Under the pieces are notes generated by a model, which was given only the letters and a program-made list of their open reading frames with translations, made no database searches and was not told the origin of the DNA. Of a stretch of DNA of 64,000 bases, positions 1-64,000 are shown in pieces. Numbering within the stretch: position 1 is the first letter of the stretch; every line of letters starts with the position of its first letter. Where the stretch lies: assembly GCA_934563745.1 (NCBI GenBank), contig CAKTHE010000003.1:1-64000 (forward strand), given 5' to 3'. This DNA is from an uncultured Dysosmobacter sp. Lineage in GTDB: Bacteria; Bacillota; Clostridia; Oscillospirales; Oscillospiraceae. Both the position numbers and the translations under genes were made by a program.

Positions 1-155
1 TAATACTGGGTGCAGGCCTCGGTGGTGATGGTGAAGCCCTGGGGCACGGGCAGACCGATGTTGGTCATTTCGGCCAGATTGGCGCCCTTGCCGCCCAGCA
101 GCTCACGCATGTTCGCGTTGCCTTCACTGAACAAATAGACATATTTTTTGCTCAC
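1..155 (-). CDS. ppdK: Pyruvate phosphate dikinase, N-terminal fragment
   Basis: Only the first 51 codons lie in the window; the gene runs off the left edge. The protein begins [20 protein letters not shown] and continues into a [10 protein letters not shown] segment, the start of the PPDK nucleotide-binding domain, followed by the typical [15 protein letters not shown] interconverts pyruvate and phosphoenolpyruvate using ATP/AMP and PPi. A membrane pyrophosphatase gene at 29787 and PFOR at 12964 fit a PPi-linked fermentative metabolism. The start is GTG at 155, chosen because AGGAGGAAG lies 5 bases upstream. A promoter with 17-base spacing lies further upstream at 218-246. Confidence 0.93.
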
Positions 156-202
156 AAAAACTTCCTCCTGTTCAAGTTTATGGAAAGGGAAAATCTCAAA
201 AG

Positions 203-212
203 TAAACGTTTA
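203..212. promoter_or_regulatory. 10-bp palindrome in the ppdK 5' UTR
   Basis: TAAACGTTTA is a perfect palindrome just downstream of the predicted ppdK start point. Its AAACGTTT centre resembles the middle of catabolite-responsive (cre) elements, but the outer TG/CA bases of a full cre are not matched. Candidate operator only. Confidence 0.25.
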
Positions 213-217
213 ATTAA

Positions 218-246
218 ATTATAGTGTCCACCGGAGAAGAAAACAA
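218..246 (-). promoter_or_regulatory. Promoter of ppdK
   Basis: On the minus strand, TTGTTT (246-241) is followed after exactly 17 bases by TATAAT (223-218). This is a sigma-A type promoter that would give a leader of about 55 bases before the GTG start. Confidence 0.7.
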
Positions 247-476
247 TACACTTTTTCTATAAGAAATGGCGGGAAAGCAGAAAAAATCTTGCACGGAAAT
301 TGTGGGAACTGCCTAATTGTGACGAAAACGGTTGCTTCCGGCCGCAGCGGCGGTCCCGGGGGGACTGCCGCTGCCGTCCCTGCGGGGGATTTGCGCCCTT
401 CCTTTTTGCGTGCGCCTGTGATAAAATCAAAAGGAACAAGCAATCGGCGGGGAGAAGCCCCGGGGAGGGATGCGCG
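247..476. other. Intergenic region between divergent ppdK and holB
   Basis: No gene is supported here. An in-frame extension of holB back to position 300 is possible on paper, but it lacks a ribosome binding site and homology, and reads as low-complexity Arg/Cys/Gly. Weak -10-like TAAAAT at 423-428 is the only promoter hint for holB. Confidence 0.4.
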
Positions 477-1337
477 ATGAACGATCGAATGGAGCTGCCG
501 GGCAACGAGGCGGCGGCGGACCGGATCCGCCAGGCCGCGGACCGCCGGGCACTTTCCCATGCGCTGGTGCTGACCGGCCGGGGTGACCGGATGGCAGCGG
601 CCCGCTTTGCCGCGGCGGCGATGGAGTGCACGGCAGAGTCCGGGCGTCCCTGCGGAGTGTGCAGCGGCTGCCGGAAGGTGCGGGAGGGGATCCACCCCGA
701 TGTGATCACCGTCCGGGATCCGGAGCATAAAAACCTGGCGCTGGATGTGGTGCGCGAGGCCCGGGCCGATGCCTGGATCCGGCCCAATGAAGGGGCCCGC
801 AAGGTCTACTGCTTTGAGGACTGCACCCGCCTGACGGAAGCGGATCAGAATGTGCTTTTGAAAGTGGTGGAGGAGGGGCCGCCTTATGCGGCGTTCCTCT
901 TCTGTGCGGAAAATCCGGCGGCGATCCTGCCGACACTGCGCTCCCGCTGCGTGGAGATCAAACTGCGCCCCCGGCAGGAGGCGGCCGCTTCGGAGGATCG
1001 GGCGGCGGCCCTGTGCCGGGCGGCCTCCGGAAAGAAGCGCGGCGCGGTGACGGAGCTTTTGGTGGGCTTTGAGCGGGAGAAGCCGGACCGGGCGGCCTGC
1101 GCGGAGCTGATGGAGCAGACCCGGGCGCTGTTTGCTGCGGCCCTTTTCCTGGAATATGGTCAGGAAATTCCGCCGGAGCAGGCGGAAACCGCGGCCTTTG
1201 CTGCGAAAAACTTGACAAGAGCGCAAATCATGCGCAAAATAGAACTATTGCAGAAGTACAGCAGGGATTGTTCCTACAATGTGAACGTCGGCCAGGTGCT
1301 GGGCGCCCTTGCTGTTGAATTGGAGGGAACCCTTTGA
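477..1337 (+). CDS. holB: DNA polymerase III delta' subunit
   Basis: This 286-residue protein is a clamp-loader AAA+ subunit that helps load the beta clamp onto primed DNA. The zinc module of the DnaX/HolB family is visible as C51, C59, C62 and C65. The SRC-type segment (LPTLRSRCVEI) follows the sensor region. The Walker A loop (TGRGDRM) lacks the lysine, as expected for delta', which does not hydrolyse ATP. The ATG at 477 follows GGGGAGGGA at a suitable distance. The stop TGA overlaps the TTG start of ricT, so the two are translationally coupled. The holB-ricT order is conserved in Firmicutes. Confidence 0.93.
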   Translation: MNDRMELPGNEAAADRIRQAADRRALSHALVLTGRGDRMAAARFAAAAMECTAESGRPCGVCSGCRKVREGIHPDVITVRDPEHKNLALDVVREARADAWIRPNEGARKVYCFEDCTRLTEADQNVLLKVVEEGPPYAAFLFCAENPAAILPTLRSRCVEIKLRPRQEAAASEDRAAALCRAASGKKRGAVTELLVGFEREKPDRAACAELMEQTRALFAAALFLEYGQEIPPEQAETAAFAAKNLTRAQIMRKIELLQKYSRDCSYNVNVGQVLGALAVELEGTL

Positions 1338-2662
1338 CACAGGTGATCAGCGTCCGCTTCCGCAGCGGATGCAAGAATTATTTTTTCGACCCCGGTGCGC
1401 TGCAGGTGAAAATGGGGGACCAGGTGATCGTGGAAACGGCCCAGGGTCCCGAATTTGCTACCTGCACCGAGGGGAACCACGAGGTGGATGACGCCTCCAT
1501 TGTGAAGCCCCTGTGCGCCGTGGTGCGCATGGCCACCGAGAATGACCGCCGCACGGTGGAGCTGAACCGCAAGTGGGAGCGGGAGGCATTTGACATCTGC
1601 GAGCGGAAGATCGCGGCCCACAAGCTGGAGATGAAGCTGGTCAGCGTGTCGTACAATTTTGACGGCAGCAAGATCATCTTCTTTTTCACGGCGGATGGCC
1701 GGGTGGACTTCCGGGAGTTGGTGCGGGATCTGGCCGGCGTGTTCCGTGCCCGGATCGAGCTGCGCCAGATCGGCGTCCGGGATGAGGCCAAGATGGTGGG
1801 CGGTCTGGGCATCTGCGGCCGGCCCTTCTGCTGCTCGCAGTTTTTGGATGGATTTATGCCGGTGTCCATCAAAATGGCCAAGACGCAGAATCTGAGCCTG
1901 AATCCCACCAAGATTTCCGGAACCTGCGGCCGGCTGATGTGCTGCCTGAAGTACGAGCAGAACGCCTATGAGGACGCGGCCCGGCGGATGCCCAAGCAGG
2001 AGTCGTTTGTGCTGACGCCGGACGGACCGGGCAATGTGAAAAGCGTGGATCTGCTGCGCGAGCGGGTCAAGGTCTGCCTGGACGGCAGCGCGCCCAGCAA
2101 TCCGCTCAAGACCTATCGGGGCTGCGAGATTGTGGTGCTGCGCAACGGAAAGGGCAGCCGGGACGGGATCGAGATCCCGGCGGAGCTTCCGGAGCGCTTT
2201 GTGGAGCCAAAGGAGGAAGAGCCGCTGCCGCAGTTCAACCTGATCGGCTTTGCGCCGGAGGAACCGGAGGGACGGGAGGAGACGCTGCCCCTGCGGGAAA
2301 AGATCACCCCGCCGGATAAGGAGCGGGCCCGCCGCCGGCCCCACCATCGGGGCGGCCGCCGGAAGAGCAGCAAGAGCGCCGGCGCCCAGGCGCCCCTTGC
2401 GCAGAAGCCGGAGGGTGAGAAGAAACCGCCTGCGGCGCCTTCCGAAGGGGGCGCGGAGGGGAAGCGGCCGCGCCCGAATCCCCGGGGCGCTCAGCCCCGG
2501 CCGGAAAAGAAGCCGGCGCCGGCTGCGGCAGGTCCGGCGGCCGGTGCACCGCCCCGCGCGCCGCAGGGCGGCGAAGGCGGGCAGGCCCCACGGCGGCATC
2601 GGCCCCGGCATCGGGGCGGACGCAGAAAGTCCGGCGGCGAGGGCCCCAAGCAGGAGAGCTGA
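1334..2662 (+). CDS. ricT: PSP1-domain protein RicT (YaaT) with long basic tail
   Basis: The first 260 or so residues match the PSP1/YaaT family, including GICGRPFCCSQF (C161, C166, C167) and TCGRLMCCLKYE (C198, C203, C204). In Bacillus subtilis RicT is part of the RicA-RicF-RicT Fe-S complex that aids RNase Y in mRNA processing and supports sporulation. The start is TTG at 1334, overlapping the holB stop, with GGAGGG just upstream. At 442 residues it is far longer than B. subtilis RicT (about 275). The extra C-terminal 150 residues are Pro/Arg/Lys/Gly-rich and contain HRGGRRKS twice, which looks like an RNA- or ribosome-binding tail. That last point is inference. Confidence 0.9.
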   Translation: MTQVISVRFRSGCKNYFFDPGALQVKMGDQVIVETAQGPEFATCTEGNHEVDDASIVKPLCAVVRMATENDRRTVELNRKWEREAFDICERKIAAHKLEMKLVSVSYNFDGSKIIFFFTADGRVDFRELVRDLAGVFRARIELRQIGVRDEAKMVGGLGICGRPFCCSQFLDGFMPVSIKMAKTQNLSLNPTKISGTCGRLMCCLKYEQNAYEDAARRMPKQESFVLTPDGPGNVKSVDLLRERVKVCLDGSAPSNPLKTYRGCEIVVLRNGKGSRDGIEIPAELPERFVEPKEEEPLPQFNLIGFAPEEPEGREETLPLREKITPPDKERARRRPHHRGGRRKSSKSAGAQAPLAQKPEGEKKPPAAPSEGGAEGKRPRPNPRGAQPRPEKKPAPAAAGPAAGAPPRAPQGGEGGQAPRRHRPRHRGGRRKSGGEGPKQES

Positions 2663-2670
2663 ACGGCGGC

Positions 2671-2703
2671 GGGGAGAGGAGCGATCCTCTCCCCGCGTTT
2701 TTG
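2671..2703 (+). terminator. Intrinsic terminator after ricT
   Basis: A perfect 10-bp stem (GGGGAGAGGA pairing with TCCTCTCCCC, loop GCGA) is followed by GCG and five T. Confidence 0.85.
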
Positions 2704-2748
2704 AGCCACCCATAGGGGCGGCCGGGATCGAAGGAAAGGAACGGACGC

Positions 2749-3591
2749 ATGGGAAAGTTTGACGGAGTTTTGCTGGCCAGCGATTTTGACAATACGCTGA
2801 TCTATACGGAGGAAGCGCTGCGCCTGGGGCAGGCGCTGCCGGGTCTGCCGGAGCGGAACCGCCGGGCGCTGCAGTATTTTATGGAACAGGGCGGGCGCTT
2901 CGCCCTGGCCACGGGACGGGCGCTGCCGTCCATCGCCCCGCTGGCGGGAGAGGTGCCGATGAACGCCCCGGGCGTCATCTGCAACGGAGCATCCCTGTAT
3001 GATTTTCAAAAGCAGGAGTATCTCTACTCCGCCCTGCTGGACGGAGCGGTCCGGGAGCGGGGCCAGCAGCTGCTGGATGCCTTTCCGGCCGTGGCCTGCG
3101 AGGCCTATCATATCGACAATGTGATCCACGCCGTGCAGCCCAACGCCATCACCCGGAACCACGCCCACATGACCCATGTGGGCCTTGTGGAGGTGGAGAC
3201 GCTGATGCAGGTGCCCCTGCCGCTGGGGAAGCTTCTTTTTGAAGGGGAGCATGCGGAACTGGAGCAGCTCTCCGCCCGGATGGCCCAATATGGCTGGGCG
3301 GAGGATTACGAGCGGATCTTCTCCAGTCCGTCGCTGCTGGAGGTCACGGCCCGGGGTGCCAACAAAGGCGCCATGGTCCGCCGCCTGGCGCAGACCCTGG
3401 GGATCGCGCCGGAGCATATTTACTGCATCGGTGATGAGGCCAACGATCTTTCCATGCTGGCCATTTCCGCCGTACCCTACGCGCCGGCCAACTGTATCCC
3501 GGCGGTGGCGGCGTCCGGCGCGGTTGTGGTGTCGCATGCCCGGGACGGCGCCCTGGCCGATGTGGTGGCCGATCTGGACCGGCGATACTGA
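2749..3591 (+). CDS. Cof-type HAD-superfamily hydrolase
   Basis: This 280-residue protein carries the HAD phosphatase motifs: motif I DFDNTL with D12 and D14, motif II ALATGR, and motif IV GDEANDLSML with D229 and D233. The large C2-type cap between motif II and the C-terminal lysine segment places it in the Cof/YidA-like group. These cytosolic enzymes dephosphorylate sugar phosphates, flavin or PLP-type substrates; the substrate cannot be read from sequence. The gene lies between two terminators and is probably expressed alone. Confidence 0.88.
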   Translation: MGKFDGVLLASDFDNTLIYTEEALRLGQALPGLPERNRRALQYFMEQGGRFALATGRALPSIAPLAGEVPMNAPGVICNGASLYDFQKQEYLYSALLDGAVRERGQQLLDAFPAVACEAYHIDNVIHAVQPNAITRNHAHMTHVGLVEVETLMQVPLPLGKLLFEGEHAELEQLSARMAQYGWAEDYERIFSSPSLLEVTARGANKGAMVRRLAQTLGIAPEHIYCIGDEANDLSMLAISAVPYAPANCIPAVAASGAVVVSHARDGALADVVADLDRRY

Positions 3592-3626
3592 TGCCGGACC
3601 GGCACTTCCCGAAGCATACCGTTTGG

Positions 3627-3652
3627 GCCGCCCCATCCGGGGCGGCTTTTTT
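3627..3652 (+). terminator. Intrinsic terminator after the HAD hydrolase
   Basis: Stem GCCGCCCC/GGGGCGGC with loop ATCC, followed by six T. Confidence 0.88.
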
Positions 3653-3710
3653 CATCCGACCGCCCGGACCGTCCGGCGGAGCCGGCCCGAAAAAAACATT
3701 CGGATTCCCC

Positions 3711-3738
3711 TTGACAAACGAAAAATCTGTGCTATTGT
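3711..3738 (+). promoter_or_regulatory. Promoter of the gntR-ABC operon
   Basis: TTGACA (3711-3716), 16-base spacer, TATTGT (3733-3738). The -10 lies inside the palindromic operator at 3733-3758. Confidence 0.8.
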
Positions 3739-3758
3739 ATTACTCAGCTAGTACAATA
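3733..3758. promoter_or_regulatory. Probable GntR (YtrA-type) autoregulatory operator
   Basis: TATTGTATTA and TAGTACAATA form an inverted repeat (one mismatch) around CTCAGC. It covers the -10 box and start region of the operon encoding the GntR regulator, so binding would block RNA polymerase. Short regulators of the YtrA group usually bind such palindromes at their own promoters. Confidence 0.7.
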
Positions 3759-3779
3759 ACACAAAAGGCGGGTGCAGGT

Positions 3780-4151
3780 ATGAACTGGCAGTTTTCCAAC
3801 AGCGCGCCGATCTATTCCCAGCTGATTGCGCAGATCACCATGGGGATCGTCTCCGGCGCATTTCCTCCGGGCGAGCGGCTGCCTTCCGTGCGGGACCTGG
3901 CTGCGGAGGCCGGGGTCAATCCCAACACCATGCAGCGGGCGCTGACGGAGCTGGAGCGTTCGGGCCTGGTTTACAGCCAGCGCACGGCGGGACGGTTCGT
4001 GACGGAGGAACAGGAGCGGATCGATCAGGCGAAGCTGGGCCTGGCCGGGACGCAGATCCATGCGTTTGTGGCGGCGATGCTCCGGCTGGGGTATCACAAA
4101 GAGGAGATTCTGGGGCTTTTGGAGAAAGAGCTCCGTAAGGAGGAGACATAA
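3780..4151 (+). CDS. GntR family transcriptional regulator, YtrA subfamily
   Basis: This 123-residue protein has the GntR winged helix (residues about 8-75; APIYSQLIAQI, LPSVRDLAAEAGVNPNTMQRAL, GLVYSQRTAGRFV) and only a short helical C-terminal tail. That is the layout of YtrA-type regulators, which typically repress adjacent ABC transporter genes. The ATG at 3780 was chosen over upstream in-frame codons because those lie before the promoter. Its TAA overlaps the next ATG (TAATG), coupling translation to the ABC ATPase. Confidence 0.92.
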   Translation: MNWQFSNSAPIYSQLIAQITMGIVSGAFPPGERLPSVRDLAAEAGVNPNTMQRALTELERSGLVYSQRTAGRFVTEEQERIDQAKLGLAGTQIHAFVAAMLRLGYHKEEILGLLEKELRKEET

Positions 4152-4846
4152 TGGAGATTTTGCAGTGCACCGGGCTTTGCAAGAGCTTTGGGAAAAATCC
4201 GGTGCTTCAGAATGTGGACCTTTCGGTGGAGTCCGGCCGGATCGTGGGTCTGCTGGGGCCCAACGGCAGCGGAAAAACCACGCTGATCAAATTGGCGAAC
4301 GGCCTGCTGACGCCCACGGCGGGCAGCATCACCGTCTGCGGGCAGATGCCGGGCCGGGCGACCCACGCGCTGGTTTCCTACCTGCCGGAGCGCAGCTGCA
4401 TCCCGCAGTGGATGACGGCGCGGCAGCTGATGGATTTTTACCAGGATTTTTATGCGGATTTCCGGCGCGACGCGGCGGAGGAGATGCTGGCGCATCTGCA
4501 GATCCCGCATCAGCAGCGCATCAAGCAGATGAGCAAGGGCACCCGGGAGAAGGTGCAGCTGATCATGGTCATGAGCCGTCAGGCGCAGCTTTATCTGCTT
4601 GATGAGCCTATCGGCGGTGTGGACCCGGCCACCCGGGACTATATCCTCAACACCATCATCGGAAATTACAACCCGGAGGCGGCGGTGATCCTTTCCACGC
4701 ACCTGATCGCCGATGTGGAGCAGGTGCTGGACGATGTGATCTTTATCAGTCAGGGACAGATCATGCTGCGCTCCTCTGTGGACCAGATCCGGGAGGAGAA
4801 GGGTATGAGCGTGGATGCGCTGTTCCGGGAGGTGTTCAAATGCTGA
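4151..4846 (+). CDS. ABC transporter ATP-binding protein (YtrB-like)
   Basis: This 231-residue ATPase has Walker A GPNGSGKTT (K42), a modified signature loop MSKGTREKVQ, Walker B LYLLDEP and a switch histidine in STHL. The SKGT signature in place of LSGGQ is typical of the drug-resistance or bacitracin-type exporter ATPases found beside GntR/YtrA regulators. It pairs with the membrane protein encoded by the overlapping next gene, forming an exporter. Cargo is unknown; cell-wall-active peptides are a common target of such operons. Confidence 0.9.
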   Translation: MEILQCTGLCKSFGKNPVLQNVDLSVESGRIVGLLGPNGSGKTTLIKLANGLLTPTAGSITVCGQMPGRATHALVSYLPERSCIPQWMTARQLMDFYQDFYADFRRDAAEEMLAHLQIPHQQRIKQMSKGTREKVQLIMVMSRQAQLYLLDEPIGGVDPATRDYILNTIIGNYNPEAAVILSTHLIADVEQVLDDVIFISQGQIMLRSSVDQIREEKGMSVDALFREVFKC

Positions 4847-5655
4847 GAAAATTGTTGAAGCACGAATTCCGTGCTACCGGCCGGGTGATGCTGCCGCTGT
4901 ACGCGGTGCTGCTGGTGCTGGCCGTCGGCGCCAATCTGGCGGCCCGGTCGCTGCTGGGGGCGCGGCTCTGGTTCTGGAACATGCTGGGCGGCTTTCTGGT
5001 TTTTGCCTTTGGAATCGCGGTGGCGGGTGTATGCGTGGTCAGCGTGGTGCTGATGGTCTATCGCTTCAAACGGAATCTGCTCAGTGACGAGGGGTATGTC
5101 ATGATGACCCTGCCCGTCAGCGTTCATCAGCAGGTGTGGAGCAAGCTGATCGTCTCGGCGGTATGGTTTGCCCTGACCTTTGCGGCGGTGGCCTTTTCCA
5201 GTGTCCTGATGGTCAGCGGCATCGCGGCCTTTAAGGAACTGGTGCAGTATCTGGGCTATGCGGTGGACTCCCTGCGGGTCTACGGGTTCGACCTGGTCGG
5301 CATCGGACTGGAACTGGTTGGCATGCTGTTTTTAATGAGCTGCGTGGTGTGCCTGATGTTCTATGCGGCCCTGGCGGCCGGTCACGGATTCTCCGGCCAT
5401 AAGATCCTGTGGAGCATTGTATTTTTCTTCGGCCTGCAGTTTGCCGTCTGGCTGCTGCTTACCCTGGTCGCCAATGTGCCCGGCCTTTCGGCATGGGACT
5501 ATTGGCTGTCGAACCTGATGGGGCAGCTGGAGCTGCACGGAATGGCGGCGGTCCACGCGGGAATGCTGCTGGTGGATGGGTGCATCCTGTTCTACGGGAC
5601 CATCTTCTACTTCATTACGACCTATTGCCTGAAAAAGCACCTGAATCTGGAATGA
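4840..5655 (+). CDS. ABC transporter permease (ABC-2-like)
   Basis: This 271-residue protein has six hydrophobic segments, including LPLYAVLLVLAVGANLAA, FLVFAFGIAVAGVCVVSVVL, and a last one near MLLVDGCILFYGTIFYFITT. There is no recognisable catalytic domain. The gene overlaps the upstream ATPase gene by 7 bases, so it is the membrane partner of that exporter. A GGCTCCGG/CCGGAGCC hairpin at 5666-5689 follows the stop but has no T tract. Confidence 0.85.
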   Translation: MLRKLLKHEFRATGRVMLPLYAVLLVLAVGANLAARSLLGARLWFWNMLGGFLVFAFGIAVAGVCVVSVVLMVYRFKRNLLSDEGYVMMTLPVSVHQQVWSKLIVSAVWFALTFAAVAFSSVLMVSGIAAFKELVQYLGYAVDSLRVYGFDLVGIGLELVGMLFLMSCVVCLMFYAALAAGHGFSGHKILWSIVFFFGLQFAVWLLLTLVANVPGLSAWDYWLSNLMGQLELHGMAAVHAGMLLVDGCILFYGTIFYFITTYCLKKHLNLE

Positions 5656-5710
5656 GAGCGGCCAAGGCTCCGGGGGGATCTCCGGAGCCTGCGGCGTTGG
5701 GAGGAGATCC

Positions 5711-6184
5711 ATGCCATTTTTGGAAACCTGTCTGGAAAAGATGCTGACGACCTTTTTGATCGCCATGGTCCCGGTGGTGGAGCTGCGGGGCGCCGTGCCC
5801 TACGGGATCGCCCAGGGCCTGAGCCCCTGGCTCAGCTGCGGCGTGGCGATTGCCGGAAATCTGGTGCCGGTTCCGTTTATCATCCTGCTGAGCCGGCGTA
5901 TATTCGACTGGCTACGCCGGGGGAGCTTCTTCGGACCGAAGATTGAGGCCCTGGAGCGGCACGCGCATCTGAAGGGGCAGATGGTGCGCCGGTACCGCCT
6001 GCCGGGGCTGATCCTGCTGGTGGGGATCCCCCTGCCCGGCACCGGGGCCTGGACCGGCGCACTGGTGGCGACGGTGCTGGATCTGCGCCTGCGAGAGGCG
6101 CTTCCGGCCATTTTTGCGGGCCTGCTGATCGCCGGAGGCCTGACCACGGCCCTCAGCTGCGGCGTGTTTGCCGCGCTGCGCTGA
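5711..6184 (+). CDS. Small multidrug export family membrane protein (COG2426)
   Basis: This 157-residue protein matches the Sm_multidrug_ex family: an N-terminal helix with MVPVVELRGAVPYGIA, a second helix NLVPVPFIILLSRRIF, and a third with VGIPLPGTGAWTGALVA. The ELRGAVP and PLPGTGAW motifs are hallmarks of this family. The transport function is inferred from the family name and not well proven experimentally. The gene follows the ABC exporter by 55 bases and ends at a strong terminator. Confidence 0.88.
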   Translation: MPFLETCLEKMLTTFLIAMVPVVELRGAVPYGIAQGLSPWLSCGVAIAGNLVPVPFIILLSRRIFDWLRRGSFFGPKIEALERHAHLKGQMVRRYRLPGLILLVGIPLPGTGAWTGALVATVLDLRLREALPAIFAGLLIAGGLTTALSCGVFAALR

Positions 6185-6200
6185 GAGATGGAATAAAGAG

Positions 6201-6238
6201 AGCTCCGTCGTCCGGACACCGGACGGCGGAGCTTTTTT
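6201..6238. terminator. Terminator between convergent exporter gene and guaD
   Basis: A 15-bp stem (AGCTCCGTCGTCCGG against CCGGACGGCGGAGCT with one G-U pair, loop ACA) is followed by T6 on the plus strand. On the minus strand the tail CTCTTTATT is a weaker T tract, so it may act on both transcripts. Confidence 0.85.
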
Positions 6239-6276
6239 AGACAGATGGGAACCAAAACGATCGGCTGCGCCGCTGC

Positions 6277-7536
6277 TCAGAGAAGCTGGCGGCTCTCGCT
6301 CCATACGGCGCACACGGCCCCGTCCTGCCGCTGATACAGGCAGCGCTGGAACCGCTCCTGCACGCTGAGCGGGTGAGGTGCCAGCAGATCGGCATCGTCC
6401 AGCACCAGGGCGTGCAGCGGGGCGCCCGGGGAAAAGCCCGGCGCCGCGCCGAAAAAGGCGGCTCCGGCCGAGGTGGCCAGATACCAGGCCTCCGCCTCCG
6501 AAAGAAAGCCGGACTGCCACTGATCCAGAATGCGCCGGTTTTTGGAGGCGCGCACGGCATCCGCGGCCACGTCAAACATGGAAAGATGCCCGCCGCCGGC
6601 CACGTCGCTGCCCAGGGCGACCCGCACGCCCTCCTGTACCAGGGTGCGCACCGGGGCAATCCCGGAGCACAGGGCGTTATTGGAATCCGGACAGTGCACG
6701 GCGGTGACGCCGAAGCGGCGCATGGCCGCCCGCTCCTGGGCGTCGGAGTGGACGCAGTGGGCCATCAGGGTGCGGTCGGTCCACAGGCCGAACTTGTGAT
6801 AGCTTTCCCAATAGCGTGCGCAGTCCGGGTGCAGTGAACGGACCCAGGCGATCTCCTGCTGATTTTCCGACAGGTGCGACTGGACCGGCAGGTGACGCTC
6901 CGCCGCCAGCCGCCCCAAAAAAGCCATCAGCGCATCCGTGCACGAGGGGGTGAACCGGGGGGTCAGAATGGGTTTGATGTGCGCAAAGCGGCTGCACGCA
7001 TCCAGCCAGAGCAGCGTTTCCCGCTCGGATTCCTCCGTGGTCTCCTGCAGCCGGGCACCGCCGTTGCGATCCATGTTCACCTTGCCCACATAGCCGGTGA
7101 GGCCGGCTGCTTCCAGCTCCTCCATCAGGATCAGCGTCGCCTCCCGGTGCAGGGAGGAGAACAGGCATACCCGGGTGGTTCCGCTGCGGATCAGATCCCG
7201 GGCCAGTCGGCGGCTGACTGCCCGGGCGTAGTCCGCCTCGGCAAAGCGGGCCTCGGCCGGAAATGCGTAGCGCTCCAGCCATTCCAACAGGGGAAGGTCC
7301 GTCCCCAGACCCACCATGGGATACTGCGGCGCGTGGGCGTGCAGATCACACAGGGACTGCAGGATCAGCTTATCTCCGTAATCGATCCGCCGGAACGGGG
7401 CAAACCGCGCGGGCAGGGCGGAAAAGACGCCGGCGATCCGCCCGTCCTCCACCACGAGAAAGCCGTGCTCCGTAATCTTCAGCGCCCCAAAGGACGGAGC
7501 TTCTACAATATTGCCTTGCAGAATAAAGGAATCCAT
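6277..7536 (-). CDS. guaD: Guanine deaminase
   Basis: This 419-residue amidohydrolase converts guanine to xanthine and ammonia. Metal and catalytic residues are visible: H66 and H68 in DLHAHAPQ, H221 in QSHLSE, H260 in MAHCVH, and D311 in LGSDVAGG. HCPDSNNAL corresponds to the HCP-SN motif of guanine deaminases. The ATG at 7536 was chosen because AAGGAGG lies just upstream; a longer reading would run into the riboswitch terminator. It is preceded by a purine-type riboswitch at 7584-7693 and its own promoter, so guanine is the likely inducer. Confidence 0.92.
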   Translation of the reverse strand: MDSFILQGNIVEAPSFGALKITEHGFLVVEDGRIAGVFSALPARFAPFRRIDYGDKLILQSLCDLHAHAPQYPMVGLGTDLPLLEWLERYAFPAEARFAEADYARAVSRRLARDLIRSGTTRVCLFSSLHREATLILMEELEAAGLTGYVGKVNMDRNGGARLQETTEESERETLLWLDACSRFAHIKPILTPRFTPSCTDALMAFLGRLAAERHLPVQSHLSENQQEIAWVRSLHPDCARYWESYHKFGLWTDRTLMAHCVHSDAQERAAMRRFGVTAVHCPDSNNALCSGIAPVRTLVQEGVRVALGSDVAGGGHLSMFDVAADAVRASKNRRILDQWQSGFLSEAEAWYLATSAGAAFFGAAPGFSPGAPLHALVLDDADLLAPHPLSVQERFQRCLYQRQDGAVCAVWSESRQLL

Positions 7537-7583
7537 AGCCTGCCTCCTTGAAAAAATCAGCTGCGCCCCGCGGCGGAGGACGC

Positions 7584-7693
7584 AAAAAGGGCGCCTGTGC
7601 GCGGGGAGGACCCCTCCCCGGACAGACACCCATAGCAGGGGCCCTGCCGGCCCCGTAGATACACCCGCGCACCCGGCGGGCTTATATGAGCAT
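7584..7693 (-). ncRNA. Variant purine (guanine-type) riboswitch with overlapping terminator
   Basis: Read on the minus strand, P1 pairs ATGCTCATA (7693-7685) with TATGGGTGT (7634-7626). P2 is CCCGC/GCGGG with a 7-nt loop (7680-7664). The joining strand UGUAUCUAC (7663-7655) matches the conserved UNUCUAC. P3 is GGGGC/GCCCC with a 7-nt loop (7654-7638). C7635 in CUAUGGG occupies the position that selects guanine in this class. The loops are GC-rich and unlike the usual ones, but UGC in L2 can pair with GCA in L3. A terminator follows: GGGTGTCTGT (7631-7622) pairs with ACAGGCGCCC (7598-7589), then T5. It shares bases with the P1 3' strand, so aptamer and terminator exclude each other. Confidence 0.82.
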
Positions 7694-7757
7694 AATTATG
7701 TGGATCTTGCGGGCGGCAGCTCCCGGCCCGGGCGGCTGCTGCATGCATGCATTTGGC

Positions 7758-7786
7758 ATTATACCCGGAGATGCGGAAAAAAGCAA
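7758..7786 (-). promoter_or_regulatory. Promoter of guaD riboswitch transcript
   Basis: TTGCTT (7786-7781), 17-base spacer, TATAAT (7763-7758) on the minus strand. It gives a leader of about 60 bases before the aptamer. Confidence 0.8.
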
Positions 7787-7812
7787 GGGGAAAACGGACG
7801 AAAGCCCGGCAC

Positions 7813-8460
7813 TTATTCGCACAGGGCCTTTGCCAGGGCCTCCGGCGAGCTGACCACCGCCCGGGCGTCCAGACGCAGAAGCTCCGCCCGGTCCCGGTAT
7901 CCCCAGTCCACCAGAATGCAGGGCAGGCCCGCGTTGGCGGCGGTCTGCGCGTCTACCTCTGAGTCGCCCACGTAAACGGCCTGCTCTGCCGGGGCGTGCA
8001 GCTGGCGCAGCACCTCCAACACCGCATCCGGCGCCGGCTTGCGGCGCACGCCGGGCCGCTCACCCACGGCCAGCCGGACGGAGTCGGCAAAAAAGCGGGC
8101 GTACAAAGCCTGCACGGCGCTGTCCACCTTGTTGGAGACAATGCCGCTGGCGATGTTCCGGGCCTTCAGGGTCTGCAGCAGGGCAGGGATCCCGTCGTAG
8201 GGGCGGGTGTGGTCCAGACTGTGCTGGGCGTAATAGGTCCGGAAGCTTGCGAAGGCAGCCTCAAAAGAATCCCCCTCCGTGCCGGCGGGGACGGCCTGCT
8301 CCATCAGATTGCGGATGCCCCGACCCAGAAAGCGGCGGACCTCCGCCTTTTCCCGCAGGGGATAGCCGCATGCGGCCAGGGCGTGATTGACGGCGGCGTG
8401 CAGATCGTCCAGCGTGTAAAGCAGGGTACCGTCCAGATCAAAGATCACGGTTTGATACAT
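7813..8460 (-). CDS. Phosphoglycolate phosphatase-like HAD hydrolase
   Basis: This 215-residue protein has HAD motif I FDLDGTL, motif II GIVSNK, motif III lysine in RRKPAPD and motif IV VGDSEVD. The small helical cap between motifs I and II (FLGRGIRNLM) is typical of Gph/PGP-type enzymes, which remove phosphate from 2-phosphoglycolate or similar small phosphates. It lies 16 bases after cinA on the same strand and is probably co-transcribed with thiI-cinA. The exact substrate is not certain. Confidence 0.85.
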   Translation of the reverse strand: MYQTVIFDLDGTLLYTLDDLHAAVNHALAACGYPLREKAEVRRFLGRGIRNLMEQAVPAGTEGDSFEAAFASFRTYYAQHSLDHTRPYDGIPALLQTLKARNIASGIVSNKVDSAVQALYARFFADSVRLAVGERPGVRRKPAPDAVLEVLRQLHAPAEQAVYVGDSEVDAQTAANAGLPCILVDWGYRDRAELLRLDARAVVSSPEALAKALCE

Positions 8461-8476
8461 AAATGAATCAGTCCTT

Positions 8477-9775
8477 TCAGGAAAGAGTCGGCGCGGTCCA
8501 TTTGGCGGGATCGGCCTGCTCCAGCGGCAGTTTGGTCAGGTACCGGCGGATCAGATCGAAGGCGTGGTTGGAGGCGGCCTCCCGGATCTGCTCCCGGCTG
8601 CGGCGGCCCAGCTCCAGATGTCGGCAGAACCGGGTCCCGTCGGCGGCGCAGAGGGCCACGAACACCCGGCCCACGGGGTTGTCCCGCTCGTCCCGGTCCG
8701 GTCCGGCCACGCCGGTGACGGAGACGGCCAGATCCGCGCCGGTCCGTTCCCGGACGCCCTGCGCCATGGCCTCCGCCACCGGGGCGGAGACGGCCCCCTC
8801 CCGTTCCAGCAGCGCCTGGGGGACCCCCAGCAGCGAGGCCTTCACTGCGGACCAGTAGCTGACCACGCCGCCCCGGAACACGGCCGAGGCGCCGGGCAGT
8901 GCGGTGATGCGCTGGGCAATGAGTCCGCCGGTACAGGATTCGGCGCAGGCGAAACTCAGCCCGCGCTCGTTCAAAAGCCGCAGACATGCCTCCGCCAGAT
9001 CCGCCACATCCACGCCGTAGACCAGCTCACCCAGGGCCTGACGCACTTCCCGCTCCACCGGGTCCAGCATGCGCTGGGCCGCAGCCGGATCGGCAGCCCG
9101 GGCCGTGGCCTGCAGACAGACCTCCGAAGGCTTGGCATAGGTGGCAAGGGAGGGATTGCGCATGGCGCACATCCGGCTGTGCAGCAGGGCCTCCACCGCC
9201 GATTCGCCCAGACCGAAGGTCATAATGTCCCGGCTGACGATTACACCGTCGGAAAACCGGCGCAGATCGTCCCGGGCGCCGTGCTCCCAGACGGAGCGGC
9301 ACTCGATGGGCGGGCCAGGCAGCATGACGACGTGACAGCCGTATGCGTCAAAGGCGAAGCCCGGGGCGGTGCCCGTGTGATTTTCAAAGGCGACGGCGCC
9401 CCGGGGCAGCTCCGCCTGGCGGCGGTCGCTTTCCGGCATGGGGCGGTGCAGTACGGTGCGGTAGATCCGCTCGATCTGCTCCAGCAGGTCCTCACGCAGG
9501 ACCAGGGGGCGGTCGAACACCGCGCAGACCGTCTCCTTGGTCAGGTCGTCGTAGGTGGGGCCCAAGCCGCCGGTGGTAAGGATCAGGTCCGCCCGGGTGC
9601 GGGCCTCCTCCACCGCCTGGCGCAGCCGCTGGGGATTGTCCCCCACAACGGTATGCCGGTATACGTTGATCCCCAGGGCGTTCAGCTCCCGGGAGAGAAA
9701 TTGGGCATTGGTGTTTGCAATGTTGCCCAGCAGCAGCTCGGTGCCGACTGCAATCAGTTCTGCCGTGTGTGCCAC
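8477..9775 (-). CDS. cinA: CinA: competence/damage-inducible protein with NMN deamidase domain
   Basis: This 432-residue protein has the full CinA layout. The N-terminal MoCF-like domain (residues 1-170) carries AVGTELLLGNIANTNAQFL and TTGGLGPTYDD. The C-terminal CinA domain (about 270-420) carries FACAESCTGGLIAQRIT and VTGVAGPD. In other bacteria it acts in pyridine nucleotide recycling (NMN deamidase and ADP-ribose pyrophosphatase activity) and is co-induced with competence. The start codon is GTG at 9775, preceded by AAGGGA. It lies 63 bases after thiI. Confidence 0.93.
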   Translation of the reverse strand: MAHTAELIAVGTELLLGNIANTNAQFLSRELNALGINVYRHTVVGDNPQRLRQAVEEARTRADLILTTGGLGPTYDDLTKETVCAVFDRPLVLREDLLEQIERIYRTVLHRPMPESDRRQAELPRGAVAFENHTGTAPGFAFDAYGCHVVMLPGPPIECRSVWEHGARDDLRRFSDGVIVSRDIMTFGLGESAVEALLHSRMCAMRNPSLATYAKPSEVCLQATARAADPAAAQRMLDPVEREVRQALGELVYGVDVADLAEACLRLLNERGLSFACAESCTGGLIAQRITALPGASAVFRGGVVSYWSAVKASLLGVPQALLEREGAVSAPVAEAMAQGVRERTGADLAVSVTGVAGPDRDERDNPVGRVFVALCAADGTRFCRHLELGRRSREQIREAASNHAFDLIRRYLTKLPLEQADPAKWTAPTLS

Positions 9776-9838
9776 GTGTGTTCCCTTCTTTTTGCCTCCG
9801 GTCCGGCCGGGGGGAGTGTGCCGGGACTGCCGGCGGAG

Positions 9839-11059
9839 TTATCCCTCGTAACGGATGCGCACCCGCTCTGCGCCCTCCAGCGCCCGGGCGATCAGTGCGT
9901 CAATGTCCAGGGCGGCCTCCGCCTCCCGCACGGCCGCCACCTGGGGCCGGGTACAGGGATGGCGGGGGGTAAAGACGGTGCAGCAGTCCTCATAAGGGAG
10001 AATGGAGGTATCATAGGTGCCGATCTCCCGGGCCATGCGGATGATCTCCACTTTATCCATGCCGATCAGGGGGCGCAGCACCGGCAGGCTCGTCACATCT
10101 TCGGTGACGCCCAGAGCCAGCATGGTCTGGCTGGCTACCTGGCCCAGGGATTCGCCGGTGACCAGGGCGTGGGCCCCGGTTTTCTGCGCGACCTGCTGGG
10201 CGATGCGCATCATAAAGCGGCGCATGATCAGCGTGAAATATTCCTCCGGGCAGCTGCGGCGGATCTCCTCCTGAATCTCCGTAAAGGGAACGATGTGCAC
10301 GTTCAGCCGTCCGGTCCAGGGCGTCAGCTCCCGGGCCAGCTGCAGCACCTTTTCCCGGGCCTGGGGCGAGGTATAGGGCGGGGAGACAAAGTGCAGCATT
10401 TCCAGTGCCACGCCCCGCCGGGCCATCATCCACGACGAGACGGGACTGTCGATCCCGCCGGAGAGAAGCGAAACGGCCGTGCCGCCCATTCCGATGGGCA
10501 GACCGCCGGCGCCGGGGGCGGAGGGGGCGTGCACATAAGCGGCCCGCTCGCGCACCTCCACATAAACCGTCAGCTCCGGCTTGTGCAGGTCCACGCGCAG
10601 GTGGGGAAAGGCCTCCGCCAGCTCGCCGCCCACAGCCTGGGAGATCTCGATGGAGGTCATGGGGAAGGCCTTGTCTGCCCGCTTGGATTCCACTTTAAAG
10701 CTGCGGGCATCCTCCAGCTCCTGTGCCAGATAGGTTTTGGCGGTGTCCACAATGGCCTCCACCGTCTTGGGGCAGGCCATGGCCCGGGCCACGGCGATGA
10801 CGCCGAAGATCTGGCGGCAGGCGGTCCAGGCGGCCTCCAGGTCGCAGTCGGCGTTCTTCGGCTCCACATAAATGGTGCTCTGCCGGACGGAAACGGAGAA
10901 TTCGCCGCAGCAGCGCAGGCGCCGCCGGACATTCCCCAGCAGCTTGTCCTCAAAGGCCTTGCGGTTGAGGCCCTTTAAGACCACCTCGCCCAGCTTGAGC
11001 AGAAACAGCTCGCCGGGGATGTCCCCGGCCGGGGAGAAGGATTGGTTCAGATCTGTCAT
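9839..11059 (-). CDS. thiI: tRNA 4-thiouridine synthase ThiI
   Basis: This 406-residue protein has a ferredoxin-like and THUMP domain (roughly residues 60-170) and an AANH/PP-loop domain starting at LLSGGIDSPVSSWMMARRG. It activates U8 of tRNA by adenylation and transfers sulfur to make s4U; it can also serve thiamine thiazole synthesis. The C-terminal rhodanese extension of enterobacterial ThiI is absent, as in most Firmicutes. ATG at 11059 follows GGAGGTTATGTT. It has its own promoter and heads the thiI-cinA-phosphatase cluster. Confidence 0.93.
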   Translation of the reverse strand: MTDLNQSFSPAGDIPGELFLLKLGEVVLKGLNRKAFEDKLLGNVRRRLRCCGEFSVSVRQSTIYVEPKNADCDLEAAWTACRQIFGVIAVARAMACPKTVEAIVDTAKTYLAQELEDARSFKVESKRADKAFPMTSIEISQAVGGELAEAFPHLRVDLHKPELTVYVEVRERAAYVHAPSAPGAGGLPIGMGGTAVSLLSGGIDSPVSSWMMARRGVALEMLHFVSPPYTSPQAREKVLQLARELTPWTGRLNVHIVPFTEIQEEIRRSCPEEYFTLIMRRFMMRIAQQVAQKTGAHALVTGESLGQVASQTMLALGVTEDVTSLPVLRPLIGMDKVEIIRMAREIGTYDTSILPYEDCCTVFTPRHPCTRPQVAAVREAEAALDIDALIARALEGAERVRIRYEG

Positions 11060-11119
11060 AACATAACCTCCGATTGATGGAATCCAAACGCCCGTCGGGG
11101 CGAGGGGGGTCCGCCGGGC

Positions 11120-11147
11120 ATTTTACCACAGCGGCGGGAAAAAGCAA
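11120..11147 (-). promoter_or_regulatory. Promoter of thiI-cinA operon
   Basis: TTGCTT (11147-11142), 16-base spacer, TAAAAT (11125-11120) on the minus strand. Confidence 0.6.
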
Positions 11148-11164
11148 GGCCGCGCCGGGGCGCT

Positions 11165-12682
11165 TCAGCCTTTGAGAATATCGGTGTTGCGGTACTGGAT
11201 CGCCTCGGCCAGATGCGCCGGGCGGATCTCCTCCGATCCGTCCAGGTCGGCAATGGTGCGGGCTACCCGCAGGATCCGGTCATGGGAGCGGGCCGTAAGC
11301 CCCATGCGGGCAAAGGCGTTTTTCATCAGCGCCTCGCCGGCGGAATCCAGACGGCAGAACGCCCCCAGCATAGCCGGGGTCATCTGGGCGTTGCAGGCGG
11401 CGCCGCTGCCGGAAAGGCGGGCAAGCTGCCGCTGCCGGGCGGTGCAGACCCGCTCCCGGATCACGCAGGAGGGCTCGGGCTTTTCCCTTCGGCGCATGGC
11501 CTCGTATTCGACGGAGGGCACGCTGATGTGCAGGTCGATCCGGTCCAGCAGCGGGCCGGAGATCTTCTGAACGTAGCGCTCCACGTCCCGGTCCGAACAG
11601 CGGCATTTGCCGGAGGGGTGTCCCCGCCAGCCGCAGCGGCAGGGATTCATGGCGCAGACCAGCTGAAACCGGGCGGGAAGGTGCAGCGTCCCGCCGGCCC
11701 GGGCCACGGTGACGGCGCCCTCCTCCAGGGGCTGGCGCAGGGCCTCCAGCACGTCCCGGTGGAATTCCGGAAGCTCGTCCAGAAACAAAACGCCGTTGTG
11801 CGCCAGGGAGATCTCACCCGGACGCAGGGCCGGCCCGCCGCCGGCCAGAGACGCGGCGGAGGCAGTGTGGTGCGGTGCCCGGAAGGGACGCCGGGTCAGC
11901 AGGGGATGGCGCGGGTCCGTCAGGCCCGCAATGGACCAGATGGCCGAGCTTTCCAGCGCTTCCGCCCGGGTCAGGTCCGGCAGAATGGAGGGCAGGCGCT
12001 TGGCCAGCATGGACTTGCCGGCGCCCGGAGAACCGATGAGCAGAATGTTGTGCCCGCCCGCTGCGGCCACCTCCAGGGCACGCTTGACGTTTTCCTGCCC
12101 CATCACATCCTGAAAATCCGGCAGGGGCGCTTCCTCCGCCTCCGGCACCCAGACCGGCGCCGGGGTCAGGGCCGCCTCGCCCCGCAGGTGACGCACCAGG
12201 GCCCCCACATCGGGAACGGGCCAGACGGTCAGCCCGCCGGCCAGGGTGGCCTCGGCGGCGTTTTCCGCCGGGCAGAACAGCTGCCGGATCCCGGCGGCCC
12301 GGGCCGCCAGGGCCATGGGCAGCACGCCGCTGACGCCCCGCAGCGCCCCGGTCAGGGACAGCTCGCCCAGGAAGGCGGCATCCGGCGGCGGGGCCTTCAG
12401 CTCCCCGGCCGCGGCCAGGATCCCCACAAAAAGGGGCAGGTCGTAGACCGTGCCGGCCTTCTTCTTCCCGGCCGGCGCCAGATTGACCGTAATGCGGGAG
12501 ACCGGAAATTTGGCGCCGCAGTTTTTCACGGCGGCCCGGACCCGCTCCCGTGCCTCCCGCACGGCGGCGTCCGGCAGGCCCACCACGTCAAAAGCCGGCA
12601 GCCCGCCGGAGAGAAAACACTCCGCCGTCACCTCATAGCCGGCCAGCCCATCCAGCCCCAGAGAGCGCACCGTGACCACCAT
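11165..12682 (-). CDS. yifB: YifB/ComM family Mg-chelatase-like AAA+ ATPase
   Basis: This 505-residue protein has the three parts of the family: an N-terminal Lon-protease-like ChlI domain (GLPDAAVREARERVRAA), a central AAA+ module with Walker A LIGSPGAGKSMLAKRLP and Walker B GVLFLDELPEF, and a C-terminal Mg_chelatase_C region (ARSHDRILRVARTIADL). CNPCRCGWRG is a family Cys motif. ComM is a helicase that promotes branch migration during natural transformation. The ATG at 12682 was chosen for AGGAGG 8 bases upstream. With cinA nearby it gives two DNA-uptake-associated genes in one cluster. Confidence 0.92.
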   Translation of the reverse strand: MVVTVRSLGLDGLAGYEVTAECFLSGGLPAFDVVGLPDAAVREARERVRAAVKNCGAKFPVSRITVNLAPAGKKKAGTVYDLPLFVGILAAAGELKAPPPDAAFLGELSLTGALRGVSGVLPMALAARAAGIRQLFCPAENAAEATLAGGLTVWPVPDVGALVRHLRGEAALTPAPVWVPEAEEAPLPDFQDVMGQENVKRALEVAAAGGHNILLIGSPGAGKSMLAKRLPSILPDLTRAEALESSAIWSIAGLTDPRHPLLTRRPFRAPHHTASAASLAGGGPALRPGEISLAHNGVLFLDELPEFHRDVLEALRQPLEEGAVTVARAGGTLHLPARFQLVCAMNPCRCGWRGHPSGKCRCSDRDVERYVQKISGPLLDRIDLHISVPSVEYEAMRRREKPEPSCVIRERVCTARQRQLARLSGSGAACNAQMTPAMLGAFCRLDSAGEALMKNAFARMGLTARSHDRILRVARTIADLDGSEEIRPAHLAEAIQYRNTDILKG

Positions 12683-12768
12683 GGCCAATTCCTCCTGTTC
12701 CTTCCGGATTTTAGTGAATTTGACAGAGGCAATCGTTACCGCGACTTTGCAAATAAGCTGTTTTTCGA

Positions 12769-12797
12769 TTGCCAAGGGTTCAAAACCAGTTTATAAT
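12769..12797 (+). promoter_or_regulatory. Promoter of PFOR gene
   Basis: TTGCCA (12769-12774), 17-base spacer, TATAAT (12792-12797). It leaves a leader of about 160 bases containing a GCCGGC-arm hairpin near 12886-12907; no known riboswitch pattern is seen. Confidence 0.75.
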
Positions 12798-12963
12798 AAA
12801 AATAACACAAATTTCACGAAAGGGAAACCCCGATTCCCCGGAAGATGTGATTTGGCGCAAGGACGCGCGGACATCGGCGGCGCGTCCCGGCCGGCTTTGC
12901 GGCCGGCGGAGTATTCGGAAAATCAAGCTGCCGCTGTGCGGCGGTGAAACAGGAGGTAACGAT

Positions 12964-15900
12964 ATGGCAAGGAAGTTCAAGTCCATGGACGGAAACAACG
13001 CCGCGGCCTATGTGTCCTATGCATATACCGAGGTGGCCGGGATCTATCCCATTACACCGTCTTCCCCCATGGCGGACCTGGTGGACCAGTGGTCGGCCGG
13101 CGGCCAGAAGAACATTTTCGGCACGCAGGTCAAGGTCTGCGAGATGCAGTCTGAGGGCGGCGCATCCGGCACGGTGCACGGCGCGCTGACCACCGGCGCG
13201 CTGACGACGACCTATACGGCCTCGCAGGGCCTGCTGCTGATGATCCCCAATATGTACAAGATCGCGGGCGAACTGCTGCCGGCCGTGTTCCATGTGTCTG
13301 CGCGGACGGTGTCCACCCATGCGCTGAACATCTTCGGCGATCATTCCGACGTGATGGCCTGCCGTCAGACCGGCTTTGCCATGCTGTGCGAGAACGATCC
13401 GCAGGAGATCATGGATCTTGCGCCGGTGGCGCATCTGGCCGCCATTGAGGGCCGGGTCCCCTTCATCAACTTCTTCGACGGATTCCGCACCTCCCATGAG
13501 GTGCAGAAGATCGCCGTGTGGGATTACGAGGATCTGAAGGACCTGTGCAATATGGACGCCGTGGCGGCGTTCCGCAAACACGCCCTGAATCCGGAGCGGC
13601 CCAATATGCGCGGCTCTCACGAAAACGGGGATATTTTCTTCCAGCACCGGGAGGCCTGCAACCAGTACTATGACGCCCTGCCCGATGTGGTGGAAAAGTA
13701 CATGCACAAGATCAATGCCAAGCTGGGCACGGATTATCAGCTGTTCAACTATTACGGCGCGCCGGACGCGGACCGGGTCATCGTGGCCATGGGCTCTGTG
13801 TGCGATGTGACCGAGGAGGTCATTGATTACCTCAACGCCCACGGCGAAAAGGTGGGTCTGGTGAAGGTGCGGCTGTACCGGCCCTTCTCCGGCGAGCGCC
13901 TGGCGGCGGCCATTCCGGCCACGGCCAAGACGGTGGCGGTACTGGACCGCACCAAGGAGCCCGGCTCCCAGGGTGAGCCCCTTTACATGGATGTGGTCAT
14001 GGCCCTGGCCAACGCGGGGCGGACGGATGTGCAGGTCATCGGCGGCCGCTACGGTCTGGGCAGCAAGGATACTCCGCCCCGGAGCATCTTCGCCGTGTAT
14101 ACCGAGCTTGCCAAGGCCCAGCCCAAGCGCCGCTTCACCATCGGCATCGTGGACGATGTGACCAACCTCTCCCTGCCGGAGACGGCGGCACCGGACGTGG
14201 CGGCGCCCGGCACCATCGCATGCAAGTTCTGGGGCCTGGGCGGCGACGGTACCGTCGGCGCCAACAAAAACTCCATCAAGATCATCGGCGACCATACGGA
14301 CAAGTATGTGCAGGCTTACTTCCAGTACGATTCCAAGAAGACCGGCGGCGTGACCATTTCGCACCTGCGCTTCGGCGATCAGCCCATCAAGAGCCCGTAT
14401 TACATCAACAAGGCGGACTTTGTGGCCTGCCACAATCCCTCGTATGTGGTCAAGGGCTTCAAGATGGTGCAGGACGTCAAGCCCGGCGGCGTGTTTATGA
14501 TCAACTGCCGCTGGAAGCCGGAGGAGCTGGGTGAAAAGCTGACGGCGGACGCCAAGCGCTATATCGCCCGGAACAACATTCAGCTTTATATCATCGACGC
14601 CATCGATCTGGCCGAGGAGATCGGCATGGGCAAGCATACCAACACGATCCTGCAGTCTGCCTTCTTCTCCCTGGCAAAGGTCATGCCGGAGGCGGAGGCC
14701 ATCGGCTATATGAAGGACGCGGCCACCAAGTCCTATCTGAAGAAGGGCCAGGGCATTGTGGATATGAACCACAAGGCCATTGACCTGGGCGCCAGCGCCT
14801 ATGTGAAGGTGGAGATCCCCGCCTCCTGGGCCGACGCTGCGGATGACGCCGCGCCGGCGGCCCTGCACGGCAAGCCGGAGCTGGTGGAGCAGGTGCGCTC
14901 CATTCTGGAGCCGGTGGACCGCATGGATGGCGACAGCCTGCCGGTGTCGGCGTTCATGCCCCATGCGGACGGCCAGTTTGAGCTGGGCGCCAGCGCCTAT
15001 GAAAAGCGCGGCGTGGCGGTCCGTGTGCCGGAATGGGACGCGGCCAAGTGCGTCCAGTGCAACAGCTGCGCTTATGTCTGCCCCCACGCGACCATTCGCC
15101 CCTATGCGCTGACGCCGGATGAGGCGGCGGCTGCGCCGGGGAACATCAAGCTGGCGGACTTCCGGGCCGGCAAGGGCAAGGGCGTCTATCAGTATACCAT
15201 GGCCGTCTCTCCGCTGGACTGCATGGGCTGCGGCGTGTGCGTGGGCCGCTGCCCCACCCAGGCGCTGACCATGGTGCCTCTGGAGGAGCAGACCGAGCAG
15301 CAGAAGGTGTTCGACTACTGCGTGGACAAGGTCTCCGAGAAGCCGGAGCTGCAGGGCAGCACGGTGGTCTCCAGCCAGTTCCGCCAGCCCATGCTGGAAT
15401 TCTCCGGCTCCTGCGCCGGCTGCGCCGAGACCAGCTATGCCCGCCTGGTGACGCAGCTGTTCGGCGACCATATGTATATTGCCAACGCCACCGGCTGCTC
15501 GTCCATTTGGGGCGGCCCGGCCGCAACGTCTCCTTACTGCACGAATAAGGACGGCCACGGCCCGGCCTGGTCCAACTCTCTGTTTGAAGATAACGCCGAG
15601 TTCGGCCTGGGCATGTATCTGGGTCAGGAAGCGGTCCGCAGCAGCCTGGCTGACCTGACGAAGGAGCTGCTGGCGGTGGAGTGGGCACAGCCCGCCCTGA
15701 AGGAGGCCGCTCAGAAGTGGCTGGACACCATGGAGGACGGCAGTGCCAACGGCCCGGCGGCCAAGGCGTATGTGCAGGCTCTGAAGGCCGGCATCGCCAC
15801 GGTGGAGGAGCTTGCGGCAATGCCGCAGTTCAAGGAGCACGCAGCCGAACTGGCCGCCCAGGGCAAGACCCACTGTGACTGCGCGGCCTGTACGCTGGCG

Positions 15901-16584
15901 GCAAAGATCCTGGACAATCAGGAGTTCCTGGCCAAAAAGTCCATGTGGATCTTCGGCGGCGACGGCTGGGCGTATGACATCGGCTTCGGCGGCCTGGACC
16001 ATGTGCTGGCTTCCGGCAAGGATGTGAATGTGTTCGTCTTCGATACCGAGGTGTATTCCAACACCGGCGGTCAGGCGTCCAAGGCCTCCAACATCGGCCA
16101 GGTGGCGCAGTTTGCCGCGGCCGGCAAGGAAGTGAAGAAGAAGAGCCTGGGCGAGATCGCCATGAGCTACGGCTACGTGTATGTGGCGCAGGTGGCCATG
16201 GGCGCCGACCCGGCCCAGACCCTGCGGGCCATCACGGAGGCCGAGGCCTATCCCGGCCCGTCTCTGATCGTGGGCTATTCTCCCTGCGAGATGCACTCCA
16301 TCAAGGGCGGCATGGAAAACTGCCAGGCCGAGATGAAGCGCGCCGTGGACTGCGGCTATTGGAACCTGTACCGCTTCAACCCCGCGGCGCAGGGTGCCAA
16401 GTTCACGCTGGATTCCAAGGAGCCCAAGGGCGGCTATCAGGAGTTTTTGATGAACGAGGCCCGGTACTCCCGCCTGACCCGGGAGTTCCCGGAGCGCGCC
16501 GAGACCCTCTTCGCCAAGAGCGAGGCGGCCGCCAAGGAGCGCTATGCCCACCTGCTCAAGCTCAAGGCCATGTATCAGGACTGA
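12964..16584 (+). CDS. nifJ: Pyruvate:ferredoxin (flavodoxin) oxidoreductase
   Basis: This 1206-residue single-chain PFOR oxidises pyruvate with CoA to acetyl-CoA and CO2 and reduces ferredoxin. The pyrimidine-binding domain begins with YTEVAGIYPITPSSPM. The two 4Fe-4S ferredoxin motifs start at C696 (CVQCNSCAYVCP) and C753 (CMGCGVCVGRCP). The proximal-cluster cysteines are in GSCAGCAE near residue 816 and CDCAAC near 970. The TPP-binding region contains GGDGWAYDIGFGG. ATG at 12964 follows AGGAGGTAACGAT. This is a central enzyme of anaerobic fermentation and fits with pta at the right edge. Confidence 0.96.
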   Translation: MARKFKSMDGNNAAAYVSYAYTEVAGIYPITPSSPMADLVDQWSAGGQKNIFGTQVKVCEMQSEGGASGTVHGALTTGALTTTYTASQGLLLMIPNMYKIAGELLPAVFHVSARTVSTHALNIFGDHSDVMACRQTGFAMLCENDPQEIMDLAPVAHLAAIEGRVPFINFFDGFRTSHEVQKIAVWDYEDLKDLCNMDAVAAFRKHALNPERPNMRGSHENGDIFFQHREACNQYYDALPDVVEKYMHKINAKLGTDYQLFNYYGAPDADRVIVAMGSVCDVTEEVIDYLNAHGEKVGLVKVRLYRPFSGERLAAAIPATAKTVAVLDRTKEPGSQGEPLYMDVVMALANAGRTDVQVIGGRYGLGSKDTPPRSIFAVYTELAKAQPKRRFTIGIVDDVTNLSLPETAAPDVAAPGTIACKFWGLGGDGTVGANKNSIKIIGDHTDKYVQAYFQYDSKKTGGVTISHLRFGDQPIKSPYYINKADFVACHNPSYVVKGFKMVQDVKPGGVFMINCRWKPEELGEKLTADAKRYIARNNIQLYIIDAIDLAEEIGMGKHTNTILQSAFFSLAKVMPEAEAIGYMKDAATKSYLKKGQGIVDMNHKAIDLGASAYVKVEIPASWADAADDAAPAALHGKPELVEQVRSILEPVDRMDGDSLPVSAFMPHADGQFELGASAYEKRGVAVRVPEWDAAKCVQCNSCAYVCPHATIRPYALTPDEAAAAPGNIKLADFRAGKGKGVYQYTMAVSPLDCMGCGVCVGRCPTQALTMVPLEEQTEQQKVFDYCVDKVSEKPELQGSTVVSSQFRQPMLEFSGSCAGCAETSYARLVTQLFGDHMYIANATGCSSIWGGPAATSPYCTNKDGHGPAWSNSLFEDNAEFGLGMYLGQEAVRSSLADLTKELLAVEWAQPALKEAAQKWLDTMEDGSANGPAAKAYVQALKAGIATVEELAAMPQFKEHAAELAAQGKTHCDCAACTLAAKILDNQEFLAKKSMWIFGGDGWAYDIGFGGLDHVLASGKDVNVFVFDTEVYSNTGGQASKASNIGQVAQFAAAGKEVKKKSLGEIAMSYGYVYVAQVAMGADPAQTLRAITEAEAYPGPSLIVGYSPCEMHSIKGGMENCQAEMKRAVDCGYWNLYRFNPAAQGAKFTLDSKEPKGGYQEFLMNEARYSRLTREFPERAETLFAKSEAAAKERYAHLLKLKAMYQD

Positions 16585-16610
16585 GCGGACGCGGAAGCAT
16601 AAAAAACGAA

Positions 16611-16647
16611 CAGCACGGCGGGACCATTCCCGCCGTGCTGTTTTTTT
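16611..16647 (+). terminator. Intrinsic terminator after PFOR
   Basis: A 13-bp stem (CAGCACGGCGGGA with TCCCGCCGTGCTG, loop CCAT) is followed by seven T. Confidence 0.92.
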
Positions 16648-16794
16648 GCGGCCCAAAGCGGATCACGGGCCGGAAGCGAAGAAGAACCGCGCGCCTGTCC
16701 GCAAAGGGCCGGTATAAACCGGCTCTTTGTGGAGCATGCTTGGAACAGGGAGAATAATTTGTGAAAAACAACGGGAAAATTTACGGAAAGATTC

Positions 16795-16823
16795 TGGATT
16801 TCTGGGGGAAGAGCAGGTATAAT
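16795..16823 (+). promoter_or_regulatory. Possible promoter of the LtaS-like gene
   Basis: TATAAT at 16818-16823 is a perfect -10. The best -35 at 17-base spacing is TGGATT, which is weak. Confidence 0.4.
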
Positions 16824-16851
16824 ATGTAGCCACTGTGAAAGCGAGGTTACC

Positions 16852-18891
16852 ATGAATCGAAAACACATTTCTCTGCCGCCGGCGGGAACCCGCCGAGGGC
16901 GGTGCTTGCGCTCCGCCCTGTTATGGATCCCTGTCTGCGCGGCATTGGTCACTCTGATTATAGAGCTGTTCAATCATAAGGTTGCGGTCAACGGGCTGGG
17001 GGACTTTTTGGATTTTGTCCGCCAGGGGCCGCTGGCGCTGCTGGTGAATTTCCTGCTGGTGCTGATCACCCTGACGCCGGCCCTGTTCCTGCGCCGGCGC
17101 AGCTTTTATGTGACGCTGGCGGCCGCCGTGTGGCTGATCGCCGGCGGCGTCAACGGGTTTATCCTGCTCAAGCGGATGACGCCCTTCACCACGGCGGATC
17201 TGACAGTGCTGAAAACCGGGTTGGACACGCTGCCCAACTATATGTCCAAGGGGTATATCATTCTGCTGGCTGCGGTGCTGGCGGTGCTGTGTGCGGCGCT
17301 GATCCTGCTTTTCTGGAAGGGGCCCCGCTGCCGGGCAGGGCTGCGGCAGCGGATCCTCACGGGGGTGATCGCCCTGATCGTGGTGGGCGGCGCGCTGGTG
17401 GGCAGCTGGAAGGCCGCCTTTGCCGCCGATCAGCTCTCCACGGTGTTTTCCAACCTGGCATTTGCCTACGATGATTACGGCTTTTCCTATTGCTTTTTGC
17501 AGACCTGGCTGAATACCGGTGTGCACCGGCCCTCGGGCTATGGCGAGAAGATGATGGACAAGATCCGCCAGGAGATCGAAAACGACACGCAGGAAAAGAC
17601 GCCCCAGGACGATGTGAACGTGATCTTCGTCCAGCTGGAGTCCTTCATTCTGCCCAGCGAGATCAAAGGGCTGGAGCTTTCCGAGGACGCGACCCCCTAT
17701 TGGCACGAGCTGGAGCAGGAGTATACCACCGGCTATGTGACGGTCCCCGTGGTGGGCGCCGGCACCGCCAATACGGAGACGGAAGTGCTTACGGGCATGT
17801 CCACCCGCTACTTCGGCCCCGGCGAGTACCCTTACAAGACCTGCCTGAACAAAAAGACGATGGAGTCTCTGGCATATAATCTCAAGGCGCTGGGGTACGG
17901 AACCCATGCCATCCACAACCACCGGGCCACCTTCTACGGCCGCAATCAGGTGTATGCAGATCTGGGCTTTGACGATTTCACGTCGCTGGAATTTATGCCC
18001 CGGGTCGCCCGGACGGAGCGCAACTGGGCCAAGGATTTCATCCTGACCAGTCAGATCGGCGCCGCGCTGGACGCGACCGAAAACCAGCCGGACCTGGTGT
18101 TCACGGTTTCCGTCCAGGGCCACGGCAGCTATCCCACGGAGCGGGTGATCGAGTATCCGGAGGTCACGGTCACCCAATGCCCGGACACGGTCAACGCCTA
18201 TTCGCTGGAATACTACGTCAATCAGGTCCATGAGATGGATCTTTTTGTGAAAGAACTGATCGAATCGCTGGAGGAACGGGGCGAGAAAACCGTTCTGGTG
18301 CTTTACGGCGACCATCTGCCGGCCATGAACCTGAGCCGGACGGACATGAAGTCGGGCAGCATTTACAAAACCCGCTATCTGATCTGGGACAACATCGGAC
18401 TCAAGCGGGAAAAGAAGAATATGTGCTCGTACGAACTGGGGTCCTATGTGCTGGGCCGTCTGAATATCACGGAGGGGCTGCTCAATCAGTTCCATCAGTT
18501 CTGCAGAAGCGAGCCGTCGTATCTCAGCGATCTGAAGGCCATTCAGTACGATGTGCTATACGGGCAGAACTATCTGGGGCAGAGCACGGCGCTGTATGAG
18601 CCGACCCAGATGCAGATGGGCATCCACGACATTCAGATCACCGGACTTTACGAGCGGATGGGCAACTGGTATGTCAAGGGCGAGAATTTCAGCCCCTACT
18701 GCCGGGTCACCCGGGACGGGAAGGTGCTCAGCACCAGCTATGTCAGCACGTCGCTGCTGCGGCTCAACGAGGATCCGAGAACGGCCGAGTACCGGGACCT
18801 GGGGATCAAGGTGCTGGATATGCACAAAGAGGTTTTGCGCACGGTGCCCAGCCTGAACGAGCAGGAAGCGGCGGCTTCCGCCGGGTCGTAA
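16852..18891 (+). CDS. LtaS-like membrane sulfatase-family phosphoglycerol transferase
   Basis: This 679-residue protein has five N-terminal membrane segments (residues about 20-180) and an extracellular alkaline-phosphatase/sulfatase fold from about residue 250. NVIFVQLESF starts the catalytic domain. T305 in GTANTETE aligns with the catalytic threonine of LtaS. The metal-site HNHRATFYGRN, QGHGSYP and YGDHLPAM motifs are all present. Such enzymes polymerise glycerol phosphate from phosphatidylglycerol onto cell-surface polymers. Substrate is inferred from family; related members act on other phospho-substituted glycans. The gene stands alone between two terminators. Confidence 0.85.
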   Translation: MNRKHISLPPAGTRRGRCLRSALLWIPVCAALVTLIIELFNHKVAVNGLGDFLDFVRQGPLALLVNFLLVLITLTPALFLRRRSFYVTLAAAVWLIAGGVNGFILLKRMTPFTTADLTVLKTGLDTLPNYMSKGYIILLAAVLAVLCAALILLFWKGPRCRAGLRQRILTGVIALIVVGGALVGSWKAAFAADQLSTVFSNLAFAYDDYGFSYCFLQTWLNTGVHRPSGYGEKMMDKIRQEIENDTQEKTPQDDVNVIFVQLESFILPSEIKGLELSEDATPYWHELEQEYTTGYVTVPVVGAGTANTETEVLTGMSTRYFGPGEYPYKTCLNKKTMESLAYNLKALGYGTHAIHNHRATFYGRNQVYADLGFDDFTSLEFMPRVARTERNWAKDFILTSQIGAALDATENQPDLVFTVSVQGHGSYPTERVIEYPEVTVTQCPDTVNAYSLEYYVNQVHEMDLFVKELIESLEERGEKTVLVLYGDHLPAMNLSRTDMKSGSIYKTRYLIWDNIGLKREKKNMCSYELGSYVLGRLNITEGLLNQFHQFCRSEPSYLSDLKAIQYDVLYGQNYLGQSTALYEPTQMQMGIHDIQITGLYERMGNWYVKGENFSPYCRVTRDGKVLSTSYVSTSLLRLNEDPRTAEYRDLGIKVLDMHKEVLRTVPSLNEQEAAASAGS

Positions 18892-18923
18892 GCGGCAGAT
18901 CGCCGGAGCGTGGAAAGAAAATA

Positions 18924-18959
18924 AAAAAAGCGTATGCCCATGCGGGCATACGCTTTTTT
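18924..18959. terminator. Bidirectional terminator between convergent genes
   Basis: AAAAAAGCGTATGCCC and GGGCATACGCTTTTTT form a perfect stem around ATGC, with T tracts on both strands. It serves the LtaS-like gene on the plus strand and gatD-like on the minus strand. Confidence 0.92.
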
Positions 18960-18987
18960 GCTTTGCGGAAGGAGAAGACCGCCGCGC

Positions 18988-19722
18988 TCAGGGCTTGGAG
19001 GCCCGCAGCCCCAACTGCTGGGCCGTGACGGCGTAAGCCCGCTCTTCAAAGGGATACGACGGGATTTCGGCGGGGAGGGGCTGGCCCCGGCGCTGATACA
19101 GCGCGTGAATGACCGCGCCCAGCAGCAGCGGGTTTTTCACCAGCAGCGGCCCCGTCAGCTCCGAGGCGAACACGTTGCCGCTGTGATAGCCCTCAGGGCC
19201 GCCGGCTGCCTCGTTGCCGAAGCCAAGGGTGCAGCGGGTCAAAAGCGGCGTGGTCACACCGGAGATGCGGCTGCACTTGTTGATGAAGCCCACCACCGGC
19301 GCTTCAAACAGATCGGTGAAGCCCAGCACATCCTCTACGATCCGCCGGCTGCCCTGGACCGATGTGAACTCCGCCAGGCCGATCCCTTCGTGGACCGTGC
19401 CGTCCGCGGCGGTAATGGTTTTACCCAGCAGCTCCATGGCGGTGCCGGCGAAGAGCATGACCGTCCCGGTCTCCGCTGCGGCCCGCACGGCGGGGGCAAA
19501 GCGGCGGAAATCCGCCAGCGCGGCCAGCTGGCTGCGCTCGGTGCCGGCGCCCATAAACAGAAAGTCCGCGTCGGAAAGATCCGCCTCCTGCCCGGGGATG
19601 ACCGTGTCCACCCGGACCCCGCAGCCCAGATCCTCCAGATGGCGGCGCAGCAGCGCCACATTGGCATAGCTGCCGTAAAGATTCATGAGATCCGGATAAA
19701 AATGAATGATGCGTACGTCCAT
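18988..19722 (-). CDS. gatD: GatD-like lipid II glutamine amidotransferase subunit, catalytic residues missing
   Basis: This 244-residue protein is encoded 3 bases after murT and aligns with GatD, the glutaminase half of the MurT-GatD complex that amidates the D-Glu of lipid II. Family features are YPDLMNLYGSYANVALLR, FINKCSRISG and NVFASELTGPLLVKNP. In typical GatD the nucleophile sits in ICGG(F/Y)QLLG and the histidine in YxHGP. Here the equivalent segments read FAGTAMELLG (residues 91-100, no Cys) and ELTGP (T190 instead of His). The glutaminase therefore looks inactive. The gene is otherwise intact. It may be structural, or MurT may use free ammonia. Confidence 0.85.
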   Translation of the reverse strand: MDVRIIHFYPDLMNLYGSYANVALLRRHLEDLGCGVRVDTVIPGQEADLSDADFLFMGAGTERSQLAALADFRRFAPAVRAAAETGTVMLFAGTAMELLGKTITAADGTVHEGIGLAEFTSVQGSRRIVEDVLGFTDLFEAPVVGFINKCSRISGVTTPLLTRCTLGFGNEAAGGPEGYHSGNVFASELTGPLLVKNPLLLGAVIHALYQRRGQPLPAEIPSYPFEERAYAVTAQQLGLRASKP

Positions 19723-19725
19723 TGC

Positions 19726-21054
19726 TCAGTCCTCCTTTTCCACCAGATTCAAAAGCTTGTCCCGGTCGGAGAAGCAGGTGACCACGAACAATGCCTCGCT
19801 GCCGGAGGATTTCAGGCTCTCGCAGGCCTCGGCAATATCGGGATGCAGCTCCAGCCGCTCCTGCGGCAGGGCGGTGCAGGAAAAGCGGACCGCCAGGTCA
19901 TTGGCATAGCGGCCGCACAGCAGGACCCGCTGCACATGAGGACAGTTGAGCTGGTCAAAGTCAATGTCCCACAGCCAGCTGGTCTCGCTGGTGAAGTATT
20001 TGCGGGAGACGGCATCCACGATCACCAGGACGGTGCAGTCCGTTCCGGAATCATGAATGTAGCGGAGATTTGTGTCATAGGCGATGGAATTTTCGTGCTT
20101 GCTGGTCAGTAGCGTGCCGGTGTGGGCGCCCAGCCGGAAGCGTACCATGCGCCCGTTTTTAAGGACGTAATTGCTCAACGCCGCGGCAACGGCATCCGGC
20201 GCGGCGCCGGCCAGCGTGCAGGCCGTGTAAGCGGCCAGAATGTTGTAGACGTTGTAAATGCTGCGGAAGGCCAGAGACACGGTTTCGCATCCGTCGATGG
20301 TCAGTGTGCCGTTTTGCAGGTCCAGGGCGGTTCCGGCCACGTCGGGAGCGGGCCTGTGATGGCCGCAGTGGGGGCAGCGGTAGGCGCCGATCTGATTGTA
20401 ATGATAATAGTCGTACTCCATAGGGGCCTTGCACACCGGGCAGTAGGCCCCGTCCCGGTACACGCCGGAGGGCGTGTCGGAGGAAAGGGCGCAGCGGTCT
20501 AGCCCGAACCACTTGACGGCGTCATGGCCGATGGCAAAGCAGGACGAAAGGGGATCGTCGGCGTTGAGGATCAGGGTGGAGTCCGGATAGATGGCGCCCT
20601 TCAGGGCGTCGTATACCCATTCGGGATGCCCGTTGCGGGTCAGCTGATCCCGATAGAGGTTGGTAATGACGAAATAGGTGGGATGGAAGAAGCGGAAGCT
20701 GCGGGCGGCGTAGCGCTCATCCGATTCGATCAGCAGCACGTCGCCCCGGACGGTGCCGCCGAGGCTGGCATGCGTCAGGATCAGCGTGGCCACGCCTTCG
20801 GTCTGATTGGAGCCTTCCTTGTTGTACAGCACGGTTTTCCCCGCGGCGCGGAGGGCGGCGGCGATCATCTCCACGGTGGAGGTTTTGCCGTTGGAGCCGG
20901 TGACGGCAATGACCGTTTCCGGCAGCGTGACCCGGCTGAGAATGTCCGGGCAGATTTTCAGGGCCAGCTGGCCGGGCATGGAGCTTCCCTTCCCAACCAA
21001 TTTTCCGACGGCGTGTCCAAGCTTGCACAGGACGATGGCCAAAAATTTTCGCAT
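19726..21054 (-). CDS. murT: MurT: Mur-ligase-like subunit of lipid II isoglutaminyl synthase
   Basis: This 442-residue protein has the Mur ligase central domain with ATP loop VTGSNGKTST (residues 51-60) and NKEGSNQTEG. A Cys4 zinc ribbon (C205, C208, C227, C230) and the C-terminal DUF1727 domain (SYVLKNGRMVRF, YDTNLRYIHDSG) are hallmarks of MurT. It adenylates the alpha-carboxylate of D-isoglutamate in lipid II for amidation, acting at the cytoplasmic membrane surface. Its usual partner is encoded next, but that partner lacks glutaminase residues. The start ATG at 21054 has only a distant GGAG, so the start is somewhat uncertain. Confidence 0.92.
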   Translation of the reverse strand: MRKFLAIVLCKLGHAVGKLVGKGSSMPGQLALKICPDILSRVTLPETVIAVTGSNGKTSTVEMIAAALRAAGKTVLYNKEGSNQTEGVATLILTHASLGGTVRGDVLLIESDERYAARSFRFFHPTYFVITNLYRDQLTRNGHPEWVYDALKGAIYPDSTLILNADDPLSSCFAIGHDAVKWFGLDRCALSSDTPSGVYRDGAYCPVCKAPMEYDYYHYNQIGAYRCPHCGHHRPAPDVAGTALDLQNGTLTIDGCETVSLAFRSIYNVYNILAAYTACTLAGAAPDAVAAALSNYVLKNGRMVRFRLGAHTGTLLTSKHENSIAYDTNLRYIHDSGTDCTVLVIVDAVSRKYFTSETSWLWDIDFDQLNCPHVQRVLLCGRYANDLAVRFSCTALPQERLELHPDIAEACESLKSSGSEALFVVTCFSDRDKLLNLVEKED

Positions 21055-21153
21055 GGTGTTGTTTCAATCTCCATTCTGCCGCATGGGTGTGATGAGGGGA
21101 AAACGGCGGCAGAAGCCTCTCCGGGCGGCGGGGGAGGGCTTCCGGCGGCGAAG

Positions 21154-23034
21154 TCAGCCGCTGCGGCGGGAATGCTCCAGCCAGATCATCAGGGCGGCGA
21201 TATCCGCCGGGGACACGCCGGAGATCCGGGAGGCCTGTCCCAGATCCAGCGGCCGGACGGCGGCCAGCTTTTCCCGGGCCTCCAGCCGTAGTCCGGCGAT
21301 GGAGGCATAGTCCGTATCCGGCGGAAGCCGGTGGCGCTCCATTCGGCGGAAGTCATCCACCTGGCGCAGCTGGCGCTGAATGTAGCCCTCGTATTTGACG
21401 CGGATCTCCACCTGCTCTGCCTCTTCCGGTGTCAGGGCGGGGCGGTCCGGATCGAAGGGGGAGAGGTCCGCGTAGGAGAGCTGCGGGCGGCGCAGCAGGT
21501 CGGCAAGCCGTGCCCCGTCGCCCACGGGGGCAGTGCCCCGGCCGGTCAGCATGGCGTTGAGCGCCGGAGAAGGCGCGACGCCGGTGCCGGCCAGGCGGCG
21601 GATCTCCGCCGCGACGGCCGCGTATTTTTTCTCCACCGCGTCCAGCCGCTCCTGCGGGACCAGACCCAGCCGGCAGCCGATGGCAGTGAGCCGCTCATCG
21701 GCGTTGTCTTCCCGCAGCACTAGACGGTACTCGCTGCGGGAGGTCATCATGCGGTAAGGCTCGTTGGTGCCCTTGGTCACCAGATCGTCGATCAGCGTGC
21801 CGATGTAGGACTGGCTGCGGGAGAGAAGAAACGGCGTTTGCCCCAGCAGCTTCCGGGCGGCATTGACGCCGGCCACAAAGCCCTGCACCGCGGCTTCTTC
21901 ATAGCCGGACGAACCGTTGAACTGCCCGGCACCATACAGGCCCCGGATCTGCTTGCACTCCAGCGTGGGCTGAAGGGCCAGCGGATCGATGCAGTCATAT
22001 TCGATGGCGTAAGCCGGGCGCATCAGCTCGGCCCGGCGCAGCCCTGGGATCGAGTGAAGCAGCTTCAGCTGGATCTCCTCCGGCATGGACGAGGAAAGAC
22101 CCTGAACATAAAGCTCCTCCGTATCCAGCCCCATGGGCTCAATAAACAGCTGGTGGCGCTGCTTGTCCGGAAAACGGACGACCTTTGTTTCAAAGGAGGG
22201 GCAGTACCGGGGACCGACGCCCTCGATGACTCCGGAGTAGATGGGGGAGCGGTCCAGATTGTCCAGGATCAGCCGCTTGGTCTCCTCCGTGGTCCAGGTG
22301 AGATAGCAGACGGCCCGATTCTCCAGCGGCACGGCGGTGGAGAAGGAGAAGGGCAGGGGATCAGGATCCCCGGGCTGAAGCTCCATTTCCGAAAAGTCAA
22401 CGCTGCGGGCGTTGATCCGGGGCGGCGTCCCGGTTTTGAAGCGGCGCAGGGGCAGCCCCAGTGCCCGCAGGCATGCGCTCAGCGGACCGGCGGCGTGCAG
22501 GCCATCCGGCCCGGATTCCCGTATGCACGCTCCCGTGAGGGTGCGGCTTTGCAGATAAGTCCCGGTGGCCAGAACGACCGCCCGCACGTCAAAGACGGCG
22601 CCGGTGTCCAGCACCAGCTGCCGGACGGCTCCGTCCCGGACCCGCAGCTCCACCACCTCGCCCTGGCGCAGCTGCAGCCCGGGCTGGCGCTCCAGCGCAC
22701 GCTTCATATAGGCCTGATAGCTCCGCCGGTCCGCCTGGGCCCGCAGCGACCAGACGGCCGGGCCCTTGCCCCGGTTCAAAAGGCGGTACTGGATGCAGCA
22801 GGCATCGGCCGCCCGGGCCATTTCGCCGCCCAGGGCGTCCAGCTCCCGGACCAGCTGGCCCTTCCCGGTTCCGCCGATGGCCGGGTTGCAGGGCATGTTG
22901 CCCACGGCGTCCAGATTCAGGGTGAACACTGCCGTGGAAAGCCCCAGCCGGGCGGCGGCAAGCCCCGCTTCGATCCCGGCGTGGCCGGCGCCGATCACCG
23001 CGATATCCACTTGTCCGGCACTGTATTCCTGCAT
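21154..23034 (-). CDS. mnmG: tRNA uridine-5-carboxymethylaminomethyl synthase subunit MnmG (GidA)
   Basis: This 626-residue flavoprotein works with MnmE to modify U34 of several tRNAs. The FAD dinucleotide loop VIGAGHAGIEAG is near the N-terminus. NMPCNPAIGGTGKGQLVRE, the CysXX segment, TGTYLQ, and the C-terminal IAGLRLEAREKL and ARISG-like QASRISGVSPADIAALMIWL are all characteristic. ATG at 23034 follows AGGAGGAATTCC and avoids an unsupported 12-residue extension. MnmE is not in the window. About 100 bases separate it from murT. Confidence 0.95.
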   Translation of the reverse strand: MQEYSAGQVDIAVIGAGHAGIEAGLAAARLGLSTAVFTLNLDAVGNMPCNPAIGGTGKGQLVRELDALGGEMARAADACCIQYRLLNRGKGPAVWSLRAQADRRSYQAYMKRALERQPGLQLRQGEVVELRVRDGAVRQLVLDTGAVFDVRAVVLATGTYLQSRTLTGACIRESGPDGLHAAGPLSACLRALGLPLRRFKTGTPPRINARSVDFSEMELQPGDPDPLPFSFSTAVPLENRAVCYLTWTTEETKRLILDNLDRSPIYSGVIEGVGPRYCPSFETKVVRFPDKQRHQLFIEPMGLDTEELYVQGLSSSMPEEIQLKLLHSIPGLRRAELMRPAYAIEYDCIDPLALQPTLECKQIRGLYGAGQFNGSSGYEEAAVQGFVAGVNAARKLLGQTPFLLSRSQSYIGTLIDDLVTKGTNEPYRMMTSRSEYRLVLREDNADERLTAIGCRLGLVPQERLDAVEKKYAAVAAEIRRLAGTGVAPSPALNAMLTGRGTAPVGDGARLADLLRRPQLSYADLSPFDPDRPALTPEEAEQVEIRVKYEGYIQRQLRQVDDFRRMERHRLPPDTDYASIAGLRLEAREKLAAVRPLDLGQASRISGVSPADIAALMIWLEHSRRSG

Positions 23035-23098
23035 GGAATTCCTCCTGATCCGGCCGGGGCCGGTTCTCATCGGCCGCCGGGCGGCCGTTTTTTTCAGC

Positions 23099-23977
23099 TC
23101 AGTCTGCGCGCAGGGTCACAACGGCCACCTGGGGCCGGTTGAAAAGGCGGAAGGCCCAGCCCGGGGAATTCCCAAGCCCCCGGGAGACAAAGACCTCGCT
23201 GCCGGCGCACCCCGCATCCGTGCAGCGGTAAAGCCCGCTGGTAAACGAGGGAAGGATGTGCAGATTGGTGTCCACCAGCCCGTCGGTAAAGGGCAGGCGC
23301 CAGATCCCGCCATGGGCGTGGCCGCTGAAGGTCAGGTCCGCACCCAGACGGCAGTAGCGGCCGTTGAACAGATTGTTCCGGTGTGCCAGCAGCAGCCAGC
23401 AGGGATCGCCCCAGGCGGCATAGATCTCCGCCGCCAGCTGGGAAGGCGTTTTCTGATCCGTATAGGCGTTGGGGTCGTCTATGCCGGCCAGGATCACCGT
23501 ATCGCCGTTGCGGTAGAGGGGGACGGCCTCGTTGGTGAGCACGGTGACGCCGCTTTGCCGCAGCGCCTCCTTGACCTGCTCCGCCACGGCGGTCCCCTGC
23601 GCCCACTCGTGATTGCCGGTGACAAAGTAGGTGGGGGCAATGGCGCTGAGCGCCGCGCCCACGGCCCGGGCATAGGGCACCGGATCCTGCGCATGCTCGT
23701 CCACCAGATCCCCGGTGAGAAAGATATACTCCGGCTCTGCCTTCCGGACGGCATCATAAAGCCGTTGGTTGTCCCGGCCGAAGCGCTTGCAGTGCAGGTC
23801 GCTCAGCTGCACGATGCGGCAGCCGTCAAACCCGGCCGGCAGGGCGGAAAGGGTCACGGAGTCCTCCGTGATCTGCAGGGCGTTGTTGCCCCACAGGATC
23901 CAAAGGATCACGGCAAGCAGCACCAGGGCGGCCCGCCGGGCGGGACGCCGCCTCCGGCGCGGGTGGGTTTTCGGCAT
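23099..23977 (-). CDS. Membrane-anchored metallophosphoesterase (YkuE-like)
   Basis: This 292-residue protein starts with a basic stretch and one transmembrane anchor (RAALVLLAVILWILWG), then a calcineurin-type phosphoesterase domain. The metal ligands are visible in QLSDLHCKRFG, LTGDLVDEH, VTGNHEWA, and SGHAHGG. Relatives such as YkuE are exported or membrane-linked phosphodiesterases. The substrate is unknown. The ATG at 23977 follows GGAG at 9 bases. It precedes mnmG on the same strand. Confidence 0.87.
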   Translation of the reverse strand: MPKTHPRRRRRPARRAALVLLAVILWILWGNNALQITEDSVTLSALPAGFDGCRIVQLSDLHCKRFGRDNQRLYDAVRKAEPEYIFLTGDLVDEHAQDPVPYARAVGAALSAIAPTYFVTGNHEWAQGTAVAEQVKEALRQSGVTVLTNEAVPLYRNGDTVILAGIDDPNAYTDQKTPSQLAAEIYAAWGDPCWLLLAHRNNLFNGRYCRLGADLTFSGHAHGGIWRLPFTDGLVDTNLHILPSFTSGLYRCTDAGCAGSEVFVSRGLGNSPGWAFRLFNRPQVAVVTLRAD

Positions 23978-24077
23978 GGTAAAGATCTCCTTTGCGGCTC
24001 CGCCGCAGCGGAGAAAAGACAGCGGGTCCGGGACGGGTCGGCCCCGCCCCGGAAAGGCCCGGATAAAACCGGCCATT

Positions 24078-24106
24078 ATTATAGCACAGCGCACCGTCGA
24101 TGGCGA
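24078..24106 (-). promoter_or_regulatory. Promoter of metallophosphoesterase gene
   Basis: TCGCCA (24106-24101), 17-base spacer, TATAAT (24083-24078) on the minus strand. The -10 is perfect; the -35 matches 4 of 6. Confidence 0.5.
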
Positions 24107-24129
24107 GAGAAAAAATGCACAAACCGGCC

Positions 24130-27100
24130 TTATTCCGCGCTTTTCAGGGACTCCACCATATCAATGGAACGAATGCGCCGGCCGGCCAGCAGGTTGACCG
24201 CCCCGGAGAACAGAGCTGTCAGCACAGCGGCCCAGAGCAGCGCCATGGGATCTGTGCTGCGGCCGAACATCATCAGGTCGATCTCCACCGAACGCACCAG
24301 CCACAGGTGCAGCGCCCGGCCCAGCACCAGACCCAGGGCAATGCCGGCCGCCGTGAGTACCACGTTTTCCCGGTTGACGTATGCGCAGACCTCCCGGTCG
24401 TAAAAGCCCAGGACCTTAATGGTGGCCAGCTCCCTGCGCCGCTCGGTGATGTTGATGTTGGAGAGATTGTACAGCACCACCAAGGCCAGCGCCGCTGCAC
24501 AGAGAATCACGATGACCACCACAAAATCCACCCGCTCCATGGAGTGCTGATAGGTATCCCGGGTGTTTTCCATCCGGGTGGCGGAGGTGACGCCGCTGAG
24601 CTGCAGAAGCTCGGAAAAGACCGCGCCCACCGCGTCGGGCGAATCGTCCCGCAGCGTGAGCAGACAGGCATTGCGCCGGGCCGGCGTGCCGAAAACGGAT
24701 TGATGATACTCCGGCGACATGTAGACAAAGTGCCCCAGATAGTGCTCGGTCACCGCAGCCACACGGACCTGGACCCGGGGCTCTGCATCCAGCGTAAAGA
24801 AGTCACCGGGCTGCACGTTCAGCAGCTCCGAGAGCTTCTGGTCAATGATCACGCCGTCGTCGGAGAGGGTCAGCGGCGTCCGGTCGCCGAAGGTGCGCAG
24901 CTTGACGTATTGGCCGATCTGCGCCGGATCCACGACCTCCAGATAGGCGGTGGTGGAATATGCGTCGCTTTGAACGTTCAGCGCGCTGATGCGGCAGGGC
25001 AAATAGCGCACGATGTCAGGGGAGCGGTCCAGATAGTCCGTCAGGGCGGCCTGCTCCTCGTCCAGCAGGTTGGCACTGGTGGAGATCTGGGCTGTGTAGG
25101 TGTATAGATCGCCGTACTGCACGTCCATGGTCATCAGCAGGGACGTGCGCAGGCCGAAGCCGGCGATGATCAGGGCGGTGCAGCCGCTGATCCCGATCAC
25201 TGTCATGAAAAAGCGCTTTTGGTAGCGGAACAGATTCCGGGCGGTGACCTTGCGGCGGAAACTCAGGCGCCGCCAGAGCGGGCGGATGGATTCCAGAAAT
25301 ACCCGCTTGCCGGGGGGCGGGGTCCGGGGACGCATCAGCTCCGCGGGTACGGCGGAAAGGGTGGAAAGGCACGCGGCCGCCGAGGCCAGCGTGGTGCATC
25401 CGGCCGCGGCCAGAAGGGCCCCAACGCTCAGAAGCGGGTAGACGTGCAGCTCGATGCCGGGCAGATCGTACATGATTTGATAGGCGGTAAAGATCATGGA
25501 CGGGAACAGGGTAAAGCCGATCCCGAGCCCCAGCACGCCTCCCAGCAGCGACGGCAGCAGCCCATAGCCCAGATATTTCCGGGAGATGGCCCAGCGGGAA
25601 TAGCCCAGAGCCTTCAGGCAGCCGATCTGCGTGCGCTGCTCTTCCACCATGCGGGTCATGGTGGTCAGGCATACCAGCGCGGCCACCAGGAAAAAGAGCA
25701 CCGGGAATACCGAGGCCAGATTGGCCATGCGGTCGGCGTCCTGCCCAAAGCCCAGGTAGCCGGGGTTGGAGTCCCGGCTGAGGATGTACCATGCGCCGTC
25801 TTCCAGCTCGGCCGCTTTGCGGCGGGCGTCGGTCAGCTTCTGCTCCGCCTCGCCGATCTGCGTGCGGGCTTCAGCCTGGGCGTCGTAGTATTCATTCAGC
25901 CCGTCGTTATAGCGGACTTCATTTCGCCGCAGCTCCCGGACGGCGTCGTCAATTTCGCCCTGGGCTTCGGCAGTCCGGTCCCGCAGCTCTGCCTCGGCGC
26001 TTTCAACGTCCGCAAAGCCATTCTCCAGATCCACCCAGCCCTGGTCCAACTCTTCCCGGGCACCGATCAGCTCTGTCTCTGCTTCTTCCAGCTTCCGGCG
26101 GGCCTCCTCCAGGTCCGCTTTGGCCTGCTCCAGCTCGGCCTTGGCGTCCTGCAGCTCCCGCCAGCCGTCGGCGTAGGCGTCCTGCCCGGCTTCCAGTCGT
26201 GCCTGCCCGGAGCGGTAAGAGGCCCAGCCTGCGTCCAGCTGGTCCGCAGCGGAAAGCAGCGCATCGCTGTCCAGCGGCTCTCCGGTAGGCGCGCCGGTTT
26301 CATCGGTTTTGGAAAGGCCGCTGTGCACGGCGGACAGGGCCTGATCCACGGCGGCACAGACTGTGGGGCCTGCCTCCGGGTCGGCCATGGCTTCCGCCAG
26401 GGCGGCACTGTCCGCATAGGGGCCGAGTCCTGCGGCCGTAAGGCCGGCATTCACCCCCGGAAGGGCCAGCTCCAGGGCCGCACCGGCAGCTTGAATCTGC
26501 TCCGGATCTCCGCCGGAGAGCAGGGTGAGGATCCCGGCGGAATCCAGCTCGCTCAGCGCATACAGCTGCCCCAGGGCCGCGTCGGCGGCCGGACGCACGC
26601 CGGCACCCTCCGTGTCAGCCCGCAGGGCCTCCAGCAGCGCATCCCGGTCCGGGAAGGAAAGCCCGGCACCATCCAGGGCACCCTGCAGCACGTCCAAAAG
26701 CGCGTTCAGAGAGTCCTGGGCGGCCTGCAGCTGCTGCCGGGCGGCCGCCAGGCGGTTGGAGGCGGAGGCCAGTTCCCCGGCGGCCTCCGCCAGGGCCTTG
26801 CGCCCCTCCTGATATTGGGCCAGCCCGTCCTCATATTGGGCCAGCCCTTCAGCATAGTCCTGCTGGCCGCGCTGGTATTCCAGAAATCCGTCGGCATAGC
26901 GGCCCTCGCCGTCGTCCAGCTCCAGCTGGGCATCGGTCAGCTTCCGGCGGGCGTCGTCGATTTTCCCTTGGGCGTCCGCCGTTTCGCGGGCCAGGGTTTC
27001 CCGGGCATCCTGTACCTGGACCCAGCCGTCATCCAGCTCCGCCCGGGCGTTTTTCAGCTCCGTCCAGGCGTCGGCCAGGGCCTGATCGGCTTCCGCCCGG

Positions 27101-27909
27101 GCGTCATCCAGCTTCCCCTGGGCCTCGGCCAGTTTTTCTGCGGCCTCTCCGGCCAGGGCGTCGTGCCGGGCGGCGGCCCGCTCCTCTCCCAGGGGCTCCA
27201 GCGCGTCCATGGCGGCCTCCACCCGATCCTGATAGGGCTGGGAGAAGGCGATTTCCTCCGCCGCGCCCTTTACCGTCAGGTAGGCGGCGGTGTAAAAATC
27301 CATGGAAAAGCTTTCCCGGGGAAGAAAAAGGTAGGCGGAAACCTGCCCGGTGCCCAGGGTGGAGCTGCCCCGTTCCGCGCTGATGTAGTAGGGGCTGACC
27401 ACCGTCCCGACGATGGTAAAGCGCTGCCGGGTCAGGGCTGTTTCAAAGGAGCCGGAGGTCACCAGCGTGATGCGGTCTCCCAGGGAAAGGTGCAGCGTCT
27501 GAAGCAGCTTTTTCTCCACGGCGCACTCATCCGCCGCATGAGGCAGGCGCCCCTCTGTTACCTGCAGGCGGTTGATGCGCTCCGGCAGGGAGTAGACCTT
27601 GGTGACCAGGTCCAGCTCCGGCGTGTGGGTCAAAGCGTCGATCACATGGGCGCCCTCACCGTCGGAAACGTCGGGCTGCGCCCGCAGGATTGCCAGATCC
27701 TCCTCCGTCAGTCCCAGGGTGGAGAGGACCTGAATGTCCATGAAATTCTGCGCGTCCATGTAGCGGTCGCAGGTGCGCTTCATGTCCGGGGCGGTTGCCC
27801 GCAGGCCGGAGAGAAAGGCCACGGCCAGCGCGACCAGGATCAGAATGGACAAAAAGCGGCTTTTGGTGCCGCGGATCTCCCGTATAAAGTCCTTGCGAAT
27901 GGTGCGCAC
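24130..27909 (-). CDS. Giant FtsX-type ABC transporter permease with coiled-coil insert
   Basis: This 1259-residue protein has an N-terminal membrane helix (SILILVALAVAFLSG) and two FtsX/MacB permease blocks of about three helices each, at roughly residues 750-900 and 1140-1250. Between the first helix and the first block is an extracellular region with two long stretches of heptad-like coiled coil (about 280-440 and 560-720), rich in Ala, Glu, Asp and Gln (for example DARRKLTDAQLELDDG). The start is GTG at 27909, because AAAGGAGG lies 10 bases upstream. It pairs with the ATPase encoded next upstream. Such proteins are thought to be mechanotransmitters or exporters at the cell envelope; the substrate is unknown. 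Confidence 0.87.
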   Translation of the reverse strand: MRTIRKDFIREIRGTKSRFLSILILVALAVAFLSGLRATAPDMKRTCDRYMDAQNFMDIQVLSTLGLTEEDLAILRAQPDVSDGEGAHVIDALTHTPELDLVTKVYSLPERINRLQVTEGRLPHAADECAVEKKLLQTLHLSLGDRITLVTSGSFETALTRQRFTIVGTVVSPYYISAERGSSTLGTGQVSAYLFLPRESFSMDFYTAAYLTVKGAAEEIAFSQPYQDRVEAAMDALEPLGEERAAARHDALAGEAAEKLAEAQGKLDDARAEADQALADAWTELKNARAELDDGWVQVQDARETLARETADAQGKIDDARRKLTDAQLELDDGEGRYADGFLEYQRGQQDYAEGLAQYEDGLAQYQEGRKALAEAAGELASASNRLAAARQQLQAAQDSLNALLDVLQGALDGAGLSFPDRDALLEALRADTEGAGVRPAADAALGQLYALSELDSAGILTLLSGGDPEQIQAAGAALELALPGVNAGLTAAGLGPYADSAALAEAMADPEAGPTVCAAVDQALSAVHSGLSKTDETGAPTGEPLDSDALLSAADQLDAGWASYRSGQARLEAGQDAYADGWRELQDAKAELEQAKADLEEARRKLEEAETELIGAREELDQGWVDLENGFADVESAEAELRDRTAEAQGEIDDAVRELRRNEVRYNDGLNEYYDAQAEARTQIGEAEQKLTDARRKAAELEDGAWYILSRDSNPGYLGFGQDADRMANLASVFPVLFFLVAALVCLTTMTRMVEEQRTQIGCLKALGYSRWAISRKYLGYGLLPSLLGGVLGLGIGFTLFPSMIFTAYQIMYDLPGIELHVYPLLSVGALLAAAGCTTLASAAACLSTLSAVPAELMRPRTPPPGKRVFLESIRPLWRRLSFRRKVTARNLFRYQKRFFMTVIGISGCTALIIAGFGLRTSLLMTMDVQYGDLYTYTAQISTSANLLDEEQAALTDYLDRSPDIVRYLPCRISALNVQSDAYSTTAYLEVVDPAQIGQYVKLRTFGDRTPLTLSDDGVIIDQKLSELLNVQPGDFFTLDAEPRVQVRVAAVTEHYLGHFVYMSPEYHQSVFGTPARRNACLLTLRDDSPDAVGAVFSELLQLSGVTSATRMENTRDTYQHSMERVDFVVVIVILCAAALALVVLYNLSNINITERRRELATIKVLGFYDREVCAYVNRENVVLTAAGIALGLVLGRALHLWLVRSVEIDLMMFGRSTDPMALLWAAVLTALFSGAVNLLAGRRIRSIDMVESLKSAE

Positions 27910-27947
27910 GCGGGGAATTCCTCCTTTCTGGACGGGGCGGCGGAGCG

Positions 27948-28664
27948 TTACCACTCGATAGACGCCACCGGAGCGGGATGGGGGTTGCGCTGCAGATCGG
28001 CCACCGTGCCGTTTTTGATGCGGATGACCCGGTCGGCCATGGGGCACAGGGCGCTGTTATGGGTGATCACGATCACCGTCATGCCCTTTTTCCGGCAGGT
28101 ATCCTGCAGCAGCTGCAAAATGGCCTTTCCGGTCTGATAATCCAGGGCGCCGGTGGGCTCATCGCATAAAAGCAGCTTCGGATTTTTGGCCAGGGCCCGG
28201 GCGATGGCGACCCGCTGCTGCTCGCCGCCGGAGAGCTGCCCGGGAAAGTTGTTCTTCCGCTGGCTCAGGCCCACCTCGTCCAGGACCTGTCCGGCCGGCA
28301 GGGGATCCCGGCAGATCTCTGCGGCCAGCTCCACATTTTCCAGGGCGGTCAGATTCTGCACCAGATTGTAGAACTGGAAGACGAAGCCGATGTCGTAGCG
28401 GCGGTAGGCCGTCAGCTGCCGGGCACTGTACCGGCTGATGGGATTTCCATCCACCGTGATGGTGCCGGAGGAGCAGCTGTCCATGCCGCCGAGCATATTG
28501 AGAACGGTGGTCTTTCCGGCGCCGGAGGGGCCCACGATCACCACAAACTCCCCCTTTTCAACCGAAAAGGAGATGTGATTCACGGCAGGGATCGTTACCT
28601 CGCCCATCTGGTAGATTTTGCTGACGTCGTCAAACACGACAAACGAAGACGGTGTTTGTTCCAT
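27948..28664 (-). CDS. ABC transporter ATP-binding protein (MacB/LolD type)
   Basis: This 238-residue ATPase has Walker [10 protein letters not shown], signature [15 protein letters not shown], Walker [13 protein letters not shown] and switch histidine in VITHN. The EPTGALD and ALENVELA features are typical of the MacB/LolD branch that partners FtsX-type permeases. It lies between the MarR regulator (1-base gap) and the giant FtsX permease on one transcript. Confidence 0.92.
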
Positions 28665-28665
28665 G

Positions 28666-29100
28666 TCAGGCTCCTTCCATTACGGTGACGCAGCGGTCGA
28701 TCAGTTCGATCAGCGTCCGGGCCTCTGCGGGGCCGAGCCCCTCGATCATCCGGTTGAAATAGGCGTTCATAGCGTCCAGCTGCCCCGCGATCCGCCGGGC
28801 GCCCGCCTCAGTCAGATAAACCAGCAGCCGCCGCCGGTCGGCGGGCGCGGGCTCCGTTCGGATCAGGCCCTTGCGCCGCAGGGAGTTCAGCGCGCCGGTG
28901 ATCCGGGAGCGGGACAGGTGCAGCCGGTCGCTGAGCTCGGACGGAGACAGAGCCCGGGGCGCTTGGGCGGCCAGGGCCCGCAGCACCAGTGCCTCCCCCT
29001 GCAGCAGCTCCGCCAGGGCCGAAAAGGCCTCCAGTCCATAGACTTCCTCCAGCGAGCGGATCAACTGGCCCCGCAGCGCGTCCCGTTCCGATTGCTTCAT
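28666..29100 (-). CDS. MarR family transcriptional regulator
   Basis: This 144-residue winged-helix protein has the MarR core: LSPSELSDRLHLSRSRITGALNSL as the helix-turn-helix and GLIRTEPAPADRRRLLVYLT as the DNA-binding wing with its DxRR motif. It is first in the operon with the ABC exporter, so it most likely represses that operon and responds to an exported compound. An inverted repeat at 29129-29145 overlaps the predicted start of transcription. Confidence 0.92.
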   Translation of the reverse strand: MKQSERDALRGQLIRSLEEVYGLEAFSALAELLQGEALVLRALAAQAPRALSPSELSDRLHLSRSRITGALNSLRRKGLIRTEPAPADRRRLLVYLTEAGARRIAGQLDAMNAYFNRMIEGLGPAEARTLIELIDRCVTVMEGA

Positions 29101-29128
29101 CCGGCGTATCCTCCTTCAATGATTCACG

Positions 29129-29145
29129 GTGTAAATAGTTCACAC
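29129..29145. promoter_or_regulatory. Probable MarR operator
   Basis: GTGTAAA and TTCACAC are inverted arms (one mismatch) around TAG. The site lies just downstream of the -10 box on the minus strand, where a repressor would block initiation. A further GTGTAAA occurs at 29224-29230, beside the divergent promoter. Confidence 0.6.
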
Positions 29146-29150
29146 TCTGT

Positions 29151-29179
29151 ATTATACGGGGCGCTGCGGCCGGAGGCAA
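29151..29179 (-). promoter_or_regulatory. Promoter of marR-ABC operon
   Basis: TTGCCT (29179-29174), 17-base spacer, TATAAT (29156-29151) on the minus strand. Confidence 0.75.
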
Positions 29180-29245
29180 GAAAAAGGAACTGGCAATATC
29201 AATAAAAACAAAATGTTAACTTTGTGTAAAGTGCAGAAAACCGCC

Positions 29246-29273
29246 TTGACAAACGCACAAAATGCGGTATACT
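29246..29273 (+). promoter_or_regulatory. Strong promoter of a short transcript
   Basis: TTGACA (29246-29251), 16-base spacer, TATACT (29268-29273). It is divergent from the marR promoter and drives the small ORF at 29315. Confidence 0.8.
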
Positions 29274-29314
29274 AAGAACTGTAAAAACGAAAACGGAAAG
29301 GAGTGGTTGATGAG

Positions 29315-29389
29315 ATGCTGGAAAAGTTCATCGCAGCCGATCTGGACGATCTGATCTACGAAGACGTCTGGACGCCCAGTGAGCGCTGA
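29315..29389 (+). CDS. Putative 24-residue acidic small protein
   Basis: MLEKFIAADLDDLIYEDVW is the first part of a 24-residue peptide ending TPSER. It has about eight acidic residues. AAGGAG lies 11 bases before the ATG, slightly far; an out-of-frame ATG at 29310 is nearer but gives a 14-residue peptide without features. It is enclosed by its own promoter and an intrinsic terminator, so a transcript of about 150 bases is likely whether or not it is translated. I do not recognise a family. It could equally be a small RNA. Confidence 0.45.
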   Translation: MLEKFIAADLDDLIYEDVWTPSER

Positions 29390-29399
29390 GTGCGCAGGG

Positions 29400-29434
29400 A
29401 AGCCACGCTTGAAAAGCGGGCTTTATTTTTTTGC
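29400..29434 (+). terminator. Terminator of the small ORF transcript
   Basis: AAGCC-A-CGCTT pairs with AAGCG-GGCTT around GAA, with one bulged A, followed by TATTTTTTT. Confidence 0.75.
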
Positions 29435-29786
29435 TGATCCCGTTCCCGGCAGGGCCCCGTCCGGGCCTGCGCCGCGGCAGGGAGGCAAGGAAAAAACGAA
29501 GAATTCTGCAGGGCCGGCCCGATGGGGCGGGCTTTCTTTTTTTGCCTGAAAATGTAAAGAAACGGCGCCGTTTCATGCAGAAAAGGCTCTGCGGCGGTGC
29601 TGCCGGCGGCCTTCTGCTAAAAAAGAGTCCAAACCCCGGAAGGGAATCCATGTCTTTTTTAGTTAAAACGTAAAAAAAGCAAGATTTACGTATGGGGTAC
29701 GCGAAGATTTTCTTGCAAAATATAGGCGGTGTGCTAAAATAGTGTACGCACTGTGAATACAGAAAACTTTAAGGAGTGGAAATTTC
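29435..29786. other. Hairpin-rich intergenic region before hppA
   Basis: No gene is supported. It contains a GCAGGGCCC/GGGCCTGC hairpin near 29450-29470, a second terminator-like hairpin with a T tract (GCCGGCCC/GGGCGGGC, 29513-29544), a perfect 16-bp palindrome GAAACGGCGCCGTTTC (29559-29574), and then the hppA promoter. Confidence 0.6.
29713..29740 (+). promoter_or_regulatory. Promoter of hppA
   Basis: TTGCAA (29713-29718), 16-base spacer, TAAAAT (29735-29740). Confidence 0.65.
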
Positions 29787-31910
29787 ATGGAAAATCTGTT
29801 CTGGGTTGGGTTTCTGGGTGCGCTCATCGCGGGTCTTTTCGCCTACACGCAGGCGAAAAAAGTGCTGAGCTACCCGGAAGGAACCGACAGGATGCAGAAA
29901 ATTGCTGCCTCCATTCGTGCCGGCGCCAACGCCTATCTGAAGCAGCAGTATACAACTGTATTTAAGGTCTTCATTGTGGTGTTTGTGGTCCTGCTGATCA
30001 TCGCGTTCGCCACCGGCGGCAAGATGCTCTCCAAGTTTACCCCCTTTGCCTTTATCACCGGCGGTATTTTCTCCATGCTGGCCGGCTTCATCGGCATGAA
30101 GATCGCCACCAATTCCAATGCCCGCACCGCCCAGGCTGCTTCGGAGAGCCTGAACAAAGGCCTGCGGGTTGCGTTTTCCTCCGGCTCCGTCATGGGCTTC
30201 ACGGTGGTGGGCCTGGGCATGCTGGACATTACGATGTGGTTCTTCCTGCTGCGCTATGCCTTTGGGATCGATGATCCCGTGGCCCTGGGCAACGTCATGG
30301 TCATGAACGGCATGGGCGCGTCCTTCATGGCGCTGTTTGCCCGTGTGGGCGGCGGCATCTACACCAAGGCCGCCGACGTGGGCGCTGACCTGGTGGGCAA
30401 GGTGGAAGCCGGCATTCCCGAGGACGATCCCCGCAACCCCGCCACCATTGCCGATAACGTGGGCGACAACGTGGGCGACGTGGCCGGCATGGGCGCCGAC
30501 CTGTATGAGTCCTATGTAGGCTCCATTCTGGCGACCTTCTCGCTGGGCGCCGTGGGCGGATACGGATGGAGAGGCATGCTGCTGCCCGTCATGCTGGCGG
30601 TGTGCGGCATCGTGTGCTCCATCATCGGCTCCTTCCTGGTCAAGACCGAGGAGAACGCTACGCAGCAGTCTCTGCTCAAGAGCCTGCGGACCGGCACCTA
30701 TACCGCCGCCGTGCTGGCCGCCGTGCTGGCTGCGCCTTTGACCTATGTCATTCTGGAAGGGCACATGGGCGTGTATGTGGCCATTCTCTGCGGCTTGGTG
30801 GGCGGCTGCGCCATCGGTTATTTTACCGAGTACTATACCTCGGATACGTACAAGCCTACCCAGGATCTGGCCGCCGCTTCTGAGACCGGCTCTGCAACCA
30901 TCATCATCGGCGGTATCTCCCTGGGCCTGAAATCCACTCTGACTTCGATTCTGATCGTGGCGGCCGCCGTCCTGGTCAGCTATTTTGCGGCCGGCGGCTC
31001 CGTGGTGATTGTGGACGCCAACGGCGCGTTCACCGATGCCTTTAACCAGGGCCTGTACGGCATCGGTATTGCCGGCGTCGGCATGCTCTCCACGCTGGGC
31101 ATCACTCTGGCCACCGACGCGTACGGCCCTGTGGCCGATAACGCCGGCGGCATTGCCGAGATGGCCGGTCTGCCGGAGGAGGTCCGTGACCGGACCGACG
31201 CGCTGGACTCCCTGGGCAATACCACGGCCGCGACCGGCAAGGGCTTCGCCATCGGCTCTGCGTCTCTGACGGCGCTGGCGCTGCTGGTTTCCTACGTGAA
31301 CATCGTTCAGTCCAGCACCTCCGAGACCCTGAACTTCACTCTGACCAGCCCCACGGTTCTGGTGGGCATGTTCGTCGGCGCCATGCTGACCTTCGTTTTC
31401 TCCGCCTTCACCATGAGCGCGGTGGAAACGGCGGCTCAGTCCATCGTGGTGGAAGTGCGCCGTCAGTTTAAGGAGATCCCCGGTATTATGGAGTACAAGG
31501 CGGATCCCGACTATGCGGCCTGCGTGTCCCTGTGCACCAAGGGTGCCCTGCATGAGATGGTGGCTCCGGCTCTGCTGGCCATTATCGTGCCGCTGGTTGC
31601 CGGTCTGATCCTGGGGCCCACCGGTGTGGTCGGCCTGCTGGGCGGCGTGTCGGTCACGGGCTTTGCCATGGCTGTGTTTATGTCCAACGCCGGCGGCGCC
31701 TGGGATAACGCCAAGAAATACATTGAGTCCGGCCACCACGGCGGCAAGGGCTCTCCCTGCCACAAGGCAGCGGTCGTGGGCGATACGGTGGGCGATCCCT
31801 TCAAGGATACCGCCGGTCCGTCTCTGAACATTCTGATCAAGCTGTGCTCCACGGTTTCCATCGTGTTCTCCGGCCTGATCATCGCGTTTAACCTGATGGG
31901 CCTGCTGTAA
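29787..31910 (+). CDS. hppA: Membrane-bound ion-pumping pyrophosphatase
   Basis: This 707-residue integral membrane enzyme (about 16 helices) hydrolyses PPi and pumps H+ and/or Na+ outward. The substrate-binding motif DNVGDNVGDVAGMGADLYES and the C-terminal GDTVGDPFKDTAGPSLN are intact. The segment GNTTAATGKG has Ala where K+-independent enzymes have Lys, so this is predicted to be a K+-dependent type. H+ versus Na+ specificity cannot be settled by eye. ATG at 29787 follows AAGGAGTGGAAATTTC. It conserves energy from PPi made in biosynthesis and pairs logically with PPDK. Confidence 0.95.
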   Translation: MENLFWVGFLGALIAGLFAYTQAKKVLSYPEGTDRMQKIAASIRAGANAYLKQQYTTVFKVFIVVFVVLLIIAFATGGKMLSKFTPFAFITGGIFSMLAGFIGMKIATNSNARTAQAASESLNKGLRVAFSSGSVMGFTVVGLGMLDITMWFFLLRYAFGIDDPVALGNVMVMNGMGASFMALFARVGGGIYTKAADVGADLVGKVEAGIPEDDPRNPATIADNVGDNVGDVAGMGADLYESYVGSILATFSLGAVGGYGWRGMLLPVMLAVCGIVCSIIGSFLVKTEENATQQSLLKSLRTGTYTAAVLAAVLAAPLTYVILEGHMGVYVAILCGLVGGCAIGYFTEYYTSDTYKPTQDLAAASETGSATIIIGGISLGLKSTLTSILIVAAAVLVSYFAAGGSVVIVDANGAFTDAFNQGLYGIGIAGVGMLSTLGITLATDAYGPVADNAGGIAEMAGLPEEVRDRTDALDSLGNTTAATGKGFAIGSASLTALALLVSYVNIVQSSTSETLNFTLTSPTVLVGMFVGAMLTFVFSAFTMSAVETAAQSIVVEVRRQFKEIPGIMEYKADPDYAACVSLCTKGALHEMVAPALLAIIVPLVAGLILGPTGVVGLLGGVSVTGFAMAVFMSNAGGAWDNAKKYIESGHHGGKGSPCHKAAVVGDTVGDPFKDTAGPSLNILIKLCSTVSIVFSGLIIAFNLMGLL

Positions 31911-31927
31911 GGCGGCACAAATGCACG

Positions 31928-31962
31928 ATACCGGCTGCGGAAACTCCGCAGCCGGTATTTTT
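31928..31962 (+). terminator. Intrinsic terminator after hppA
   Basis: ATACCGGCTGCGGA and TCCGCAGCCGGTAT form a perfect 14-bp stem around AAC, followed by TTTT. Confidence 0.9.
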
Positions 31963-32156
31963 GCAAGGGGCCGGAAGAGAAACGAACAGTCGGCCGCGGA
32001 GAGCCCCAAGGGTCCCGGCGCCCGCCTTTTCCGGCCGCTGAGCCGCAAAGCCCGATTTCGGCGCCGATCTATGCGCTCCTCCGGGTCCGGCGGAAACGCC
32101 TCCTGGGCCGGGGAGAAGTGCGCCGGGATCCGGATTCCTCCTCCAGAGAAAGCGCG
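31963..32156. other. Gene-free spacer
   Basis: Between the hppA terminator and the next terminator I see no supported gene. An open frame of 98 codons across it reads as Arg/Pro/Gly-rich noise. Confidence 0.5.
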
Positions 32157-32207
32157 CAAAAAAGACCCCGGCGGAAAGAGAAGTCTCCTCTTCCGCCGGG
32201 GTTTTTT
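32157..32207. terminator. Bidirectional terminator of the trpXYZ-type operon
   Basis: ACCCCGGCGGAA and TTCCGCCGGGGT form a 12-bp stem. T6 follows on the plus strand, and CTTTTTT follows on the minus strand, where it ends the ABC importer operon. Confidence 0.88.
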
Positions 32208-32232
32208 CTACATTTGATCCGCAGCCGACCGC

Positions 32233-32997
32233 TTACTCCATGGAAATCCGGTTGAACAGCTGCATCAGATCCTCTGTGGAGGTGGCTGCCTTTTCCGCGC
32301 CGGCCTTATCCAGCACGATCCTGCCCCGGTTCATCATCAGGATCCGGTCTCCGTATTCAATGGCGTAACGCAGATTGTGGGTGACCATCATTGCCGTCAG
32401 CTTCTTCTCCCGGACGACCCGGCCGGTCAGCTGCATGATTACTTCGGCGGTTTTGGGATCCAAAGCGGCAGTGTGTTCGTCCAGGATCAGAAACTTCAGG
32501 GGCGTCATGGTGGCCATCAGCAGCGCCACAGCCTGCCGCTGCCCGCCGGAGAGCGCACCCATTTTCATGTGCAGCTTATCCTCCAGCCCCAGCCCCAGGG
32601 AACGGAGCTGTTCCTTATAAAAATCAATGCGCTTTTTGTTGACGGCGAAGGAAAGGCCGAAGGACTTGCCCTTATTATCCGCCAGAGAGAGGTTTTCCAG
32701 CATCGTCAGATTGGGGCAGGTGCCCAGGGAGGGATTCTGATAGACCCGGCCCATGGTGGCGTAGCGCTGATAATCCTTGAGATTCTGAATGCTTTGCCCG
32801 CCGATGCGTACATCGCCGCCCTCGATGGGAATAGAGCCGCAGATAATGTTGAGCAGCGAGGTTTTTCCGCTGCCGTTGCTGCCCACGATGGAGACGAACT
32901 GTCCATCGTCTACCGTCAGGGAGAAGTTTTCAAACAGGCGGTTTTCCGTGGCGGTTCCGGGATTATAGATCTTGGTGATGTTCTGTACTTCAAGCAT
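32233..32997 (-). CDS. trpZ: ABC importer ATP-binding protein (tryptophan type, TrpZ-like)
   Basis: This 254-residue ATPase has Walker A GSNGSGKTS, signature LSGGQRQAVALLMA, Walker B FLILDEHTAALD and MVTHN. It belongs to the COG1101 group found with COG4120 permeases and COG2984 binding proteins. The operon starts with a T-box whose specifier is UGG, which points to tryptophan or a precursor, as shown for TrpXYZ in streptococci. The gene overlaps the permease gene by 8 bases. Confidence 0.88.
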   Translation of the reverse strand: MLEVQNITKIYNPGTATENRLFENFSLTVDDGQFVSIVGSNGSGKTSLLNIICGSIPIEGGDVRIGGQSIQNLKDYQRYATMGRVYQNPSLGTCPNLTMLENLSLADNKGKSFGLSFAVNKKRIDFYKEQLRSLGLGLEDKLHMKMGALSGGQRQAVALLMATMTPLKFLILDEHTAALDPKTAEVIMQLTGRVVREKKLTAMMVTHNLRYAIEYGDRILMMNRGRIVLDKAGAEKAATSTEDLMQLFNRISME

Positions 32998-33874
32998 GGA
33001 TGATCGCCTCCCCCTTTCGGCCGGACAGGATCAGCACCAGCAGGAACAGGGCCGCCGTGATGAATTTCAGCATGAAGGGATCGAAGCCCAGCTGCATGGC
33101 CGCCTGAATGCAGGCCTTATAAAGAATGCTGCCCACCAGCACGGCCGTCGTGCCCTGGATAAAGCTGAGCTTACGGAACAGCGAGATGCCAATAATCACG
33201 GAGGCCAGACCGAATACGACCTGGCCGGTGCCCATGGTGGCCGTGAAAGATTTGTCCGCTTGGCAGACCACACCGCCGGCCAGGGCCACCAGTGCGTTGG
33301 CCAGGGCCAGGCCCTTGATCTTCACACTGCCCATATTCCGGCCCAGGGATGTGACCAGAGTGCTGTTGTCGCCCACGGCCCGCAGCAGCAGGCCGGACTT
33401 GGTGCGGAAGTAAAGGTCCAGCGCGATTTTGACCACCAGGACCAGAACCAGTGAGACCACCAGACGCCGGACACCCAGCCCGGCGTCCTTCAGCACGGCG
33501 GCCGGACCGGAGGTAAAGATGGTGTCGGTGCCCCGGCCGATGGGAACGTTGGATGCACCGGCGATCAGCAGGTTGATGGAGAAAAGTGCCGTCTGGGTAA
33601 TGATGCCGGCCAGCAGGTTGCGTACGTGGAACACCACGTGAATGATCCCGGTGACCAGACCGGCCAGGATCCCGGCGCCCACCGCGGCGGCCAGCGCGGC
33701 CCAGGGCGAGACGCCCCGCACCAGCAGCACGGCCGTGACGGCGGCGCCCAGCGGGAAGCTGCCGTCAGTGCTCAGGTCCGGAAAGTCCAGGATCGTATAG
33801 GTGATGTACACGCCGAAGGCCACCAGGGCGTAGATCAGGCCCTGGGTCAGGGTGCTGATGATCAGATCGGTCAT
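32990..33874 (-). CDS. trpY: ABC importer permease (TrpY-like)
   Basis: This 294-residue protein has about eight to nine hydrophobic helices, from LIYALVAFGVYITYTIL to a final FITAALFLLVLILSG. It is of the branched-chain amino acid/ribose permease type, COG4120. It lies between the binding protein and ATPase genes on the minus strand. Confidence 0.88.
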   Translation of the reverse strand: MTDLIISTLTQGLIYALVAFGVYITYTILDFPDLSTDGSFPLGAAVTAVLLVRGVSPWAALAAAVGAGILAGLVTGIIHVVFHVRNLLAGIITQTALFSINLLIAGASNVPIGRGTDTIFTSGPAAVLKDAGLGVRRLVVSLVLVLVVKIALDLYFRTKSGLLLRAVGDNSTLVTSLGRNMGSVKIKGLALANALVALAGGVVCQADKSFTATMGTGQVVFGLASVIIGISLFRKLSFIQGTTAVLVGSILYKACIQAAMQLGFDPFMLKFITAALFLLVLILSGRKGEAIIHA

Positions 33875-33985
33875 AATTGCCTCCTTAGAAAGTGGAAGGA
33901 AAAGATGCGTCCGCGCGGAGACGGCCCGAGGGGCCGCCTCCGCGCAGGCGGAAAGAGCAATACGCAGAGAGGAAGGGGAAATGCG

Positions 33986-34996
33986 TCAGCCGGCGCACTC
34001 CACCGCGGTGGAGGCCAGATCGTCCGGGATCAGGATACCCATGGCGTTGAGCGACTCGGAATTGATGTACAGATCGTAGTTCTTGATGATCTCATAGGGC
34101 AGGTCTTCGCAGGTGGTCTCGCCCTTGAAGATCCGGGCTGCCATCTCGCCGGTCTGAATGCCCAGCTTCACATAATCAAGACCCGCACCGGCCACGCAGC
34201 CCAGCTTCACCTGCTCCACTTCGGAGCCGTAAACCGGCACGCCGGCCTCATTGGTCTTTTCCAGAATGGCGCTGAGTACGCCCACCACGTTGTTGTCCGT
34301 CAGATTGGACAGGCAGTCCACGCCGTCCTTGAGCAGCTTATCCACGGCCTGCGTGACCTCCGCCTGCGAGGTGACGCCCACGGCGTCGATGGTGAAGCCG
34401 TATTCATCGGCCAGATCCTCATACACGGCGATGGAGTACAGGGAGTTGGGCTCGCTGGTGGTATAGATGATGCCGATGGTCTTGGCCTCCGGCTGAAGCT
34501 GACGGATCAGCTGCAGCTGGCCTTCCACAGGCAGAACGTCCGACGTGCCGGTGACATTGCCGGAATCCAGCTTGGCGCCCACGGGATCGGTGGCGGCGGT
34601 GAAGATCACGGGGATATCCTTCTCCTCCGCGGCGTTGAAGCAGGCCACGGCGGAGGGCGTCGCGATGCCGACCATCAGCGCGGCATTTTCGTCCGAGAAG
34701 CGCTGGGCGATCTGGGAGTCGATGGAGTCGTCGAAGCTGGCGTTCTGGTAATCCAGCTTGTAGTCCACGCCCTCTTTCAGTCCGGCGTTTTCAAGGCCCT
34801 GGATAAAGCCGGTGCGGCAGTTGTCCAAAGAGCTGTGTTCGCCGTACTGGGCGATGCCGATGATGGGCAGATCCGAGGAAGAGGAACCGCCGGCAGAGGA
34901 AGAGGTGCCGCCGGAGGAAGAGCCGCCGCAGGCGCTCAGGGACAGGGACAGAGTCAGCGCCAGAGCGCCGCAGAGAATGGAACGGAAGTTTTTCAT
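33986..34996 (-). CDS. trpX: ABC importer substrate-binding lipoprotein (TrpX-like)
   Basis: This 336-residue protein has a lipoprotein signal (hydrophobic LALTLSLSLSAC with lipobox Cys), then a Ser/Gly-rich linker, then the ABC_sub_bind (COG2984) domain beginning LPIIGIAQYGEHSSLDNCR. It captures substrate outside the membrane. ATG at 34996 follows AGGAG by 7 bases and is preferred over an in-frame TTG two codons upstream. The T-box leader ends 166 bases upstream. Confidence 0.9.
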   Translation of the reverse strand: MKNFRSILCGALALTLSLSLSACGGSSSGGTSSSAGGSSSSDLPIIGIAQYGEHSSLDNCRTGFIQGLENAGLKEGVDYKLDYQNASFDDSIDSQIAQRFSDENAALMVGIATPSAVACFNAAEEKDIPVIFTAATDPVGAKLDSGNVTGTSDVLPVEGQLQLIRQLQPEAKTIGIIYTTSEPNSLYSIAVYEDLADEYGFTIDAVGVTSQAEVTQAVDKLLKDGVDCLSNLTDNNVVGVLSAILEKTNEAGVPVYGSEVEQVKLGCVAGAGLDYVKLGIQTGEMAARIFKGETTCEDLPYEIIKNYDLYINSESLNAMGILIPDDLASTAVECAG

Positions 34997-35167
34997 AATC
35001 AATCTCCTATCTGATCATTTCAATCCAGGTTTTATCATGTTTTATTATAATGTTGAAAGAGGTCCGGCCGGCGGCCGGGAAGGGAGGCGGGAGCGCCGTG
35101 TTTACGGCCGGCGCCATCGTTCTTTTAACAGGATCATATGTGGGGTACCTCCTTTTTGGCAGGCAAC

Positions 35168-35442
35168 AAAAAAAGCCCTGCCCCATATCTGGGACAAGAC
35201 TGAACGTTCCTGCGGTACCACCCAAGTTGATGCAAAGCATCCGCTTTTCTCACATACTGACATATGTGCCGACTGGATAACGGGTTCGGATCCCGGCAGG
35301 TGCTACTCGCCTTTCGGCTTTGGGCTGCCCTCACAAGGCCATTCATCCGTCCGGACTCTGCCGCAATCCCACCGCCTGCGGCTCTCTGAAAGGTTGCCTG
35401 ACTGACTACTCTTCTTGCTCAAAGGTTTTTCTTAATGAAATT
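35168..35442 (-). ncRNA. T-box leader, tryptophan specifier
   Basis: On the minus strand the leader shows the AGAGAGCC segment of stem I, then GATGAATGGCCTTGTGAGGG with TGG (35341-35339) as the specifier codon, then CGAAAGGCGAGTAG. The diagnostic T-box sequence AACTTGGGTGGTACCGC is at 35228-35212. A terminator follows: GTCTTGTCCC pairs with GGGGCAGGGC, then T7 (35174-35168). Uncharged tRNA-Trp would stabilise the antiterminator and switch on the trpXYZ-type importer. Confidence 0.93.
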
Positions 35443-35448
35443 GTTTGC

Positions 35449-35477
35449 ATTATAAAACGGGATGGCCCGGCTGTCAA
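35449..35477 (-). promoter_or_regulatory. Promoter of T-box/trpXYZ operon
   Basis: Perfect consensus on the minus strand: TTGACA (35477-35472), 17-base spacer, TATAAT (35454-35449). Confidence 0.92.
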
Positions 35478-35497
35478 GAGAAATTTTGCACAAAGTT

Positions 35498-35527
35498 CCC
35501 TCCCGGCTCCGGCGGAGCCGGGAGGGA
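35498..35527 (-). terminator. Probable terminator after the D-2-hydroxyacid dehydrogenase
   Basis: CCCTCCCGGCTCC and GGAGCCGGGAGGG form a 13-14 bp stem with loop GGC. The tail on the minus strand, AACTTTG, is a poor T tract, so termination may be partial. Confidence 0.5.
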
Positions 35528-35532
35528 CACCG

Positions 35533-36516
35533 TCAGGTCAGCAGTGTGGGGCAGGTACCGGTTTCGATCAGTTGGCACAGCGTCCGCAGGGAACCGCCGG
35601 CCATGGCGTCCACGGCGTCGTCGGTGTAGAAGGCCATATGGCCGGTCAGCACCACGTTGGGAAACTGCTGCAGATAGGCGATCTGCGGATGCGGGGGCGG
35701 TCCGGCCCGGTGGTCGGCATTGAGCACGCACTGCTCGCCCTCAATGGTGTCCAGGCCCACGCCGCCGATCCGGCCGGATTCCAGCCCCTGGATCAGAGCG
35801 GCCGTATCCACCATTTCCCCGCGGGAGCTGTTGATCAGCACCACGCCCGGCTTCATTTTGGCGATGCTTTCGGCGTTGATCATGTGATAGGTGCTTTCCA
35901 GCAGGGGTAGGTGCAGCGTGACCACATCGCTTTCCCGATACAGAGTGTCCAGGTCGACATACGCGGCACAGTCCCGGATGGCCGGGTTTTCCTTCAGGTC
36001 ATAGGCCAGAAGCCGGCAGCCGAAGCCGCTGAGATTCCGCACCACGGTGGAGCCGATCCAGCCGGTGCCGATGACGCCCACCGTCAGATCCTTCAGCTCC
36101 CGGCCCCGCAGGCCCTTGAGCTCGTAGTCCTGGATCTGGCTGCGCTGAAGCGCCTGCTTGAGCTTGCGCAGCACCACCAGGATCAGCATGACGGCGAAGT
36201 CGGCGACGCCGTTGGGCCCGTACTTGCAGTTGCAGACCTTCAGCCCCAATTCCTTGGCGCAGGCAAGGTCAATGTGGTCATACCCGATGATGCGGGTGCC
36301 CAGACAGGTGACACCCATACGCTGAAGACCGGTCAGGACCGGCGCGTCGATCCGGGTATAGCCCAGGAAGCTGACGCCCTGGCAGCCCTCTGCCAGGTGC
36401 AGGGTCTCCGGCGTCAGATGCTGGTCGGTCTCCACCAGGGTGCAGCCCAGCTCTTTGGCGGCAGCGTGAAGAGAGGCGCATTCGTCCTCCCGCAGATCAT
36501 AAACGGCAATTTTCAT
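35533..36516 (-). CDS. D-2-hydroxyacid dehydrogenase (D-lactate dehydrogenase-like)
   Basis: This 327-residue NAD-dependent enzyme has the Rossmann motif GVIGTGWIGSTVVRNL, the substrate Arg in NSSRGEMVDT, the catalytic Glu in DTIEGE and the catalytic His in TGHMAFYTDDAV. These features match D-LDH and VanH-like enzymes, which reduce pyruvate to D-lactate. Two Rex-like boxes flank its promoter, which supports an NADH-regenerating fermentative role. It is one gene on its own. Hydroxyisocaproate or another alpha-keto acid as substrate cannot be excluded. Confidence 0.87.
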   Translation of the reverse strand: MKIAVYDLREDECASLHAAAKELGCTLVETDQHLTPETLHLAEGCQGVSFLGYTRIDAPVLTGLQRMGVTCLGTRIIGYDHIDLACAKELGLKVCNCKYGPNGVADFAVMLILVVLRKLKQALQRSQIQDYELKGLRGRELKDLTVGVIGTGWIGSTVVRNLSGFGCRLLAYDLKENPAIRDCAAYVDLDTLYRESDVVTLHLPLLESTYHMINAESIAKMKPGVVLINSSRGEMVDTAALIQGLESGRIGGVGLDTIEGEQCVLNADHRAGPPPHPQIAYLQQFPNVVLTGHMAFYTDDAVDAMAGGSLRTLCQLIETGTCPTLLT

Positions 36517-36544
36517 GAGAAGACCTCCGATGGTTTCGAGATGA

Positions 36545-36562
36545 TTGATAAAGTTTTAACGA
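36545..36562. promoter_or_regulatory. Rex-like operator, promoter-proximal
   Basis: TTGATAAAGTTTTAACGA resembles the Rex consensus TTGTTAA-N4-TTAACAA with two mismatches. It sits immediately downstream of the predicted start point. Confidence 0.55.
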
Positions 36563-36570
36563 ATGGATTC

Positions 36571-36599
36571 AGCATACAGGACGCGGGAGGAAAAGTCAA
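36571..36599 (-). promoter_or_regulatory. Promoter of D-2-hydroxyacid dehydrogenase gene
   Basis: TTGACT (36599-36594), 17-base spacer, TATGCT (36576-36571) on the minus strand. Confidence 0.8.
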
Positions 36600-36606
36600 T
36601 AGGAAA

Positions 36607-36624
36607 TTGATAATTTTTTAACAA
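36607..36624. promoter_or_regulatory. Rex-like operator, upstream site
   Basis: TTGATAATTTTTTAACAA matches the Rex consensus TTGTTAA-N4-TTAACAA with one mismatch and lies just upstream of the -35 box. Confidence 0.65.
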
Positions 36625-36717
36625 CTTGAAAGAAGCGGTTTTCCAGTCAGGGGCTTGTTGTGAAAAAAGCGGCGAATCCGGCGGTAAAAAACCGGCAAAA
36701 AGCCGAAAAAAGAGCGA

Positions 36718-36746
36718 TTGACTTTCCGAAATCCCCGTGCTACACT
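36718..36746 (+). promoter_or_regulatory. Promoter of the pyrG leader
   Basis: TTGACT (36718-36723), 17-base spacer, TACACT (36741-36746). Confidence 0.75.
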
Positions 36747-36752
36747 AGCAAA

Positions 36753-36912
36753 GTATTTTAGCGCTCAGACGGCAGCGGTTTGCGGCAAGGAAGCCGCAAG
36801 GAGGCAGCGCCGGCAGCAAGAATCAAGAGGCGACACCGCGGATCGCAGCTGAGAGCCCTTACCCAAGGGACTTTTAGCCGCAAAATGGTCCGACGGTGCT
36901 TTTTTGTTTTTC
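36753..36912 (+). promoter_or_regulatory. Structured attenuator-like leader upstream of pyrG
   Basis: A first hairpin pairs TTGCGGC (36780-36786) with GCCGCAA (36793-36799). Further on, CACCGCGGATC pairs with GGTCCG-A-CGGTG across a 43-base region and is followed by CTTTTTTGTTTTT near 36899-36912, an intrinsic terminator. A second GCCGCAAAA lies just before the terminator's 3' arm and can pair with the same TTTGCGGC, giving a possible alternative fold. I do not recognise a known riboswitch class, a PyrR site or a T-box here. The B. subtilis pyrG initiator (GGGC) is not evident. Confidence 0.6.
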
Positions 36913-37016
36913 AGCGGGGTCCCGCCCGGGCGTTTCCGCACCGATGCGGCGGCAAGCGGGATCGAACGAATCAGTGATGAATCAGTAATGATGAGAATGA
37001 TACGGAGGAGAGAGCG

Positions 37017-38621
37017 ATGGCGACGAAATTTGTATTTGTGACCGGCGGTGTGGTGTCCGGCCTGGGCAAGGGAATCTGCGCAGCATCTTTGGGACGGCTG
37101 CTCAAGCAGCGGGGCCTCAGTGTCCGCAACCAGAAGTTTGACCCGTATATCAATGTGGATCCGGGTACCATGAGCCCTTATCAGCACGGCGAGGTTTTTG
37201 TAACGGACGACGGGGCGGAGACGGATCTGGACCTGGGCCATTACGAGCGCTTTGTGGACGAAAACCTTTCCGGGAATTCCTCCGTTTCCTCCGGCAAGGT
37301 ATACTGGAATGTGCTTAACCGGGAGCGCCGGGGCGACTATCTGGGCGCCACGGTGCAGATCATTCCGCATATTACCAATGAGATCAAAAGCCGGATCTAT
37401 TCCATGGAGGCGCCGGATGTGGACGTGGTCATCACGGAGATCGGCGGCACCGTGGGCGACATCGAAAGCCAGCCCTTCCTGGAGGCTATCCGTCAGGTGG
37501 CGGCGGAGCGGGGCCGGGGGAACGTGGTGTTCATTCACGTGCCCCTGATCGTTCAGATCCCGGGCACCGGCGAGCTCAAATCCAAGCCCACGCAGCACTC
37601 CGTAAAGGAGCTTTTGAGCCTGGGGATCCAGCCGGATATTCTGGTGTGCCGCTGCGACACGCCCATCAGCGAGGACATTCGCCGCAAGATCGCGCTGTTC
37701 TGCAACGTAAGTCCGGAGTGCGTGATCCAGAACCGCACGGCCGAGACGCTCTATGAGGTGCCGCTGCTGATGGCCCATGAGGGGCTGGACGCGGTGGTGT
37801 GCCGGAAGCTGGGCCTGCAGACGCCGGCACCGGACCTGCGGGAGTGGAGCGCCATGGTACGCCGGGTCAAGGCGGCCCATAAGCATGTGGAGATCGCCCT
37901 GGTGGGGAAGTATACGCAGCTGCATGACGCATATTTGTCTGTTGTGGAGGCGCTTGCCCACGCAGGGACGGAAAACGACGCAATTGTGACGATCCGCTGG
38001 GTGGATTCGGAGACGCTGAACGCCGGAAATGTGACGGAGCAGCTGGCCGGTGTCAGCGGCGTGCTGGTGCCCGGCGGCTTCGGGGATCGGGGCATTGAGG
38101 GCATGATCACCGCCGTGCAGTATGCCCGGGAAAATGGGGTGCCGTATTTCGGCATCTGCCTGGGCATGCAGATGGCTGTGATCGAGTTTGCCCGGCATGT
38201 GGCCGGCTTTGCGGATGCCAATTCCGCGGAATTTTCCGAGAGCACAAAGCATCCGGTCATCGCGCTGATGCCCGATCAGGTGAATATCACGGACAAGGGC
38301 GGCACCATGCGCCTGGGCAAATACCCCTGTGTGCTGCTGGAGGGCAGCCGCAGCCGGGAGCTGTACGGCGCGGCGGAGATCTCCGAGCGGCACCGCCATC
38401 GCTTTGAGTTCAACAATGAATACCGGGAGGCGCTGCAGGAGAAGGGGCTGCTGCTGGCAGGCCTGTCGCCCAACGGCCGCCTGGTGGAGATCGTGGAGCT
38501 GCCGGATCACCCCTGGTTTGTGGGCGTGCAGTTCCATCCGGAATTCAAAAGCCGCCCCAACCGGGCGCACCGCCTGTTTTACGGCTTTATCCGTGCGGCG
38601 GTCAAGCGCAGCGGACAGTAA
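37017..38621 (+). CDS. pyrG: CTP synthase
   Basis: This 534-residue enzyme makes CTP from UTP, ATP and glutamine. The N-terminal synthetase domain starts [20 protein letters not shown], with [17 protein letters not shown]. The C-terminal glutaminase domain has the nucleophile in [14 protein letters not shown] and the His-Glu pair in QFHPEF. Length and motifs are normal. ATG at 37017 follows GGAGGAGAGAGCG. The structured leader with a terminator upstream suggests control by premature termination. The M24 peptidase gene follows after 27 bases. Confidence 0.96.
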
Positions 38622-38648
38622 GACGGACGCAAAGGGAGGAAGCGTTTT

Positions 38649-39725
38649 ATGGATCATTTTCAGCGGATCGCGGCAGAGCTTCCGCGCCGCGGCCTGGACG
38701 CCATGCTGCTGACCGGAGAGGCCAACCGCTTCTACGCCTCCGGTTTTCATTCCACCGGCGGAGACGGCGTGGCATTGGTGACGCCGAAAAAGTGCTATTA
38801 TTTTACGGACTCCCGCTATACGGAGGCAGCCGGCCGCGCGGTCCGGAACGCAGAGATCCGGGAGGTGGGCCGGGGCCGGGGATACGGCGCCCTGACCCGG
38901 GAGGCCCTGGTGGAGCAGGGGGCGGTCCGGGTCGGCTTTGAGGACACGGTGATGAGCGTCCGGGAGTATGCCGCCTACGCCAAGGCGCTGCCGGGGATCG
39001 AGCTGGTCGCCGCGTCGGATCTGATGTCCGGCCTGCGCCAGAGCAAGGACGCCCAGGAGCTTGCCTGTATGGAGCGGGCCCAGCGCATTGCAGAGGCGGC
39101 CCTGGACCAAATCCTGACGGAGATCCGCCCCGGCGTTACGGAGCGGGAGATCGCGGCCCGGCTGCAGTATTTGATGCTCAGCGGCGGGGCGGAAAATATG
39201 TCCTTTGACCCCATTGTGGTCTCCGGCCCCAACGGAAGCCTTCCCCATGGGGTGCCCGGCGACCGGAAGATCGGCAGCGGCGAGTTTGTGACGATGGATT
39301 TTGGCTGTATTGCCGGAGGCTATTGTTCGGATATGACCCGCACGGTGGCGGTGGGTGCCGTGTCGGACGAGATGGTCCGGGTGTATGAGACCGTGCTGCA
39401 GGCGCAGCTGGCGGGGATCGCCGCGGCCCGTCCCGGCGCCACCGGAAAAGCGGTGGACGGCGCCGCCCGCGCCGTGATCGAGGCGGCGGGATACGGCCCC
39501 TATTTCGGCCACAGCTTCGGCCACAGCGTGGGTGTGGAGATTCATGAGGCGCCCAACGCGACGCCGGGCAATGAGGAGCCGCTGCCGGAGGGGGCGGTGA
39601 TCTCGGCGGAGCCGGGCATCTATCTGCCCGGCCGCTTCGGTGTGCGGATTGAAGATGTGGTCTGCCTGAAGGGACAGGGCTGCATCAATCTGACCCGGGC
39701 CCCCAAGAAGCTTTTGATCCTGTAA
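38649..39725 (+). CDS. M24 family aminopeptidase (Xaa-Pro peptidase type)
   Basis: This 358-residue protein has an N-terminal creatinase-like domain (MLLTGEANRFYASGFHST) and a C-terminal pita-bread metallopeptidase domain. The five dimetal ligands are visible: two Asp in VTMDFGCIAGGYCSDMTRT, His in FGHSFGHSVG, Glu in ISAEPGIYLPG, and Glu in FGVRIEDVV. It likely removes N-terminal residues preceding proline in peptides. It is the last gene before a strong terminator. Confidence 0.92.
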   Translation: MDHFQRIAAELPRRGLDAMLLTGEANRFYASGFHSTGGDGVALVTPKKCYYFTDSRYTEAAGRAVRNAEIREVGRGRGYGALTREALVEQGAVRVGFEDTVMSVREYAAYAKALPGIELVAASDLMSGLRQSKDAQELACMERAQRIAEAALDQILTEIRPGVTEREIAARLQYLMLSGGAENMSFDPIVVSGPNGSLPHGVPGDRKIGSGEFVTMDFGCIAGGYCSDMTRTVAVGAVSDEMVRVYETVLQAQLAGIAAARPGATGKAVDGAARAVIEAAGYGPYFGHSFGHSVGVEIHEAPNATPGNEEPLPEGAVISAEPGIYLPGRFGVRIEDVVCLKGQGCINLTRAPKKLLIL

Positions 39726-39739
39726 TTGAAAAAGATGAC

Positions 39740-39787
39740 CCCCGGCGGGGCGGAGCGGCGATTTGGCTGCTCCGCCCCGCTGTTTTT
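39740..39787 (+). terminator. Terminator after M24 peptidase, copy A of a repeated element
   Basis: GCGGGGCGGAGC and GCTCCGCCCCGC form a 12-bp stem around a 12-base loop, followed by TGTTTTT. A copy with three differences in 43 bases lies at 50697-50746 in the same orientation. Confidence 0.9.
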
Positions 39788-39886
39788 ATGGGGCCGGCTG
39801 CACGAAGGATCAAGGCATTGTACGAGTTAGACAAAACTAACTAAATGGATGCGGGAAATTTGATGAATCTGCACGAATGCGGGGCG

Positions 39887-39919
39887 TGCCCAGTTGGGAA
39901 GCAGATATGCCCAGTTGGG
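39887..39919. promoter_or_regulatory. Tandem direct repeats, probable LytTR-type binding sites
   Basis: TGCCCAGTTGGG occurs at 39887-39898 and again at 39908-39919, a period of exactly 21 bp. Each contains CCAGTTGGG, which fits the 9-bp LytTR consensus (AgrA type: ACAGTTAAG pairs with 12-bp spacing) at 8 of 9 positions. A related pair precedes the LytTR regulator gene at 48493-48522. Confidence 0.65.
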
Positions 39920-39928
39920 GGAAAGCCA

Positions 39929-39957
39929 TTGTAATTTGGATAGGCGTGTGCCATGTT
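39929..39957 (+). promoter_or_regulatory. Possible activator-dependent promoter
   Basis: TTGTAA (39929-39934), 17-base spacer, CATGTT (39952-39957). The -10 is poor, as in promoters that need an activator bound upstream; the repeats end 9 bases before the -35. Confidence 0.4.
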
Positions 39958-40218
39958 CATACCATGAGGGGGCCCGCAGGGCCGGGAAGAGGGCTTTTCA
40001 TGCGGCCGGGGGTCTCCCTCATCAAAGTTCCCGCAAATATGAAGTGAGGAGTGAAAAGAAGAGAGGAGTGAGCGCCCCGGCCGGCCGATCCGGCCTTTCG
40101 GCAGACCCGGCATCCGGTCCGGGCTGCGCCCCGTGAAGACCTGAATTCCCATTTCCGCACGATACCGCGCCGATGACCCAAAGCATCGGTAAAGCAAACG
40201 CAGAAAGGAAAGAAGATC

Positions 40219-42087
40219 ATGAAGAAATTATTAGCTCTGATTCTGACTCTGGCAGCGGTTTTGACACTGTTCACCGGCTGCGGCACCAAACCCGCCGCTC
40301 CGGGCGGAGATTCCTCCAAGGAAGAGGATAAGATCGAAGAGGTGGGCTATACGGCCCCCGCTGCCCCCCGCAGCGGCGTGTTCGAGCCCTTTGGCGCCGA
40401 ATTTTTCAATAACGGCGGCTTTAACGTTCCCGGCAGCACCTTCCAGCCTTCCCGCCCGGATACGAAGGGCACCCGGTTTGAGCCGGTGGAAGTATTCAAG
40501 AACGTGTACTTCATCGGCGATACCTGGGTGTGCTGCCTGCTGTATGTGACCGATCAGGGCAATATCGTGATGTGGGATGCCCTGGAGTATGAGGAGGATT
40601 ATGAGGAGATCCTGCTGCCGGATATGCAGAAGCTGGGCCTGGATCCGGCCAAGATCACCACGGTTTTCCTTTCTCACGGGCATTTCGATCATATCGGCCT
40701 GGCCGGCCACCTGGAGAATTCCAACGGCGCGCAGGTTTACATTGATAAGGGCGATGAAGAGCTGATGCTCTCCAACGCGGAGCGCTATGCCGAAAGCGGG
40801 ACCAAGCTTCCGGAAAACTATAAGTTCTATGAGGATGGCCAGACCATCACGGTGGACAACACCACCTGGACATTCACCCATACCCCTGGCCACACGGCCG
40901 GCTCCACCAGCTTTTTGCTGGACGTGGTGGACTTTGACGGCAACCCGCATAAGCTTTGCTGCTGGGGCGGCACGTCCGCACCCCGTGACGCCGAGGGGAC
41001 CCGGACCTATCTGGACTCCGTGCTGAAGTATCGGGAATTCATCAAGGAATGCGGCGCCGACTCGTTCCTGTCCATGCATCCCTTTGTGGACTACTCGGTG
41101 GAGAATACCACGGCTGTCCGGGAATCCGGCAGCTCGGACGCTCTGATCAAGACGGCCGACGAAATGGACTTCTTTATGCAGGGCCTCTATGTCTATGCCA
41201 CCGGCAAGGGCAAGCTGGCCCAGGACGGGATCAGCGAGTTTACCAACGAGGGCTATAACTGCCGCGTGCTGTCCTGGCCGTACCTGATCCAGATCCCCGA
41301 ATACGATCTGGGCGTGCCCTCGATCTTCAAGGACGAGGCCGTGGATGCCAAGATTTTGGATGACGTCTATCTGATCGGAAACGGTACCGACGCCACGCTG
41401 GTGTTTGACACCACGGACGGGATCGTGCTGATCGACGCCATGACCAGCAACGACGACTTTACGGATATCGTGCTGCCGGCCATGCAGGGCCACGGCCTGG
41501 ATCCCGCGAAGATTCAGGCGGTCTATCTGACGCACGGCCACGCGGATAAATACGGCTTTGCCAACTACCTCAAGGAAACCTACGGCGCGGTGATCTACAT
41601 GAGCGACGCCGACAAGGCGACGGCCGAGGCGGTGTATGCCGCTGCCGTGGCTGCCGGCAAGACCACGGCCGTGCCCGATAGCGAGAATCTGGCAGAGGGC
41701 GCCGTTACCCACGGCCAGTTCACCTTCAACTGGTATGCGACCCCCGGCCACACCAAGGGCACCATGTCCTTCACCGTCAACGTCAGCGTTAACGGCAAGG
41801 AGCATGTGGCGGCGCTGTGGGGCGGCGGCGAGTACGACTACGCTAAATCCGCGCTGGAGGACTACCTTGCCTCCATCGATAAATTCATCGGAATCTGCGA
41901 AAAGGCCAGTGCGGATGTGCTGGTTGCAACGCACCCCTACTTCAACTATTCCGTGGAGAAGATCCACGACATGAGCAAGGGCGATGCAGAGGCCTTCGTG
42001 CTAGATGATGTGAACACCAACGTGATCTTTGCACTCAAGTGCATCAAGCTGGCAACGCAGTATAAGCTGACCTATTACTCCGTGTAA
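40219..42087 (+). CDS. Lipoprotein with two metallo-beta-lactamase-fold domains
   Basis: This 622-residue protein has a lipoprotein signal (LLALILTLAAVLTLFTGC) and a charged linker. Domain 1 spans about residues 90-340 and carries an intact zinc motif HGHFDH (153-158) and TPGHTAGS. Domain 2 spans about 375-610 and carries HGHADK (439-444) and TPGHTKGT, so the last His of the HxHxDH motif is Lys. The two halves look like a tandem duplication of a subclass B3-like fold. It should sit on the outer face of the membrane. The substrate is unknown. It has LytTR-like sites upstream and lies at the start of the SPFH/P-ATPase block. Confidence 0.85.
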   Translation: MKKLLALILTLAAVLTLFTGCGTKPAAPGGDSSKEEDKIEEVGYTAPAAPRSGVFEPFGAEFFNNGGFNVPGSTFQPSRPDTKGTRFEPVEVFKNVYFIGDTWVCCLLYVTDQGNIVMWDALEYEEDYEEILLPDMQKLGLDPAKITTVFLSHGHFDHIGLAGHLENSNGAQVYIDKGDEELMLSNAERYAESGTKLPENYKFYEDGQTITVDNTTWTFTHTPGHTAGSTSFLLDVVDFDGNPHKLCCWGGTSAPRDAEGTRTYLDSVLKYREFIKECGADSFLSMHPFVDYSVENTTAVRESGSSDALIKTADEMDFFMQGLYVYATGKGKLAQDGISEFTNEGYNCRVLSWPYLIQIPEYDLGVPSIFKDEAVDAKILDDVYLIGNGTDATLVFDTTDGIVLIDAMTSNDDFTDIVLPAMQGHGLDPAKIQAVYLTHGHADKYGFANYLKETYGAVIYMSDADKATAEAVYAAAVAAGKTTAVPDSENLAEGAVTHGQFTFNWYATPGHTKGTMSFTVNVSVNGKEHVAALWGGGEYDYAKSALEDYLASIDKFIGICEKASADVLVATHPYFNYSVEKIHDMSKGDAEAFVLDDVNTNVIFALKCIKLATQYKLTYYSV

Positions 42088-42098
42088 AAGCAGCGTGC

Positions 42099-42133
42099 GG
42101 CCCACGCGGTCTGCCATGCCGACCGCGTGGCTT
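42099..42133 (+). terminator. Hairpin after the MBL lipoprotein gene
   Basis: CCACGCGGTC pairs with GACCGCGTGG around a 9-base loop. It has only a weak CTTCT tail, so termination is uncertain. Confidence 0.45.
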
Positions 42134-42211
42134 CTGCATCGCTGAAGGCGGTCCGGGACCGTGGGGCGTTTAAACGGCCGGAACCGGTTTGCTGATTCGG
42201 ATACAGAACCT

Positions 42212-42239
42212 GTAAGGGCGCCCGCTGCGGCGCCCTTAC
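42212..42239 (+). repeat. Hairpin upstream of the SPFH operon
   Basis: GTAAGGGCGCC pairs with GGCGCCCTTAC in the spacer before the SPFH operon. There is no T tract; it may be a 5' UTR stabiliser or a boundary element. Confidence 0.5.
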
Positions 42240-42289
42240 GTCTTCAGAAAGGAACGGCCCGTCCGGAGAGACGGACTGGAGGTGCAACC

Positions 42290-44440
42290 TTGAAAAAGAA
42301 AAAGACACCGGCCGGCGCAGGCACGTGGCTGGAGTGTGCGTTTTTGCTGCTTGTGACCGGCATATTGGCTGTGTTTGGACGGACGGCCGCAGCCTCCGGC
42401 CTGCTGCGGCAGCTGGCGCGGCTGAGCGGTTACTTTGCGGCCGTCTTGCTGTGCGCGCAGATCTTTGCGGGCCTTCGCAAAAAGAATGAGAGCCGGACCC
42501 CGAAGGTCCGCGCAAAGGCAAAACGGCCCCGTCCCGATCTGCGCGGTGCCTGGAACGTGCTTTGGCAGGACCTGCGCCACCCGCGGGCGGCCGCCGCACG
42601 GCGCCGCGCCCGCAAAAAAGCGGCCGCATCGGCGGAACCGGCACAGATGGAGACCCAACCGCCGGAGCCTGCGAAGGGACCGATGGAACCGGCAGCCGGA
42701 GCAGGCTCCGGAAAAGCTACGGGAGAAGGGGCCGGAGAGGAACTCCGGCCCGAGGAGCCGGCTGCGCCGCTGGCGCAGGCGGAGGCCTGTGAGCCGCCGG
42801 ATGGCCTGGCTGCGCTGGAGAAGGCGCCGCCGTCCGCAGCTGCGGCTGCTGCGCCGGCGAAAGACCGCCCCCGCGGCGCTCGCCGGCTGGATGCCGCATA
42901 CGCGGGGGTGATCCTGGGGCTGACGCTGCTCTTTTTGTACCGGACCCTCCGAGGCCTGCCCGGGTGGGGCACGGAATCCCTGAGCCTGTTCAGCTATGTC
43001 CATGTGCTGGCTTTGACGGCCGCCGCGGTCAGCTGCTTCGTGCTGCGCAAGTTTACGCTTCTGGGCAGTGCCAACGGGCGCTTCACGGCTGCCGGGGCTC
43101 TGATGGTGACGGGAAGTGCCGCCGGGATCCTGGCGGCGGCCACCGCGATCAGCGTTATGCTCAAGCTGGACACCACCCGCGCGGCTGCTGCCGGCCTGGC
43201 TCTTTTGTCCCTGTATGGGGCGGCCATGATCCTGGCGGGACTGGGCAATGCGGCGGTGCGCCTGAGGCTGACCGCCTCGTTTGACTATCCCTTTTACCTG
43301 CCCGGCATCAAAACGGTCGGCCCAAAGGAGGACGAAGCCTTTTTTGACGCGCTGGAGGCGAACACCGGTATTTCGCTGAAGTCCCTGTGGAGCGTCAAAT
43401 ACCTCTTCCGGATCCTCCCGGGGCTGCTTTTGGGGTTCCTTGCCATGCTGATGCTGTCAACCTGTCTTTTCAAGCTGGAGGTTTACCAGCAGGCGGCCCT
43501 GTATCGCTGCGGCGCCCTTACGGAACAGTCGATCTACGGTGCGGGACTGCATCTGAAGCTGCCCTGGCCCATCGACCGGGTGGAGATCTACGATGTGGCG
43601 CGCAGCAAGCAATTTACCATCGGCTATGAAAACGCTACATCCGGAGATTATTTGTGGACGCAGTCCCACGGCGGCGAAGAGTACACCCTTTTGCTCGGCA
43701 GCGGAAACGAACTGGTGTCCATCAATATGCGGGCGATCTATACGATCTCGGATCTTTACCGCTACCTCACCGCGACGGCGGAGCCGGAGCGGCTGCTGGC
43801 GGCCAAGGGCTATGAGATCATGATGCATAAGACGGTCGAGACGGATCTGGACACGCTTTTGAACGTGGACCGGCTGTCCATGGCTGACGATGTGGCGGCC
43901 GAAATGCAGGCCTTCAGCGACGAAGCCGGGCTGGGGATCAAGGTGGAGGCGGTGATCGTTGAAAATATTCATCCGCCCATCGAGGTATCTGAGGTCTATC
44001 AAAGCGTGGTCAGCTCGGACGTGCGCCGCAGCACGCTGATCACGAACGCCGAGGCCCGGGCCCTGCAGACCGTGATCCAGGCGGAGGAGGACCGCAGCAA
44101 GCTGCTTTCCACGGCGGAGACCGGCCAGTATCAGCGCACATCGGAGGCCACACAGCAGATGGCCGTGTATCTGGCGGCCTTTGAAGCATATGACGTCAGC
44201 CCGGAGTGCTTTTTGCTGACTAAGTATCTGGATACATATGAAAAGCTGATCGCCACCCGGAAGATCTATGTGACCGGAGACGGCGTGGACAGCTCCCGTT
44301 TTGTGCTGGGGGCAACGGGCGAAAGCCTGCCGACCGCTGTGGGCTGGTCGGATCTGGAGGATCTGATGGACGAGCAGGAGGGCAAGAAGAACGAGGAAGA
44401 GGAGTTCTTCTATTTCGGCTGGAGTGACGACGGAATGTGA
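42290..44440 (+). CDS. SPFH (HflK-like) protein with polytopic membrane domain
   Basis: This 716-residue protein starts at TTG 42290, which follows GGAGGTGCAACC. Residues 10-60 form two membrane helices. Residues about 70-195 are an Ala/Pro/Glu/Arg-rich linker. Residues about 200-330 contain about four more helices. A last helix (LPGLLLGFLAMLMLST) leads into an SPFH/band-7 domain with the HflK-type start YRCGALTEQSIYGAGLHLKLPWPIDRVEIYD. A helical tail rich in Ala, Glu and Gln follows. HflK usually has one helix and about 400 residues, so the N-terminal module is unusual. Its partners are the two SPFH proteins encoded next. Confidence 0.85.
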   Translation: MKKKKTPAGAGTWLECAFLLLVTGILAVFGRTAAASGLLRQLARLSGYFAAVLLCAQIFAGLRKKNESRTPKVRAKAKRPRPDLRGAWNVLWQDLRHPRAAAARRRARKKAAASAEPAQMETQPPEPAKGPMEPAAGAGSGKATGEGAGEELRPEEPAAPLAQAEACEPPDGLAALEKAPPSAAAAAAPAKDRPRGARRLDAAYAGVILGLTLLFLYRTLRGLPGWGTESLSLFSYVHVLALTAAAVSCFVLRKFTLLGSANGRFTAAGALMVTGSAAGILAAATAISVMLKLDTTRAAAAGLALLSLYGAAMILAGLGNAAVRLRLTASFDYPFYLPGIKTVGPKEDEAFFDALEANTGISLKSLWSVKYLFRILPGLLLGFLAMLMLSTCLFKLEVYQQAALYRCGALTEQSIYGAGLHLKLPWPIDRVEIYDVARSKQFTIGYENATSGDYLWTQSHGGEEYTLLLGSGNELVSINMRAIYTISDLYRYLTATAEPERLLAAKGYEIMMHKTVETDLDTLLNVDRLSMADDVAAEMQAFSDEAGLGIKVEAVIVENIHPPIEVSEVYQSVVSSDVRRSTLITNAEARALQTVIQAEEDRSKLLSTAETGQYQRTSEATQQMAVYLAAFEAYDVSPECFLLTKYLDTYEKLIATRKIYVTGDGVDSSRFVLGATGESLPTAVGWSDLEDLMDEQEGKKNEEEEFFYFGWSDDGM

Positions 44441-44482
44441 CGCGGAGGTCGACAGCCTGCGGCCAAGAGAAGGAGAATGGAC

Positions 44483-45361
44483 ATGCATAAGACATATAAA
44501 TGGATTTTTGCGGCGCTGGTGGCGGTGATCATTGTCGTGTTCGGCTTCACGCTGACGGTTCGGGAGGGGACCAGCGTGCTGGTATCCCGTTTTGGGGAGA
44601 TCCGGGCGATTCATACGGACGCGGGGCTGCACCTGAAATTGCCCTGGCCGTTTGAACAGGCCGTGGTCTACGACACGCGCAGCCAGTACCTGGATTCCGG
44701 CTATACGGAGACCCTGACCAACGATAAAAAGAACATCATTTTGCAGACCTATATGATCTGGCATATCGCCGATGTGCAGAAATATCACATGAGCATCGGC
44801 AATACCGGCGTTGCGGCGGATTATCTCAACGACCTGCTGGCCAATGCAAAAAACGGCGTGATGGGCGGCTATACCCTCTCGAACCTGGTGTCGACGCAGA
44901 ACAATGACCTGCGGGTGGATGAGATCTCGGCGGACATTGAGGAACAGGTGCGAAAAAAGGCCCTGGACAGCTATGGCATCGCGGTGGAAAGTGTGCGCAT
45001 CAAGCGCCTGGCCCTTCCGGACGCCAATGTGCAGAGCGTGCTGGAGCAGATGGTGGCAGACCGGCAGAAATATGCCAACGAGCTGCTGGCGGAGGGCAAG
45101 CGGGATGCGGCCATCATCACCGGAGAGGCCAATGCGGAGGCGGCGCAGATCCTTGCGGATGGAAAGCTGGAGGCCGCTTCCATCGACGCCGAGACGGAGC
45201 GCCAGGTGGCGGAGATCTATCGGGAGGCGTACGAGGATAACGCAGAGCTGTTTATCTTTCTGAAAAAACTGATTGCGCTGGAGAATTCGGTCAACGAAAA
45301 TACAGTGATCGTGATGCCGGCCAGTGACTCGCCCTTTGACATTCTGAATCAGAAGGACTGA
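44483..45361 (+). CDS. SPFH domain protein (HflC/HflK-like), second of three
   Basis: This 292-residue protein has one N-terminal helix (WIFAALVAVIIVVFGFTLTV) and a full SPFH domain (GTSVLVSRFGEIRAIHTDAGLHLKLPWPFE), then a coiled helical arm (RDAAIITGEANAEAAQIL). This matches HflC-type prohibitin homologues, which form large membrane rings that in other bacteria enclose the FtsH protease. No ftsH is in the window. ATG at 44483 was chosen over 44477 because AGGAG lies 7 bases upstream. Confidence 0.9.
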   Translation: MHKTYKWIFAALVAVIIVVFGFTLTVREGTSVLVSRFGEIRAIHTDAGLHLKLPWPFEQAVVYDTRSQYLDSGYTETLTNDKKNIILQTYMIWHIADVQKYHMSIGNTGVAADYLNDLLANAKNGVMGGYTLSNLVSTQNNDLRVDEISADIEEQVRKKALDSYGIAVESVRIKRLALPDANVQSVLEQMVADRQKYANELLAEGKRDAAIITGEANAEAAQILADGKLEAASIDAETERQVAEIYREAYEDNAELFIFLKKLIALENSVNENTVIVMPASDSPFDILNQKD

Positions 45362-45369
45362 GGCGGCCT

Positions 45370-46323
45370 ATGAAGAAAAATGGATTTGAGCGCTTTGAGC
45401 TGATCCTCAGCTCCGTGATCCGCTGCTTTAAATGGATCGTTTTGGCGGCGGTGGTCCTGGTGGCGCTGTCCGGCGTTTATAAGGTGGACAGCGGTGAATG
45501 CGCTGTGGTGCTGCGCTTCGGCAAGCTGGTGGGGGACCGTTACGAGACGCAGGTGCGCCAGCCGGGCCTGCACCTTGCGCTGCCCAGCATGATCGACGAG
45601 GTGATCAAGATCCCGGTGGAGCGGGTGCTGGAGACGGAGATTGCCACGCATTACGGGGCTCCGTCGGCCATTGACCCGGATGTAAACAAAAACGGCTATA
45701 TCATTACCGGGGATAAGAATCTGATTTTGATCGACGCCAAGATCAAATACCGGATCCGGAATCCGGTGACCTATGCCCTGTATGTGCAGGAGATCGACGG
45801 CATTATGAACGGACTGATCAGCAGCGAGCTCAATGCGCTGGCGTCCGGCATGACGGTCGACGATATCCTGACGGCGGAGCGGGCCAATCTGGCGGAGGCG
45901 CTCCTGGAACATGTGCAGGACTTTCTCACAAAGCAGGACTATGGGGTTATGCTGAGCAACATGGAATTTGTGGACATCACGCCGCCGGGGGAGACCAAGG
46001 CTTACTTTGACGCCGTGAACTCCGCCGCCGTCGGGAAGCAGACCCTGATCCAGGAGGCGAATGACTATAAGGCCCAGAAGGTTCTGGACGCCCAGGGCGA
46101 GGCCCGGCAGCTGGTGGACAAATCCAACGTGAATCAAGCCAGCCGTCTGTCGGCTGCCAATGGGGAAATGGCGGAATTTCAGGGGCTTTTCGCCGAATAC
46201 AGCATGAACCCCCGGGTGGTGCTGGATGGCGTTTTCCGCGAACGGGCCAGTGCAGTGCTGGCGAAAATGGGCGCCACGGTGGTCGTTCCGGCGGACGGAC
46301 GTCCCATCTTGTACCTGCCCTGA
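45370..46323 (+). CDS. SPFH domain protein (HflC/HflK-like), third of three
   Basis: This 317-residue protein has one N-terminal helix (WIVLAAVVLVALSGVYKV), then a band-7 domain (DSGECAVVLRFGKLVG, RQPGLHLALPSMID) and a helical arm (IQEANDYKAQKVLDAQGEARQL). It starts 8 bases after the previous gene and is clearly in the same operon. Three non-identical SPFH proteins in a row suggest a hetero-oligomeric ring. Their membership in one operon with a P-type ATPase is discussed under findings. Confidence 0.9.
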   Translation: MKKNGFERFELILSSVIRCFKWIVLAAVVLVALSGVYKVDSGECAVVLRFGKLVGDRYETQVRQPGLHLALPSMIDEVIKIPVERVLETEIATHYGAPSAIDPDVNKNGYIITGDKNLILIDAKIKYRIRNPVTYALYVQEIDGIMNGLISSELNALASGMTVDDILTAERANLAEALLEHVQDFLTKQDYGVMLSNMEFVDITPPGETKAYFDAVNSAAVGKQTLIQEANDYKAQKVLDAQGEARQLVDKSNVNQASRLSAANGEMAEFQGLFAEYSMNPRVVLDGVFRERASAVLAKMGATVVVPADGRPILYLP

Positions 46324-46336
46324 AAGGAGGCGGAGA

Positions 46337-48232
46337 ATGAAACTGTCCTGTGATAAAAGCGGCGCCGCCGCTGTGGAGCGGACACGCCAATATATTTCCA
46401 AGCGGGATAAGGACCGGCTGCGCCAGGATATTTTAACGGCTTCCACGGCGCTGTGCCTGCTGCTGGCGGCCACGCTGCACCGGCGGCTCTTTCCGGATCA
46501 GGAGGCGGTGACCGGCATTCTGTATTTCGTGGGCGTGTGCGTGATCGGGATCCCGATCCTGAAAACGGCGGTGACCGGGCTGCTCCATTCGGACACCGGC
46601 GCGTCCATGGAGATCCTGGTCTCCATCGCCATGGTGATGGAGGTTCTCAGCAATCAGTATACTTTGGCGATCCTGGTCCCGGTGATTTTGACGCTGGTGC
46701 ATTTTCTGGAGGAAAAAAGCATCATGGGCGGCCGGGATGCCATTGAGGGGCTGAAAAGTCTGCAGGCCGTAACGGCCCTTCGTCTGGAGGATGGCCGGGA
46801 GGTGGAGATGGATGCAAAGGATCTGCGGGTCGGCGACCGGATCGTTTTAAAGCCGGGCATGGCGATCCCCATTGACGGAACGGTGCTGGAGGGCCACTCC
46901 AGCCTGGACCAGAAATCCCTGACCGGTGAATCGCTGCCGGTCAGCGCCGGGGCGGGGGATCCGGTTTTTGCCGGAACCGTCAATATGGAGGGGGTCCTGT
47001 TGGTGGAGGTCACCAAAAGCATGGGGGACACGGCCTTCCAAAAAATTGTGGATCTTCTGGAAAATGCAGAGAACATCAGCATTCCCGAGACGCAGATCGT
47101 GGACCGCTTTATGAGCTACTATATTCCTCTGACGCTGATCATCTCGACGCTTACCTGGCTTTTGACCCGGGATATTTCCAAGGCGATCGCCATTCTGGTG
47201 GTCTCCTGCCCCTGCGGCTATCTTCTGGTCAGCTCGGCCCCCATGATTGCGGCACTGGCGGCGGCGTCCAAACGCGGGATCCTGATCAAGAACGCGGCGT
47301 TCATCGAGAAGCTGGCGGATGCCGCGTGCATCATTTTTGACAAGACCGGCACGATCACCAAGGGAACGCTGGAGACGACCAACTATTATCTGGAGCAGGC
47401 GCGCTCCTATGAAGAACTGATCTGCACGGCGGCCAGCGTGTGCTGCAAGTCGCTGCACCCGGTATCCAAGTCGATCACCGCCCTGGCGGCCGAACAGCCC
47501 TTTGACCAGGATCTGACGGTAGAGGAGCAGACCGGCCGGGGACTCGTCGGAAAGAAGAAGGGCTGCGAGGTCATCCTGGGCAATTACCGCTATATTTCCG
47601 GGCTTGGATTCTCCCTTCCGGACCGGTTCGAGTCCGAAGGGGCGGTCAGCTGGGTCGTAAAAAACGGACGGGTTCTGGGCTGCATTGTCCTGCGGGACGA
47701 GCCCCGGGAGGACGCAGCAGAGACGGTGGATGCGCTGAAAGCCCTGGGGGTGGAGGAGAGCTGTATTCTCACCGGGGACAATGCCGCCGCGGCGCAGCGG
47801 GTCGCATCGTCCGTGCACATTGACCGGGTATACAGCGAGCTGCTGCCCGAACAGAAGCTGGAGCATGTGCGGACGCTCAAAGCACGCTGCACGGTTGCGG
47901 TGATCGGAGACGGGATCAACGATGCCCTGGCGCTTGCCGAGGCGGATGTGGGTATTGCCATGGGGGCCATGGGCTCGGACACGGCGATCCAGAGCGCGGA
48001 TATTGCCTTGATGAACAATGACCTTTCCAATATCCCGTTTGCCGTTGTTTTGGCGCGGAGGACCCGCAGCATTATTTTCCAAAACATTGTGATTGCGTTT
48101 TCCATCAGCTTTTTGATGATCTTTCTGGCGGCCTGCGGCGTGATCAGTGCAATGGCAGGGGCGTTCCTGCATAACATCGGCGCATTTGTGGTGCTGTTCA
48201 ACAGCGGACGCCTGCTGCGTACCGCTTCCTGA
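46337..48232 (+). CDS. P1B-type heavy-metal-translocating ATPase
   Basis: This 631-residue ATPase has the actuator motif TGES (196-199), the metal-site CPC (291-293) within SCPCGYLLVSSAP, the phosphorylated Asp D335 in DKTGTIT, the P1B nucleotide-domain HP in SLHPVSKSI, and GDGINDALALAEADV. It lacks an N-terminal HMA metal-binding domain. The last helices read FLHNIGAFVVLFNSGRLLR, which does not fit the signatures I know for Cu, Zn/Cd or Co types, so the ion is unknown. It follows the third SPFH gene by 13 bases. Confidence 0.9.
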   Translation: MKLSCDKSGAAAVERTRQYISKRDKDRLRQDILTASTALCLLLAATLHRRLFPDQEAVTGILYFVGVCVIGIPILKTAVTGLLHSDTGASMEILVSIAMVMEVLSNQYTLAILVPVILTLVHFLEEKSIMGGRDAIEGLKSLQAVTALRLEDGREVEMDAKDLRVGDRIVLKPGMAIPIDGTVLEGHSSLDQKSLTGESLPVSAGAGDPVFAGTVNMEGVLLVEVTKSMGDTAFQKIVDLLENAENISIPETQIVDRFMSYYIPLTLIISTLTWLLTRDISKAIAILVVSCPCGYLLVSSAPMIAALAAASKRGILIKNAAFIEKLADAACIIFDKTGTITKGTLETTNYYLEQARSYEELICTAASVCCKSLHPVSKSITALAAEQPFDQDLTVEEQTGRGLVGKKKGCEVILGNYRYISGLGFSLPDRFESEGAVSWVVKNGRVLGCIVLRDEPREDAAETVDALKALGVEESCILTGDNAAAAQRVASSVHIDRVYSELLPEQKLEHVRTLKARCTVAVIGDGINDALALAEADVGIAMGAMGSDTAIQSADIALMNNDLSNIPFAVVLARRTRSIIFQNIVIAFSISFLMIFLAACGVISAMAGAFLHNIGAFVVLFNSGRLLRTAS

Positions 48233-48234
48233 AA

Positions 48235-48308
48235 ACAGCCCGGCAGCCCTTCCGAAGAAAGGCTGCCGGGCTGTGAAAAAGCAGGCATACCGTTTGTATG
48301 CCTGCTTT
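48235..48308 (+). terminator. Double hairpin after the P-type ATPase gene
   Basis: ACAGCCCGGCAGCC/GGCTGCCGGGCTGT (48235-48274) is followed by AAAGCAGGCATAC/GTATGCCTGCTTT (48278-48308). Both stems are perfect. The second has a short T run in its 3' arm only, so together they probably terminate or protect the SPFH-ATPase transcript. Confidence 0.65.
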
Positions 48309-48492
48309 CCCGGGGTAAAAAGAGGCTGCTGGTCCGCGCAGACCTGGAGGAAGGCGCGCGGAGAAAAGAAGGAGGCTCACCTGCAGAAGGGTTTCCGGGG
48401 CGGACCCATGCGCGGATACGCGGCCGGAAGGGACGGCCTTCTGCTTATGGGTTCATGCTACCATTGCCCCGGAAGGATTGCAAGATGCCGGC
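48309..48492. other. Gene-free spacer before the two-component operon
   Basis: No supported coding sequence. The region is Arg/Gly-coding noise in all frames and ends in the LytTR-like direct repeats. Confidence 0.5.
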
Positions 48493-48522
48493 CTCAACTG
48501 GGCGTTTTTTTGGCTCAACTGG
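48493..48522. promoter_or_regulatory. Tandem direct repeats, probable LytTR-type autoregulatory sites
   Basis: CTCAACTGG occurs at 48493-48501 and 48514-48522, a period of 21 bp. The complement CCAGTTGAG matches the LytTR 9-bp consensus at 8 of 9 positions. The pair ends 15 bases before the -35 of the promoter that drives the LytTR regulator gene. Relative orientation to the promoter is opposite to that at 39887-39919. Confidence 0.65.
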
Positions 48523-48537
48523 ACCGGCCGTACGCTT

Positions 48538-48567
48538 TTGACGAAGCACGGCTGTGTGCGGTATAAT
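48538..48567 (+). promoter_or_regulatory. Promoter of the LytTR two-component operon
   Basis: TTGACG (48538-48543), 18-base spacer, TATAAT (48562-48567). Confidence 0.8.
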
Positions 48568-48620
48568 GGAGCGGGGAGAACAAGGCCGGCCCGCCGGCGC
48601 TGGAGAGGAGACGATGGAGC

Positions 48621-49331
48621 ATGAAAAAGATCGTGATCTGCGATGACGACCCGGAGCTTTGTGCCCAGCTGCGGACGTATGTGGACCGGATGGCCGCGGA
48701 GCGGGGGGAGCCCTTTGCGGTCCGGACGTTTTCTTCCGCGGAGGCACTGCTGGAACACTGGACGGAAGACACCGACATTTTGCTGCTGGATATCCAGATG
48801 GGCGCTCTTTCCGGCATGGAAGCGGCCCGGGCCCTGCGGCGCAGAGAGGATCCGGTCTGCATTATTTTTATCACGGCGATGACCCAGTATGCCATGGAGG
48901 GTTATGAGGTGCATGCGTTCGGCTTTTTGAGAAAGCCGGTGGGGTATGAGCGGTTCCGCTATGTGCTGGGGGAGGCGCTGGGAGCCGCGCCGGTGCGGGA
49001 AGAACTGACCTTTTCCCTGCGCAGGGGCACACAGATCCGGAAGGTCGGCGCGTCGGAAATTCTGTACATTGAGGCCTGCGGCCATGAGATCCGGGTGGCA
49101 GCCCGGCAGGGAACTTTGCTGGCCGGGGCGACGCTGGCCGAATTTGAGCAGCAGCTGGCCGGGCGGGGATTTTTCCGCTGCCATAAGGGCTATCTGGTGA
49201 ATTTTTGCTTTGTCCGGCAGATCCAGGCCAAAAGCGTGACGATGTCCAATGGGGATGAGATTCCCCTGAGCAAGCATCGCCGGAAGGAATTTTTGGAGAG
49301 CTTTGCAGGCTTTGCGGGGGTGCGCTTATGA
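48621..49331 (+). CDS. LytTR-family response regulator
   Basis: This 236-residue protein has a receiver domain with acidic pocket CDDD, phosphoacceptor D57 in LLLDIQM and K105 in FLRKPV. Its C-terminal LytTR DNA-binding domain (about 130-236) includes GASEILYIEACGHEIRV and FFRCHKGYLVNF. This is the AgrA/VirR type, which binds paired 9-bp repeats one per two helical turns. Such repeats lie in its own promoter. Its last codons overlap the start of the sensor kinase gene. Confidence 0.92.
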   Translation: MKKIVICDDDPELCAQLRTYVDRMAAERGEPFAVRTFSSAEALLEHWTEDTDILLLDIQMGALSGMEAARALRRREDPVCIIFITAMTQYAMEGYEVHAFGFLRKPVGYERFRYVLGEALGAAPVREELTFSLRRGTQIRKVGASEILYIEACGHEIRVAARQGTLLAGATLAEFEQQLAGRGFFRCHKGYLVNFCFVRQIQAKSVTMSNGDEIPLSKHRRKEFLESFAGFAGVRL

Positions 49332-50692
49332 TGACGGGGGTTCCTTATCCGAACCGCGGTGTCGACTTTCTGATCGACACTGTGCTGCTGGCGTGGTTTT
49401 TTGCGAAGATCCTTCCGGAGAAAGAACGCCGCCGGGGGAATAGACTGGTGCGCGGATTTTTCCTGCTGCTGCCGGTGGTGCTTTATCCGCCCTGGCCGGG
49501 GACCGAGGGACTTATGCAGGTCTTTTTGGTCATGGTTTTGCGCTATATCCTGCGGGCACTGTTCTGCACGGGCTACGTTCATTTGGGACTGGGCCTTGCC
49601 TGGAAGAAGGCAGCCTATTTCTCCTGCCTGTATACGACCGTATATCACAGCGCCCTGAACCTGATCACGCTGCCGATCGTGAAGGAGGGCCTGAGCTGGC
49701 TGGGGCAGGTGCTGGCTCTTGGCAGCGGCTGGGGATTTTCCCTGTTTTGCGAGGTCTGCACCCACGCGGTGGACTGGACGCTTTTTGGGATCCTGCGAAG
49801 GAATCTGCCCTTCAACGACTTGCCGGAGGTGGGCTCCGCCCGGGGTAGCCTGGTTCTTTCCACGGCGGCCTGCGTAATCTATGCCAAGTCCACGATCTCT
49901 CTGATCGGCAGCAGTCTGGGAGAATACAGCCTGCTGGTTTCGGTGATCATGGTGCTGATGCACCTGTGCCTGCTGGCCATGCTGATCTTTTTCGAGCGGT
50001 TTATGCGGCTGCGCCGGGAGCAGGAGGACGAGCGCGTGCAGGAGCTTTCCAATGCGTACATTCTCAAAAGCATGGAGACGTGGCGCGCAGGGCAGGAATC
50101 GACCCGGGCGCTGGCCCATGACATGAAAAATCACCTGCTGGCCATCCGGCGTCTGGCTGGCGCACAGGAGGAGACAAAGCTCAGCGCCTATGTGGATGAA
50201 ATGCTGGAAAGCCTGCATGTTGAGGCGCGCAGCGTGGAGACTGGGAGTGATTTGCTGGATGGGCTGATTGCGGAAAAGGCCGCGGAAGCGGCCCGGGACC
50301 ATATCGAGCTGTCGGTGGTGCTCAATTCCAGCCTGGTGTCCTTTGTCAGCGATGCGGACCTGTGCACGATCTTCGGGAATACGCTGGATAATGCCATTGA
50401 GGCCAGCCGCCGGGTTGCGGATCCGGCTGCCCGCTACATTGCCCTGCGCGGAGTTCAGGCAGCCGGACAGGCGGTGGTGGTTTTGACCAATTCCTGTGAG
50501 CGGACGCCGGAGATCCAGGCCGGACGGATCCTGCCGGATACGACCAAGGAAAACGGCCTGCATGGAGTGGGGCTGAAAAACGTATTGCGCACGGTCAAAA
50601 AATACGGGGGCTTCCTGGCGCTGGATACCAAAACCCAGGGGCGCTTTGGCCTGACGATCATGCTGCCGATTCCGGATGAGCAGCAGCGCTGA
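49328..50692 (+). CDS. GHKL-type sensor histidine kinase (AgrC-like)
   Basis: This 454-residue kinase has about six N-terminal membrane helices (residues 10-220). The dimerisation region has the phospho-acceptor H264 in ALAHDMKNHLLAIRRL, and the ATPase domain has N-box NTLDNAIEASR and G-box GLHGVGLKNVL. This is the HATPase_c_5 family that pairs with LytTR regulators and often senses peptides or envelope state. No pheromone precursor or AgrB-type protease is evident beside it. The start overlaps the regulator stop by 4 bases. Confidence 0.9.
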   Translation: MMTGVPYPNRGVDFLIDTVLLAWFFAKILPEKERRRGNRLVRGFFLLLPVVLYPPWPGTEGLMQVFLVMVLRYILRALFCTGYVHLGLGLAWKKAAYFSCLYTTVYHSALNLITLPIVKEGLSWLGQVLALGSGWGFSLFCEVCTHAVDWTLFGILRRNLPFNDLPEVGSARGSLVLSTAACVIYAKSTISLIGSSLGEYSLLVSVIMVLMHLCLLAMLIFFERFMRLRREQEDERVQELSNAYILKSMETWRAGQESTRALAHDMKNHLLAIRRLAGAQEETKLSAYVDEMLESLHVEARSVETGSDLLDGLIAEKAAEAARDHIELSVVLNSSLVSFVSDADLCTIFGNTLDNAIEASRRVADPAARYIALRGVQAAGQAVVVLTNSCERTPEIQAGRILPDTTKENGLHGVGLKNVLRTVKKYGGFLALDTKTQGRFGLTIMLPIPDEQQR

Positions 50693-50696
50693 AATT

Positions 50697-50746
50697 CCCC
50701 GGCGGGGCGGAGCGGTGATTCGGCTGCTCCGCCCCGCCGCTTTTTT
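50697..50746 (+). terminator. Terminator after the histidine kinase, copy B of a repeated element
   Basis: GGCGGGGCGGAGC and GCTCCGCCCCGCC form a 13-bp stem with T6. It is nearly identical to the terminator at 39740-39787, in the same orientation, including the loop. Confidence 0.92.
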
Positions 50747-50854
50747 GCGCCCATCCGCACGGAGGGACAAAGATGCTGTACGCTGTGGGAAAAAGAAGCT
50801 GCCGCTTTGTCGTTTATGCGGGACAGGGGATTTCCGGAAAGAACGGGGTTCGGC

Positions 50855-50883
50855 TTGACAGTGTAATCGTTTAACAGTATAAT
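50855..50883 (+). promoter_or_regulatory. Consensus promoter of the NifU-like/GGGtGRT operon
   Basis: TTGACA (50855-50860), 17-base spacer, TATAAT (50878-50883): a perfect sigma-A promoter, which implies high expression. Confidence 0.92.
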
Positions 50884-50957
50884 ATCAGCGGAATATCTAA
50901 CTCAAATCCCAGAAAAACGCAAGTTTTGTAAAAATAGAACAGAAAGGATCGAACGCC

Positions 50958-51650
50958 ATGATTTATTCGACGGAAGTACAGAATATGTGCCCCGTTGCCA
51001 AGGGCGCATACCATGGTCCGGCTCCCATTCCGGAAGAGGGGAAATGGGTGCAGGCCAAGGAAATCAAGGACATCTCCGGCCTGACGCACGGCGTGGGCTG
51101 GTGCGCACCGCAGCAGGGCGCCTGCAAGCTGACGCTGAACGTGAAAGATGGGGTCATTGAGGAGGCACTGGTGGAGACCATCGGCTGCTCCGGTATGACC
51201 CACTCCGCTGCAATGGCTTCGGAGATTCTGATCGGAAAGACGCTGCTGGAGGCACTGAACACGGACCTGGTGTGCGACGCGATCAACACGGCCATGCGGG
51301 AGCTGTTTTTGCAGATCGTCTACGGCCGCACGCAGACGGCTTTCTCGGAGGGCGGCCTGCCCATCGGCGCTTCGCTGGAGGATCTGGGCAAGGGCCTGCG
51401 CTCTCAGGTGGGCACAATGTTTGCCACGAAGGACAAGGGGCCCCGCTATCTGGAGCTGACGGAGGGCTACTGCACGCGCCTGGCCCTGAACGCACAGGAT
51501 GAGATCATCGGCTATGAGTTTATTAATCTGGGCAAGATGATGGAGAGCATCAAAAAGGGCGTGGATGCCAACGAGGCTTTGGAAAAGGCCAAGGGGCACT
51601 ACGGCCAGTTTGAAAACGCTGCCAAATACATCGACCCCCGGCAGGAATAA
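50958..51650 (+). CDS. NifU/IscU-like iron-sulfur scaffold-type protein
   Basis: This 230-residue protein is related to NifU N-terminal (IscU-type) scaffolds. The segment LVETIGCSGMTHSAAMASEILIGK corresponds to the scaffold's conserved Cys-Gly-Ser/Ala helix start. Other candidate cysteines lie in GWCAPQQGAC and EGYCTRLAL. The N- and C-terminal extensions are longer than in IscU. It is always of interest next to GGGtGRT proteins. Fe-S binding has not been shown to my knowledge, so function is inferred. It has its own consensus promoter and lies 16 bases before the next gene. Confidence 0.8.
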   Translation: MIYSTEVQNMCPVAKGAYHGPAPIPEEGKWVQAKEIKDISGLTHGVGWCAPQQGACKLTLNVKDGVIEEALVETIGCSGMTHSAAMASEILIGKTLLEALNTDLVCDAINTAMRELFLQIVYGRTQTAFSEGGLPIGASLEDLGKGLRSQVGTMFATKDKGPRYLELTEGYCTRLALNAQDEIIGYEFINLGKMMESIKKGVDANEALEKAKGHYGQFENAAKYIDPRQE

Positions 51651-51666
51651 GAAGGGAGGAGCTGTT

Positions 51667-52665
51667 ATGAGTCTTTTTGAAAACTACGAAAGACGGATTG
51701 ATAAAATCAACGCCGTCCTGGAAAAAGAGGGCATTGGCTCCGTGGAGGAGTGCCTGGAGCTGTGCCGGGCCGCCGGCTTCGATCCCTATGAAACGGTCAA
51801 GGGCATTCAGCCCATCTGCTTTGACGATGCGGCCTGGGCCTATACCGTGGGCTCGGCCATTGCCCTCAAGCGCCGGGTGAAGTCCGCCGCCGAGGCGGCG
51901 GAGGTCATCGGGATCGGCCTGCAGGCGTTCTGCATTGACGGCTCTGTGGCCGCGGACCGGAAGGTCGGCCTGGGCCACGGCAATCTGGGCGCGATGCTGC
52001 TGCGGGATGAGACCAAGTGCTTTGCCTTCCTGGCCGGGCATGAGTCCTTTGCCGCCGCCGAGGGCGCCATCGGCATTGTCCGCAACGCCAACAAGGCCCG
52101 GAAGGAGCCCCTGCGGGTCATCCTCAACGGCCTGGGTAAGGACGCTGCCCAGATCATCTCCCGGATCAACGGCTTCACCTATGTGCAGACCCAGTTTGAC
52201 TATTATACCGGCGAGCTGAAGATCGTCCGGGAGATCCGCTATTCGGAGGGCGAACGGGCGGCGGTCCGCTGCTACGGCGCCGACGACGTCCGCGAGGGCG
52301 TGGCGATCATGCATGCAGAGGGCGTGGATGTGTCCATCACCGGCAACTCCACCAACCCCACCCGTTTCCAGCACCCGGTGGCCGGCACTTACAAAAAAGA
52401 GTGCATAGAGCAGGGAAAGAAGTATTTCTCCGTCGCCTCCGGCGGCGGCACCGGCCGGACGCTGCATCCGGACAATATGGCGGCCGGCCCTGCCAGCTAC
52501 GGCATGACGGACACCATGGGCCGTATGCATTCCGACGCGCAGTTTGCCGGCTCCAGCTCGGTCCCCGCACATGTGGAGATGATGGGTTTTATCGGCATGG
52601 GCAATAACCCCATGGTGGGCGCGACGGTGGCTTGCGCGGTGGCAGCGGCAGCTGCGGTGAAATAA
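51667..52665 (+). CDS. GGGtGRT family protein, function unknown
   Basis: This 332-residue protein contains the family's exact motif in ASGGGTGRTLHPDNMAAGP (near residue 260), and the length matches the family norm of about 330. Other conserved-looking stretches are GLGHGNLGAMLLRDETKCF, ITGNSTNPTRFQHP and GFIGMGNNPMVGATVACA. There are few Cys and no signal peptide. The start ATG at 51667 follows GGGAGGAGCTGTT. Its partner is the NifU-like gene just upstream. Glycine-rich loops suggest a nucleotide or phosphate ligand, but that is a guess. Confidence 0.88.
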   Translation: MSLFENYERRIDKINAVLEKEGIGSVEECLELCRAAGFDPYETVKGIQPICFDDAAWAYTVGSAIALKRRVKSAAEAAEVIGIGLQAFCIDGSVAADRKVGLGHGNLGAMLLRDETKCFAFLAGHESFAAAEGAIGIVRNANKARKEPLRVILNGLGKDAAQIISRINGFTYVQTQFDYYTGELKIVREIRYSEGERAAVRCYGADDVREGVAIMHAEGVDVSITGNSTNPTRFQHPVAGTYKKECIEQGKKYFSVASGGGTGRTLHPDNMAAGPASYGMTDTMGRMHSDAQFAGSSSVPAHVEMMGFIGMGNNPMVGATVACAVAAAAAVK

Positions 52666-52683
52666 GGATCCTGTGATGAAAAA

Positions 52684-52714
52684 GAGCCTCGGCCCGGTGG
52701 GCCGGGGCTTTTTT
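52684..52714 (+). terminator. Intrinsic terminator after the GGGtGRT gene
   Basis: AGCCTCGGCCC pairs with GGGCCGGGGCT around GGT, followed by five or six T. Confidence 0.9.
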
Positions 52715-52733
52715 CGTACGCGCCCACCGGCCC

Positions 52734-52839
52734 GCAGCGAAGCTGCGTCCAAGCGTTTTGCGAAGCAAAACCTTGAACGGGGCGGGCTATGCCTGACCCG
52801 TTGGCTGCGATGGAGGGTCCCCGGGCGGCCGCCCGGGGA
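52734..52839. repeat. Run of palindromes upstream of spoIIP
   Basis: GCAGC-GAA-GCTGC (52734-52746), GTTTTGC-GAA-GCAAAAC (52755-52771) and a perfect 22-bp palindrome centred on CGGCCG (52818-52839) occur in succession. The first two share the GAA triloop. No gene lies here. Confidence 0.6.
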
Positions 52840-52871
52840 AACCGGCGCGACGGTGGCCTGCGCGGTGGTCG

Positions 52872-52902
52872 GAATATTTTACGGCCGGTCCCGCATAGGT
52901 TT
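52872..52902 (+). promoter_or_regulatory. Putative sigma-E promoter of spoIIP
   Basis: GAATATT (52872-52878) fits the sigma-E -35 (KMATATT) exactly. After 14 bases comes GCATAGGTT (52893-52901), similar to the -10 GCATACANT with two mismatches. spoIIP is under sigma-E in Bacillus and Clostridia. Confidence 0.55.
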
Positions 52903-52921
52903 GTCCCAGAGGTGATCAACC

Positions 52922-54088
52922 ATGAAACGAACGGCTGCTTTGCCTGCACTGTCCCGCCGCCTGACGGCGGCCCTGGCGGCAGGCTGCACACTTTGGGCGG
53001 TCCACGCCACCGCCGGGAGCCGGACGGCCTCGGCGGCGGTCCGGGCCCTGACGGATGCAGCCCAGGCTCCGCTGGCGGCCCTGCGCTGGGAGCTGGGTGA
53101 TTTTCGCGGGGAGGATACCCTGTCCCCGGCCACGGTCCTGACCATCGGGCAGTCGCCGCTGCTGCTGAGCGCCCGCGGCGAGGTGGCAAAGCTGTGGTCA
53201 CAGGAGACGGGCGATGCAGATGCGGCGGAGGATCCGGCGGATCCCGGAACCAGACCGGTGACGGAGACGCCCGTAGAGGATGCGCCGGGGGGAACGGACA
53301 ACGGCGTACCGGCCCGGACGCTGATTCCCAACGATCCCAGCGGCTACACGGTGGTTGGCAGGACGTACATCAGCAACAGCACGGAGCACACCCTCTCCTC
53401 CGCTGCCCTGACGGAGGAGTTTGACGCGGAGCTGACAGCCGACGCGCCGCAGATCCTGATCCTGCATACGCACGGCAGTGAGTCCTATACACCGCCGGCG
53501 GGCACGGAGATCGCCTATTCCGGCAACCACCGGACGACGGATAACCGCTATAACGTGGTGCGGGTGGGGGATGAGATGGCGCAGGAATTTGCCGCCGCCG
53601 GCGTTTCGGTGCTGCATGACCGGACCTTATACGATTACCCGTCTTACAAAAATGCCTATAACCGGGCTCTGGCGGCTATCGAGACCTACCGGACGGAGTA
53701 TCCCTCGATCCGTTTTATTTTGGATGTGCACCGGGACGCCATTGAGGATACCCAGGGGAACGAATACAAGGTGGTTTCCGCCGTGGAGGGCGAAGGGACG
53801 GCCGCACAGCTGACCCTGGTGGTGGGCAGCGACGGCAGCGGAATGCCCCACCCCCACTGGCAGGAGAACCTGAAGCTGGCGGTGGCGATTCAGAACCAGG
53901 CCCTGACGGACTATCCGACGCTGATGCGGCCGGTCCTGCTGCGCAACTCCCGCTATAACCAGCATGCCACCACCGGCTCGCTGCTGGTGGAGGTGGGCGC
54001 GGCCGGGAACTCCCCGGACGAGGCGGCCCTGGCCGGCCGGCTGTTTGCCCGGGAAATGCTGGCCGTGCTGGAGGGACGCAGCAAGTAA
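52922..54088 (+). CDS. spoIIP: Stage II sporulation protein P
   Basis: This 388-residue peptidoglycan amidase/endopeptidase works with SpoIID and SpoIIM in engulfment. After an N-terminal membrane anchor (LTAALAAGCTLWAV) and a variable linker, the catalytic domain shows ILHTHGSESY, RVGDEMAQ, FILDVHRDA and LVEVGAAGNS, which carry the zinc-binding His/Glu residues. It is good evidence for sporulation capacity together with gpr. It is monocistronic with a probable sigma-E promoter. Confidence 0.93.
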   Translation: MKRTAALPALSRRLTAALAAGCTLWAVHATAGSRTASAAVRALTDAAQAPLAALRWELGDFRGEDTLSPATVLTIGQSPLLLSARGEVAKLWSQETGDADAAEDPADPGTRPVTETPVEDAPGGTDNGVPARTLIPNDPSGYTVVGRTYISNSTEHTLSSAALTEEFDAELTADAPQILILHTHGSESYTPPAGTEIAYSGNHRTTDNRYNVVRVGDEMAQEFAAAGVSVLHDRTLYDYPSYKNAYNRALAAIETYRTEYPSIRFILDVHRDAIEDTQGNEYKVVSAVEGEGTAAQLTLVVGSDGSGMPHPHWQENLKLAVAIQNQALTDYPTLMRPVLLRNSRYNQHATTGSLLVEVGAAGNSPDEAALAGRLFAREMLAVLEGRSK

Positions 54089-54116
54089 GGGGCTTCCGGG
54101 CGGTCCGGGACATACA

Positions 54117-54156
54117 AAAAGGGAGCGGAGAAGCAGCTGCTTCTCCGCTCCCTTTT
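54117..54156. terminator. Bidirectional terminator between spoIIP and the radical SAM gene
   Basis: AAAAGGGAGCGGAGAAGCA pairs perfectly with TGCTTCTCCGCTCCCTTTT, a 19-bp stem with loop GC and T4 at each end. Confidence 0.9.
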
Positions 54157-54165
54157 ATAAAGGCG

Positions 54166-54789
54166 TTAATCCTTGATATATTCCCGGACCCGATAGGTGG
54201 CGCCGATCTCTTCCTCGCAGATGCGGCGGCAGGCCTCAATCTCCTCCGGCGGGATCGTATCCACCACCGTCATCATGACGGTGGGCACATATTGGCGCAC
54301 CTCTTTGGTGAAGGCCTTCATGGCCTCGTAGGCGCCGGGCTGCTGCGGGTGGCACAGGGCGTTGTATTTTTCCGCAGTGTCCGTGTTCAGCGAGACGGAC
54401 ACCATGTCAAAGCGGCCGGCAAACTCCGGCGCAATGTCCCGGCCATTGATCAGTGAACCGGTTCCGTTGGTGTCCATGCGGGTAAAGATCTTTTCGCCCC
54501 TGGCCTTCATCTGGTCGATCACCCAGCAGATGTCATCCATACGATAACTGGGCTCCCCGAAGCCGACAAACACCAACTGGCGGTATTTGCTCAGATCGTG
54601 GCTTTCGATGGAGGTCAGGATCTCTTCCTTTGTGGGTTCCCGCTTGAGCCAGAGGTTGTGGGTATAGATGCTGCCGTTGCTGCCCTGGTTGTGCCGCAGG
54701 CAGAAATTGCAGTTGAAATTGCAGCGGTTGGTGGGATTTACATACAGATTGTCCCCGTATTCATATGTGATGGTAAAGCCTTTTTCCAT
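54166..54789 (-). CDS. TatD-associated radical SAM protein
   Basis: This 207-residue protein has the radical SAM motif CNFNCNFC (CxxxCxxC) near residue 23, GFGEPSYR and MDTNGTG as later strands. Its length and its position directly after tatD match the TatD-linked radical SAM family (TIGR04038 group). The ATG at 54789 lies 5 bases after the tatD stop, and an upstream extension overlapping tatD is rejected. The reaction is unknown. It is the third gene of metG-tatD-radical SAM. Confidence 0.88.
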   Translation of the reverse strand: MEKGFTITYEYGDNLYVNPTNRCNFNCNFCLRHNQGSNGSIYTHNLWLKREPTKEEILTSIESHDLSKYRQLVFVGFGEPSYRMDDICWVIDQMKARGEKIFTRMDTNGTGSLINGRDIAPEFAGRFDMVSVSLNTDTAEKYNALCHPQQPGAYEAMKAFTKEVRQYVPTVMMTVVDTIPPEEIEACRRICEEEIGATYRVREYIKD

Positions 54790-54794
54790 AATGC

Positions 54795-55565
54795 TCACTC
54801 GATTCCGAATAATGTTTTTCCATTTTGCAGCGTGATGGCGGCCAGCGTTTCCTGTGAAACGCCCTTCCATCCGGCCAGTACTTCCGCGATCCGGGGCAGG
54901 TTGCGGCTGTCGTTCCGCCGGCCGCGCCGGGGCACCGGAGAAAGGTAGGGCGAGTCCGTTTCCAAAAGGATCCGGTCCAGCGGGGTCACAGCAGCCACCT
55001 CCGGCGCCCGCCGGGCGTTTTTATAGGTGACGGGCCCGTCAAAGCCCAGGTACCAGCCCTGCTTCAGAAGGATCTGCGCCAGCTCCGGACTGCCGGAGAA
55101 GCAATGGAACACGCCCCGGACGCCGGGATACTCCTCCACGATGGCAAGACAGTCCCCGTGGGCCTCCCGGTCGTGGACGATCACAGGCAGATCCAGCTCC
55201 CGGGCCAGCTCCAGCTGCCGGCGGAACACCTGCTGCTGAAACGCCCGGGGCGGATTTTCGGGCCAATAGTAGTCCAGCCCGATCTCGCCGATGGCCACGA
55301 CCCGGGGATCTTCGGCCCAGGCCCGCAGAAGATCCAGACTTTTGTCCGTGTAGGCCCCGCAATTTTCCGGATGCCAGCCTACGGCGGCATACACAAAGGA
55401 GTACCGGTGAGCCAGGGCCACGGCCCGGCCGGAGGAGTCCGGATCGCAGCCGGGATCGACCACCAGCGCCACGCCCGCCTCCGGCAGGGCGGAGAGCAGG
55501 GCCTCCCGGTCCTGCGAGAAAGCGCCGTCATCATAATGGGCGTGGGTGTCAAAAAAGAGGCTCAT
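54795..55565 (-). CDS. tatD: TatD family metal-dependent hydrolase
   Basis: This 256-residue TIM-barrel hydrolase has the metal ligands of the family: H8 and H10 in FDTHAHYDD, Glu in GEIGLDYYW, His in VIVHDREAH, His in VFHCFSG and Asp in LLETDSPYLSP. TatD proteins act as DNases or D-amino-acyl/phosphate hydrolases in quality control. It lies 71 bases after metG, as in many Firmicutes (metG-tatD-rnmV order). Confidence 0.93.
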   Translation of the reverse strand: MSLFFDTHAHYDDGAFSQDREALLSALPEAGVALVVDPGCDPDSSGRAVALAHRYSFVYAAVGWHPENCGAYTDKSLDLLRAWAEDPRVVAIGEIGLDYYWPENPPRAFQQQVFRRQLELARELDLPVIVHDREAHGDCLAIVEEYPGVRGVFHCFSGSPELAQILLKQGWYLGFDGPVTYKNARRAPEVAAVTPLDRILLETDSPYLSPVPRRGRRNDSRNLPRIAEVLAGWKGVSQETLAAITLQNGKTLFGIE

Positions 55566-55636
55566 GGTCCCTCCCGTTCAAAAAATCGGACGATTCAGGG
55601 AAGCCGCCCCGGCGCGCGGGACAACTTCCCTGCGGT

Positions 55637-57673
55637 TCAGCACAGCTTGGCGCCGGCGGGGATCGCGTCGTCGAGCATGATGAGATGCAGCTTTTCCTCA
55701 CCCTGCTCCGTGTGGACAGCGGAGAGCAGCATGCCGCAGCTTTCCAGCCCCATCATTTTCCGGGGCGGCAGGTTCACGATGGCGGCCAGGGTCTTGCCCA
55801 CCAGCTCCTCCGGCTCGTAGAACTTGTGGATGCCGGAGAGGATCTGGCGGTCCGTGCCGGTGCCGTCATCCAGGGTGAAGCGCAGCAGCTTCTCGGACTT
55901 TTTTACGGCCTCGCAGGCCTTCACCTTCACCACCCGGAAGTCCGACTTGCAGAAGGTGTCAAAATCCACCTTTTCCGTAAGCTGAGGCTCCACCTCAATG
56001 GCGGGCAGGGCGGCCTTCCGGGCCGCGGCCTCGGCTGCTTCCAGCGCCTCCAGGGCTTTGTCCAGGTCAATACGGGGGAACAGATTTTCACCCTTTGTGA
56101 CCGAGGCGTCCGCGCTGCGGCTGCCCCATTGGGCGGCGGATTCCCAGCTGCGGCAGCCGGTGTCGGCGCCAGTCTGTGCGAAGAGCTTTTCCATGCTTTC
56201 GGGCATAAAGGGCGTCAGCAGAATGCCGCAGATGCGGGTGGCCTCCAGCAGGTTATACAGCACATGGGCCAGGCGGGCGCCGTTGGCCTCCATATCCTTG
56301 GCCAGGGCCCAGGGGGCGTTTTCGTCGATATACTTGTTGGCGCGCTGGATGACCTTGAAGACCTCCTCCAGGGCCTTGTGGGGGGCGAAGCCCTCCATCG
56401 CCTCTTCATAGCGGCCCCGCAGACCGGCGGCCAGGGCGATCAGCTCGGCGTCAAATTTCCCGGGCCCTTCGGTCCAGGCGGCCGCGGCACCGCTGGGATC
56501 TGCGCTGGTGGCCAGGGCTTTCTCCGCTTCCGTCGCGCCGGAGCCTGCCGGCAGGGTGCCGCCGAAGTATTTGCCCACCATGGCGGTGGTGCGGGAAACC
56601 AGGTTGCCCAGATCGTTGGCAAGGTCGGTGTTGATGGTCTGGATCAGCAGCTCGTTGGAGAAGTTGCCGTCCGAGCCGAAGGGGAAGGTGCGCATCAGGA
56701 AGAAGCGCAGGGCATCCACGCCGAACTGCTCCGCCAGCACGTAGGGATCCACCACGTTGCCCTTGGACTTGGACATCTTGCCACCGTCCAGCAGCAGCCA
56801 GCCGTGGCCGAAGACGTGCTTGGGCAGGGGCTCGCCCAGGCTCATCAGCATGGCGGGCCAGATGATGGAGTGGAAGCGGACGATCTCCTTGCCCACGATG
56901 TTGACGCCGGGCCAGTACTTGTGATACTCGTCATAGCGGTCGTTTTCATAGCCCAGGGCGGTGATATAGTTGGTCAGGGCGTCCAGCCAGACGTAGACCA
57001 CGTGCTTGGGATCGAAGTCCACGGGGATGCCCCAGGTGAAGCTGGTGCGGGAGACGCACAGATCCTCCAGACCGGGATCGATGAAGTTCTTTACCATCTC
57101 GTTGACGCGGCTGCGGGGCTGCAGGAAGTCGGTGTTTACCAGCAGGTCCCGAATGCGGTCGGCATACTTGCTCAGACGGAAGAAATAGGCCTCCTCCTCG
57201 GCGTCCACCACCGGGCGGCCGCAGTCAGGGCAGCAGCCGTCTTTAAGCTGGCTCTCGGTCCAAAACGACTCGCAGGGGGTGCAGTACTTGCCCTTATAGG
57301 TGCCCTTGTAAATGTCACCCTTGTCGTACATCTTGCGGAAAATCTTCTGCACGGCGGAGACATGATAATCGTCGGTGGTGCGGATGAAGCGGTCGTTGGA
57401 GATGTTCATCAGCTTCCACAGATCCTTGACGCCCCGGGGACCTTCCACGATGTTGTCCACAAACGCCTTGGGCGTGATGCCGGCCTCGTTGGCCTTCTGC
57501 TCGATCTTCTGGCCGTGCTCGTCCGTGCCGGTGAGGAACATGACGTCCTCACCCTTCAGCCGGTGATAGCGGGCCAGGGTGTCGGTGGCCACAGTGCAGT
57601 AGGTATGACCGATGTGCAGCTTATCCGAGGGATAGTAGATGGGGGTCGTAATATAAAATCGTTCTTTTTCCAT
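55637..57673 (-). CDS. metG: Methionyl-tRNA synthetase
   Basis: This 678-residue class I synthetase charges tRNA-Met. HIGH is at residues 20-23 and KMSKS near residue 300. The zinc knuckle CTPCE...CCPDCGRP is present. The C-terminal 110 residues form the EMAP/tRNA-binding domain (DFRVVKVKACEAVKKSEKLL, GIHKFYEPEELVG). ATG at 57673 follows AAGGAGAAATCCCC. It heads the metG-tatD-radical SAM operon with its own promoter. Confidence 0.96.
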   Translation of the reverse strand: MEKERFYITTPIYYPSDKLHIGHTYCTVATDTLARYHRLKGEDVMFLTGTDEHGQKIEQKANEAGITPKAFVDNIVEGPRGVKDLWKLMNISNDRFIRTTDDYHVSAVQKIFRKMYDKGDIYKGTYKGKYCTPCESFWTESQLKDGCCPDCGRPVVDAEEEAYFFRLSKYADRIRDLLVNTDFLQPRSRVNEMVKNFIDPGLEDLCVSRTSFTWGIPVDFDPKHVVYVWLDALTNYITALGYENDRYDEYHKYWPGVNIVGKEIVRFHSIIWPAMLMSLGEPLPKHVFGHGWLLLDGGKMSKSKGNVVDPYVLAEQFGVDALRFFLMRTFPFGSDGNFSNELLIQTINTDLANDLGNLVSRTTAMVGKYFGGTLPAGSGATEAEKALATSADPSGAAAAWTEGPGKFDAELIALAAGLRGRYEEAMEGFAPHKALEEVFKVIQRANKYIDENAPWALAKDMEANGARLAHVLYNLLEATRICGILLTPFMPESMEKLFAQTGADTGCRSWESAAQWGSRSADASVTKGENLFPRIDLDKALEALEAAEAAARKAALPAIEVEPQLTEKVDFDTFCKSDFRVVKVKACEAVKKSEKLLRFTLDDGTGTDRQILSGIHKFYEPEELVGKTLAAIVNLPPRKMMGLESCGMLLSAVHTEQGEEKLHLIMLDDAIPAGAKLC

Positions 57674-57749
57674 GGGGATTTCTCCTTTTTCAACGGCGGC
57701 TCCGAATGGAAGAGCGCCGGTAATCACAGTGCTTTGTGCATAATCTAAC

Positions 57750-57778
57750 ATTATACTATGGAAAGATGGAAAATACAA
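57750..57778 (-). promoter_or_regulatory. Promoter of the metG operon
   Basis: TTGTAT (57778-57773), 17-base spacer, TATAAT (57755-57750) on the minus strand. It lies just beyond the MATE stop codon. Confidence 0.75.
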
Positions 57779-57793
57779 GCTTCCGGCGTGCCC

Positions 57794-59185
57794 TCAGCCG
57801 GGAGATTCCCCCGGCGCGGCGGAGCCGCCGGTGATCCGGCCGCTGTTGCGCTTCCAGCGTCCGGAGAGATAATAGAGCACGCAGGTGACAAAGCCGACGC
57901 ACCAGCCGATCCCGATGCCGTAGAACATGACCCCGGGACCGTAGCGGTTGGCCAGAAGATAAACCATGGGCACCCGGACCAGGATCAGGGACAGCACCAC
58001 GTTAACCATGGGGAACACACTCTCGCCCGCTCCGCGCATGGAGGCGTTGAGAGAGAACATGACGGCGAAAAGCGGGTAGAAGGGCATGATGCAGCGCAGA
58101 TAGGTGCTGCCGGCCTCGATGACCTCCGGCGTGTGGGAAAAGCTGGACACCAAGGTCGGCCCCAGGGGGATCAGCACCGCCATCATGGCAAGGCTCCAGC
58201 CCACGGCCATGACCACGGTGACGCGGACGCCCTGACGGACCCGCTCAGGCTTTCGGGCGCCCACATTCTGCCCAACGTAGGCGGTGGCGGCGCTGGAAAG
58301 ACTCTGCACCGCCAGAAAGGCCATCTGATCGAGCTTGAGCCCTACGTTATAACCGGCGGTGAAGGGCTTGCCGAAGGTGTTGACCTTGGAGATGACCATC
58401 ATGGCGCCCAGGGATACCAGGGACATCTGGATTCCGGCCGGAAGCCCCACCTGCATGACGCTTTTGAACAGTCCCCGGTCAAAATGAAAGCAGAACGGGC
58501 GGATGCCGATCTCCGGATAATGGCGGTTGATGTAGAAAAGACCGAACAGCCAGGAAAACGCCTGGGAGAGAATGGTACCCAGGGCCACGCCCAGCACGCC
58601 CATGCTGCAGGCCAGAACCAAAACCAGGTCCAGAATAATGTTTAAAACGGCGGCTGTGGCCAGGAAGATCAGCGTGGTGCGGCTGTTGCCCAGTCCATTG
58701 AGGATGCCGGCGTTCGTGTTATAGCCGATGGTGCCGATCAGACCGGCGCAGACCACGATCAGATAGACCCAGGATTCATGATAGGCGCCCGCGTCCACCC
58801 GCAGCAAAAAGAGGATGGGCCGGACCAGCACCAGGGCCAGCAGCGTGACCGGGATCACGCTGCAGACGAAGGTGGTATAGATCGTATCCACCGCGTCCCG
58901 GACCCGGTCCATCCGGCCGGCGCCGTAAAACTGGGCGATGACCACAGTCCCGCCGTTGGAGATCCCCATGAACATGGAGGTAAACATAAAGATCACCGGG
59001 AACCCTACGCCCACGGCGGCCAGGGCGGCATCTCCCACGTAGTTGCCCACGACCCAGCTGTCCACCATATTGTAAAGCTGCTGCAGAAAGCTGCCGATCA
59101 GAAGCGGCAGTGCAAAATAAAAAATGTGCCCCAGCGGGCTGCCGACGGTCATGTTGCGAAGACCGCGGCTGGAAGATCGATCCAT
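57794..59185 (-). CDS. MATE family multidrug/cation antiporter
   Basis: This 463-residue protein has twelve predicted helices and the MATE start pattern PLLIGSFLQQLYNMVDSWVVG, the repeat-2 VGLKLDQMAFLAVQSLSSAATAYVGQNVGA and GMGISNGG-like FMGISNGGTVV. Family members export drugs or metabolites in exchange for Na+ or H+. The substrate is not predictable. The gene is divergent from xth, with facing promoters. Confidence 0.92.
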   Translation of the reverse strand: MDRSSSRGLRNMTVGSPLGHIFYFALPLLIGSFLQQLYNMVDSWVVGNYVGDAALAAVGVGFPVIFMFTSMFMGISNGGTVVIAQFYGAGRMDRVRDAVDTIYTTFVCSVIPVTLLALVLVRPILFLLRVDAGAYHESWVYLIVVCAGLIGTIGYNTNAGILNGLGNSRTTLIFLATAAVLNIILDLVLVLACSMGVLGVALGTILSQAFSWLFGLFYINRHYPEIGIRPFCFHFDRGLFKSVMQVGLPAGIQMSLVSLGAMMVISKVNTFGKPFTAGYNVGLKLDQMAFLAVQSLSSAATAYVGQNVGARKPERVRQGVRVTVVMAVGWSLAMMAVLIPLGPTLVSSFSHTPEVIEAGSTYLRCIMPFYPLFAVMFSLNASMRGAGESVFPMVNVVLSLILVRVPMVYLLANRYGPGVMFYGIGIGWCVGFVTCVLYYLSGRWKRNSGRITGGSAAPGESPG

Positions 59186-59277
59186 ACATCCCCCTTTCCC
59201 GGACGGCGGAGCACCGGGCTCCGCCCCGACGGAACGCAGCGGAGGCGTGCGGGCCCGCGCAGGGTTCCTTTGCTTCT

Positions 59278-59306
59278 ACTTTACTCCAAAGCGGCCGCGG
59301 GAACAA
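59278..59306 (-). promoter_or_regulatory. Promoter of the MATE gene
   Basis: TTGTTC (59306-59301), 17-base spacer, TAAAGT (59283-59278) on the minus strand. Confidence 0.5.
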
Positions 59307-59308
59307 GA

Positions 59309-59337
59309 TTGTTTTTTGCCGGAAAGCTGCGTATAAT
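59309..59337 (+). promoter_or_regulatory. Promoter of xth
   Basis: TTGTTT (59309-59314), 17-base spacer, TATAAT (59332-59337). It lies back to back with the MATE promoter. Confidence 0.75.
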
Positions 59338-59370
59338 GAAGAAAAGTCTTTTTTCAGAAAGGAATCTGCC

Positions 59371-60123
59371 ATGAAACTGATCTCCTGGAACGTGAACGGC
59401 CTGCGGGCCTGCCTGGGCAAGGGATTTCTGGACTTCTGCGCCTTCGCGGACGCAGATGTGATCTGCCTGCAGGAAACCAAGATGAAGCCGGAGCAGGCGT
59501 CGTTTGAACTGCCCGGCTATGAGCGCTTTTGGAACAGCGCCGACAAGGCCGGCTATTCCGGCACGGCGGTCTTTACCCGCACGCCGCCGCTGGCGGTGAC
59601 CTATGACTTCGGCGACGACCAGCACCGGCACGAGGGCCGGGTGATCACGGCGGAGTATCCGGCGTTTTACCTGGTGTGCTGCTATACGCCCAACTCCCAG
59701 GACGAGCTGCGCCGTCTGGATTACCGGATGAACTGGGAGGATGCCTTCCGGGACTATCTGTGCACGCTGGACCGGGTGAAGCCGGTGGTCCTGTGCGGCG
59801 ACCTGAATGTGGCCCACGAAGAGATCGACCTGAAAAATCCCAAAACCAACCGGCGCAATCCCGGCTTTACGGATGAGGAGCGGGAAAAGATGACGGCGCT
59901 GCTGTCTGCCGGCTTTGTGGACACCTACCGGGCGCTGCATCCGGATACGGCGGCCTATTCCTGGTGGAGCTACCGCATGAAGGCGCGGGAGCGGAACGTA
60001 GGTTGGCGGATCGATTATTTCATCGTATCGCAGCGGCTGATGGAGCATGTGACCGGCGCGGACATTTACGGCGAGATCCTGGGCAGCGACCACTGCCCGG
60101 TGGTGCTGGAGCTGGACGTGTGA
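59371..60123 (+). CDS. xth: Exodeoxyribonuclease III / AP endonuclease
   Basis: This 250-residue enzyme cuts at abasic sites and trims 3' ends in base-excision repair. The active-site segments are intact: N7 in SWNVNGLRA, Glu in CLQETKM, Tyr in CYTPNSQDELRRL, Asp and Asn in CGDLNVAH, and Asp-His in LGSDHCPVV. ATG at 59371 follows AGAAAGGAATCTGCC. It converges on gpr with only 3 bases between stops; a GCTCAGCTGAGC palindrome covers the junction. Confidence 0.95.
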   Translation: MKLISWNVNGLRACLGKGFLDFCAFADADVICLQETKMKPEQASFELPGYERFWNSADKAGYSGTAVFTRTPPLAVTYDFGDDQHRHEGRVITAEYPAFYLVCCYTPNSQDELRRLDYRMNWEDAFRDYLCTLDRVKPVVLCGDLNVAHEEIDLKNPKTNRRNPGFTDEEREKMTALLSAGFVDTYRALHPDTAAYSWWSYRMKARERNVGWRIDYFIVSQRLMEHVTGADIYGEILGSDHCPVVLELDV

Positions 60124-60126
60124 CGC

Positions 60127-61017
60127 TCAGCTGAGCAGCGCATTGATCTGGCTGATCTCCAGCCCCTGCAGGGCCCAGTTGATGCCGTAGCCCAGGACCT
60201 TGGAAAGATCCCGCACCCGGGCGTCGATATCCCGGATGGTCACCGTCATGCCTCGCCCGGGCAGCTTTTTCCCCTCCGGCAGGGCTGCGCCCGCATCTTC
60301 CAGAAGGTCGGCGGCCAGGGTGGCGGCATCCACCACAGTGGGGACGCCCACAGCCAGGACCGGAACGCCCAGGGTGCGCTCCGTCAGCGCGGCCCGGTGG
60401 TTTCCCACGCCGGAGCCCGGCGCGATCCCGGTGTTGGAAAGTTGCACCGTGGTGCACAGGCGGCTGACGCGGCGGGCGGCCAGAGCATCCACCGCAATGA
60501 CGAAATCCGGCTTCGTCTCCCGTACCAGGGCCCGTACGGTTTCGGCGGATTCCACGCCGGTGGTGCCCAGCACGCCGGCGGCAAAGGCGCATACCGGGCG
60601 GAAGCCGGAAAACTGCCGGGGCATGGCGCCCAGCAGATGCCGGGTAATAAGCAGGTGCGACAGGGTGTCCGGTCCCACGGCGTCCGGCGTCATGGCGGCA
60701 TTGCCCAGACCGACCACCAGCGCCGCCCCCTCCGAAGGAAGCAGGGCCTGAAGCTCCGTGCCCACCAGACGCACGGCCCGCTCGAAAAAGTCCGGCTTGC
60801 GCTGCCAGAAGGAAGTGAGATCCAGGGTCATATAGGTTCCCTCGGGCTTTCCCAGGGCCTTGGCGCCCCGGCCATCCAACACGTCCACCCGGGTCGTAGA
60901 GTAGCCTTCCTTGCGCCGGCGCAGGGCCTTCACGCCCTCCAGGCGGGTGGTTTTTTCTGCGGATTCCTGAAAAAGCTCCTGCGCTTCCAGGGCCAGGTCG
61001 GTGCGCTTTGTGAACAT
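60127..61017 (-). CDS. gpr: Germination protease GPR
   Basis: This 296-residue aspartic-type protease degrades small acid-soluble spore proteins at germination. Family motifs are GEGTYMTL-like KPEGTYMTLDL, VGLGNAAMTPDAVGP (with one of the two functional Asp), GTTGVESAE and VIAVDALAARR (the second Asp), then NTGIAPGSGVGN. The N-terminal FTKRTDLALEA is the usual GPR start including the pro-region. ATG at 61017 has AAAGGA at a rather long distance. It supports the spore-forming state with spoIIP. Confidence 0.93.
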   Translation of the reverse strand: MFTKRTDLALEAQELFQESAEKTTRLEGVKALRRRKEGYSTTRVDVLDGRGAKALGKPEGTYMTLDLTSFWQRKPDFFERAVRLVGTELQALLPSEGAALVVGLGNAAMTPDAVGPDTLSHLLITRHLLGAMPRQFSGFRPVCAFAAGVLGTTGVESAETVRALVRETKPDFVIAVDALAARRVSRLCTTVQLSNTGIAPGSGVGNHRAALTERTLGVPVLAVGVPTVVDAATLAADLLEDAGAALPEGKKLPGRGMTVTIRDIDARVRDLSKVLGYGINWALQGLEISQINALLS

Positions 61018-61125
61018 CTTGTAGTCAGATCCTTTCTTTTTCCACCAAATCTTGTGCTGTCGGCTTAGCTTTTGCGCCCGGCGGAACAATATGCGAAAAA
61101 AGAGGCGGAAATTCTGAAAAACCCC

Positions 61126-61154
61126 TTGATTTTTGAGAATTTAACTGCTAAAAT
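61126..61154 (+). promoter_or_regulatory. Promoter of rpsT
   Basis: TTGATT (61126-61131), 17-base spacer, TAAAAT (61149-61154). Confidence 0.7.
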
Positions 61155-61208
61155 ATCATTCTGCACGGTGGATTCCACCGCGTGAATTTGCCTAAGGAGG
61201 TGTTTGGT

Positions 61209-61472
61209 TTGCCGAATATTAAGTCTGCCAAGAAGCGCGTCCTGATCGCCGAAGCGAGAAATGCCCGCAACAAGGCTGCGAAATCCGAACTGAAGACCGC
61301 TATCAAGAAGTTCGAGGCCGCTGCCGCAGAAGGCAATCGCACCGAGGCCGATGGCGCTTACAAGGTTGCAGTCAAGAAGGTCGATCAGGCGGTGGCGAAG
61401 GGAATTCTGCACAAGAATACCGGCGCGCACAGAAAGAGCGCTATGACGCTCAAGCTCAACAAGATCGGCTGA
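61209..61472 (+). CDS. rpsT: 30S ribosomal protein S20
   Basis: This 87-residue basic helical protein begins PNIKSAKKRVLIAEARNARN after the initiator and ends HRKSAMTLKLNK, matching S20. It binds 16S rRNA during 30S assembly. The start is TTG at 61209, 7 bases after AAGGAGG; non-ATG starts are common for rpsT and link to its autoregulation in other bacteria. It lies beside gpr in divergent orientation, a common order in spore formers. Confidence 0.95.
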   Translation: MPNIKSAKKRVLIAEARNARNKAAKSELKTAIKKFEAAAAEGNRTEADGAYKVAVKKVDQAVAKGILHKNTGAHRKSAMTLKLNKIG

Positions 61473-61485
61473 TGAAGTCGCACGG

Positions 61486-61513
61486 AAGGACACCCGTCGG
61501 GGTGTCCTTTTTT
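61486..61513 (+). terminator. Intrinsic terminator after rpsT
   Basis: AAGGACACCC and GGGTGTCCTT form a perfect stem around GTCG, followed by TTTT. Confidence 0.92.
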
Positions 61514-61589
61514 GCACGCCGCGGCTTTTGTCCGCGCCGAAGCGGGATCGCCCCGGGGAATCTGGGGGCTTTTGTGTTCTTCGGATGAT

Positions 61590-61630
61590 AAACCGCCCCG
61601 GTCCGTTTTCAAAACGGACCGGGGCGGTTT
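61590..61630 (-). terminator. Hairpin terminator of the M23 peptidase gene
   Basis: AAACCGCCCCGGTCCGTTTT and AAAACGGACCGGGGCGGTTT pair as a perfect 20-bp stem around a single C. The minus-strand tail is ATCATCC after TTT, so the T tract is short. Confidence 0.7.
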
Positions 61631-61641
61631 GTTCGCAGGGG

Positions 61642-63597
61642 TCAGTGCAGATAATTCAGAGGGTTCTTGGCCACGCCGTTATAGCGTACTTCAAAGTGGC
61701 AGTGATTGCCGGTGGAGTTGCCGGTGGAGCCCATGCGGGCGATCTGCTGGCCTTTGTACACATGCTGACCGACCGAAACGGTCAGGCTGGAATTGTGGCC
61801 GTAATAGGTCACATAGCCGTTGCCGTGATTGATCTGGACCAGATAGCCGTAGCCGCTCATCCAGCCAGCATATACCACCGTGCCGCCGTCTGCGGCATAG
61901 ATGGGCGTGCCGCGGCGCCCGGCGATGTCGATGCCTTTATGGTTCGTGGAGCCGATGCCGCCGGGGGAGGAGCGCCGGCCGAAGCGGGAGGTAATCCGCC
62001 CGGTGGTGGGCCAGCGGAACGAGCCGGTGGGCAGCCAGGTGGGCCGCTCCTTGGTGCCCTGCAGCCGCTGCTCGGTCACGGGCTGCTTGATGGTCACGGA
62101 GGAGAGGATCTGCCGCTCAGTCTCCTCGCCGTTGACATAGGTGACGTTGGCCACCACATCCGCCGCCCCGTAAGAGCCGGCCGAGGTGACCTTATAATCA
62201 CCCTTATAGAGGTTGGCCGAATCCGTGTACACAATGTCGAAGGGCACGTCGTCCACATAGCGCTCCTGCTGCACGACCTTCAGCGTCAGATACGGAACGG
62301 CGGCGGACAGGGTCAGCACTTCGCCGATGGAGAGTTTATCCACATTGTAGCCGGGGTTCATGGCCAGCAGCTCTTTGGAGGTCATATCGTGGGAATTGGC
62401 GATCTGCGACCAGGTGTCACCCTTTTTCACGGTATAGGTGACTTCTTCCGTCTTGGTGCTGTATAAAAGCTCGGCCAGGTGCCCCAGATTCATCACGGAA
62501 TCCGAAGGCACGTATTCCTGCCGGATCTCTACATCCTGCAAAAAGTCGCAGAAGATGGTGTTCTCATCCGTGGAGTCGTTTTTAAGCTGCTTGAGCAGCT
62601 CCTCCAGCGCGCCCTCATATGGGGTCGCGCCCACCAGATCCCCGTCGATATACAGGGCGTATGCTTGGGTGACCAGCCCGATCTCGCCGGACAGGTCCGC
62701 CTCCAGCTCCTGCGCGTCCACCACATCCTGGCGGCGCAGCAGGCCGGAGTGATACTGCAGCAGGCTTTCGTCAATGGTAAAATGGGTGCCCAGGGTGGAG
62801 GAGGTCACCTTCTCCAGGTCCGAGCAGACGCTCTTTACCGTCAGCGGCGAGGCCACGGCCGCCACAGGCTCCCCATCGTAAGTGACGGTGGTGCCGAAGG
62901 TATAGAAGGATAAGAACAGGGTGACCACAGCCAGGGCCCCGGCTGCGCCGAGAAAGACGGCCGGCCGGAGATGCCGGCGGTTTTCCGCCCGCTCCCGGGT
63001 GGCCATAAAGCGGTGAATGGAACGCTTGCGGCGGCCCAGCAGGGCCTCGCCCAGCCGATCCGCCAGCATGGGCAGCAGGCCCCAGCCCAGCAGCACCCAC
63101 TGGATGGGAAGCCGGTTGGATTCCGGAAAATGCCGGGCCCGCTTTTCGCCCAGGATCTGCTTCCAGCGCCGCTTGGTCCGCTGCAGCTTCTGACGGGCCG
63201 CTGCGATCAGATTGCCCGGGGAAGCCGCCGTACGCGCCCCGGCTGCGGGCCGTGGGGCCGGAGGCTCCGCCGCTTGGGCGGGGACGGGTTTGGCGGGTTC
63301 CGCTTCTGCGGCGGCCCGTGCCGCGGCCCGCATGGCGACCGGCCGGCCGGTTTGTGCCGGCGCTGCGGCCGCGGGAGCGGCTTTGCCCAAAGCCACTGCG
63401 GTCTCAGACTCCCGGACCGGCGGGGCGGCGGGTTCTTCAAAGGCCGCGCGCGGGCGTGTCCGTGTTCCCCCCAGTCCCAGGGCGTGCTGTGCGCGTTTTG
63501 CCAGCAGCCGCCCATCTGTATGAAGCCGCTCACCCCACTGCGCGGCGCTCCAGCGCTGCGCACTGCGGCGGGGCCTTCTTTTCAGTTCAGTGCTCAT
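61642..63597 (-). CDS. LysM/G5/M23 peptidoglycan endopeptidase
   Basis: This 651-residue cell-wall hydrolase has a cytoplasmic Ala/Pro/Arg-rich N-terminus (about 1-200) and one membrane helix near residue 235 (GALAVVTLFLSFYTF). The outside part has a LysM repeat (VKKGDTWSQIANSHDMTSKE), a G5 domain (TVKQP-type segment near 520) and a C-terminal M23 domain. Zinc ligands are in NHKGIDIAG and HCHFEVRYNG. It cleaves peptide cross-bridges in growth or division. ATG at 63597 follows AAGGAGTATCT. The long cytoplasmic head is unusual for M23 proteins. Confidence 0.9.
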   Translation of the reverse strand: MSTELKRRPRRSAQRWSAAQWGERLHTDGRLLAKRAQHALGLGGTRTRPRAAFEEPAAPPVRESETAVALGKAAPAAAAPAQTGRPVAMRAAARAAAEAEPAKPVPAQAAEPPAPRPAAGARTAASPGNLIAAARQKLQRTKRRWKQILGEKRARHFPESNRLPIQWVLLGWGLLPMLADRLGEALLGRRKRSIHRFMATRERAENRRHLRPAVFLGAAGALAVVTLFLSFYTFGTTVTYDGEPVAAVASPLTVKSVCSDLEKVTSSTLGTHFTIDESLLQYHSGLLRRQDVVDAQELEADLSGEIGLVTQAYALYIDGDLVGATPYEGALEELLKQLKNDSTDENTIFCDFLQDVEIRQEYVPSDSVMNLGHLAELLYSTKTEEVTYTVKKGDTWSQIANSHDMTSKELLAMNPGYNVDKLSIGEVLTLSAAVPYLTLKVVQQERYVDDVPFDIVYTDSANLYKGDYKVTSAGSYGAADVVANVTYVNGEETERQILSSVTIKQPVTEQRLQGTKERPTWLPTGSFRWPTTGRITSRFGRRSSPGGIGSTNHKGIDIAGRRGTPIYAADGGTVVYAGWMSGYGYLVQINHGNGYVTYYGHNSSLTVSVGQHVYKGQQIARMGSTGNSTGNHCHFEVRYNGVAKNPLNYLH

Positions 63598-63642
63598 AGA
63601 TACTCCTTTGGACTGAAAAAAGTTACAATTTGTTACCGCTTC

Positions 63643-63671
63643 ATCATAGCCTTTTTTTCCGGCCGCGTCAA
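63643..63671 (-). promoter_or_regulatory. Promoter of the M23 peptidase gene
   Basis: TTGACG (63671-63666), 17-base spacer, TATGAT (63648-63643) on the minus strand. A GTTAC direct repeat with 10-bp period lies downstream at 63622-63636. Confidence 0.75.
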
Positions 63672-63812
63672 GTCCCATCCGTGCCGAAAATACTTCCAGC
63701 CCTTGCGGTGTAAGGGAAAGCAAAGCTACAACATGCAGGAAAGACGGCACAAATGTGTCAAAAGCGGTACAAAAGCGCCCGAAGAGGGGGACTTCTCCGG
63801 CGGGTTGTCCAA

Positions 63813-63841
63813 TTGACCGGACCGGCCGGAACGTGTATCAT
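63813..63841 (+). promoter_or_regulatory. Promoter of pta
   Basis: TTGACC (63813-63818), 17-base spacer, TATCAT (63836-63841). No gene is supported in 63672-63812. Confidence 0.7.
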
Positions 63842-63901
63842 GGAATCCGGAAGGCTTTATAAGCCGGGACGGCGGGTGTTCCGGCACAGAGGAGGACGCG
63901 T

Positions 63902-64000
63902 ATGTTTGAAGAGCTGAAAAAGAAGCTGCAGGCGGAGCCCTGCACGCTGGTGTTTACGGAGGGAACGGATGAGCGGATCCTTTCCGCGGCGGAGCGGCTT
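63902..64000 (+). CDS. pta: Phosphate acetyltransferase, N-terminal fragment
   Basis: Only 33 codons are visible; the gene continues past the right edge. MFEELKKKLQ and LVFTEGTDERILSAAERL match the start of Pta, where FPEGTDERIL is characteristic. Pta converts acetyl-CoA from PFOR to acetyl phosphate, allowing ATP formation by acetate kinase. ATG at 63902 follows GGAGG. Confidence 0.85.
   Translation, partial: MFEELKKKLQAEPCTLVFTEGTDERILSAAERL

Follow-up and report, generated by a model that had tools for sequence, protein, structure and literature searches.

Proteins of the SPFH family are present in all kingdoms of life (PMC12624060, from extracts of that paper), and according to extracts of PMC12005517 the functions of most bacterial members remain unclear. 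In Escherichia coli, excerpted accounts describe HflK/C as surrounding FtsH, and the native complex as an open, nautilus-shaped assembly. A preprint seen in extract (PMC12407830) reports a stomatin dome that encloses aquaporin-1 (AQP1) or UT-B, an SPFH dome around a transporter in the human erythrocyte. A third system, the hmtA locus of Pseudomonas aeruginosa (PA2434-PA2439), brings a P1B ATPase, HmtA (PA2435), together with genes of the HflK/HflC family and responds to zinc. Here we describe a locus in the window, by which we mean the whole 64,000-nucleotide stretch of DNA analysed, from an uncultured Dysosmobacter sp. Its four genes probably specify one membrane machine, in which an SPFH dome would be dedicated to a transition-metal transporter and not to FtsH.

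A recurrent four-gene unit

The operon of three SPFH genes and a metal-transport ATPase gene that was claimed in an earlier note, made from the letters alone, is borne out (Table 1). All four genes lie on the forward strand in the order SPFH-A, SPFH-B, SPFH-C, ATPase, separated by gaps of 36, 8 and 13 bases. The inverted repeat that directly follows the stop codon of the ATPase, and that a consensus scan did not list in this form, probably marks the end of the operon. Besides a match at 35187-35431, far from the operon, the window has no Rfam match at the gathering threshold, and RNA control of the operon was accordingly discarded as a candidate.

Table 1. Features of the operon and of its products, in positions of the window
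Feature	Position	Strand	Description and basis
SPFH-A	42290..44440	+	716 aa, TTG start; CDF-fold 6-TM N-terminal domain, TM7, SPFH domain, long C-terminal helix
SPFH-A N-terminal domain, residues 8-323	42311..43258	+	CDF zinc-exporter fold, metal ligands absent
SPFH-A TM7, residues 367-389	43388..43456	+	anchor of the SPFH domain; AF2 model
W456-x3-H460 motif in SPFH insertion of SPFH-A	43655..43669	+	48-row alignment
SPFH-B, HflC-type	44477..45361	+	294 aa; Band_7, TIGR01932, tree
SPFH-C, HflK-type	45370..46323	+	317 aa; Band_7, TIGR01933, PDB HflK match, tree
P1B-type ATPase	46337..48232	+	631 aa, without HMA domain
CPC metal motif, ATPase TM6	47207..47215	+	alignment
DKTGT phosphorylation site (D335), ATPase	47339..47353	+	
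His612-Asn613, last helix of ATPase	48170..48175	+	alignment
Perfect inverted repeat, 14-base	48235..48274	.	read from sequence

A search with SPFH-A only gave 484 relatives, of which the best 80 loci were kept; 72 carry SPFH-A, the other eight being HflK-type matches without the long N-terminus. Seven of the 72 contigs stop before the site of the ATPase, and in 61 of the 65 loci that can be judged the ATPase lies beside SPFH-A. The four in which it is missing are L042, L050, L059 and L071, with an obvious substitute in L050 only. Among 20 Verrucomicrobiota loci sampled by rank of SPFH-A score, 18 have the full A-B-C-ATPase arrangement and two (L251 and L266) SPFH-A alone; ABC-2 transporter genes are also found in many clusters of Verrucomicrobiota and Planctomycetota. 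The unit is scarce near the window, occurring in four of the 197 genomes of one order, that of L001, where all four long SPFH-A loci have the four-gene arrangement. In the class of L012, ATPase matches above 400 bits occur in two of 291 genomes (at most four candidates per genome scored), both known cassettes. From the side of the ATPase, all ten plasmid records with this protein carry SPFH-A on the same strand; when plasmids were searched at the DNA level with the operon as query, the best 5 of 268 records showed short ATPase patches. These SPFH-first and ATPase-first counts rule out a chance neighbourhood: the linkage anticipated in the earlier note recurs far above chance, and the four-gene unit, found across many phyla, is clearly not confined to this strain. 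Among cultured bacteria, Ruminiclostridium hungatei (L013) has it too.

Three SPFH proteins and a P1B-type ATPase

A Band_7 domain is present in each of SPFH-A, SPFH-B and SPFH-C, and to this extent the three are HflK/HflC-like, as had been proposed; SPFH-A, however, is no plain HflK: a transmembrane domain of about 325 residues comes before the SPFH portion. Its score lies far under the cut-offs of the HflK/HflC profiles (79.3 bits). SPFH-B passes the hflC model TIGR01932 (148.9 bits versus a cut-off of 134.4), and SPFH-C falls narrowly below that of the hflK model TIGR01933 (155.5 versus 159.4) and matches HflK in the PDB with an E-value of 3.9e-26. In the tree, SPFH-A, SPFH-B and SPFH-C form one clade each, with 24 sequences per clade, SPFH-B lying on the HflC side and SPFH-C on the HflK side. 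The formation of separate clades rules out canonical HflKC as the sole reading of the trio, with clade C weaker in a wider SPFH tree (support of only 90/56), in which the deepest branching is uncertain.

The proximity of SPFH-B and SPFH-C to HflC and HflK, by sequence and in the tree, and the reported encirclement of FtsH in E. coli would suit a trio that is a paralogue of HflK/C, recruits or restrains FtsH and governs turnover of the metal ATPase instead of transport. We regard this as unlikely. As had been noted, no ftsH is here: a narrow six-frame motif scan of the window found neither an FtsH-type Walker A nor HExGH, and no FtsH-like ORF was found by motif in any of the 80 loci of the SPFH-A search. 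A separate strong HflC (237-289 bits) is retained in five of the 21 genomes searched (G166, G159, G004, G160 and G164), so that the SPFH cassette is additional there. Moreover, a protease adaptor does not predict the exchange of transporter families within one polypeptide with SPFH-A that is described below. The locus thus differs from the HflK/HflC-FtsH system in having three SPFH genes instead of two, an ATPase as partner with no ftsH nearby, and a CDF-fold transporter domain on SPFH-A.

This domain, overlooked in the earlier note, was recognized by structure comparison of an AF2 model of SPFH-A (mean pLDDT 75.5), whose predicted N-terminus has the transmembrane fold of CDF transporters (YiiP, the ZnT family) and which also matches HflK (7vhq). 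The metal ligands of CDF transporters (TM2/TM5, two H-x3-D pairs) are not found in the aligned columns of the window protein or in 50 of 50 SPFH-A N-termini, and for this reason we do not class the domain as a working CDF transporter. Seven transmembrane helices and a K/R-rich N-terminus suggest that the SPFH domain lies outside. The W-x3-H motif, invariant in the SPFH-A alignment, is absent from SPFH-C and from the canonical HflK examined; it is also missing from all six ArsP-type and three of five CDF-type A proteins, which counts against the dome reading.

The ATPase contains E1-E2_ATPase and HAD domains and no HMA domain, in agreement with the earlier description, and passes TIGR01525 (505 bits, cut-off 346.25) and TIGR01512 (453 bits). 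A classical CPC in TM6 had been overlooked in the earlier note. C291 and P292 are invariant in 20 cassette ATPases and C293 is kept in at least 90%, a few relatives having CPG, CPF or CPT. The last helix, LHNIGAFVVLFNS, described in that note as without familiar metal signatures, does depart from the aligned Zn-type (ZntA Asp) and Cu-type (CopA MxxSS) paralogs; His612-Asn613 takes the place of the ZntA-type Asp. In this comparison with aligned paralogs, the HN...NS pattern of the helix partly resembles an unnamed group (L092/L102/L099), and the motifs do not single out one metal. In a tree built by a quick method, 56 cassette ATPases fall in one clade, and cassette ATPases and SPFH-A, SPFH-B and SPFH-C divide into the same two subclades.

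Transporter-SPFH fusions and metal links

Homologues of SPFH-A are fused to transporters of three families: P1B, CDF and ArsP_1. P1B-SPFH fusions, which make a single polypeptide of about 1,000-1,200 aa, occur at every one of 25 loci retrieved for the class of L043 (Planctomycetia-class) and at four in Verrucomicrobiota. For one fusion, all 120 relatives listed combine Band_7 with a P-ATPase HAD domain, and a Foldseek search with a fusion model gave P-type ATPases among the 50 matches listed. The five loci with CDF-SPFH fusions all keep the two H-x3-D pairs in aligned columns; ArsP_1-SPFH fusions were found at six, and both of those tested exceed the SO_0444 Cu/Zn efflux cut-off. B and C adjoin all six ArsP-type and all four Verrucomicrobiota P1B fusions, and of the five CDF fusions B is beside each and C beside four. 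A recount ruled out their presence after every fusion: among the 25 Planctomycetia-class loci, B follows in ten, one contig stops too soon, and in 14 even a profile search and longer flanks revealed no B or C, so these subunits are not required everywhere. A single origin of cassette and fused ATPases was dropped, as the two lie in separate clades, and a single clade of all transporter-linked A proteins is likewise unsupported in the wider SPFH tree.

Shared membership in an operon under metal regulation would by itself yield synteny, and the ABC-2 genes that co-occur in many clusters are compatible with genes that merely share a metal-stress response and form no common complex. The fusions to three families and the CDF fold of SPFH-A call for physical proximity, however, and all four genes divide into identical subclades; co-regulation alone is very improbable. 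Recurrence and fusions together support the dedication of an SPFH assembly to a metal pump, as the earlier note had proposed; the ring and its closure around the pump, the identity of the metal and the direction of transport we still infer.

The cargo is most likely zinc, perhaps with copper. ZIP genes lie immediately upstream of the ArsP-SPFH operons L169 and L171, FUR and ZIP genes downstream in L160, and the plasmid copy L281 has zinc ABC genes in its vicinity. These neighbours would also fit an uptake device, in which the ATPase would bring zinc or copper into the cell, as HmtA reportedly does, and the dome would gather or filter the metal beforehand. Family background speaks against such a device: CDF and SO_0444 transporters export their substrates, and so do most P1B families. 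Excerpts of two studies have the hmtA locus induced by zinc depletion, and one extract describes a shift of its promoter by Zur. HmtA is reported as an importer, which is hard to square with a chamber that serves export alone. In the excerpted text of another study, however, hmtA mRNA was not repressed by zinc, and the extract of one review holds that the direction of import is still to be confirmed and that hmtA is an exception among Zur-bound uptake promoters. We give uptake a minor share of the probability, though more than the FtsH adaptor.

Both the window and the annotated hmtA locus hold a P1B ATPase with HflK/HflC-family genes, orthology being judged by annotation and gene order only; Proteobacteria plasmid copies have the same order, and their ATPases fall in the window ATPase clade. 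By these comparisons hmtA would be a known but unrecognised relative, and the window system not wholly without precedent. In the open-licence literature we found no account of an SPFH dome-metal pump system, the hmtA locus being its relative in print. P. aeruginosa lacking three SPFH genes of one operon grows normally in rich medium (PMC13086221, with no occurrence of 'ATPase' in the main text), a point against the dome reading; we infer that these genes are those of the hmtA locus, which are probably PaFlo5-6-7.

Proposed mechanism and wider meaning

In the dedicated machine that we favour, SPFH-A, SPFH-B and SPFH-C would together build a dome like that of HflK/C on the outside of the cytoplasmic membrane. 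Its client, in place of FtsH, would be a transporter of transition metals, in this locus the P1B ATPase. The ligand-less CDF-fold domain of SPFH-A would probably serve as a dock or scaffold for the pump, whose metal path would open into the dome, an antechamber that may govern the destination of the metal and its back-leak. The reportedly open, nautilus-like shape of native HflK/C does not call for a closed chamber. A proteins of related systems have a working transporter in their N-terminal slot: a CDF, an SO_0444/ArsP_1 permease or the ATPase itself. The arrangement would have precedents in HflK/C around FtsH and in the stomatin dome.

More tentatively, and with somewhat more doubt than belief, these systems may constitute a general modular class of bacterial SPFH metal-transport domes. 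The A protein would be a plug-in socket that takes a CDF, an SO_0444/ArsP_1 or a P1B transporter, or a dead CDF as dock for a separate P1B pump, and B and C would usually complete an extracytoplasmic chamber which the pump fills or empties. The fused SPFH of solitary planctomycete fusions would then make the ring alone, and the odd reports of import by HmtA would come from study of the pump apart from its dome.

The genetic tie of an SPFH set to metal transporters offers a concrete cargo, a cargo slot swapped between families and a purifiable single-polypeptide version. It suggests that bacteria make protein domes for metals such as zinc. If this is true, domes of the HflK/C type would serve ion transport as well as proteolysis, and there would be a new way to approach HmtA, which reportedly runs as an importer.

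The operon and its linkage among relatives

The operon encodes SPFH-A (a CDF-fold N-terminus and an SPFH domain), the HflC-type SPFH-B, the HflK-type SPFH-C and a P1B ATPase, a unit that we call the cassette. As the earlier note had claimed, the three SPFH genes and the ATPase gene that follows them are tightly spaced, all on the + strand with gaps of 36 (A-B), 8 (B-C) and 13 bases (C-ATPase). SPFH-A scores far under the NCBIfam hflK cut-off. Because of a weak promoter-like match between A and B, separate transcription from B onward is possible. Downstream lie genes for a LytTR response regulator and a GHKL-type kinase (Pfam), and neither these nor the upstream metallo-beta-lactamase-fold gene shows an obvious link to the operon.

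Features of the operon and other features noted in the window
Feature	Position	Strand or place	Basis or remark
Membrane H+-pyrophosphatase	29787-31910
T-box leader	35187-35431	-	94.8 bits
Double metallo-beta-lactamase-fold protein, lipoprotein-like start	40219-42087	directly upstream of operon	sequence and Pfam
SPFH-A	42290-44440	+	TTG start, GGAGG 5' of start; Pfam Band_7
Weak promoter-like match	44449-44478	between A and B	9/12
SPFH-B	44477-45361	+	Pfam Band_7; over NCBIfam hflC cut-off
SPFH-C	45370-46323	+	Pfam Band_7; slightly below NCBIfam hflK cut-off
P1B ATPase	46337-48232	+	Pfam E1-E2_ATPase and Hydrolase; passes NCBIfam heavy-metal models
Hairpin-like repeat	48235-48274	3' of ATPase	direct sequence reading
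NifU_N-like gene, then GGGtGRT-family gene	50958-52665

The species-genome collection was searched with SPFH-A alone, which gave 484 confirmed relatives, and the ORFs of the best 80 loci (L numbers) were scored by phmmer. SPFH-A is carried by 72 of them; the other eight (L060, L066, L067, L070, L074, L076, L078, L079) are HflK-type matches without the long N-terminus and without the ATPase. With seven of the 72 left out for contigs that stop too early (L002, L006, L022, L026, L028, L036, L056), the ATPase is present in 61 of the 65 assessable SPFH-A loci among these best 80 of 484 and missing from L042, L050, L059 and L071, so that the linkage is conserved beyond this strain. The order is A-B-C-ATPase in 52 of the 61 and ATPase-A-B-C in five; the remaining four (L048, L065, L064, L016) are incomplete, cut or frameshifted loci counted as ATPase-bearing. 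Partial ATPases were confirmed in L016, L025, L027 and L072. In the 52 loci the median gap is 15 bases for A-B, 7 for B-C and 36 for C-ATPase (51 values). Judged by their record titles, the loci with the ATPase come from Bacillota, Treponema, Synergistaceae, Planctomycetota, Verrucomicrobia, Lentisphaerae, Desulfosarcina, Riflebacteria and Fermentibacteria, among others.

An ABC-2 transporter cluster surrounds the cassette in many Verrucomicrobiota, Planctomycetota and Lentisphaerota (L029, L032, L040, L045, L046, L058 and others): a permease gene adjoins SPFH-A, and genes for an ABC ATPase, another permease and one more unnamed protein lie downstream (Pfam); by clustering, these gene families occur in 31, 29, 24 and 21 loci. 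In L059, where no ATPase was seen, SPFH-C (10405-11775) has a His-rich N-terminus.

Distribution and phylogeny

The A-B-C-ATPase unit is widespread yet patchy, as its mixed frequencies across four samples not selected for the ATPase indicate. The Verrucomicrobiota sample (phylum of L029; 115 genomes, also including the Lentisphaera genome of L071) has 56 genomes matched by the SPFH-A profile, 46 of them scoring at least 270 bits. We followed 20 loci of this sample by rank, starting after the first: B, C and the ATPase are present in 18, and SPFH-A stands alone in two (L251:6079-8064, L266:6194-8140), where neither B nor C nor an ATPase could be recognised next to it. SPFH-A is matched by 76 of 197 genomes in the order of L001, only four with long hits (>400 bits), and B, C and the ATPase are present at all four. 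On plasmids, the SPFH-A of L063 matches 20 records, five annotated as FtsH modulator hflK; the ATPase of L280 matches ten at E <= 1e-60, all among those 20, with ATPase and SPFH-A on the same strand and about 2.3-2.6 kb between matches. All four plasmid regions inspected have the order HflK, HflC, HflK/SPFH, P-type ATPase. For the class of L012, where at most four candidates per genome were scored, two of 291 genomes have ATPase matches >400 bits, and both matches are known cassettes.

A quick ATPase tree (93 sequences), built after removal of five duplicate cassette copies and without ATPases <560 aa, unites the 56 cassette ATPases in one clade (SH-aLRT 99), distinct from 15 fused ATPases and from 22 paralogs that come from seven genomes. 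A careful 61-ATPase tree, from which the long-branch paralog L109_0 was dropped, places four proteobacterial plasmid ATPases within the cassette clade (100/100) and groups the fused planctomycete and Verrucomicrobiota ATPases in a clade apart (98/97). Among 95 SPFH proteins placed in one tree, A (100/98), B (97/99) and C (100/99) form one clade each (24 rows each), B beside HflC and the other two on the HflK side; across this and the 93-ATPase tree, the same two subclades are seen in A, B, C and the ATPase. A second SPFH tree (n=90), widened to more families, again recovers A (98/91) and B (100/99), with C weaker (90/56), and does not fix the deep order of the groups.

Fusions with transporters and the W-x-H signature

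Some SPFH-A homologues carry a transporter in the N-terminal slot. In P0006 (1,111 aa) a P1B ATPase and an SPFH domain make up one protein; its SPFH part, used as query, retrieved 158 proteins, and all 120 listed have PF01145 and PF00702, most also PF00122. This part matches 101 of 148 genomes in the class of L043 (Thermoguttaceae, Planctomycetota), and ATPase and SPFH share a single ORF in all of the best 25 loci. Recounted with B and C profiles and longer flanks, B follows the fusion in ten of the 25 (L134, L135, L136, L146, L148, L150, L151, L155, L156, L157), and C always comes after B in the seven of these whose flank was extended; both are absent nearby in 14 (L162, L165, L166, L282, L284-L293), and in L139 the contig ends too soon. 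The 14 are possibly one-gene metal domes. Four more P1B fusions in the Verrucomicrobiota sample (L270-L273) all have B and C beside them.

The phylum sample of L058 gave matches in 78 of 149 genomes, and the frames of all matches listed are shorter than the ATPase fusion. It contains six ArsP_1-SPFH fusions (Pfam; L111, L112, L116, L122, L127, L131), all with B and C beside them, and both of those scored (337.6, 397.9) pass the SO_0444 Cu/Zn efflux cut-off (300). CDF-SPFH fusions occur at five loci (L050 and L114 by Pfam, L214-L216 by similarity), followed by B in all five and by C in four; L114 is cut. One genome, G164, has all three operon types. In the order of L001, two genomes share a conserved gene directly upstream of the CDF-SPFH fusion (L214:8870-9790, L215:9228-10133), and an ABC ATPase, a MacB/FtsX-type permease and a DUF3299 protein are encoded between two SPFH operons at L131:10020-13756.

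W456 and H460 are invariant across a 48-row SPFH-A alignment. A pattern scan for W-x(2,3)-H hit 65 of 69 A proteins; the anchor pattern failed in three of the four misses, and the fourth, L071, has W-x4-H. Among the P0006-related matches listed, 97 of 98 P1B fusions with the anchor found have the signature, as do 20 of the 25 planctomycete loci (four unreadable by pattern, L157 without it), all four Verrucomicrobiota P1B fusions, all four plasmid A proteins and two of five CDF-type A proteins. It was found in none of 65 C proteins (pattern scan), six ArsP-type A proteins or seven canonical HflK.

Metal links and a probable dome

The window ATPase has CPC in TM6, though its last helix is unusual in the alignment. 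His-rich or CxxC N-termini occur in many Verrucomicrobiota cassette members, and the window ATPase has neither. ZIP genes lie directly 5' of ArsP-SPFH in L169 and L171, a FUR-family gene and a ZIP gene follow the P1B fusion operon of L160, and the plasmid copy L281 is close to zinc ABC-transporter genes and a copper chaperone gene.

In Pseudomonas aeruginosa, the locus PA2434-PA2439 combines the P1B ATPase HmtA with HflK/HflC-family genes, and those of its genes that are listed are induced 5.6- to 14.4-fold in a znuA mutant (PMC4542158). A study reporting that Zur shifts the promoter of the first gene in the hmtA locus did not find zinc repression of hmtA mRNA (PMC8531726); a review calls hmtA an exception among Zur-bound uptake genes and its import direction still in need of confirmation (PMC10393844). 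Zinc depletion raises proteins of the locus, PA2438 and PA2439 being called significant by the authors (PMC11761036). Deletion of three SPFH genes of one operon in PA14, which we infer to be the hmtA locus, gave mild phenotypes (PMC13086221).

No description of an SPFH-metal transporter system was found in the open-licence literature searched, and the word ATPase occurs 0 times in the main text of a 2009 SPFH survey (PMC2636767). Among known systems, HflK/C is described as an assembly surrounding FtsH and reaching into the periplasm (PMC12048511), and stomatin as forming domes that enclose transporters (PMC12407830). In AF2 models of the window SPFH-A and of a P1B-SPFH fusion, the SPFH domain is predicted to come after a TM helix that succeeds the transporter helices; with an even number of transporter helices and a cytoplasmic N-terminus, this extra helix would place the SPFH domain outside the cell. 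Most likely, A, B and C build a dome over the metal transporter.
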